Shown: positions 1 through 22,820 of the stretch, piece by piece
How positions within the stretch are numbered: position 1 is the stretch's first letter
Layout: the number at the start of each line of letters is the position of its first letter
IMG/VR virus record: IMGVR_UViG_3300032092_000278
Coordinates: 1-22,820 of that record
Direction: 5' to 3' (one strand)
From: a virus
Length of the DNA stretch: 22,820 nucleotides
Position numbers and translations under genes: made by a program
The notes under the pieces: generated by a model
What the model was told of the DNA's origin: nothing
Database searches by the model: none
Seen by the model: only the letters and a program-made list of their open reading frames with translations

Positions 1-841
1 GACATGCAGTTCTGAAAGACTTATTAACAGTAACAGTAGTAAATGGAGTTTCAGGAACTAAGAATGCAGGATCTAGTTTCTTTGCTGCTTCCATTTGATT
101 ATTGTATCTCCATGGCAACAAGTCTTTAAAACCTTGCGCAAGTTGCTGAAGGAATGGATATGCCATGGCAAACTTTACTGGTTCACGAGCAGTGTAAGAT
201 GTTGCACGACCATAAGGAATACGTGGATAACGATCGAACCATCCAGCAATACCAGACATAACACCATTGGCATAGGTAGTTGCACAAACATATGCTTTCT
301 CTACTCGTCTGGCTTCAGCAATCATTTCAGATGCATCTAATTTACGAACTTTCTCGACCCATTCATTGAAGACAAAATTGTCTTTCTTAACTGCTTGAAT
401 ACCCCAAACATTATTTCGTGTAGATGGTTTGTCAGTCTTACCTTGATGTTTGGCTTTAATGGCTTCAATTGGATCTCCATCCAAAGATGCTTTTGGGTTT
501 AAGAAGTAGTCGATAATTTCTGATTCATATTCAGTGACCCATTCACGATTACCCAACTTCTCTGCTCTTGGTCCAGCAGCCATACCTCTGTTCTGAGTTT
601 CAGTTGCAGCCTCACGCAAACCAATGTATGCTTGATCTTGTTGTTCCTTCGTAAAATAATTCTTACGGAACTTCAGAACAATCCTTTCTTCAGAGTATGT
701 CAACTCTGGATGTCCAGGAATTTCTGGCATATAAACATCACAGTCCTCTTCAATGAGGAAATCATAATGAGACTCATCAGGGAATTGACCCAACATATGA
801 GTCATATCATGTTTCTGTTTTGCTACGATTACCTTAGTCAT
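1..841 (-). CDS. Partial phage protein, possible TET/JBP-like 2OG dioxygenase
   Basis: This is the first 280 codons of a gene whose 3' end lies beyond the left edge. It starts at an ATG at 841 behind a good ribosome site (TAGGAGAGAAT), 8 bases after the gp41 stop. No clear domain is visible in the first ~260 residues, but the last visible residues read TTVTVNKSFRTAC and the next codon begins with C, as a histidine codon would. From memory, phage proteins of the TET/JBP 2OG-Fe(II) dioxygenase family carry a similar 'TVN-K-FRTA-H-D' segment at the first iron-binding H-x-D. If that holds, the catalytic half is outside the window and the enzyme could oxidise a base in DNA. The family call is inference; being a real gene is near certain from codon continuity, start signal and synteny. 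Confidence 0.8.
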   Translation of the reverse strand, partial: MTKVIVAKQKHDMTHMLGQFPDESHYDFLIEEDCDVYMPEIPGHPELTYSEERIVLKFRKNYFTKEQQDQAYIGLREAATETQNRGMAAGPRAEKLGNREWVTEYESEIIDYFLNPKASLDGDPIEAIKAKHQGKTDKPSTRNNVWGIQAVKKDNFVFNEWVEKVRKLDASEMIAEARRVEKAYVCATTYANGVMSGIAGWFDRYPRIPYGRATSYTAREPVKFAMAYPFLQQLAQGFKDLLPWRYNNQMEAAKKLDPAFLVPETPFTTVTVNKSFRTAC

Positions 842-849
842 ATTCTCTC

Positions 850-2241
850 CTAAAACTTAAATCCTTCGAACGACTCTGCTTTTTGTCTGCGACCAAAATT
901 ACTCTTGTCAAACATTGGTTCATCGTCATCACTCTTTCCTGAATCACTCAGCGTTTGTGCCGATGCTTCTACATCATACAGTTTCATCTTCGCTCGATCA
1001 ACTCCAATAACAAATCTCTTATAGAATCCTGGATCGTTATAGCGATTCTTCAACTGTTTAACAATAATCTGATTCAATCCTTCCAACTCTTCATTGCTGA
1101 CCAAAGCAAACATAAAGTCAGCTGTCGCTGGCAAACCAAAAGATTCAGAGGTATCTTCAAGTCCTGGATCCGAGTTTGTGAATCCAGAACGAGTCGTTTG
1201 AGTGGCTGATACAATCGGAACATTATATTCAACTGCCAAACCTCTTAACTCTTCTGCAATGCTCTTAATATATGTATAAGAGTTAATACTTCCACCTTGC
1301 TTCATTCGTTGACTCGCACAGATGTTTAGATAGTCAATGAAGATGATATCAGGTTTGAATTCTCTTTTCAACTTTAGTTCTTCCAGCAATGCACGGAAGT
1401 GACCAGAGTGAGCACCAGCAGTTGGATACTCTTTGACGATTAGTTTGCCAGTAGTCTTACTTGTAATCTTGGCAATACGACTTTCGTAGATATCCCTGTC
1501 AATAACTTTCAATTCATCCATGGTTAGGTTCAGAAGATTCGCATCAATCCTTTCAGCGATTCGCTCTTCTGCCATTTCCATAGTTATGTATAATACATTT
1601 TTACCTTGGACTAAACAACCAGCACCCACGTGACACATAAACAAAGACTTACCAACACCAGTGCCAGCAAGACAGATATTAAGTGTTTTCTTTGAAAGTC
1701 CACCCTTAGTGATTTTATTGAACATGTCAAGGTCGAATGGAATCTTCTCTTCCACCCTGTGATAAAAATCATACCTTTCATTGTGGTCATCAAGATAGTC
1801 GTGACCAATATGATTATCAAATGAAACGGCAAGAGCATCAGAAAGAATAGATGGGATAGCGTCTTGCGTGTGTTGCTTGTCGTTGCCGTCAATGATTCGG
1901 ATTGCCGAAAGAACCCCATTATAAATTGCCCTATCTTTACAAAACTTTTCAGTATGTTCTAACATCCAGTCTTCATTGACTGGCTCTTGACTCAATGTAC
2001 CGATAAAATCGCCAAGTTCAGCCAACTCTTTATCGTTGAGATCTTTCCTATTGCTAACTTCAATCTGTAGGATTTCTTTAGATGCTGGTTTGTTATACTT
2101 CGTGAAGAAAGAAACAATCTCGTCTGCGAGGATTACTTCTTTACGATCTGCAAAATATTCTTTCTTGATAAATGGTATTACTTTACGACAATAGTTCTCA
2201 TCAAATATCAGATTGCTCAGAATCTTTTGTTCTATTCGCAT
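850..2241 (-). CDS. 41: Replicative DNA helicase (T4 gp41, DnaB family)
   Basis: Hexameric helicase that unwinds the fork and works with primase in T4-type replication. The 463-aa product matches T4 gp41 in length and layout: N-terminal segment ILSNLIFDENY, the linker FDNHIGHDYLDD near 141-152, Walker A AGTGVGKS at ~192-199, Walker B FIDYLNIC around Asp303, then ESFGLPATADFM and LKNRYNDPG as in DnaB-type RecA cores. The start chosen is the ATG at 2241; a TTG three bases further upstream is in frame but less likely. The start region lies inside the end of the 108-aa gene before it (41-base overlap), suggesting translational coupling. It is downstream of uvsX in the same transcription unit. Confidence 0.97.
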   Translation of the reverse strand: MRIEQKILSNLIFDENYCRKVIPFIKKEYFADRKEVILADEIVSFFTKYNKPASKEILQIEVSNRKDLNDKELAELGDFIGTLSQEPVNEDWMLEHTEKFCKDRAIYNGVLSAIRIIDGNDKQHTQDAIPSILSDALAVSFDNHIGHDYLDDHNERYDFYHRVEEKIPFDLDMFNKITKGGLSKKTLNICLAGTGVGKSLFMCHVGAGCLVQGKNVLYITMEMAEERIAERIDANLLNLTMDELKVIDRDIYESRIAKITSKTTGKLIVKEYPTAGAHSGHFRALLEELKLKREFKPDIIFIDYLNICASQRMKQGGSINSYTYIKSIAEELRGLAVEYNVPIVSATQTTRSGFTNSDPGLEDTSESFGLPATADFMFALVSNEELEGLNQIIVKQLKNRYNDPGFYKRFVIGVDRAKMKLYDVEASAQTLSDSGKSDDDEPMFDKSNFGRRQKAESFEGFKF

Positions 2242-2527
2242 CAATGTCTGTTCCGCCTGTATATGTTAAATTGTTATCTCTGACACCTTCATGGAGCAAT
2301 TCAGTTAATATGTCACCGATGTATTTCTCGAATGGTGCTTTATCTGATAGTGCTTTATCTGCCCAATCAAGAACTTCATATTCAAAATGTATAGTGGCAA
2401 TTTCTTCGTCTTCACCAAGTGTAACCTTACCGTAAGTATACATTATACCTGAAAATGGTTCTTCTGTCAACTTAATTGCTTGAAGGTCATTGTGTTTGTT
2501 TTCCATTACAACATAAGGTTTATTCAT
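2201..2527 (-). CDS. Unknown protein between uvsX and gp41
   Basis: An acidic 108-aa protein that I do not recognise. It has no membrane segment, signal peptide or cysteine motif. The best start is the ATG at 2527, whose ATGAATAA overlaps the UvsX stop; an in-frame TTG at 2533 is less likely. It overlaps uvsX by 8 bases and gp41 by about 41 bases, so the three genes are probably translated in a coupled way. Position between recombinase and helicase suggests a replication or recombination accessory role, but nothing in the sequence proves this. Confidence 0.85.
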   Translation of the reverse strand: MNKPYVVMENKHNDLQAIKLTEEPFSGIMYTYGKVTLGEDEEIATIHFEYEVLDWADKALSDKAPFEKYIGDILTELLHEGVRDNNLTYTGGTDIDANRTKDSEQSDI

Positions 2528-3593
2528 CTTCAAACTCTAATTCTTCCAATGCTTTATCAAGATCGTCTGCTTGAATCATCTCTCCTTGACCCATTGAATA
2601 TTTGTTCTTGACATAATCATAGAATGTTTTATCTGTAAGAAGTGGTAACCAAAACTCTTTAGTATCAGTATCTTTCAAACGATATTTCTTTTCTTCTACT
2701 TCTCCAGTAGCAGGATCACATTTTGCATACCAACCATTGGATGGTTTGACCACATGTTTGGACTCAAGAGCAATATCAAGCAAACCACTCCACTTACTAA
2801 GACCACCATCAAAAGATACGCTAACAGGTATCTTAGATTTTTCTTTAACATAACGACTCTTCTCAACATTAATAATAAAATTGTAACCAGTCAATTCTGT
2901 TCCATCTTTCTCTTGCTGACGACCAAGAATGAAAATGTTATCAGCTGAGTAATAAGAACCAGTTCCACCACCAACGATATCCTTTGGATATAATCCGATC
3001 TCTTTATATGTATGATTCACTACAACGAGTGGAATATCTTTCATTGATAGATGAGGTGTGACCATACGGAACAAACTCTTCATTTGTTTTGCACGACTCA
3101 TATCAGCAACTGCTTTCTGGTCTAATGCATCTTCAACTTCTTTCTTAGAAGCAAGATTACCAATAGAGTCAATAACGATAATCAAATGGTCACCACGCTC
3201 TACATTAGACAACTGTTGCATAATATCAAACTTTAATTGTTCAACATCTGTCACAGGAGTATGAAGCACACGCTTAGTATCAATACCAAATGTATCGAAG
3301 TAAGACTGTGGAGTACCAAACTCTGAATCATAGAACAACAATGCTGCATCTTCATACTTGTCCAAATACGACTTAGCCATTAACAAAGAGAATGCAGTTT
3401 TAAAGTGTTTGGATGGACCAGCCCACATTGTCAATCCTGGAACTAATCCACCATCAAGACGACCAGACAAAGCCACATTGATGATTGGGATTGAAGTAGG
3501 AATCATATCCTTCTTAGCGAAGAACTTAGACTGCGCAAGAATTGCGGAGTCTTTGATTGTGCTGTTCTTTTTGATTTTATCTAGTATACTCAT
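2520..3593 (-). CDS. uvsX: RecA-like recombinase UvsX
   Basis: Strand-exchange ATPase for recombination-dependent replication and repair in T4-like phages. The 357-aa product has the UvsX form of Walker A (GPSKHFKT, ~59-66), Walker B LIIVIDSIG with Asp142, the VVVNHTYKEIG segment and GGGTGSYYSADNIF motif typical of UvsX, and an acidic tail (ALEELEFEDE) like that of many recombinases. The ATG at 3593 is preceded by AAAGGTTAAT. The gene follows thioredoxin with a one-base gap and precedes the 108-aa unknown and gp41. Confidence 0.97.
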   Translation of the reverse strand: MSILDKIKKNSTIKDSAILAQSKFFAKKDMIPTSIPIINVALSGRLDGGLVPGLTMWAGPSKHFKTAFSLLMAKSYLDKYEDAALLFYDSEFGTPQSYFDTFGIDTKRVLHTPVTDVEQLKFDIMQQLSNVERGDHLIIVIDSIGNLASKKEVEDALDQKAVADMSRAKQMKSLFRMVTPHLSMKDIPLVVVNHTYKEIGLYPKDIVGGGTGSYYSADNIFILGRQQEKDGTELTGYNFIINVEKSRYVKEKSKIPVSVSFDGGLSKWSGLLDIALESKHVVKPSNGWYAKCDPATGEVEEKKYRLKDTDTKEFWLPLLTDKTFYDYVKNKYSMGQGEMIQADDLDKALEELEFEDE

Positions 3594-3594
3594 A

Positions 3595-3846
3595 TTAACC
3601 TTTCAGGAATTCTAATAATTTTTCTTCAGTTAGTAAACCAACACTTCGTTTTATTTCTTGATTTTTATCATCAACTAATATAAGAGTTGGAACAGATCGA
3701 ACTTTATAGTCTTGTGTCATAAACATTTCATTATCAATATCATATTCTTCAATTGGAATATCAATCTTGTCTTTTGCATTATTGATAATCATTGTAAGTC
3801 CTTTGCATGGACCACACCACTCGGCATAAAATTTTAACAGTTTCAT
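3595..3846 (-). CDS. Thioredoxin-like protein
   Basis: An 83-aa thioredoxin/glutaredoxin-fold protein. It has the redox motif WCGPC (Cys11 and Cys14) right after the first strand (KLLKFYAEW) and the cis-proline segment VRSVPTLIL. It is shorter than E. coli thioredoxin (about 108 aa), as phage thioredoxins often are. It could reduce a phage ribonucleotide reductase or other enzymes; no such partner is in the window. The ATG at 3846 follows AGGAGATATAA. A promoter lies directly upstream, so this is the first gene of the unit continuing into uvsX and gp41. Confidence 0.93.
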   Translation of the reverse strand: MKLLKFYAEWCGPCKGLTMIINNAKDKIDIPIEEYDIDNEMFMTQDYKVRSVPTLILVDDKNQEIKRSVGLLTEEKLLEFLKG

Positions 3847-3857
3847 TTATATCTCCT

Positions 3858-3886
3858 ATTATACATTAACTTTTATTGCAAGGCAA
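3858..3886 (-). promoter_or_regulatory. Sigma70-type promoter before thioredoxin-uvsX
   Basis: On the minus strand TTGCCT (3886-3881), a 17-base spacer and TATAAT (3863-3858) fill the 40-base gap between two genes. The start of transcription would fall only a few bases before the thioredoxin ATG, inside or after its AGGAG, so the leader would be very short. The form matches five other promoters in the window. Confidence 0.75.
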
Positions 3887-4438
3887 CTATGGATTGTTCT
3901 TGGAATGTGGAACATCAAACACAAATGTAATTCTAATTACATCACCAACATTTTGTGCACCATGGGACAGTTTATTGTTAAACCAGATTAAATCTCCAGC
4001 CTCAATTCTCACTGTTTCTCCACCCACAGTATAATCATATGCACCTTGTATTGCAAGATGATATCTGTCTCTGGTTTGATAGTATGTTCCAATATCAACA
4101 TGTTGCCCAACCATTCCACCAATTGGTAATGAAAGGAATCCACATCTATCAAATTTCTTAAAGTTGCGTTTTAAGAATCCAACAATCTCTGTATGTCTAT
4201 GGTATGCTGGTGTTTCAACAGAGTATTCACTATCACCCACGAATTGATTTATGTCAGCAATAGTTCCAATCTTTAACTGAAGTGCACCAACATTCATTGC
4301 AGAGAATCCATATTCATCAACTAGATCATGAACACCCTCTATTTTCTTTTGTCCACCCCAGTCCTCTGGATACTGATGCAACTGTTTCAATATTTTAGAA
4401 ACATTGATACCTCTTTTAATAACTCTAATATTAGCCAA
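3887..4438 (-). CDS. Aspartyl/asparaginyl beta-hydroxylase-like oxygenase
   Basis: A 183-aa protein resembling the aspartyl/asparaginyl beta-hydroxylase branch of 2OG-Fe(II) oxygenases. Visible motifs are GQHVDIGTYYQTRDRYHLAI with H113 and D115 as likely iron ligands, GDLIWFNNKLSHGAQN with H159 as the third, and R169 (VIRITFVFDVP) as the likely 2-oxoglutarate anchor. Substrate unknown. The start is probably the TTG at 4438: it has a very good Shine-Dalgarno (GGAGG, six bases away) and the next in-frame ATG is ~47 codons in. The start overlaps the last two codons and stop of gp43, so the two are probably coupled. It ends the long ligase-gp43 transcription unit. Confidence 0.88.
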   Translation of the reverse strand: MANIRVIKRGINVSKILKQLHQYPEDWGGQKKIEGVHDLVDEYGFSAMNVGALQLKIGTIADINQFVGDSEYSVETPAYHRHTEIVGFLKRNFKKFDRCGFLSLPIGGMVGQHVDIGTYYQTRDRYHLAIQGAYDYTVGGETVRIEAGDLIWFNNKLSHGAQNVGDVIRITFVFDVPHSKNNP

Positions 4439-6926
4439 AGAAATCCTCCAATGAACTTTCTTCTTGTGTCTTCCAACCTAGTGGTTCAATGACAATCTGT
4501 AATGCATCAAGGAATACCTTCTCAAACATCTTGTCATAATCTATGTATGTTTCTAATTTAAACTCTTTTGGCAGAACCTGAGGGAATGCAATCACATCTT
4601 CTTGGAAAGGATTCGGTGTACGAACATACACAAACTTAATCTTATCTCCATCACGGATTGGTTGATACTTCTTCTCAATACCCATACGCTTGCAGTGATG
4701 ATTGAATAGCAAAGCACCACGAACATGGATTGGTGTTCCCTTCGTATAAATCGGACTGCCTGCATACTGCTTCAATCCATTCACACCTCTTGGGAAAGCA
4801 ATCTCTTGAATCGGTAATTTATCAAACTCTTTTCTAAAGTCCATAACATATGTATGTAGATCTTTTTGATCCCCTGCGAGGATAACTTGAAGCGAATCAC
4901 GCAACTTGTCACGAATAACCGCAGGTGTAGATGACTTGACCATCTCCAGACCCATAACTTTGATCTTAGGTTTCGCAAACTGAACTCCTTCCGAGTTGTG
5001 AACATTAATGACATATCGTTTCTTTGCAGTCCAGATGGCTTTGTCAGCAAGAACCTCTCGTTTCATAACCATCTTCTGTGAATACGCATTCATGTAATCT
5101 GATAGTTCGGTGTATCCTTGATCAATGAATGGCTGGAAAACATCTTCACAGATTTTATCCATGTACTTAATCTTGCCATTGGTATCTTTACCTTCGCAAA
5201 CTTTCTCAATGAGTTCTTCCAATGTCAGATAGATTGAGTCAGTGTCAATCGCAATAACAAAGTCTTTACCCTCTGTCTTGAGAGTCTTGTTGAGGAATGC
5301 ATTCAACTTGTTCGCCATCCAACGAATGGATAACTGACCAGAAGTAGTAATACCTTCTGCCATTCTAATATCAAAGTAGCGGAAGTACTGATTACCCATC
5401 GCACCATAAGCAGAGTTCAAAGCAATCTTCATCGCCATCTGCAGGTTATTCAATCGACTGATATCTTTTAGCAAATGCGACTTGGACTTATCGTTTTGAT
5501 ATTCCTGTTCAATCTTCAACATCTGTTTCTTAAACTTGGAACGATTCGCATACATCTCTTCCATCAACTCAGGCATGAAACCCTTAATGTCTTTGCGATA
5601 TGTCCAACCATTCGCAGTCATGGCAAGGTCTCTTCGTTTCAGATAATCTGTGTCAATCTCTTTATTGAGTAACTTGTCAACAGTAACTGACAACTTCTCG
5701 GATGTCAGAGTTTCTGGACTGATGTTATACTGCATAATCAAATGAGGATACAATGAGTTCAAGTCAAAGGAAACAACCCACTTGTGCATACCAATCATCG
5801 GATCTTTGACATAAGCACCTTCGAACTGCGCATCTTTACCAGAGTATGCCTTCGCTGGAATGACAATACCTTTCTTACGGAGGTGATTGTAAATGATAGT
5901 GTCCCACATACGAACTTGAGAGTAAACATCTTCAGGATTAATCTTGGCATTGTATGCCATGGTCAGATGCAACTCAAGCAGACGCATCTTGTCTTCTAGT
6001 TTGTCAACCAACTCTACGTCATGAATGTTATATTCAACAAAGTCTTTCCAATAGTTTGTATAGAAATCTTTAAAGTCATTTCCTGGATTCTCTTTCTTTG
6101 CATCACCGAGTTCTTCACCAGCAATATAATCCAAACGATATGACTCTTGTTTAGTATATGTATATTTCTTATAAAGTTCGAGATAGTCCAGCTGAGAGAT
6201 ACCTAGAATGTCATAGTGAATCTCTTCGTTACCTTTGATGAATGTTTTGCGTTGGTTAACATAACCCCATGGACTAATCTTGTTGGCAAAGGTGTCACCT
6301 AACTCTCGCTGAATGCGATGAATCAAGTAGACATTATCAAAGAAGTCTGTGTTCCAACCAGTGATGACATCTGGATAGTTACCTTGCCACCAAATCATAA
6401 ACTCTTTAAGAAGTTGTTGTTCGTCACGACAATTGACCATCGTAACATCTGGACGAGTAGATTTATACTCACCATACTTTGTTTGAGCAAAGGTAATAAC
6501 TTTTTTGGATTGAAGATCCTTGATAGTGATTAGCAGAATTTCTTCGTTGGCAGACTTGATATCTGGGAATCCATTCTCAGTTTCAGTCTCAATGTCGATT
6601 GTGAATACTTTAATCTGTTCCATATCCCAGTTAACATCGTCTTCGTAGGTGTCACTGATATATTGATATGCGTAATTGGTGTTACCGTAAACTGGGAATC
6701 CTTCAACACCATCATAGCGTTTGAGAAAGTCTCGAGTCTCACGGATACCTCCAGGTTTTATTTCATCAACAAATGTATCTTCCAAAGTCTTCCATTTTGA
6801 TTCAACCTTAGAAGTGACAAAAAGCGTAGGATAGAAATCTATCTTACGCTGATATTGTCTGCCATTCTGATAACCTCTAACGAGGATCTTGTCGCCCACT
6901 GGGTGGACGCTGGTGTAAAATTCCAT
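4431..6926 (-). CDS. 43: DNA polymerase (T4 gp43, family B)
   Basis: Replicative polymerase with 3'-5' proofreading. The 831-aa product (T4: about 898) has the exonuclease motifs FTIDIETE (D111, E113), ITGWNTDFFDNVY (188-200) and YNIHDVELV (D303). Polymerase motifs follow: SFDLNSLYPHLI (D388), KIALNSAYGAMGN (500-512) and AIDTDSIYL (D561, D563). The C-terminus SSLEDFFG resembles the clamp-binding tail of T4 gp43 that contacts gp45. The ATG at 6926 shares one base with the dexA stop (TAATG). All catalytic residues appear intact and no intron or split is visible. Confidence 0.99.
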   Translation of the reverse strand: MEFYTSVHPVGDKILVRGYQNGRQYQRKIDFYPTLFVTSKVESKWKTLEDTFVDEIKPGGIRETRDFLKRYDGVEGFPVYGNTNYAYQYISDTYEDDVNWDMEQIKVFTIDIETETENGFPDIKSANEEILLITIKDLQSKKVITFAQTKYGEYKSTRPDVTMVNCRDEQQLLKEFMIWWQGNYPDVITGWNTDFFDNVYLIHRIQRELGDTFANKISPWGYVNQRKTFIKGNEEIHYDILGISQLDYLELYKKYTYTKQESYRLDYIAGEELGDAKKENPGNDFKDFYTNYWKDFVEYNIHDVELVDKLEDKMRLLELHLTMAYNAKINPEDVYSQVRMWDTIIYNHLRKKGIVIPAKAYSGKDAQFEGAYVKDPMIGMHKWVVSFDLNSLYPHLIMQYNISPETLTSEKLSVTVDKLLNKEIDTDYLKRRDLAMTANGWTYRKDIKGFMPELMEEMYANRSKFKKQMLKIEQEYQNDKSKSHLLKDISRLNNLQMAMKIALNSAYGAMGNQYFRYFDIRMAEGITTSGQLSIRWMANKLNAFLNKTLKTEGKDFVIAIDTDSIYLTLEELIEKVCEGKDTNGKIKYMDKICEDVFQPFIDQGYTELSDYMNAYSQKMVMKREVLADKAIWTAKKRYVINVHNSEGVQFAKPKIKVMGLEMVKSSTPAVIRDKLRDSLQVILAGDQKDLHTYVMDFRKEFDKLPIQEIAFPRGVNGLKQYAGSPIYTKGTPIHVRGALLFNHHCKRMGIEKKYQPIRDGDKIKFVYVRTPNPFQEDVIAFPQVLPKEFKLETYIDYDKMFEKVFLDALQIVIEPLGWKTQEESSLEDFFG

Positions 6927-7495
6927 TAAACTTGTTTTCCATACATAAGTTGCATTGCGTCAAGTGCGCAGTCGTGAACAGGATGATGCTTGATAACTTC
7001 GTGTCGTTTGAAAAGAGGATGATCCACTTCTACATAGCCATTCGTGGTTCCAAACATAATGTCAACTGCAGTTCTGACATCTCTCCACATATTATACCCT
7101 GTAATTTCTTGCAAGCCAAATTTAATAGCAAGGGAATCAATTGCCATCTGGTCTAATGAACCTCGTGCCCACATTGTTTGTTTATCGGCATTTGAGAATT
7201 GTTTCATGTAATCATAGAACTTTTGCATCCCATTTTCCACAGTCATGTCTTCATGGGATGGATCAAGAGAAGTCTTGCGAACATATTCGTGTTGACCTTT
7301 CCACCACTCAAGCGTGGACTTTGATGCAGTACGACCAACACCCATCTGTTCCTTGACATCGAACTTTACAAAACATGCATTGTCCAATAAGTCTTGATAG
7401 GTTGGTCGTTTCTCTGGATCAAAGTGAACCATAGCTGCAGAGAGAACCACACAATTGGATTCTACTCCCAGCGTTTCCACATCGAACATGAACAT
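6926..7495 (-). CDS. dexA: Exonuclease DexA-like (DnaQ superfamily)
   Basis: A 189-aa 3'-5' exonuclease like T4 DexA (227 aa). It starts MFMFDVETLG (D5, E7 as metal ligands), followed by KSTLEWWKGQ, which matches the KSTIEWWKNQ block of T4 DexA, then WARGSLDQMAID, RDVRTA and the C-terminal HDCALDAMQLMYG with the H-x(4)-D pattern of the DEDDh class. It is somewhat shorter than T4 DexA. Start and stop are coupled to both neighbours through TAATG overlaps. Placed directly before the polymerase, it probably acts in DNA degradation or nucleotide recycling. Confidence 0.92.
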   Translation of the reverse strand: MFMFDVETLGVESNCVVLSAAMVHFDPEKRPTYQDLLDNACFVKFDVKEQMGVGRTASKSTLEWWKGQHEYVRKTSLDPSHEDMTVENGMQKFYDYMKQFSNADKQTMWARGSLDQMAIDSLAIKFGLQEITGYNMWRDVRTAVDIMFGTTNGYVEVDHPLFKRHEVIKHHPVHDCALDAMQLMYGKQV

Positions 7496-7935
7496 TAGAA
7501 TCCTCTGCCTTCACCATCTTTAGTAAAGAATGATTTAATCTTTTGCTCTTTAGTCCAACCATTAGTATAATCATTATCTTCATCACAAAGAGCGATGGCT
7601 TCTTCTTCAGTAAGAACACGATGCGATGTGATCACTTCTGGTAATGCAAATTGAGAAAACTCTTTTGCATCTTCACAGGTAACATCATCCATGGCATACT
7701 CAGGATTAGTGGCAGGTGCTTCAACCATGTAACGCAGACGATATGACTGAATTGCTTCCACCAATACCCACACCGAACCTTCTTTGAGTTTAGTTGGTGA
7801 TTCCAACTCTTCAATACGAGCAGTCAATACGCTAACAGCAGTATTGAAATGACCAGTACCCTCACTGTACGGATCGTAACGATCAAGTAGAACCTGTCGT
7901 TCTTGTTTCAACATATCAATATATTCTTTACTCAT
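7495..7935 (-). CDS. Unknown phage protein, 146 aa
   Basis: A soluble 146-aa protein with a charged N-terminal helix (residues ~1-46, MLKQERQVLLDRY to ARIEELES), a middle part KEGSVWVLVEAIQSYRLRYMVEAP that looks like beta strands, and an acidic stretch around DEDNDY. No family recognised. The ATG at 7935 has AAGGAG upstream and overlaps the preceding stop by 8 bases; the end overlaps dexA by one base. The coupling places it in the ligase-polymerase unit. Confidence 0.85.
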   Translation of the reverse strand: MSKEYIDMLKQERQVLLDRYDPYSEGTGHFNTAVSVLTARIEELESPTKLKEGSVWVLVEAIQSYRLRYMVEAPATNPEYAMDDVTCEDAKEFSQFALPEVITSHRVLTEEEAIALCDEDNDYTNGWTKEQKIKSFFTKDGEGRGF

Positions 7936-8296
7936 TAATCATCTCCTTAGTTAAACCCAACGAATTCTTCAATGCTTTCTCAGCAACTCTCAATCCATAT
8001 TCCATCTCATATCTTTGTTGTCTCAACAATGAAATTTCACGAGATTGTTTTGTATTCTGTTCATACAACTCTGTGGTATCTTTCTTGAGTTGTTGAACCC
8101 AAGTAGTTACTTTATGAATAGTAACCCAAGTACCATCAGCAAGTTTGGTGTGACCATCACGAATGCGAAATTCATCAGTCCATCGATCACCTTCTTTATA
8201 AGATGGCATTGGTTCAAACAAAAACAATTCTTGTTGTTCTAATTTCTGTAGGAGAATATCAAAGTTCTTTTCAACCATATCTTTACCGTAAAACAT
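7928..8296 (-). CDS. Unknown phage protein with C-terminal coiled coil, 122 aa
   Basis: A 122-aa protein with predicted helix at the N-terminus (VEKNFDILLQKLEQQ), a short mixed region (YKEGDRWTDEFRIRDGH) and a long helical, probably coiled-coil half from ~68 on (WVQQLKKDTTELYEQN... RVAEKALKN). It resembles neighbouring unknown phage proteins only in general style. Start and stop overlap both neighbours (TAATG upstream, 8 bases downstream). Function unknown. Confidence 0.83.
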   Translation of the reverse strand: MFYGKDMVEKNFDILLQKLEQQELFLFEPMPSYKEGDRWTDEFRIRDGHTKLADGTWVTIHKVTTWVQQLKKDTTELYEQNTKQSREISLLRQQRYEMEYGLRVAEKALKNSLGLTKEMINE

Positions 8297-8829
8297 TATT
8301 CATTCTCCTCATACTCATATTCTTCAGTACGACCAGCCATTGCTGCATGAATATCGCACATAGTACGATGCCAACCATCGGTGTATGTTTTTCCTGGAGC
8401 ACCACATTCTTCGCATGTACGATAACTCATACTCTCAGCAAACGAGATAAAGTTGTAATGTTTATCAGTTGCAGCCTGAACATAGAATCGAAGTCCACCG
8501 AACTTCTCTTTTACTTGAACAGCAACTGGAACCTTACTTGCTTCTTCTTCCATAATTTGTTTACGGAGATCGATCTCACCCTGTGTGATAGTATCACCAG
8601 ATGCATTACCATACATCTTCTCGCCAACTCTATCTTTGATAAAGTCATAGCGACTCTTGGCTGACAACCATTCGCTGCATAGTTTACCGCAAAGAATATC
8701 GATGATGTTATACCAACCATCACCACACTCAAGTCCCCAACACATGGCTGTGGTGCGCATATCTGCATTACGATCTTTGAAGATCAGCGGATACTTTGCA
8801 CACAGTGCTTCGTCTAATTCTCGCTTCAT
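8296..8829 (-). CDS. Unknown phage protein with putative zinc-binding C-terminus, 177 aa
   Basis: A 177-aa protein of a type I have seen in many phages without known function. It has MCWGLECGDGWYNIIDILC near the N-terminus, the block VAVQVKEKFGGLRFYVQAA in the middle and a C-terminal CEECGAPG ... MCDIH arrangement (C-x2-C then C-x2-H) that could bind zinc. The ATG at 8829 is preferred: GGAG lies six bases before it. An in-frame TTG at 8841 would place the Shine-Dalgarno inside the gene. It starts two bases after the preceding stop. Confidence 0.87.
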   Translation of the reverse strand: MKRELDEALCAKYPLIFKDRNADMRTTAMCWGLECGDGWYNIIDILCGKLCSEWLSAKSRYDFIKDRVGEKMYGNASGDTITQGEIDLRKQIMEEEASKVPVAVQVKEKFGGLRFYVQAATDKHYNFISFAESMSYRTCEECGAPGKTYTDGWHRTMCDIHAAMAGRTEEYEYEENE

Positions 8830-8831
8830 AA

Positions 8832-9197
8832 TTAACTCCAAGTCCTATGGTTTTCTGCCACATGCTCAAGTCCATCATATTCATGGATGTGCCATTCGAC
8901 ATCATCTGGAATTTCCAAGATTGCTAGTTCTGATGCCCAACCCCATGAATCTTTACCCAACTCTTCAATCACAGCAATCAAATCTGGATCATTGCGTTGT
9001 TCATAGAACTCATACTCACTTAGGTATGTCGCATCAGATTGTGGACTACCAGCTTTGTAATAGTCTGAATCATTTCCACGAATTGGATACTTAGCTGGCA
9101 CTTTATCGAATGCGATACCTTTACGTTCAAGTAACTTCTCGAATGCGATATTTGAGATACCGAATCCACCAAAACATCTATTAATTACTACTTTCAT
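8832..9197 (-). CDS. Unknown phage protein, 121 aa (MKVVINRCFGGFG type)
   Basis: A 121-aa protein beginning MKVVINRCFGGFGISNIAF, a signature I associate with a widespread but uncharacterised phage and bacterial family. A middle RNDPDLIAVIEELG and the ending IPDDVEWHIHEYDGLEHVAE with HRTW fit the same family. No catalytic motif is obvious, although the conserved His and acidic residues near the end could be an active site. The ATG at 9197 overlaps the ligase stop by four bases (ATGA). Confidence 0.88.
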   Translation of the reverse strand: MKVVINRCFGGFGISNIAFEKLLERKGIAFDKVPAKYPIRGNDSDYYKAGSPQSDATYLSEYEFYEQRNDPDLIAVIEELGKDSWGWASELAILEIPDDVEWHIHEYDGLEHVAENHRTWS

Positions 9198-10498
9198 TTT
9201 ATTACCTTTGAATTATCTGCAACATCTTTGTCATCACGCAGTTCAATGAACACTGGGAGGAATAAAGATTCTTCTCCACTTTTGTTCTTGATCCTAGCAT
9301 TATACTTCACTGCCACGATTTTGTCAACTAAATTTTCTTTCCAATATTGCTTTCGTTGTGCATCATTGAAACCAGATCCTACATTTACCTTTACAATTCC
9401 ATCTGCGGATTCGCAAATAATTGCACCAAGCATTCCTACTGCTTTACCTTTGCCTTCTTCGACTGCAACGATTTTAAGATCGCATTCCAATTCACCTTTG
9501 AATTTAATCTGAGTCTTGCTTCGTTTGTCTTCCCATTCACCACTACCATCTTTAAGAATGATACCTTCGTATCCATCTGCAAGATAACCTTGGAAAATGT
9601 CTTGTGCTTGTTCTAGTGTTTCAACAATGGTTGATGTCACAGTCCAAATCTTTTTATTCTCTGACTTTTGATTGTTTACAATCTGTTCCAATGTCGAGAA
9701 TCGTTTTGAATATGGTGTTAAACAATACCCATCAACAAATGCTACATATGGAATCAAATCCCAAACAGTGGCATGAACCTTTGCTGCATCTTCGGCAGAG
9801 ATTGTACCCTTGTTTGCTTTGTTGAGGATACCATTACCTGTCTGGCGATCTGCGAACTGCATCGTCATGTCGTCCATAACCAATAACTCACCATCAAATA
9901 CACAATCAACATTACCAGCAAGTGCAGCGAACTCTGCTTCTAGATTACCCAATAGCAGAATCTGTTTACCATTTCTGCTACGGAATTCTACCTTACCATC
10001 CCGAACAATGGCATTGAATCGCATACCATCCATCTTCATTTGTGCATAGGCTGGGAACTTAATCTTGTCAACTAACTTCTGTTCGAATGGACTGCATAAC
10101 ATACATGGGTATTCAGGAATCAAACCAGACCAAACTTTGTTGGCAGTCGATACATCAACACCACACTTCAAATCTTTGGAGATGATTCTCTCCAATACCT
10201 TAGCATCATCGGCTGATACGGATGACAGAAGCATACGGAGATATTCAATTGCTGCATTACCAGTGACAACTCTTTCCTTCAAGTCATACAATGCAAGCAT
10301 GGCTTGATCAAGACTTGTTTGTTTTGAGTCAGTGGTATACTCAGGAATCTTTCGTTGATAGAATTGAGTAAATGGATCTAGTGCTAGCCGAATAACCTCA
10401 CGCAGAGTTTCGTTATCGCTCTGTGCGTTTAATTGGTCGATCTTGAAATTGCGTGAGGCATTTTCAGCAAGACTGTTTAGAAATTCATTTATGTTCAT
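9194..10498 (-). CDS. 30: ATP-dependent DNA ligase (T4 gp30 type)
   Basis: Seals nicks in phage DNA, for example between Okazaki fragments. The 434-aa product has the adenylation motif AYAQMKMDGMRFN with catalytic Lys155 (motif I), FRSRNGK (motif III-like, ~173-179), VFDGELLV (motif IIIa), DGYEGIILKDG (motif IV) and KTQIKFKGE (motif V). The C-terminal half ends with an OB-fold-like part (LGAIICESADGIVKVNVGSGF). Length is close to T4 ligase (487 aa) with a shorter N-terminal region. The ATG at 10498 overlaps the SWIM gene before it by 14 bases and its stop overlaps the next start by four. Confidence 0.97.
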   Translation of the reverse strand: MNINEFLNSLAENASRNFKIDQLNAQSDNETLREVIRLALDPFTQFYQRKIPEYTTDSKQTSLDQAMLALYDLKERVVTGNAAIEYLRMLLSSVSADDAKVLERIISKDLKCGVDVSTANKVWSGLIPEYPCMLCSPFEQKLVDKIKFPAYAQMKMDGMRFNAIVRDGKVEFRSRNGKQILLLGNLEAEFAALAGNVDCVFDGELLVMDDMTMQFADRQTGNGILNKANKGTISAEDAAKVHATVWDLIPYVAFVDGYCLTPYSKRFSTLEQIVNNQKSENKKIWTVTSTIVETLEQAQDIFQGYLADGYEGIILKDGSGEWEDKRSKTQIKFKGELECDLKIVAVEEGKGKAVGMLGAIICESADGIVKVNVGSGFNDAQRKQYWKENLVDKIVAVKYNARIKNKSGEESLFLPVFIELRDDKDVADNSKVIK

Positions 10499-10847
10499 TC
10501 ATCACTCCATCAATATGTTTACACTTACCATGATATTTAAAACCGATACAACTACAGTACCATCCATTGTCTGACTTCTCTACAGTATAGACATGGTCTT
10601 TTGTACCTTTGACTTCCCAAATCTGATGAGTTGGCTCTTGTCCTTTAAAGTACATGTTGCGTTTAAGAACTTTGAATTTACGATAACGAGTATCGAATCG
10701 AAGTGGTTGCTTGAACATCTTAAAGTCTTGTGGATTGTTCCACATGAAATAACCATAAATCTTTTCCATATTTTCGGACATAAGATAAGTATGATTGGGT
10801 TGTCTGTATTCAACATCCCACTTCGTAATTTCTCTAGCGAGAATCAT
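10485..10847 (-). CDS. SWIM zinc-finger-like protein upstream of ligase
   Basis: A 120-aa protein whose C-terminal part reads YTVEKSDNGWYCSCIGFKYHGKCKHIDG, a classic SWIM pattern (C-x-C-x(n)-C-x-H) expected to bind zinc and often DNA or protein. The N-terminal ~90 residues are rich in aromatic and basic residues and include a phage-specific ILAREITKWDVEYRQPNHTYLM type start. It overlaps the ligase by 14 bases and the gene before it by four, so it is probably co-translated with ligase. A DNA-binding helper for ligase or fork proteins is possible but only inferred. Confidence 0.88.
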   Translation of the reverse strand: MILAREITKWDVEYRQPNHTYLMSENMEKIYGYFMWNNPQDFKMFKQPLRFDTRYRKFKVLKRNMYFKGQEPTHQIWEVKGTKDHVYTVEKSDNGWYCSCIGFKYHGKCKHIDGVMNEHK

Positions 10848-11221
10848 GCTGCTTCCCTGAAGTAACCATATGGCAGACCATTGAGGAAACAGAAGTATTC
10901 CCAGTCACCATCTGCTTGGCTGGCATCCATAATCCAGCGGAGAGCAGTTGCTCGATCCTTCGCACCCATACACATTGTGTTGGTGACATGCTGCTCAAAT
11001 TTGGCAGTGGCTTCTGCTTCTGCTTCCTTGCGTGCGATCTCTTCACGCTCGATGACTCGACCAAGAGTTTCGAATTCAGCCATAAATTCTTCCTCAGTCC
11101 AATCAGTGGTATCGATACCACGAGGACGACTACCGTATGCATCCTTATACATATCCCAGTACTGGCACTGCATTTGTTCCAACACAGACATTTCTTCCCA
11201 AGATTTGAATTCGTTTGACAT
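10844..11221 (-). CDS. Unknown phage protein, 125 aa, first gene of the ligase-gp43 unit
   Basis: A soluble, acidic 125-aa protein starting MSNEFKSWEEMSVLEQMQ and containing IERE... repeats of a charged helix (residues ~60-80, EREEIARKEAEAEATAKFEQH). I recall similar unknown proteins in T4-like phages of aquatic bacteria. The ATG at 11221 is chosen because AAAAGGA sits upstream at good spacing. An in-frame ATG at 11245 (MKIEKELQ) lies at the expected transcription start and could give a longer form. It ends with an ATGA overlap to the SWIM gene. Confidence 0.85.
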   Translation of the reverse strand: MSNEFKSWEEMSVLEQMQCQYWDMYKDAYGSRPRGIDTTDWTEEEFMAEFETLGRVIEREEIARKEAEAEATAKFEQHVTNTMCMGAKDRATALRWIMDASQADGDWEYFCFLNGLPYGYFREAA

Positions 11222-11251
11222 TTGCAATTCCTTTTCGATTTTCATACTACT

Positions 11252-11280
11252 ATTATACCGCAATTCTGAATTAAAGACAA
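11252..11280 (-). promoter_or_regulatory. Sigma70-type promoter of the ligase-gp43 unit
   Basis: Minus strand TTGTCT (11280-11275), 17 bases, TATAAT (11257-11252), followed by AGTAGTATG. The spacer holds the palindrome AATTC-A-GAATT. It lies just after the stop of the 65-aa gene and heads a run of ten tightly packed genes down to 3887. Confidence 0.82.
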
Positions 11281-11283
11281 CAC

Positions 11284-11481
11284 TTAGATGCAACTCTTAC
11301 GAGGGAATCCAGTCGCAAATCCAGAAGTCCCAGTGGACGCAGATCTTGTAACTTTACCAGACATGCGTTGCTTTGGTGCTTTGCGAGATTTTACAACTTC
11401 GATCGATCCACCTTTCTTCAAAAACAACTTTACTTGTTTTTCGGTTTCAGCACGGATCTCAGATTTTGATTTATAGAACAT
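11284..11481 (-). CDS. Small basic phage protein, 65 aa
   Basis: A 65-aa protein with a helical N-terminus (KSKSEIRAETEKQVKLFLKKGG), a strand-like SIEVVKSRKAPKQRMSGK and a Ser/Thr/Gly-rich tail ending GFATGFPRKSCI. Strongly basic, so nucleic-acid binding is possible; I do not know its function. The ATG at 11481 is preferred over an in-frame TTG at 11499 because AGAGG precedes it. Its leader (GGAAAATATATTATG) resembles that of the gene at 18857-19345. Confidence 0.8.
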   Translation of the reverse strand: MFYKSKSEIRAETEKQVKLFLKKGGSIEVVKSRKAPKQRMSGKVTRSASTGTSGFATGFPRKSCI

Positions 11482-11499
11482 AATATATTTTCCTCTCAA

Positions 11500-11778
11500 T
11501 TATTTCGACAAGTTCATAACACGACCATCATATTCCATAAAACTAACTTCAAATGGAATATAAACAATTTTGCCAACACGGGAATGTTTACCCTTTGGTT
11601 GAACCGCACCATCAAAAACATCTTTGGTGCAGGTAATTTTGTAAGCCATATAACCCATTTCATTGGTAATTGATTCAACATCACCTTCAACGAAACAGTC
11701 GTTACGACCAACCATAGGTTTGAAATCATAGCCACGAATCACATCACCAACAGAAGCAATCTTTGCATTCTTCAACAT
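11500..11778 (-). CDS. Unknown phage protein, 92 aa
   Basis: A 92-aa protein starting MLKNAKIASVGDVIRGYDF with a predominantly beta-strand pattern (VEGDVESI, YMAYKITCTK, KIVYIPFEVSFMEYDGRVM). It may be a small beta-barrel, but no family is recognised. The ATG at 11778 has AAAAGGA upstream. In-frame ATGs at 11784 and 11802 (the latter beginning MKIEKEMK) lie at or near the predicted transcription start. It is followed after 18 bases by the 65-aa gene in the same unit. Confidence 0.82.
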   Translation of the reverse strand: MLKNAKIASVGDVIRGYDFKPMVGRNDCFVEGDVESITNEMGYMAYKITCTKDVFDGAVQPKGKHSRVGKIVYIPFEVSFMEYDGRVMNLSK

Positions 11779-11808
11779 TTTCATTTCCTTTTCAATTTTC
11801 ATACTACT

Positions 11809-11837
11809 ATTATACAGCAAGTTGCAATTAAAGACAA
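11809..11837 (-). promoter_or_regulatory. Sigma70-type promoter of two small genes
   Basis: Minus strand TTGTCT (11837-11832), 17 bases, TATAAT (11814-11809), then AGTAGTATGAAAAT. The stretch from -35 to the first ATG and the following ATGAAAATYGAAAAGGAA is nearly the same as at 11252-11280, as if one promoter-leader cassette had been copied. Confidence 0.82.
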
Positions 11838-11853
11838 CAACTATCTGCAATAA

Positions 11854-11900
11854 CCCTACGAGTCTGAGGGGATTAGAAACCCTTGTAGATACAGGGGTTT
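11854..11900 (-). repeat. Intergenic hairpins with CCTTGTAGATACA repeat
   Basis: At 11877-11900 AAACCCTTGTA pairs with TACAGGGGTTT around a tiny loop (one wobble). Next to it CCCT (11854-11857) can pair with AGGG (11867-11870). The 13-mer CCTTGTAGATACA is repeated at 20723-20735, also in a hairpin between a gene end and a promoter. It lies between the terminator at 11906-11933 and the promoter at 11809-11837. Confidence 0.55.
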
Positions 11901-11905
11901 AGAAT

Positions 11906-11933
11906 ACGAAAAACCCTCTACGAGAGAGGGTTT
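11906..11933 (-). terminator. Rho-independent terminator-like hairpin
   Basis: Minus strand AAACCCTC, a 7-base loop, GAGGGTTT, running directly into TTTTTCG. It lies 32 bases after the stop of the gene ending at 11965 and probably ends that unit before the next promoter. Confidence 0.7.
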
Positions 11934-11942
11934 AGAGGGAGG

Positions 11943-11959
11943 GCTAGGGAGAGCCTAGC
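11943..11959 (-). repeat. Hairpin directly after the 98-aa gene
   Basis: GCTAGG and CCTAGC pair around GAGAG (plus-strand reading), five bases after the stop at 11965. It has no T-tract, so it may act as an mRNA 3'-end barrier rather than as a terminator; the real terminator follows at 11906-11933. Confidence 0.5.
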
Positions 11960-11964
11960 AAGGG

Positions 11965-12261
11965 TTACAGACCGACTAAAGCAGACGCTGGAGCGATCTC
12001 TATCCCTGAACCGAATAATCGGTTGTATTCGTTGATCATTTTAGCCGATGGATTACCTTCGGTGGCGATGCATTGACTAAACAATTTCACCTTTCCTTCG
12101 GTATAAGGCATGTATGGCATCAATGCTAAACCAACACCATCTTTTGTTTGTTGCATGAGGATAGTTGCTGGTGCTTCTAATGTATATCCTAATCCTGTAA
12201 CTTCTGCTTTACCAATTAGTTCTTCACCACTAATCAATTTAAATACTTTAATCTCTGTCAT
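11965..12261 (-). CDS. Unknown phage protein, 98 aa, possible Sm-like fold
   Basis: A 98-aa protein starting MTEIKVFKLISGEELIGKAEV. The 'K-SGEE-IGK-E' start, followed by strands (YTLEAPATILMQQ, VGLALMPYMPY, KVKLFSQCIAT), recalls small Sm/Hfq-like phage proteins, but this is an impression and not a proven match. The C-terminal NEYNRLFGSGIEIAPA is typical of relatives I recall from marine T4-like phages. ATG at 12261 follows AGAGGATTGAA. It begins two bases before the end of the preceding gene's stop and is followed by a hairpin cluster. Confidence 0.82.
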   Translation of the reverse strand: MTEIKVFKLISGEELIGKAEVTGLGYTLEAPATILMQQTKDGVGLALMPYMPYTEGKVKLFSQCIATEGNPSAKMINEYNRLFGSGIEIAPASALVGL

Positions 12262-12262
12262 T

Positions 12263-12466
12263 TCAATCCTCTATAACAAGTTGTTCAATAAAATCTGCTG
12301 CATGATTTTGGTCACTAAAGTATTTAACTATTGTCCTTTCAAAATCATAACAATTCTGTGCAACCAACAATATCTGTCTATTCTTAAAGACAGAAATTTT
12401 GAGAACCCATTCGCCTCTTCGTACGGCAACGAATGAGATCATGTTGGGGGATAGTTTGGCTTTCAT
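12263..12466 (-). CDS. Small unknown protein, 67 aa
   Basis: A 67-aa protein with KPSPNMISFV-like start (MKAKLSPNMISFVAVRRGEW), a strand pattern WVLKISVFKNRQILLVAQN and a helical end SDQNHAADFIEQLVIED. No family recognised. The ATG at 12466 has no visible Shine-Dalgarno; instead a 9-base-pair hairpin ends 10 bases before it. It runs directly into the 98-aa gene. It is probably real because of the tight spacing and codon pattern, but the start is uncertain. Confidence 0.65.
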   Translation of the reverse strand: MKAKLSPNMISFVAVRRGEWVLKISVFKNRQILLVAQNCYDFERTIVKYFSDQNHAADFIEQLVIED

Positions 12467-12475
12467 ACAAGTATT

Positions 12476-12499
12476 TAGGGAGAGCCGAAACTCTCCCTA
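12476..12499 (-). promoter_or_regulatory. Perfect 9-bp hairpin upstream of an SD-less start
   Basis: TAGGGAGAG and CTCTCCCTA pair around a six-base loop. On the minus strand it follows the 25-aa gene stop and is followed by AATACTTGTATG, the start of the 67-aa gene. No T-tract. Could be an mRNA-processing or translation-control structure, or a weak terminator. Confidence 0.6.
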
Positions 12500-12511
12500 C
12501 TTGTACGATTA

Positions 12512-12589
12512 CTATTGGTTAGGGTTTGTTGGTATTTTACCGTTTACCCAATCCCAATCATCATCTGTCATTGGGATCCAATTGGTCAT
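12512..12589 (-). CDS. Very small gene, 25 aa
   Basis: Encodes a 25-residue acidic, Trp-rich peptide starting MTNWIPMTDDDWDW and ending NPNQ. It has a good ribosome site (GGAG seven bases before the ATG) and its ATGA overlaps the stop of the 44-aa gene. No known function. The strong start signal and coupling support translation, but the short length keeps doubt. Confidence 0.5.
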   Translation of the reverse strand: MTNWIPMTDDDWDWVNGKIPTNPNQ

Positions 12590-12720
12590 TTGCATTCTCC
12601 ATAAGCAGCCATTAACTTCTGGGCTTCTTTATGTTTACCATTTCTGGCGAGATCTGCTGCTGTTTTAGCATAGCCAATTCCCTTCATAAGAACATAAATT
12701 GATCTGAAGAATTTTTTCAT
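12586..12720 (-). CDS. Small phage protein, 44 aa
   Basis: Encodes a basic 44-residue peptide beginning MKKFFRSIYVLMKGIGYAK and ending LMAAYGECK. I recall similar short proteins (MKKFFRS ... A--LAR-GK---A--LM--GECK) in marine phages; function unknown. The ATG at 12720 shares a base with the Hsp20 stop (TAATG) and is preceded by GGAAG. It probably forms amphipathic helices; the N-terminal part is moderately hydrophobic but not a clear membrane segment. Confidence 0.75.
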   Translation of the reverse strand: MKKFFRSIYVLMKGIGYAKTAADLARNGKHKEAQKLMAAYGECK

Positions 12721-13199
12721 TATACTTCCTCAGTCAATAATTGTTTCTTACCAGCAGATTTAACTGGAATTTTCTTTGGTTTCTTTTCCTCTGGAATCAA
12801 ACGCTCCAAAGCAATTTTAAGCATACCATTGAACAGTTCTGCGTTTTTGACTTCGATGTGATCATCAATAGCAAAGGCACGAGTAAATGCACGAGTGGCA
12901 ATACCTTTGAAGAGGAAGTTATCATCTTCTGGAGTTGTTGCGTCAACATTACCCTTAACAATTAACTTACCACCATCGATAGTGATGTCGATCTCAGACT
13001 CACCGAAACCAGCAACTGCCAATTCGATTGTGTATGAGTTCTCATCATTCTTACGAATGTTGTATGGAGGATAGTTAGGAATATTCTTTGTCACATCATC
13101 ATGAAATGTTTGCAAACGCTTAAATTGGTCATCGAAACCAATAAAGAATTTATCAAGGTCTTGTGGAAAGAATGCAGGTACGAAAGATTTAGTAACCAT
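12720..13199 (-). CDS. hsp20: Small heat-shock protein Hsp20
   Basis: A 159-aa alpha-crystallin-type chaperone. It starts MVTKSFVPAFFPQDLDKFFIGFDDQF, then has the alpha-crystallin domain (YNIRKNDENSYTIELAVAGFGESEIDITID, KLIVKGN, FKGIATRAFTRAFAIDDHIEVKNAELFNGMLKIALER) and a C-terminal IPV-type motif (KKIPVKS). Hsp20 is common in T4-like phages of aquatic bacteria, where it may help particle assembly or protect proteins. The ATG at 13199 is chosen because AAGGAG is eight bases upstream; the open frame extends further without a ribosome site. Confidence 0.96.
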   Translation of the reverse strand: MVTKSFVPAFFPQDLDKFFIGFDDQFKRLQTFHDDVTKNIPNYPPYNIRKNDENSYTIELAVAGFGESEIDITIDGGKLIVKGNVDATTPEDDNFLFKGIATRAFTRAFAIDDHIEVKNAELFNGMLKIALERLIPEEKKPKKIPVKSAGKKQLLTEEV

Positions 13200-13209
13200 T
13201 ATGATCTCC

Positions 13210-13434
13210 TTACTTAGTTGCGAATGCTTTTTTAGCATCAATTGAAGTTGCAGCTGTACCAACAGTAGTGAAAAAATCTACAGTTGATTTAGCGACAGTC
13301 TTAGCAAATGATTGCTGAGCATCGATATAAGTTTGGAGGGATTTTGCGACTTCATCGTTTTGAACGAATGTCTTAACGAATTGAGTCTTTGCACCAGAGA
13401 TGGTGTCGATGGTTGTGTTGATTGCTGATAACAT
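13210..13434 (-). CDS. Small helical protein, phasin-like, 74 aa
   Basis: A 74-aa, Ala/Thr-rich, probably all-helical protein without cysteine or tryptophan. The run YIDAQQSFAKTVAKSTVDFFTTVG resembles phasins, which coat PHA granules, or general amphipathic-helix proteins; this is a weak similarity. The ATG at 13434 follows AAGGAG. It lies 10 bases before hsp20, suggesting joint expression. A UUCG hairpin stands 33 bases before its start. Confidence 0.78.
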   Translation of the reverse strand: MLSAINTTIDTISGAKTQFVKTFVQNDEVAKSLQTYIDAQQSFAKTVAKSTVDFFTTVGTAATSIDAKKAFATK

Positions 13435-13570
13435 AGTGTTCTCCTTTTCAGCGAGTTAATTAAAATTGATACCCCGAAGGCATATCAGGTGCTGGTTACA
13501 ACTCCAGCGACATCGTGCGTCATGTCTGCTTTAAAACGATTCGTAACTTAGTGGTCCTAAGGTGAATTTT
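13435..13570 (-). other. 136-base structured intergenic region
   Basis: No convincing gene is here; a 12-codon ATG frame lacks a ribosome site. On the minus strand it contains CTTAG-GACCA-CTAAG just after the pqqA-like stop, GCTGG with CCAGC (13491-13508), and a UUCG-tetraloop hairpin (13468-13486) before the 74-aa gene. The 8-mer GAATCGTT occurs twice, once at the end of the pqqA-like gene. It could be a long structured 5' leader or a small RNA; I could not match it to a tRNA or a riboswitch I know. Confidence 0.5.
13468..13486 (-). promoter_or_regulatory. C(UUCG)G hairpin before the 74-aa gene
   Basis: Minus-strand order: GATA, T, a bulged G, CC, loop TTCG, GG, G, TATC. C(UUCG)G hairpins are known as very stable structures from T4 mRNAs, where they sit between genes. 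The same plan with a different outer stem occurs at 13682-13702. Confidence 0.65.
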
Positions 13571-13642
13571 TTAACGATTCATCACATACATAGTGATTTC
13601 GAATCCGTATCTCATTTCTACTGCTTCTGGTTTAGTCCACAT
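13571..13642 (-). CDS. PqqA-like precursor peptide, 23 aa
   Basis: Encodes a 23-residue peptide that begins MWTKPEAVEMR and continues YGFEITMYVMNR. As recalled, bacterial PqqA (substrate for pyrroloquinoline quinone synthesis) has the same length and frame: MW-KP----R-G-E-T-Y--NR. The two residues that PqqE cross-links, Glu15 and Tyr19, are in the correct places here (GFEITMY). The ATG at 13642 has AAGGAG seven bases upstream. No pqqB, C, D or E is in the window, so host enzymes would have to process it. The similarity at 23 residues is striking, but whether it serves as a PQQ precursor is unknown. The gene is bracketed by two UUCG hairpins. Confidence 0.8.
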   Translation of the reverse strand: MWTKPEAVEMRYGFEITMYVMNR

Positions 13643-13659
13643 ATTAATCTCCTTAGTTA

Positions 13660-13674
13660 TGTCCAAGACGGACA
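13660..13674 (-). promoter_or_regulatory. Small hairpin just upstream of the pqqA-like ribosome site
   Basis: TGTCC and GGACA pair around AAGAC, five bases upstream of the AAGGAG of the pqqA-like gene. It may shape access to the ribosome site. It has only five base pairs, so support is modest. Confidence 0.45.
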
Positions 13675-13681
13675 CTTATAC

Positions 13682-13702
13682 TTATTCCCCGAAGGCAAAT
13701 AA
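13682..13702 (-). promoter_or_regulatory. C(UUCG)G hairpin upstream of the pqqA-like gene
   Basis: Minus-strand order: TTATT, T, a bulged G, CC, loop TTCG, GG, G, AATAA. Same core and bulge as at 13468-13486 but with a different, still fully paired, outer stem, which points to selection on structure. Confidence 0.65.
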
Positions 13703-13742
13703 TACACTAAAGAAAATCATTATTTTAGACTAATTACCTAAT

Positions 13743-13750
13743 TATTTATG
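13743..13750 (-). promoter_or_regulatory. Candidate T4-type late promoter
   Basis: Minus strand CATAAATA, one base different from the T4 late consensus TATAAATA, ending the 53-aa gene. Transcription from it would cover the UUCG hairpin and the pqqA-like gene. Such an octamer can occur by chance in AT-rich DNA. Confidence 0.35.
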
Positions 13751-13907
13751 CTTTTGGTGCTTCAGCAGCATTGTTCAATAGTGCTGCCTGTGGGTCACCT
13801 TGCTGTTTAATCTTACCGATTAATGCAACGACTTCCTCGAAAGGATGCTTACCCAAAACACGCAACACAGTGTTTACTTCTTCAATACTCAATTCAAGTT
13901 TGATCAT
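13746..13907 (-). CDS. Small phage protein, 53 aa
   Basis: Encodes MIKLELSIEEVNTVLRVLGK followed by HPFEEVVALIGKIKQQG and an Ala-rich end. I recall similar 50-60-residue proteins ('-KLELT-EEVN-IL--LGKLPYE-V--LI-KI--Q') in many T4-like phages; function unknown. It is probably two or three helices. The ATG at 13907 has AGGA seven bases upstream, and the gene follows regA by 17 bases. Confidence 0.82.
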   Translation of the reverse strand: MIKLELSIEEVNTVLRVLGKHPFEEVVALIGKIKQQGDPQAALLNNAAEAPKA

Positions 13908-13924
13908 TTTAGATTCCTATAAAA

Positions 13925-14344
13925 TTATTTAGTTTTCTTACCAATGTTATATTTAGGAACAAGTTCCCATTCGTTTTTCTCTTTAAAAGAGACAACTTTA
14001 ATTTGAGACAAAGATGCCTTTTGCTCAGACTGCGTTGGATGTAGAATCTTTAATAGATCCCAATCTTGCAATAAGCCAGCAATAGCATTTCTTCTCTCAA
14101 TATCGCCACTCGTGATGTTAGATTCTTTACCATCAAGAGCAAACAATTCTTTGAAATGCACAATGAAGTATCTACCTTGCTTATGTAAAATATGGCAAGA
14201 TTGATACAATGTGTTTTCTTTTCTGGAAGCAATCCCGATTCGGGTAAGTGTCTCACGAACCTTCAAAAAATTATCTGGTTCAGGTAATATCACTTCAAGC
14301 ATCGACTCAGGAGTCCAGTCGTAATAAATCAATTCGACAGTCAT
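13925..14344 (-). CDS. regA: Translational repressor RegA
   Basis: RNA-binding protein that blocks translation of many early phage mRNAs by covering their start regions. The 139-aa product matches T4 RegA (122 aa) through FLKVRETLTRIGIASRKENTLYQSCHILHKQGRYFIVHFKELFALDG and the ending VVSFKEKNEWELVPKYNIGK. It has about 14 extra residues at the N-terminus; the ATG at 14344 is preferred because AGGTGG precedes it, while the internal ATG (MLEVILPEP), which corresponds to the T4 start, has only a weak site. Start shares a base with the gp62 stop, as in T4, where regA is also next to 62. Confidence 0.96.
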   Translation of the reverse strand: MTVELIYYDWTPESMLEVILPEPDNFLKVRETLTRIGIASRKENTLYQSCHILHKQGRYFIVHFKELFALDGKESNITSGDIERRNAIAGLLQDWDLLKILHPTQSEQKASLSQIKVVSFKEKNEWELVPKYNIGKKTK

Positions 14345-14721
14345 TATTTTCCACCTTTGTATAATTTTTCTTTTATCATAACTAATTGATCCTCAGAGAG
14401 AACGCTGAGTGCTTCCACTGCCTTCTCATCAGAATAACCAAAGTATTCTTTTACAAGTCGAATCGATTCTGTCTCGGCATCTTTTTTATGCCATTTACTG
14501 AACCTTTTCTTCTTGGAGATACTATTTAGTAAAAAAGAAAATTGCCAATCCTCTGGGATACCTGCATTACGATTCATCTCGTTTGCATAAAGGACTGTAT
14601 CGGGGAAATAAGATAACCCTCTATTAATAAGGAATGGTTTATAATCCTTACTTGCTAGTGGGTCTTCGAATAGGTCTTTCTTGGTCGTGTTAATTGCATT
14701 AATAAAGTCAAAAGGTGTCAT
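14344..14721 (-). CDS. 62: Clamp-loader small subunit (T4 gp62)
   Basis: Partner of gp44 in the ATPase complex that loads the gp45 clamp. The 125-aa product is shorter than T4 gp62 (187 aa) but carries the segments of the short marine-phage form: INTTKKDLFEDP near the start, FLINRGLSYFPDTVLYANEMN (residues ~30-50), FSFLLNSISKKKRFSKWHKK and LYKGGK at the end. No ATPase motif, as expected for this subunit. Order 44-62-regA is conserved, though two genes lie between 44 and 62 here. Confidence 0.9.
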   Translation of the reverse strand: MTPFDFINAINTTKKDLFEDPLASKDYKPFLINRGLSYFPDTVLYANEMNRNAGIPEDWQFSFLLNSISKKKRFSKWHKKDAETESIRLVKEYFGYSDEKAVEALSVLSEDQLVMIKEKLYKGGK

Positions 14722-15326
14722 AATATATCGCCATAGGATTCGGTATTAAAAGATAAAACCATCCTGTCTTTGGTTTGATTTATCTGGTGGTTAGAACCAT
14801 GTTCGATCCATCCAGGAAATAGAATTAAATCTCCTGTGTTGGGTTTAAATGTAGACCATTCATAAGCATACTCAGTAGGAGTATCGCCCAACACAACGTA
14901 TTTAATATATGGGTTAGGATTCTTTAAAACTAAATGACTGCTACTATCATCAACATTAATGTAAAGTGCTCCAGCAATCACAGACTTTGAATGAGTATGA
15001 TCAATTAAAATACTACCTTCCTGCTGAGTGTTTGTCCAAGAATTTGTTATTCTAACTGCAGGAAAGTTATGTTTAATTTTATACTCTTCTATAACTACAG
15101 TCAAATTTTTAACTAGATCTTTTAATTCTGGAATGTTCTTAACTATATCAGATAAAATATCTTGGTTTAACGAGAAGTTTGATGCAGCTTCACCAACAAA
15201 TGCTCCGTATGGTTCTAGTGGTTTATTTTGAATGTAGTTAAAGATAAGACCACATTCTTCTTTCGATAAGAACTCTGGAGCACGAATGACTAATGTTGGA
15301 AATAAATTATACGTTTCTGTGTTCAT
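14718..15326 (-). CDS. Putative 2OG-Fe(II) oxygenase (2OG-FeII_Oxy_5 type)
   Basis: A 202-aa oxygenase-like protein inserted between clamp-loader genes. It has NSWTN, SILIDHTHSKSVIAGALYINVD (H110, H112), NPNPYI, GDLILFPGWIEHGSNHQIN (H176) and R188 in DRMVLSFNT, the pattern of a family common in marine phages. The first ligand motif looks like H-x-H rather than H-x-D. Substrate unknown. The ATG at 15326 overlaps the preceding stop (ATGA) and has no strong ribosome site, so coupling is likely. The stop overlaps gp62 in the same way. Confidence 0.9.
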   Translation of the reverse strand: MNTETYNLFPTLVIRAPEFLSKEECGLIFNYIQNKPLEPYGAFVGEAASNFSLNQDILSDIVKNIPELKDLVKNLTVVIEEYKIKHNFPAVRITNSWTNTQQEGSILIDHTHSKSVIAGALYINVDDSSSHLVLKNPNPYIKYVVLGDTPTEYAYEWSTFKPNTGDLILFPGWIEHGSNHQINQTKDRMVLSFNTESYGDIL

Positions 15327-15652
15327 GAGTAAAACCCAGTTTGGGAAAGATTACTCTCGGCACATCCAAAAGATTTTCCAGGATATCGTTTTCTAAGATT
15401 AGTTTCTACTTCGTCTTTGGTTGAACCCTGTGCCATAAATTCATTGGTTTCTCTATCGTAAACATAGAATGTATTATTATGTTTTTCGATAGTGATTTGA
15501 ATAGACTCTTCATCTTGTTCACTAGATTCTTGCAAACGATCAAGCAATTTTTCTGTGATTTGTTTAGCGTGTTCTTCTCTTGCTTTCCATCCAGACACTG
15601 CTCCACCGAGCCATACAATAAATGTATATACTACTAAAAGAATAAATTCCAT
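15323..15652 (-). CDS. Unknown protein with N-terminal membrane helix, 109 aa
   Basis: Residues ~3-20 (FILLVVYTFIVWLGGAVSG) form a probable membrane helix or signal anchor. A charged helix follows (REEHAKQITEKLLDRLQESSEQDEE), then a strand-rich part (IQITIEKHNNTFYVYDRETNEFMAQG) and a short helical end. I recall proteins of this layout in T4-like phages of aquatic bacteria, without known function. The ATG at 15652 lies 7 bases after the gp44 stop with a weak GAGG site. Confidence 0.85.
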   Translation of the reverse strand: MEFILLVVYTFIVWLGGAVSGWKAREEHAKQITEKLLDRLQESSEQDEESIQITIEKHNNTFYVYDRETNEFMAQGSTKDEVETNLRKRYPGKSFGCAESNLSQTGFYS

Positions 15653-15659
15653 GTTAGCC

Positions 15660-16613
15660 TCATTTGAATTTACAGTTAGCCATAACTTCTGTAAGTGCTG
15701 CCATAATATTTAGTTCATGGTCAGCTACAAATGCTGCTTTATACTGATAGTCAGCCAGTGTTAAAACAAGTTGAGGAATACTATTGGGATCCATATTGAC
15801 AGATGCGGTATCATACAACTCACGGAATAGACTTGTCGTGTCTGCATCAGTTTGTTTGGCAACCCACTTACGCACTTCGGTAAAGTTCTTATCCTTGAGT
15901 AACTTAACCAAGTCTTTAAATGACTCTTCTGACATATTAAGAAGAATGCCAGAGTCGATCTTACCAGATACGGAATAGCGTTGGAGTTCATTTAGAATCC
16001 TACGATAGTCAGGGAAGTGTTTTGTGATTAGTTCGGCAACTACTTTAGGATCGAATTCGATGTTCTCTTGTTTGAGAATCTGAACGGCTCTCTTGAAGAA
16101 AGTTGCAGCGATCTCTTGTTTGTCTTTTGAATCAATCTTGAATTCAATCACAGCACAACGACTGTGGAGTGGTTCAATGATACGATTCTTAAAGTTACAT
16201 GTGAAGATGAAACGACAGTTGCCAGAGAATTCTTCAATAAAAGATCTCAATGCAGGTTGAACCGATTGAGCATTCATGTAGTCTGCTTCATCAACGATAA
16301 CGACTTTCTTGGCATCAGTAAGAGATACGGTAGAAGCAAATCCCTTAATTGTAGTTCGAAGAACATCAATTGAACGACCTTCATCAGATCCGTTTACTAG
16401 GATATACTCAGCACCGATTTCGTTACATAGTGCTTTTGCTACTGTAGTTTTACCTACACCTGCTGTTCCTGAGAATAGGAATGAGGGTAGTTCACCTTGT
16501 GTGATGTATTGTTTGAATGTATCTTTAAGTGCCTGTGGTAGTACACAATCATCAATCTTCTGTGGACGATACTTTTCTACCCACAAGAATTGGTCTTCAC
16601 GACTATCAATCAT
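15660..16613 (-). CDS. 44: Clamp-loader large subunit (T4 gp44, AAA+ ATPase)
   Basis: ATPase that opens and loads the gp45 sliding clamp with gp62. The 317-aa product (T4: 319) shows WVEKYRPQKIDD at the start, Walker A SGTAGVGKTT (48-57), Walker B VVIVDEAD (to 111), sensor 1 FTCN (137-140) and the SRC arginine-finger motif (151-153), ending in helical collar sequence. ATG at 16613 follows GGAG. Upstream a terminator-like hairpin separates it from gp45, and its leader holds TTTATTATGGAG, also found before two other genes. Confidence 0.98.
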   Translation of the reverse strand: MIDSREDQFLWVEKYRPQKIDDCVLPQALKDTFKQYITQGELPSFLFSGTAGVGKTTVAKALCNEIGAEYILVNGSDEGRSIDVLRTTIKGFASTVSLTDAKKVVIVDEADYMNAQSVQPALRSFIEEFSGNCRFIFTCNFKNRIIEPLHSRCAVIEFKIDSKDKQEIAATFFKRAVQILKQENIEFDPKVVAELITKHFPDYRRILNELQRYSVSGKIDSGILLNMSEESFKDLVKLLKDKNFTEVRKWVAKQTDADTTSLFRELYDTASVNMDPNSIPQLVLTLADYQYKAAFVADHELNIMAALTEVMANCKFK

Positions 16614-16618
16614 AATAA

Positions 16619-16630
16619 CTCCATAATAAA
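16619..16630 (-). promoter_or_regulatory. Shared leader motif TTTATTATGGAG before gp44
   Basis: Includes the ribosome site. The same 12 bases lie before the HTH gene (18780-18791) and the AAA+ ATPase gene (20644-20655). A common translational operator, for example for RegA, is one possible reading. Confidence 0.5.
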
Positions 16631-16654
16631 AAGAAGAGAGTAATTATACTCTCT
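16626..16654 (-). terminator. Terminator-like hairpin between gp45 and gp44
   Basis: Minus strand AGAGAGTA, loop TAAT, TACTCTCT (16654-16635), followed by TCTTTTT. It has an AT-containing stem, so it is probably leaky. It would let the clamp gene be transcribed more than the loader genes behind it. Confidence 0.7.
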
Positions 16655-16660
16655 CTAAAA

Positions 16661-17320
16661 TCAAAATTCAAATGTAGAATCTGCTTCAACTGCTACATAA
16701 TACACCAAGTCAGTATTTGGTGATTTGAAACGAGAGATCTTCTTGCTGGAAATGCTAACATCGTAATCTCCAGGAAGCATCTTTAGATTCTCAACTTTTA
16801 AGTTTACCTTAAAAGTCTTATCGGTATCGCCAACTGGTTCGCTGAAAGAGTTACCAGAAGCATTCTTTTTATCGCCAACGACAGCAACTACCTTACTGCC
16901 ATCACCAACGATTGATACATCGGCTGCACGAAGGACTGAAGAAGTTTTCTTAATCATATCCAACATACTTGAAGACATGCGGAAGTTAATCTCTGCTTCA
17001 GGGAATGTAATTGCTTTCTGAGGAGCAGTTAAGTTCGATGCATCAGCTGCAAAGAATTTGATATTCATACTACCTTGCTTGATAGAAACATACTTGTCTT
17101 GGAAGTCCAACTCTGGATCTTCGAACAAAGACATCGCACCTAGAAACTCATTGAGGTCATAGATGGCAAAGTCTGGAAAGGTTTCTGTCACTGTGGCATC
17201 TGCCATGACATTCTTCTGTCCTGAGATTGTTGCTAGTTTGTTACCTTGCTTCAAGAGAAGATTGCTGTTGATGCCAGCAAAGTTCTTGATTAGGTTTACA
17301 GTTTCTTTAGATAATTTCAT
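16661..17320 (-). CDS. 45: Sliding clamp (T4 gp45)
   Basis: Trimeric processivity factor that holds gp43 on DNA and, in T4, activates late transcription. The 219-aa product (T4: 228) has MKLSKETVNLIKNFAGINSN, then DFAIYDLNEFLGAMSLFEDPELDF, and the closing strand SISSKKISRF with LVYYVAVEADSTFEF, all as in gp45. ATG at 17320 has AAAAGGAAA upstream. It has its own promoter and a terminator-like hairpin behind it, consistent with the known need for excess clamp. Confidence 0.97.
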   Translation of the reverse strand: MKLSKETVNLIKNFAGINSNLLLKQGNKLATISGQKNVMADATVTETFPDFAIYDLNEFLGAMSLFEDPELDFQDKYVSIKQGSMNIKFFAADASNLTAPQKAITFPEAEINFRMSSSMLDMIKKTSSVLRAADVSIVGDGSKVVAVVGDKKNASGNSFSEPVGDTDKTFKVNLKVENLKMLPGDYDVSISSKKISRFKSPNTDLVYYVAVEADSTFEF

Positions 17321-17360
17321 AGGGTTTCCTTTTCAAATTGTACATTACTATGTATAAAAT

Positions 17361-17389
17361 ATTATACCTCAGAACGAGGTATTTGACAA
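17361..17389 (-). promoter_or_regulatory. Sigma70-type promoter of gp45 with inverted repeat
   Basis: Minus strand TTGTCA (17389-17384), 17 bases, TATAAT (17366-17361). A perfect 7-base inverted repeat, ATACCTC and GAGGTAT with five bases between (17364-17382), covers the spacer and part of the -10, a typical place for a repressor site. Confidence 0.8.
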
Positions 17390-17391
17390 AT

Positions 17392-17580
17392 TTATTTTGA
17401 TGTTACTTTTAACTCTAAACCGATTGCAGTCAACCAAGTGTTTAGTCGTTCAGCCACAATTGATGGATCTTTTGGATTAGTAAAATCAATGTTCATATCC
17501 ATTACAGTATCACCAGACTGGTCTTCACGAGAGTTGTATCGTAAAGAAAAGTCTTCATTTATTTTCACATTCTTAGCCAT
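17392..17580 (-). CDS. Small unknown protein, 62 aa
   Basis: A 62-aa protein reading MAKNVKINEDFSLRYNSRE, a middle strand MDMNIDF and a helix VAERLNTWLTAIGLELKV. I do not recognise it, though the closing 'LN-WL-AIG--L-V' looks like a conserved motif. The ATG at 17580 follows AAGGAATAATT and lies two bases after the preceding stop. The gp45 promoter follows directly. Confidence 0.82.
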   Translation of the reverse strand: MAKNVKINEDFSLRYNSREDQSGDTVMDMNIDFTNPKDPSIVAERLNTWLTAIGLELKVTSK

Positions 17581-17582
17581 AA

Positions 17583-17915
17583 TTATTCCTTAGAGTATTT
17601 CACATCGTGTTCGTGCAAGAACATTAAGCAACACATTGCGTGTGCTAGGTGATTCTTTCCAGTTTCGGGATCGTTTTGCTCTCCCTCTTTCCATGCCCAC
17701 AGATGTCTTTGCATCGCATCAAAGTATCTACGCTTTGAATCTGGAACATGCTTCCAATTATCTGGTTCGTATTTCTCCGCCCCAAATGTTAGAATTTCTA
17801 CAGTCGCTTTTAATGCGAGTGGTGGCAGTAAACCATATTGTAGTTTACCACCATCAAATTTACGACCACCTGTGGTGGCATTTTGCGATTTCTTTACGTC
17901 TTCTTTAGTTGCCAT
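17583..17915 (-). CDS. Putative dATP/dGTP diphosphohydrolase-like protein (DUF5664-like)
   Basis: A 110-aa protein with GGRKFDGGKLQYGLLPPLAL, VEILTFGAEKYEPDNWKHV, RRYFDAMQRHLWAWKEGE, DPETGKNHLAHAMCCLMFLHE. These blocks match my memory of a phage family related to MazG-type nucleotide pyrophosphatases (dATP/dGTP diphosphohydrolase N-terminal domain). Acidic residues in the EKY and the HLAHA region would hold Mg2+. It could trim dNTP pools or remove odd nucleotides; the exact substrate is not deducible. Start overlaps the preceding stop (TAATG). Confidence 0.85.
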   Translation of the reverse strand: MATKEDVKKSQNATTGGRKFDGGKLQYGLLPPLALKATVEILTFGAEKYEPDNWKHVPDSKRRYFDAMQRHLWAWKEGEQNDPETGKNHLAHAMCCLMFLHEHDVKYSKE

Positions 17916-18454
17916 TATTCAATTTCCATTACAAAGTTGATAACAATTCTTCTCTTGTTAAGAATTGGATTAGATGCCCTATGATCCATTATAGATTTAA
18001 AATAAAACGCAGTTCCTTTTTTAGGAGTGCATGTTACAATATCATTCCCATCATAAACAACAGTATCACCATCAGAATCTTCAACATAATATACCATAGA
18101 AACAACACTGGTACATGGTGAATCTTTTGCTATGTCTGTATGTATTGAATTCTGTATCTGCTCTTCTGTTACTTTTAGTTGAGTCAGTAAATTTATTTTT
18201 ATTCGTACTAAGTTTACAATTTTAAAAGAAGTTTGTTCTTCAAAAGATTGTATAATAGGTTTTAATGATTCAAATATTGGTGAAGATATATTGTTATCTT
18301 TTAATACTGTATGGATAAATTGGAATCCATCGTCTCCACCATTACCATATTCACCAGTAGTAGAATCATTATAGTACCATGGAAAATTCGCACTCGATAT
18401 TTCTTCAGAAAGTTTATCCTGTAGTTCTTTTGGAATTATACTTTCTATAATCAT
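17915..18454 (-). CDS. 2OG-Fe(II) oxygenase, prolyl-4-hydroxylase-like
   Basis: A 179-aa oxygenase-like protein. It shows SIHTDIAKDSPCTSVVSMVYYV with H105 and D107, strand TVVYDG, GTAFYFKSIMDHRASNP with H158, and KRRIVINFVME with R168 or R169, matching the H-x-D ... H ... R layout of P4H-type dioxygenases. Substrate unknown. The start is unsure: ATG at 18454 (MIIESIIPKEL) fits related proteins best, but no Shine-Dalgarno precedes it; an in-frame GTG at 18475 also lacks one. A 9-bp hairpin ends 11 bases before the ATG. Stop overlaps the next start (TAATG). Confidence 0.85.
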   Translation of the reverse strand: MIIESIIPKELQDKLSEEISSANFPWYYNDSTTGEYGNGGDDGFQFIHTVLKDNNISSPIFESLKPIIQSFEEQTSFKIVNLVRIKINLLTQLKVTEEQIQNSIHTDIAKDSPCTSVVSMVYYVEDSDGDTVVYDGNDIVTCTPKKGTAFYFKSIMDHRASNPILNKRRIVINFVMEIE

Positions 18455-18465
18455 AATGATATGAC

Positions 18466-18495
18466 AAATGGACACTCAGTTAAGAATGTCCATTT
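18466..18495 (-). promoter_or_regulatory. 9-bp hairpin between HTH gene and oxygenase
   Basis: AAATGGACA and TGTCCATTT pair around a 12-base loop. It follows the HTH gene stop and ends 11 bases before the oxygenase ATG. TATAAATG (late-promoter-like, one mismatch) overlaps its first arm on the minus strand. Terminator or translation control are both possible. Confidence 0.55.
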
Positions 18496-18508
18496 ATAAC
18501 TCACTTAA

Positions 18509-18769
18509 TTAGGCTGTACGAGTAAATACAGTAGAACCAGCATAGCGGTTAGCCAAAGAAACCATTGCACGAGTTGGTTTACCGATGCGGTATTTAACCA
18601 CTTCAGTGCCATTTACAACTGCTGGGTTAGAGTAAACACAGTAACCTTGCTCACGCAAGTTACGGATTGTGCTTGCAGGATGTGCAATACCGAAAGAGGA
18701 CTTGATCTGCTTAGCAGTAAAAGTCTTGCCTTTTTGTAGGTGCGATAAAAGAAGTTCTTGCTTGGACAT
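18509..18769 (-). CDS. Helix-turn-helix protein, 86 aa
   Basis: A small DNA-binding candidate: MSKQELLLSHLQKGKTFTAKQIKSSFGIAHPASTIRNLREQGYCVYSN is a winged HTH pattern in which 'TAKQI--SFGI-HPASTIRNLREQGY' holds the recognition helix (~30-40) and wing. It could be a transcription regulator of phage genes or a DNA-end/primer protein. The ATG at 18769 has GGAG ten bases upstream; the open frame extends in front without a better site. It lies between a strong terminator and a hairpin. Confidence 0.88.
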   Translation of the reverse strand: MSKQELLLSHLQKGKTFTAKQIKSSFGIAHPASTIRNLREQGYCVYSNPAVVNGTEVVKYRIGKPTRAMVSLANRYAGSTVFTRTA

Positions 18770-18779
18770 TATATAATAT

Positions 18780-18791
18780 CTCCATAATAAA
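18780..18791 (-). promoter_or_regulatory. Shared leader motif TTTATTATGGAG before the HTH gene
   Basis: Identical to the motif before gp44 and before the AAA+ ATPase gene; here the start codon is ten bases after GGAG. A promoter for the HTH gene is not evident. Confidence 0.5.
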
Positions 18792-18803
18792 CAGCCATCA
18801 AAT

Positions 18804-18841
18804 GAAAAAATCATCTGGGGCGATGGCAGTACCCCAGATGA
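18804..18841 (-). terminator. Strong rho-independent terminator
   Basis: Minus strand TCATCTGGGG, an 11-base loop, CCCCAGATGA (18841-18811), followed by TTTTTTC. Ten perfect base pairs with four G-C pairs and a T-tract. It ends the unit of the gene at 18857-19345. Confidence 0.9.
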
Positions 18842-18856
18842 CAGATAAAACTCTAA

Positions 18857-19345
18857 TTAAACAGTGATGCCATTCTCACGTAGGATTGCATTGAAGTCTT
18901 CTGCTTCGTCATTGAATTCAGCAGACTCATCAACAATCTTTTGAAGACGAGACATTTCCATCTTATCTTCAGTGGCAACTGCAGTCTTAGCAGGTGCTTT
19001 GACTTTAACAGTCTTGGCTTTCGCAAGTTTCGCAACTTTCGCTTTAGCCTTAGCTACTTTTGGAGTATTCTTCTCAGCCAATTCTTTGGCATAAGCAGAC
19101 AACTCGACATCAGTAGGAATCGGCAACTGGTATACACCACGCTCGATTTTGTTTTTATTGAACAACCAATTTGGGTATCCAATCTTTTCACCCTTCGCAC
19201 CAGTACGCTGGTCACGAATTGCATAATAAATTGCAGCACATTCCTTCAGAGTAATCTGAGGAGCATTCTTGTACTGTTTGTTGGACTCAAGAACAGCCAC
19301 AACAAAACGCTTTTGAGACAAAGTCAAGTTTGCAAATTTCAACAT
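18857..19345 (-). CDS. Unknown basic protein with Lys/Ala-rich linker, 162 aa
   Basis: A 162-aa protein in three parts. The N-terminal ~75 residues end with YPNWLFNKNKIERGVYQLP, which resembles YPLWLMKNKVGRGLYAI in the AAA+ ATPase encoded just upstream. A Lys/Ala-rich histone-like linker follows (~95-120, such as KVAKAKAKVAKLAKAK), and then an acidic helical tail (MSRLQKIVDESAEFNDEAEDF). The linker suggests DNA or RNA binding; the shared motif suggests a role with the ATPase. Own promoter and strong terminator. ATG at 19345 follows AAAAGGAAA. Confidence 0.87.
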   Translation of the reverse strand: MLKFANLTLSQKRFVVAVLESNKQYKNAPQITLKECAAIYYAIRDQRTGAKGEKIGYPNWLFNKNKIERGVYQLPIPTDVELSAYAKELAEKNTPKVAKAKAKVAKLAKAKTVKVKAPAKTAVATEDKMEMSRLQKIVDESAEFNDEAEDFNAILRENGITV

Positions 19346-19395
19346 AATATATTTCCTTTTAAAAGTTTCACAAAAATTTCTAACTAACAGATACT

Positions 19396-19424
19396 ATTAT
19401 ACTACAATTCCGAATTAAAGGCAA
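19396..19424 (-). promoter_or_regulatory. Sigma70-type promoter of the basic 162-aa protein
   Basis: Minus strand TTGCCT (19424-19419), 17 bases, TATAAT (19401-19396), then AGTATC. The spacer holds AATTC-G-GAATT, almost the palindrome seen in the promoter at 11252-11280. Confidence 0.82.
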
Positions 19425-19440
19425 GTTCTTTTTGTAATAA

Positions 19441-19458
19441 CCCTACAAAGTTGCAGGG
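19441..19458 (-). terminator. Weak hairpin after the AAA+ ATPase gene
   Basis: Minus strand CCCTGCAA pairs with TTGTAGGG (one G-U) around a very small loop, followed by TTATTACAAAAAG rather than a T-run. It belongs to the group of hairpins found between gene ends and promoters here. Confidence 0.4.
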
Positions 19459-19476
19459 ATTACTAAAGTATTACTT

Positions 19477-20637
19477 TTAGAAGGGAATCTCGTCGTCTGG
19501 CTTAGGTGTTTCTACTGCAACAGCCACTGGTTCAGGTTGTGGGTTTGCAACTTTATCGAACAAGTCAATGAATGCAGCTTTTGTTGCAGCATCAAAACGA
19601 TTGCAACACAACTCAACTGCTTTCATACGATCTTTAAAAATCGCAAAGGCACGAACAATATGGATCATACGACGAGTCGTAATTGTTTCATCCACACCAC
19701 CATCCTCGAAAGTGCGACGAATTGCTTCAGCCCACTTCACGAGTGTCTCTGCAAACTCGGCATCTAGACAGCCATAAGTTTCCATGAGATTCTTAATAAT
19801 CTTAACTTCGATTTTCGCATTTGGATATTCCTGTTCGAATGTAACAGCGAATCGCTCCAAGAATGCTTCGTTCAAGACGTTTGTACCGATGTAACGACCA
19901 TCGTCTGAACCCTTACCCTTAGTATTGGCAGTTGCAAAGATGTTGAATCCTTCTGCTGGAACAATCATCTCATTCTTGAGTTTGAAGTAATATGGCTTAC
20001 CCTCAAGAATCGGTTGCAAGCAAAGTAAAGTATTTGCTGAACCTGCATCGATCTCGTCAAGCAAGAGTGCAGTACCATTGCGCATGGCGATAAGGACTGG
20101 ACCCTCTACAATCTCCACATTACCATCTTCCAAAGTCTTGGAACCGATGAGTTGTTCTTCGTCTGTCATCATGTTGAGGTTAACACGAATCAATGGACGT
20201 TTGTGTTTGGCACAAATCTGTTCGACCATTGTTGACTTGCCATTCCCAGTTGGACCAGAAATATATGCAGGATAAAAGATACCAGACTTGATAATGTTTT
20301 CCAAATCGGTGTAGTTACCGAATGGAACAAAGTTGCTATCTTTCCTCGGGATCAACGCTGAGATGTCAGAGTAGTCTACCTTAAAGGATTCTTGTTTCAC
20401 AGGTTGTGCTTTCAGTGCAGTGTTTCCAACAACAGGGGTTGCACCACCATCAATAGCGTACAAACCACGACCAACTTTATTCTTCATAAGCCACAGAGGA
20501 TACTTCTCTGTCTTTAATGCTTTCATAACATTCAAAAGTTCTGGACGACTCACAGTGCCTTTAGTTGCAGTGTCAGGGTACATTTCTTTCATCTTTGATT
20601 CAAACGAATCACGGAACTGGTTATCAGTTTTTGCCAT
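19477..20637 (-). CDS. MoxR/CobS-like AAA+ ATPase
   Basis: A 386-aa AAA+ ATPase of the MoxR/CobS type. It has an N-terminal extension (~1-64) with the motif YPLWLMKNKVGRGLYAI, then Walker A GPTGNGKST (128-136), Walker B ALLLDEID (190-197), sensor 1 FATANT (234-239) and the ERF arginine-finger motif (261-263), with TTRRMIHIVRAFA as sensor 2. In cyanophages such genes are often named cobS (cobalt chelatase), but the pairing with a VWA protein upstream fits a general MoxR-VWA remodelling pair equally well. The ATG at 20637 is preferred; the ATG at 20649 overlaps the ribosome site GGAG. Confidence 0.92.
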   Translation of the reverse strand: MAKTDNQFRDSFESKMKEMYPDTATKGTVSRPELLNVMKALKTEKYPLWLMKNKVGRGLYAIDGGATPVVGNTALKAQPVKQESFKVDYSDISALIPRKDSNFVPFGNYTDLENIIKSGIFYPAYISGPTGNGKSTMVEQICAKHKRPLIRVNLNMMTDEEQLIGSKTLEDGNVEIVEGPVLIAMRNGTALLLDEIDAGSANTLLCLQPILEGKPYYFKLKNEMIVPAEGFNIFATANTKGKGSDDGRYIGTNVLNEAFLERFAVTFEQEYPNAKIEVKIIKNLMETYGCLDAEFAETLVKWAEAIRRTFEDGGVDETITTRRMIHIVRAFAIFKDRMKAVELCCNRFDAATKAAFIDLFDKVANPQPEPVAVAVETPKPDDEIPF

Positions 20638-20643
20638 CACATT

Positions 20644-20655
20644 CTCCATAATAAA
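20644..20655 (-). promoter_or_regulatory. Shared leader motif TTTATTATGGAG before the AAA+ gene
   Basis: Identical to the leader motif of gp44 and the HTH gene; its ATG overlaps GGAG so it could be a decoy start. The gene's start lies six bases after GGAG. Confidence 0.5.
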
Positions 20656-20682
20656 CTACACTTTCACAAATTCATAACGACT

Positions 20683-20711
20683 ATTATACTGTAATTAACA
20701 ATAAAAGTCAA
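20683..20711 (-). promoter_or_regulatory. Sigma70-type promoter of the AAA+ ATPase gene
   Basis: Minus strand TTGACT (20711-20706), 17 bases, TATAAT (20688-20683), then AGTCG. It is the closest match to the sigma70 consensus in the window. Confidence 0.85.
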
Positions 20712-20722
20712 CACTTATTTTT

Positions 20723-20738
20723 CCTTGTAGATACAAGG
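20723..20738 (-). repeat. Hairpin with CCTTGTAGATACA repeat after the VWA gene
   Basis: CCTTGT and ACAAGG pair around a four-base loop, just after the stop at 20742. The first 13 bases repeat those at 11881-11893. No T-tract follows on the minus strand. Confidence 0.55.
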
Positions 20739-20741
20739 GTC

Positions 20742-22820
20742 TTAGGCTACTAATCCAACGAATCGGTTGAGTAGGACTCGGGAAGTCTTCTTTACATTCA
20801 AGAATTTACCGAAATTCCTTGCAATCGCTTTTGCATTCGCATCTGCTTTTACATCTAACTCACCCTCTTGAATCTTGGTTGAGGACTGCGGGATCAGGAA
20901 CAATTCGTCACGACCAGTATTTTTTACTGATGCAAATCCTTGTGTTTTAAATTGTTTTTTCCATGCTTCAACTAGTGCATACATATCGCCATTGTAGTTA
21001 GGTAGATTTGATTGCAAGACACCACGCAAATCACGACCACGATTCTGACAGATATGGAATCCAACCATTGCAACATTATAGCGATCTTTAATCATTCGAA
21101 GAATCATCTCAGTTTGATTACCAGATAGACGACCAATTTCGTAAGTCTTCTGTGTAACTTCATCTTTAATAAAGTTCTTGATTTTGATTCGTTTGTACAT
21201 ACCATCAACAACTTCAGTACGAGAGTCATCGAAACGACCATAAGAATACGTATTCAATGAACCACCTTCACCATCGGTAAGAGTGATGAAAGTTGTTTTC
21301 TCGATATTGTTATTCTTGATAAATGTACCCAAAGTATTATAGCAATATACCAATGCTTCATTTAATGGAGTACCACCAGTGTTATAACCTTCATTCCAGT
21401 GGAAACGATAGTCAAGGATACGACGAGCCATTGAATTGAATTCACTGCTAGTCATTTTGTTATTAAAGAATTCTAACAGATGGAATCTGTCTGCACAGTC
21501 AATCAAGTTATTTTCTTCTCGCCTTGCAGTTCTCCAAGCATGATATGATTCATTTTCTGCTTGAGTTCGAGTTATCCTGTCATTATAGTCAGTGGTGAAT
21601 GCAAAGACACGATATGGAATCTGAACACGATTACAGAACATAGCCAGATTAATAACCTGCTTCATTGTATCTTTCAATACCTCATTCATTGAACCAGACC
21701 AGTCAACAAGAAGAATCATACCATGATTCTTACCTTGTGGTAGAGAAGTCACACGCTTGAACAAATCGTCTTGCAACTTATATGCATAGACTTTCTTCAT
21801 GTCCAATGAACCAATCTTTGATATCGTTGCACGCTTATGTAGTTGAGCAGACTTTTTCATCTCGAATTCTTTCACGAGATAATTAACAGTACGAATTGAT
21901 TCGGTTTTGAATTGTACAAAATCTAAATCCTCTGCTGCATGAAAAGCAGTTCGTTGTTCATCACTCATATTGCGAGTGCGGTAGTCAATCGTATCTGGAC
22001 TATCAACTGACCATTTTTCAGGTGATTTAGTTTCATTGAGGACTTGTTTGTAGCCAATAACTGGATCTGTAAAATAGTCTGTATCAAATTTCCAATATTT
22101 GTATTCAGTGGAATCGTCAGCAAGGTCTTCCAATTTGTTTTGGAATGCTCTTTCTGTTTTTGATTCTAAGTCATCACCCTCTTCTGACTTGTCATCATTT
22201 TGTAGATTAGATGATTTATTCTGTTTTGATGGTTTCAGATCTTCATCATTACCACCATCTTGTTCTTCAAAGTCATCATCGCCATCGATGTCAAAGTCAC
22301 CATAAATTGGATCTTCGTTTTCATCTTCGTCATCACCATCTTCTTCCTGTTCTTGGAATTTGGCATTTTGTTTACGCTCTTCGGCTACTTGTTTGGAATA
22401 TGCATAGATATCGTTTGCTAATGCAATGATTTCATCGACAGTCTCAGTGCGTTCAGCACGATTCACAAATACCTTTTCGTCAGGTGTGAATGTTACACCA
22501 CACTGGAATCCAGCCTTAAAGTAGAGATTGATTTTGTCGATGAGTAACAAGTCGTCAAAGTTTTGAACTTGTTTCGTGCCAAAGAAGTCACGATCATTGA
22601 GTTGCTTATATCCTTCGTTCATGCGTTTGCGCAATCCTGGATATTTGCGTTTGATAAGTTTCTCGATACGAACATCTTCTAGGACATTCATGTATGAGTG
22701 TAACTTAGGGGTATCCCTTAGTGGTTCAAGATAGTCATCGTTGGTGTAAAGGGCATGACCCACTTCGTGACCAACTAACATATCTTCAATTTCGGGAGTC
22801 ATATCTTTCCACATCGGCAG
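20742..22820 (-). CDS. VWA-domain protein with HExxH motif (CobT-like), 5'-partial
   Basis: At least 690 residues. The frame stays open to the window edge (a Leu-Pro precedes the first ATG at 22814), so the true start may lie outside. Near the start is MLVGHEVGHALYT, an HExxH zinc-metallopeptidase motif, with NVLEDVRIE ~30 residues on as a possible third ligand. A very acidic linker (~155-220) follows, then a VWA domain with a complete MIDAS set: DWSGSM, the Thr in TGGTPLNEA, and TLTDGEGG. CobT, the partner of CobS, has a comparable acidic stretch plus VWA. The next gene is the matching AAA+ ATPase. Protease activity is possible but unproven. Confidence 0.93.
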   Translation of the reverse strand: MPMWKDMTPEIEDMLVGHEVGHALYTNDDYLEPLRDTPKLHSYMNVLEDVRIEKLIKRKYPGLRKRMNEGYKQLNDRDFFGTKQVQNFDDLLLIDKINLYFKAGFQCGVTFTPDEKVFVNRAERTETVDEIIALANDIYAYSKQVAEERKQNAKFQEQEEDGDDEDENEDPIYGDFDIDGDDDFEEQDGGNDEDLKPSKQNKSSNLQNDDKSEEGDDLESKTERAFQNKLEDLADDSTEYKYWKFDTDYFTDPVIGYKQVLNETKSPEKWSVDSPDTIDYRTRNMSDEQRTAFHAAEDLDFVQFKTESIRTVNYLVKEFEMKKSAQLHKRATISKIGSLDMKKVYAYKLQDDLFKRVTSLPQGKNHGMILLVDWSGSMNEVLKDTMKQVINLAMFCNRVQIPYRVFAFTTDYNDRITRTQAENESYHAWRTARREENNLIDCADRFHLLEFFNNKMTSSEFNSMARRILDYRFHWNEGYNTGGTPLNEALVYCYNTLGTFIKNNNIEKTTFITLTDGEGGSLNTYSYGRFDDSRTEVVDGMYKRIKIKNFIKDEVTQKTYEIGRLSGNQTEMILRMIKDRYNVAMVGFHICQNRGRDLRGVLQSNLPNYNGDMYALVEAWKKQFKTQGFASVKNTGRDELFLIPQSSTKIQEGELDVKADANAKAIARNFGKFLNVKKTSRVLLNRFVGLVA

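Follow-up and report, generated by a model that had tools for sequence, protein, structure and literature searches.

A stand-alone phage pqqA gene as a candidate supplier of PQQ precursor in methylotroph phages

The closest described counterpart of the gene analysed here is the PqqA encoded, together with a viral methanol dehydrogenase, by the Lake Baikal phage population VP_266 (PMC7678222). That phage, which was assigned to Methylophilaceae, resembles the one studied here in being T4-like, in encoding PqqA and in having a benefit to methanol oxidation proposed for it, but it represents one uncultivated population whose pqqA comes with a methanol dehydrogenase, whereas here pqqA stands alone and recurs in at least 120 contigs and in isolates. 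On the bacterial side, Methylophilaceae have 3–12 copies of pqqA, while their pqqBCDE genes generally occur as one set (PMC4109929). The gene in our window (by which we mean the whole 22,820-nt stretch of the IMG/VR record IMGVR_UViG_3300032092_000278) is like these bacterial genes in its length, motif and Shine-Dalgarno site and in the occurrence of stand-alone copies away from pqqBCDE (PMC4109929). Unlike them, the window copy lies on a phage genome, and it shares at most 54 of its 72 bases with the bacterial copies sampled, so that it was not recently copied from the hosts sampled. A third relevant system is pmoC of methanotroph phages, for which late expression has been reported and which is likewise a single C1-oxidation gene carried without partners near hsp20; it encodes an enzyme subunit, however, whereas the product of the window gene is a substrate peptide that is consumed (PMC7674155). 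Finally, pqqA, pqqD and pqqE have been noted on viral contigs of reservoir sediment and framed as phosphate solubilisation genes (PMC13188868), in a report whose passages on these genes contain no analysis of the PqqA peptide or its spread. The sequence-only reading from which we started had left open whether such genes were already described in phages; in the open-access literature phage pqqA is already known as a kind of gene, with VP_266 as one earlier description, while the papers on phages Venkman and Melnitz in the same literature do not mention pqqA. What is new here is the breadth of its distribution, its carriage by cultured methylophages that had been described as lacking it or presumed to lack it, its stand-alone state, and its repeated gain or loss at one slot.

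The window gene lies on the minus strand (13642..13571) and consists of 23 codons plus a stop, encoding the peptide MWTKPEAVEMRYGFEITMYVMNR. Positions 13571–13642 had been assigned to pqqA in the sequence-only reading, which had the peptide right, with the strand as the one point to be corrected; a plus-strand reading is ruled out, as its translation is not the PqqA peptide. The comparison with the Pfam PqqA family PF08042, which had been set beforehand as a refuting test, gave a significant score of 35.6 bits (8.8e-9; curated cut-off 21.1), and the NCBIfam PqqA model TIGR02107 gave 34.6 bits (1.2e-8; curated cut-off 20). With a PqqA HMM that was built from bacterial peptides the window peptide scores 56.1 bits, compared with at most 9.3 bits when the window was dinucleotide-shuffled 40 times, and a PF08042 search of the full 22.8 kb record returned no match besides pqqA. 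The translation falls within the length of about 20–30 residues expected of PqqA and has all of the landmark residues that had been named for it (MW-KP, R11, G13, E15, Y19 and the final NR). The glutamate and tyrosine are spaced E-x-x-x-Y, and these are the two residues that PqqE cross-links. The peptide also bears the M-R-[FY]-G-F-E-[VI]-T-M-Y-V-[MC]-N signature of Methylophilales. Its own ribosome site, the Shine-Dalgarno sequence AAGGAG (13649..13654, minus strand), is found six nucleotides ahead of the ATG, as first described. We conclude that the window gene is very probably a functional pqqA.

Two further elements lie upstream of the gene. The pqqA 5′ untranslated region folds into a C(UUCG)G hairpin (13682..13702, minus strand), in a region of unexceptional stability (z −1.45). 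Approximately 100 nt upstream of pqqA is an ATAAATA sequence (13743..13749, minus strand), a candidate core of the T4-like late promoter (NATAAATA). This motif is depleted in the window (1 match vs 7 expected by chance), shows a strong strand bias in the regA relatives and also stands upstream of pqqA in L130, L135, L138, L148, L151 and L168. Because it shares bases with the stop codon at the end of the preceding 53-codon ORF and is absent in L127 and L129, it stays a hint of late transcription and a candidate only.

The gene is embedded in a T4-like replication region that includes the clamp genes gp44, gp45 and gp62 as well as RegA, DNA polymerase, ligase and Hsp20. The setting is thus the phage replication region that had been described, and no other pqq gene was seen in the window, which is itself a fragment. 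The window DNA polymerase is only ~54% identical to those of the nearest isolates, which are Synechococcus phages, and the window phage is therefore without a close cultured relative. Immediately around pqqA we delimited a variable slot, the left border of which is formed by the translational repressor gene regA (13925..14344, minus strand; PF01818, 169 bits) and the right border by hsp20 (12720..13199, minus strand; PF00011, 60 bits; phrog_432). Between these borders are a 53-codon ORF upstream of pqqA (13746..13907, minus strand), which is conserved among relatives, and a 74-codon ORF ahead of hsp20 (13210–13434, minus strand), which is conserved in part of the relatives and for which NCBIfam and PHROG gave no match.

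In close relatives that have pqqA, the gene is located between regA, with the 53-codon ORF, and hsp20, and in most relatives it is absent from this position. It is present in 15 of the 66 contigs of the regA tree, a distribution that needs seven changes, at least five of which are forced by well-supported branches. The records of 31 regA relatives with no pqqA at the slot were searched whole, and none was found elsewhere in these records, which may be incomplete. The regA–hsp20 slot thus has the pattern of a cargo site at which pqqA was repeatedly gained or lost, and since most close relatives do without it, the gene is dispensable or host-specific. In methanotroph phages pmoC adjoins hsp20 in six genomes (PMC7674155), and by analogy this flank of hsp20 may commonly receive cargo of that sort.

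The sequence-only reading had turned on the conservation of the cross-linked pair and on purifying selection among relatives, and both are observed. Glu15 and Tyr19 are present in 117 of 117 distinct viral copies, every one of exactly 23 codons, in a search whose pattern left codons 15 and 19 free and fixed the neighbouring codons. Both residues are also present in all 15 copies that were reached through regA, for which no pqqA pattern was used. For 112 viral copies (102 distinct DNA sequences) we obtained a pS of 0.67 and a pN of 0.14, hence a pN/pS of 0.21, a value partly lowered by the search pattern. Synonymous sites are close to saturation, as in an old family under constraint. Of the 111 viral copies checked, all but one have an SD-like motif ahead of them (110). 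The window gene itself differs from that of L091 at one base (71 of 72 the same), and for 21% of the sampled viral copies the encoded peptide agrees at every residue with a bacterial peptide recovered by the same scan. With T4-like replication genes on both sides and a pN/pS of this size, pqqA qualifies as a metabolic gene of host type that is carried by a genuine phage genome and kept under purifying selection.

When 50,697 phage records were searched in all six frames, pqqA turned up in ten of them, Acinetobacter hits excluded. These are one uncultivated phage from a spring and nine isolates, namely P19250A, Venkman, MEP301, MEP401, MEP402 and four Melnitz variants, the hosts of which are all Methylophilales. 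The carrier isolates belong to unrelated groups (Melnitz to Kyanoviridae, MEP401 and MEP402 to Zobellviridae, P19250A and Venkman to a group of their own, and MEP301), and phages have therefore probably gained pqqA on more than one occasion. At least 120 IMG/VR contigs matched a degenerate pattern. A restricted pattern with GAG at codon 15 matched 85, and this kind made up 9 of the first 120 contigs listed; provided that those 120 are representative, the counts extrapolate to a total of ~1,100 pqqA contigs, with a binomial range of roughly 600–2,400.

In the viral records inspected, pqqA is either unannotated or replaced by an annotated antisense ORF, which bears out the expectation that gene callers miss so short a gene. 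In MZ577095.1 (L002) and MW202481.1 (L004) an opposite-strand ORF is annotated at the pqqA site, likely a false call that hides pqqA. The Baikal paper says of isolate P19250A that it has none of the auxiliary genes reported there (PMC7678222); contrary to that statement, P19250A encodes an unannotated PqqA, MWTTPAATEMRFGFEVTMYVMNK. Matches to Acinetobacter 'phage' records were not counted, as these contigs have an entire bacterial pqqBCDE operon along with further genes of bacterial type. One of them, CAKLQF020000010.1 (L003), filed as 'Acinetobacter phage MD-2021a', contains a complete bacterial pqqABCDE region among many bacterial genes and looks like mis-filed bacterial DNA.

We also searched for partner genes in 50 pqqA-bearing viral records, which are often fragments but include complete isolate genomes such as that of Melnitz. 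PqqD was found in 0/50, a PQQ_2 dehydrogenase domain in 0/50 and any radical SAM domain in 3/50, and a pairing of the peptide with phage radical SAM enzymes or dehydrogenases finds no support in these counts. In view of the lack of PqqD and of PQQ-type dehydrogenases in these records, the peptide would need the PqqD and PqqE of the host. The presence of pqqBCDE in the same genome is typical of bacterial pqqA and does not define it, as Methylophilaceae have solitary extra copies. All 16 methylotroph genomes checked contain pqqA, in 1–12 copies and usually several, and 14 of the 16 have a PqqD match, usually one; several pqqA genes beside usually one pqqD in Methylophilaceae hosts fits a precursor-dosage role. 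Since one PqqA is consumed per PQQ, the multiple pqqA copies of the hosts suggest that it matters how much precursor is available, a supply to which a phage copy would add. In a methylotroph with five pqqA genes, two are reported to have the highest expression, which increases along with PQQ production (PMC9851590).

Judged from sequence, our main reading, to which we assign a probability of about 0.82, is that this is a genuine phage-borne pqqA that would act as an auxiliary metabolic gene by substrate supply. The 23-residue peptide would be made in the infected cell, most likely that of a Methylophilales methylotroph, where host PqqD and PqqE would cross-link Glu15 and Tyr19 and host PqqB/F/C would complete PQQ. 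The extra PQQ would then supply methanol dehydrogenase (XoxF/MxaF), and methanol oxidation would power phage replication. As one PqqA is used per PQQ, a 72-base gene would be enough to raise the flux of the host pathway. The analysis establishes the gene itself, with its family membership, conservation, spread and separation from other pqq genes, and from these data we infer expression of the phage gene, cross-linking by host PqqE and a metabolic benefit. The earlier suggestion that the phage provides PQQ precursor for a PQQ-dependent dehydrogenase of the host is thereby the best-fitting of the alternatives then offered, with the metabolic effect itself as its conditional part.

The identity of the host and of the enzyme served is the part of the main reading most open to another interpretation. 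A true PqqA could instead serve a different PQQ-dependent enzyme, such as a dehydrogenase of sugars or alcohols, in a host that is not a methylotroph, given that the window host is deduced indirectly and that PqqA also occurs in Burkholderiales and Rhodocyclaceae. All isolates with pqqA infect Methylophilales, however, and the window peptide bears the Methylophilales signature. On the strength of that peptide and of distant isolates the window host would be a methylotroph, and we consider the non-methylotroph interpretation unlikely. As phage pqqA comes without partner genes, its product could either promote or impede host PqqDE, the latter as a decoy or inhibitor that occupies PqqD/PqqE and lowers PQQ, thereby redirecting carbon or stopping host respiration. 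A decoy could afford to lose one of the cross-linked residues, but neither Glu15 nor Tyr19 varies, and one in five of the phage peptides is the same as a host peptide, which makes a decoy quite improbable. Even less credit is due to the idea, which the sequence-only reading had raised and which we found unsupported, that the peptide feeds a different radical SAM enzyme and gives rise not to PQQ but to some other ribosomally made product modified by such an enzyme: the few records with radical SAM domains speak for it, but a PqqD-like partner is found in none of the 50, no partner gene is consistent, and the PqqA motif is complete and agrees with that of host PqqA. That pqqA is a recently captured, functionless host fragment kept by chance would accord with its patchy distribution and its five to seven or more gains or losses, but it is contradicted by the low pN/pS together with high synonymous divergence, by the gene's own SD site and by carriage in unrelated phage groups, and is the most improbable of these explanations.

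If substrate supply is what phage pqqA provides, a phage can boost an entire cofactor pathway by providing its raw material alone, from a gene that does not exceed a tRNA gene in length, and PQQ supply becomes a testable bottleneck in phage-infected methylotrophs. It would also connect viruses with the turnover of methanol in lakes and in coastal seas, make pqqA a simple sequence marker of methylotroph phages and mean that catalogues of viral metabolic genes are blind to very short genes. The gene is testable now, as isolates with cultured hosts carry it. A wider proposal, to which we would give even odds, is that pqqA may be the typical metabolic gene of the phages of methanol oxidisers: a 72-base substrate-dosage gene that unrelated phages gained many times because the consumed peptide limits PQQ, and that nearly all annotation has missed. 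In T4-like phages, its gain and loss at the regA–hsp20 slot may signal that a phage has moved to a methylotroph as its host.

Directly downstream of pqqA, ahead of the 74-codon ORF and hsp20, we identified a structured leader RNA of ~130 nt (13442..13569, minus strand) on the basis of covariation, with a score of 133.9 bits against its model R1. The leader is also present in relatives without pqqA and is therefore independent of that gene. A pattern scan found it in at least 119 IMG/VR contigs, including L127, L158, L140 and L153. Among the matches listed with enough sequence, hsp20 comes after the leader, directly or past a small ORF, in 66 of 69, and the leader follows regA in 74 of 76. Its seven-helix structure, in which most helices covary, has standard pairs in 96.3% of cells of the 58-sequence alignment A2, with 17 pairs changed on both sides (shuffled mean 13.7) and 240 cells changed on both sides (shuffled mean 77), and pairing falls to ~31–34% when the partners are slid by one base; as the structure was partly read off the same alignment, the slide control leans in its favour, but the shuffle control and the compensatory pairs rest on more than that. 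Two of the helices are fully paired pseudoknots (columns 33–35 with 52–54 and 44–45 with 74–75). The leader had no match in Rfam 15 at gathering scores or in INPHARED by blastn, and it was not found in the isolates Melnitz, HTVC008M and DSL-LC03. Model R1 also detects diverged members ahead of hsp20, and the element looks like a candidate new cis-regulatory leader of phage hsp20. A ROSE_3 thermosensor match (14.9 bits vs a cut-off of 43) was sub-threshold and was not used; it is the only sign, and a weak hint, of thermosensing. At window positions 13552–13562 and in its invariant TTCACCTTAGGACC block, the leader has an invariant stretch, ACCTTAGGACC...TAAGTTACG, which resembles the reverse complement of the helix 69 region of 23S rRNA (CGTAACTATAACGGTCCTAAGGT), so the leader might be antisense-like to helix 69, or the resemblance might be a coincidence.

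Follow-up and report, generated by a model that had tools for sequence, protein, structure and literature searches.

A gene pair of marine T4-like phages that is commonly assigned to vitamin B12 synthesis looks like a MoxR/VWA machine with a predicted gluzincin domain

Does the cobS-type gene pair of marine T4-like phages serve vitamin B12 synthesis, or does it encode something else? Cyanophage cobS is, according to PMC9983427, widely regarded as an auxiliary metabolic gene for B12 and serves as a community marker; it is also said there to have come once from the host. In the T4-like phage window, by which we mean the whole 22,820-nucleotide stretch of DNA analysed here, the gene pair consists of a VWA protein with an HExxH motif and a CobS-like MoxR ATPase. 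A first-pass annotation had noted an N-terminal HEVGH motif followed by a possible Glu ligand, features foreign to known CobT, and had suggested a protein-remodelling or cleavage machine.

The VWA gene occupies 20742..22820 on the minus strand, and its 5' end is missing at the window edge. Its frame of ~690 aa is open up to the window end, the match to the 'peptidase' profile PHROG 459 (E 5.3e-168 over 692 residues) spans profile positions 40-736 of 736, and relatives start ~38 residues farther upstream; the visible frame is thus the 3' part of a truncated gene. The match along the length of the profile places the protein in PHROG 459, which is a known family of marine T4-like phages. The ATPase (390 aa, 19477..20649, minus strand) matches Pfam AAA_5 (2.5e-17), CbbQ_C (1.9e-5) and PHROG 249 (2.5e-105) and carries, on the same strand, Walker A GPTGNGKS at 20233-20256, Walker B LLLDEID at 20047-20067 and an extra N-terminal part with the motif YPLWLMKNKVGRGLY at 20458..20502; a regular expression for YPxWL was matched in 69/131 cases. 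The ATPase gene lies directly downstream of the VWA gene in 118 of the 135 loci with room for it, and was not found within 1.5 kb downstream in the other 17/135. An AAA_5-type ATPase thus adjoins a VWA protein with an intact MIDAS, which makes this a MoxR/VWA pair. The expectation that phage copies are labelled as cobalamin genes proved right for the ATPase, labelled CobS or porphyrin biosynthesis, but not for the VWA protein, which is mostly labelled peptidase among the named cyanophage records listed.

The HEVGH motif (22755..22769, minus strand) corresponds to residues 18-22 of the visible frame and 56-60 of the full-length protein L031, in whose numbering it lies on helix 47-63 of the AlphaFold2 (AF2) model; it would supply two zinc ligands and the catalytic Glu. 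The third ligand is predicted to be E86 on helix 76-97, within NVLEDVRIE (22662..22688, minus strand), where N83, E86, D87 and R89 are invariant; E86 is the first Glu of ED.RIE, named 'E48' by the first-pass annotation in visible-frame numbering. In an alignment of 76 full-length proteins, H56, E57, H60, N83, E86, D87 and R89 are among 38 invariant columns. HExxH together with a downstream N..ED.RI[ED] occurs in 159/159 loci covering the region, a set that includes two named phages, some contigs recurring between scans and 80 loci from a scan biased by having GHEVGHA among its patterns; it likewise occurs in 77/77 relatives (63 + 14) from scans without the motif among the search patterns. When the window protein was shuffled 20,000 times, HExxH appeared in 201/20,000 sequences and HExxH plus N..ED.RIE in 0/20,000, so the combination is beyond chance. 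The motif and the later Glu seen at first pass are therefore present and invariant in relatives, and loss of the motif among phage homologues, named beforehand as a possible refutation, was observed in none of the covering loci.

Both elements fall into one predicted zincin-like domain, whose visible part (~residues 39-200 of the full protein) lies at 22341..22820 on the minus strand. In the AF2 model, which has a pLDDT of 92.6 for this domain, HExxH and E86 lie on neighbouring helices after three strands: the predicted arrangement is that of a gluzincin, with HExxH and a downstream Glu on a second helix. In a VIA-align search with the domain alone, the best 21 structural rows are all zincin-fold proteins (Z 8.1 to 5.0), headed by abylysin (4jiu, Z 8.1, 94 of 105 residues aligned), although by the program's own warning a Z near 8 can reflect a common arrangement. 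Foldseek gave no match to solved structures at E 0.001 (best 4jix_B, E 0.12), and a sequence search of solved structures yielded no relative of the VWA protein or its N-terminal domain; support for the zincin fold is thus of moderate strength. Judged by these residues, the N-terminal domain may bind zinc and act as a protease.

According to the accessible text of Liu et al. 2021 (PMC8651126), the phage pair could join host CobN to make cobalamin. The ATPase does lie on the CobS side of a MoxR tree, apart from NorQ and CbbQ (100/100); this tree included NorQ and CbbQ rows and omitted two long plasmid sequences, L217 and L261. On TIGR01650, the CobS model, the ATPase reaches 88.6 bits; this is, however, far under the equivalog cut-off of 558.55, and the 12 CobS rows, all from Pseudomonadota, group in a single clade (100/100) that excludes the 15 phage rows. 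The VWA protein matches neither PF06213 nor PF11775 at E up to 1 and has no match to the CobT model TIGR01651, on which a cellular CobT, run as a control, scores 956 bits. CobN (PF02514) is absent from 9/9 phage records of relatives, a count that concerns phages rather than hosts and includes some fragmentary records; the window is itself a fragment. Among 146 cyanobacterial genomes, PF06213 was found in 0/146 and CobS over cut-off in 0/146, so that no cyanobacterial CobST was seen that could have been copied. Moreover, two archaeal viruses of families named in PMC8651126 carry HExxH, and cellular CobT is without HExxH at the corresponding position, as the first-pass annotation had anticipated. 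Cobalamin synthesis by the phage pair is accordingly highly improbable, and its usual filing looks wrong.

The design of an ATPase paired with a VWA protein bearing a peptidase-like domain looks common to many phages, archaeal viruses and plasmids. HExxH is found in 11/11 further VWA proteins, of which eight are plasmid-borne, two come from genomes and one belongs to an Ochrobactrum phage, with ED.RI within 60 residues of it in 10/11, and the 'CobT' proteins of two haloarchaeal viruses keep HExxH...ED. Three neighbours of the distant ATPase of Staphylococcus phage G1 contain no HExxH by motif test. In profile comparisons with hhalign, the phage N-terminal domain scores 105 against that of the plasmid proteins (at most 22.6 in 40 column shuffles), and the plasmid domain, aligned without L217 and L223, scores 65.5 against that of CobT (at most 21.2 in shuffles); PHROG 1576 matches the window, plasmid and archaeal virus proteins. 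The link between phage and CobT runs over this plasmid bridge and PHROG 1576. Compared directly, the N-terminal domains of the phage protein and CobT scored 22.0 (19.6 for the best of 30 shuffles) and 25.1 (21.9 for the best of 40), values unconvincing by themselves; at whole length, the alignment is confined to the linker-VWA region. The CbbO N-terminal domain, in a region called poorly conserved in the accessible part of PMC4660213, is related as well (53.0 vs at most 18.9 in 25 shuffles). The N-terminal domain of NorD could not be tied convincingly by hhalign to its phage, plasmid or CobT counterparts, and its score against CbbO was weak (23.9, best of 25 shuffles 17.8). PF13203 (putative metallopeptidase, DUF2201_N) exceeded its cut-off in 1/150 genomes, and DUF3150, which adjoins plasmid VWA genes, had no match in 10/10 phage records in a search without a responding control. 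A scan of genomes aimed at cellular relatives yielded 18 loci, mostly on marine MAG contigs, which are taken, without proof, as viral contigs or proviruses.

Is the domain then catalytic, or does it bind zinc merely for structure or substrate docking, as the CbbO domain might, in a machine that only remodels? In CbbO-type proteins both His and the downstream Glu are retained, yet the catalytic Glu is replaced by M, L or I in 8/8 loci (chosen by VWA and ED.R[IV] motifs), and HExxH is entirely gone from CobT; these bacterial relatives, concerned with Rubisco and B12 maintenance, appear to be devoid of the catalytic residues. MoxR/VWA machines can thus work without catalysis, as CbbO does, and a conserved site is no guarantee that every member is a protease. 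A pure scaffold would, however, be expected to tolerate loss of the catalytic Glu, which is kept in 159/159 phage loci, in 11/11 further proteins and in both archaeal viruses; a non-catalytic role is therefore considered unlikely.

The C-terminal half of the protein (20745..22100, minus strand) aligns structurally to the VWA part of NorD (9qh6_G, Z 15.3, model residues 277-728) and to midasin (8ql1, Z 14.9), and has the MIDAS motifs DWSGSM (21687-21704), TGGTPL (21363-21380) and LTDGEG (21264-21281), all on the minus strand. A linker (22041..22340, minus strand) with an acidic start (41% Asp/Glu over 75 residues) and low pLDDT at model residues 201-248 precedes it. The pair is probably a MoxR/VWA protein-remodelling machine, not a cobaltochelatase, with a VWA subunit whose N-terminal gluzincin domain keeps the full catalytic consensus; the remodelling function proposed at first pass remains the best reading because the pair is of the MoxR/VWA type. 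In the proposed mode of action, which takes its ring, finger and twisting from the NorQD structures, the ATPase would form a ring in whose pore the VWA part is seated via a finger segment. The MIDAS site may hold the substrate; powered by ATP turnover, the VWA part would be twisted relative to the N-terminal domain, with the linker between them, and the gluzincin domain could then cut or release the strained substrate.

The aim at host or virion proteins proposed at first pass is a guess; the genes nearby speak just as much for replication and recombination. In T4-like phages, the pair is located between the gp46/47 nuclease genes (recombination) and the clamp genes, away from structural genes, and plasmid VWA genes often lie beside RecT or Bet and exonuclease genes; neighbouring genes thus favour replication or recombination proteins as substrate. 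An Hsp20 gene lies inside the window. Iyer et al. 2021 (PMC7824862, accessible text) proposed, from the analogy to a MoxR/VWA pair of an archaeal virus, a protease-chaperone that matures head or tail proteins. This reading, which differs from the preferred one solely in its target, would agree with the Hsp20 gene, but the pair adjoins recombination and clamp genes instead of structural ones. Furthermore, two members of the 25-gene cyanophage core, T4-GC 15 and T4-GC 190, are reported to be virion proteins, as opposed to T4-GC 146 and 150 for the pair, a weak argument given that an enzyme of assembly may well be absent from the finished particle; the accessible portions of expression-timing and virion-proteomics studies make no mention of the pair. 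A role in virion assembly is judged somewhat unlikely.

Should the pair prove to be a remodelling machine armed with a peptidase, the B12 auxiliary-gene reading of cyanophage cobS would be mistaken, and two core genes of phages that are among the most abundant in the sea would gain a testable enzymatic function. The series from HExxH (phages, archaeal viruses, plasmids) over H[MLI]AAH (CbbO) to no HExxH (CobT) would explain why different groups named the protein 'peptidase' or called this a mistake for CobT, and would account for where the unassigned N-terminal regions of CobT and CbbO came from; no description of a degenerate zincin domain in CobT or CbbO was found in the literature searched, which included few subscription papers. 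A more far-reaching idea, which we regard as improbable, is that the pair is one branch of a class of AAA+-coupled gluzincins of mobile elements, which would strip proteins from replicating or recombining DNA as a prokaryotic counterpart of Wss1-Cdc48, with CobT and CbbO as descendants with a dead peptidase site.

Among the closest known systems is the PHROG 459 / T4-GC 146 'peptidase' of marine T4-like phages, of the same family and in the same position before cobS; among the matches listed, the window copy is ~29-36% identical to named cyanophages and a pelagiphage and up to 99% to uncultured contigs. For T4-related group 2.2 jumbo phages, a MoxR ATPase adjoining a vWA protein with a metallopeptidase fused to its N-terminal side was proposed in 2021; the architecture is the same, and the accessible text assigns that pair to group 2.2, not to the cyanophage-like group 2.1 (PMC7824862). 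In NorQD of cNOR assembly (PMC13036017), the NorD VWA part aligns with the phage C-terminal half, and NorD has the same order of N-terminal domain, long linker and VWA, whereas its ATPase belongs to another clade. CobS is related to the phage ATPase, and the N-terminal domain of CobT is linked to the phage domain via plasmid proteins, but CobT lacks the motif, and the phage proteins fall short of the CobS and CobT equivalog models. CbbO of the CbbQO Rubisco activase shares ED.R[IV][DE] and PGL with the phage domain and differs in having H[MLI]AAH for HExxH. The structural matches of the N-terminal domain include minigluzincins, which rank best, and the Wss1 family, and neither has a significant sequence match to it; Wss1, whose partner is the AAA+ ATPase Cdc48 (PMC4559962, accessible text), differs from the phage pair in the class of its ATPase and in having no VWA part.

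The gene pair lies on the (-) strand at the right end of the window, whose 22,820 bases are of T4-like phage origin, with a gp41-type helicase 70-80% identical at the DNA level to Synechococcus phages. The VWA frame (PHROG 459, labelled peptidase) is open over 692 residues and runs off the window, and the 390-aa AAA+ ATPase (19477-20649 (-); PHROG 249, labelled porphyrin biosynthesis) lies 92 bases downstream. A tblastn search of 50,697 phage records gives relatives of the VWA protein in 463, most of them from phages of Synechococcus and Prochlorococcus, and relatives of the ATPase in 832, just 23 of which span 80% of it. Synechococcus phage Syn19 and Pelagibacter phage HTVC008M each have both genes together, so the pair is already known; the window contributes one more member. 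Phage-type VWA genes are also present in loci (L157, L161, L163 and others) on contigs filed as bacterial or archaeal genomes; these contigs are probably viral ones that ended up in MAG bins, or else proviruses. Other (-) strand genes of the window encode a small winged-helix protein (18509-18814; Pfam HTH_39, 4.7e-5; PHROG 4973, 2.7e-11), a 2OG-Fe(II) oxygenase match (14718-15326; PHROG 81), a protein matching the function-unknown family PHROG 32420 (3887-4438) and a 110-aa protein (17583-17915) matching families with conflicting names, dATP/dGTP pyrophosphohydrolase and endolysin inhibiting RNA polymerase. PHROG 274, matched at 17915-18475 (-), is named DNA endonuclease V, a name that may be wrong because this protein also weakly matches the oxygenase family.

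A hallmark of the VWA protein is an HExxH motif followed by N..ED.[RK][IV][ED]. The window copy is short of ~38 residues, and full-length relatives place its HEVGH at residues 56-60. Both motifs are kept in all 159 loci that cover them (170 loci have a relative); because one scan searched with the motif itself, part of this count is biased, and the two scans without it (63/63 and 14/14) are taken as the unbiased count, while a further two loci are named phages. Conservation among phage homologues, on which the first-pass annotation had let its reading depend, is thus borne out in 77 of 77 unbiased loci. In phage loci, the last His and the Glu are 20-42 residues apart, mostly 24-26. An alignment of 76 full-length proteins has 38 invariant columns, which include H56, E57, H60, N83, E86, D87 and R89 (numbering of the full-length relative L031) as well as the MIDAS residues D409, S411, S413, T520 and D552.

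AlphaFold2 models were made on L031, which is 93% identical to the window copy (mean pLDDT 81.1 for the full model with 76 sequences; 92.6 for residues 1-200 alone). The predicted N-terminal domain consists of three strands followed by helix 47-63, carrying HExxH, and helix 76-97, carrying E86; the suspected later Glu ligand would therefore share one domain with HExxH. With Foldseek, the isolated domain matched no solved structure at E 0.001, and the first eight rows were minigluzincins and ArdC (E 0.12 to 1.0). In VIA-align against 298 chains, zincin-fold proteins fill rows 1-21: abylysin (Z 8.1) and jannalysin (7.6) score best, joined by selecase, BlaR1, IrrE/PprI, ArdC, BepA, ZMPSTE24, a putative Zn-dependent peptidase and Wss1; IrrE, ArdC and selecase are counted among the zincins or minigluzincins. 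Z 8 is weak by itself, and the predicted zincin fold is argued from the agreement of the entire list with the independent sequence motif. Among predicted viral structures, the domain matches VWA proteins of siphoviruses and uncultured phages that go by the name CobT or cobalamin biosynthesis protein, as well as a free-standing HHTV-2 protein (R4T663). The C-terminal half resembles NorD (Z 15.3, 259 residues, rmsd 5.3) and the midasin MIDAS (Z 14.9, 222 residues, rmsd 4.0).

HExxH extends beyond these phages. Proteins from two bacterial genomes pass or almost pass the CobT model, yet have HExxH; both lie near a Toprim primase and one adjoins DUF3150. Among 72,556 plasmid records, 2,233 hold relatives of one of them, and 1,915 of these are typed conjugative. 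The VWA, DUF3150 and AAA/MoxR ATPase genes occur together in seven of eight plasmid regions examined, and RecT, Bet or lambda-exonuclease genes in five. DUF3150 adjoins the HExxH-VWA gene near the MoxR ATPase gene in plasmids L214, L216, L217 and L219-L222, and may be a third part of the machine in plasmids. A set of 11 VWA proteins, eight of them from plasmids, two from genomes and one from an Ochrobactrum phage, shows HExxH throughout, with ED.RI within 60 residues in ten; the exception, L217, contains a long insert and matches less well. Two archaeal viruses keep the motif (HECGH...EDGAIE and HEVQH...EDNHID), and their families are named as cobST carriers in PMC8651126. In HHTV-2, the peptidase-like domain (L268, 416-1483 (+)) and the VWA domain (1703-2989 (+)) are encoded by separate genes, the first of which is also picked out by the structure search (R4T663).

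In profile comparison, the N-terminal domains of the phage and plasmid proteins are linked by a score of 105.4 over 149 columns, against 22.6 for the best of 40 shuffles; the plasmid domain is in turn linked with cellular CobT (65.5, 194 columns; best shuffle 21.2). In the latter alignment, HEAAH stands opposite residues around ADSVA and ED.RIE opposite EQARVE: CobT retains the Glu of ED.RIE, whereas HExxH is absent. In line with the first-pass annotation, HExxH stands at the aligned place in 0 of 17 CobT rows; one HExxH string occurs among 30 CobT loci, in an over-long frame (residue 31), and is read as lying upstream of the domain. CbbO-type proteins, identified by an adjoining CbbQ-type ATPase (with Rubisco in one locus), carry H[MLI]AAH in 8/8 loci and score 53.0 against the phage domain (best of 25 shuffles 18.9); their ED.R[IV] is no separate evidence, since these loci were chosen for VWA and ED.R[IV] motifs. 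For NorD, the comparison gave no clear link of the N-terminal domain. Both CobT and CbbO lack the catalytic Glu that the phage protein conserves. The data suggest that these two may be the altered relatives of HExxH-bearing proteins, a relationship not found in the literature searched.

The ATPase matches solved midasin, CobS, CbbQ and NorQ structures. In a tree of 44 rows, with groups labelled from neighbour genes and models and CobS rows exclusively from Pseudomonadota, phage, CobS and plasmid rows split from NorQ and CbbQ (100/100). CobS forms a single clade (100/100) adjoined by plasmid rows (92/80), and the 15 phage rows fall outside this grouping (87/90); the phage ATPase is hence best called CobS-like rather than CobS. 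According to PMC9983427, phage cobS was acquired once from the host. Such an origin is not supported for cyanobacterial hosts, since among 146 genomes PF06213 occurs in none and TIGR01650 exceeds its cut-off in none; weaker TIGR01650 matches occur in ten, the strongest (4.2e-22) on contig 3 of the same genome as the phage-like locus L157. Downstream of the ATPase, a 162-aa protein (18857-19345 (-)) shares YPxWL..NK..RG.Y with the extra N-terminal part of the ATPase (20458-20502 (-); BLASTP E 6e-4, 18 residues). Of 131 phage ATPases whose Walker A is preceded by 60 residues or more, 69 have the motif, and in 44 loci it occurs in a separate frame lacking Walker A; it is possibly a small domain common to neighbouring genes.

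PMC7824862 describes the peptidase-MoxR/VWA architecture in jumbo phages of group 2.2 and proposes for it a role in virion assembly; Ochrobactrum phage vB_OspM_OC and cyanophages fall in its group 2.1. The cyanophage peptidase is held to be a mislabelled CobT in PMC8651126; as to the peptidase domain, our data side with PMC7824862. The conserved catalytic Glu, absent in CobT and CbbO, would point to substrate cutting. On one side of the pair phages have gp46/47, and on its other side clamp, clamp loader, RegA and polymerase; as phage neighbours are replication/recombination genes and plasmid neighbours often recombination genes, DNA-bound rather than virion proteins are favoured as candidate targets, though weakly, given that T4-like phages inherit their gene order.

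Cryo-EM of NorQD places a finger of the VWA part inside the pore of the ATPase, and its authors' proposal is that this part twists against the N-terminal domain, straining the linker (PMC13036017). The same succession is seen in the phage protein, with an N-terminal domain, a linker whose start is acidic, and a VWA part; by this likeness, ATP turnover could put strain on a bound substrate, which the gluzincin domain may then cut or hold. A parallel, for which no homology is claimed, is offered by Wss1, a minigluzincin-like protease whose partner in acting on chromatin-bound conjugates is the AAA+ ATPase Cdc48 (PMC4559962).
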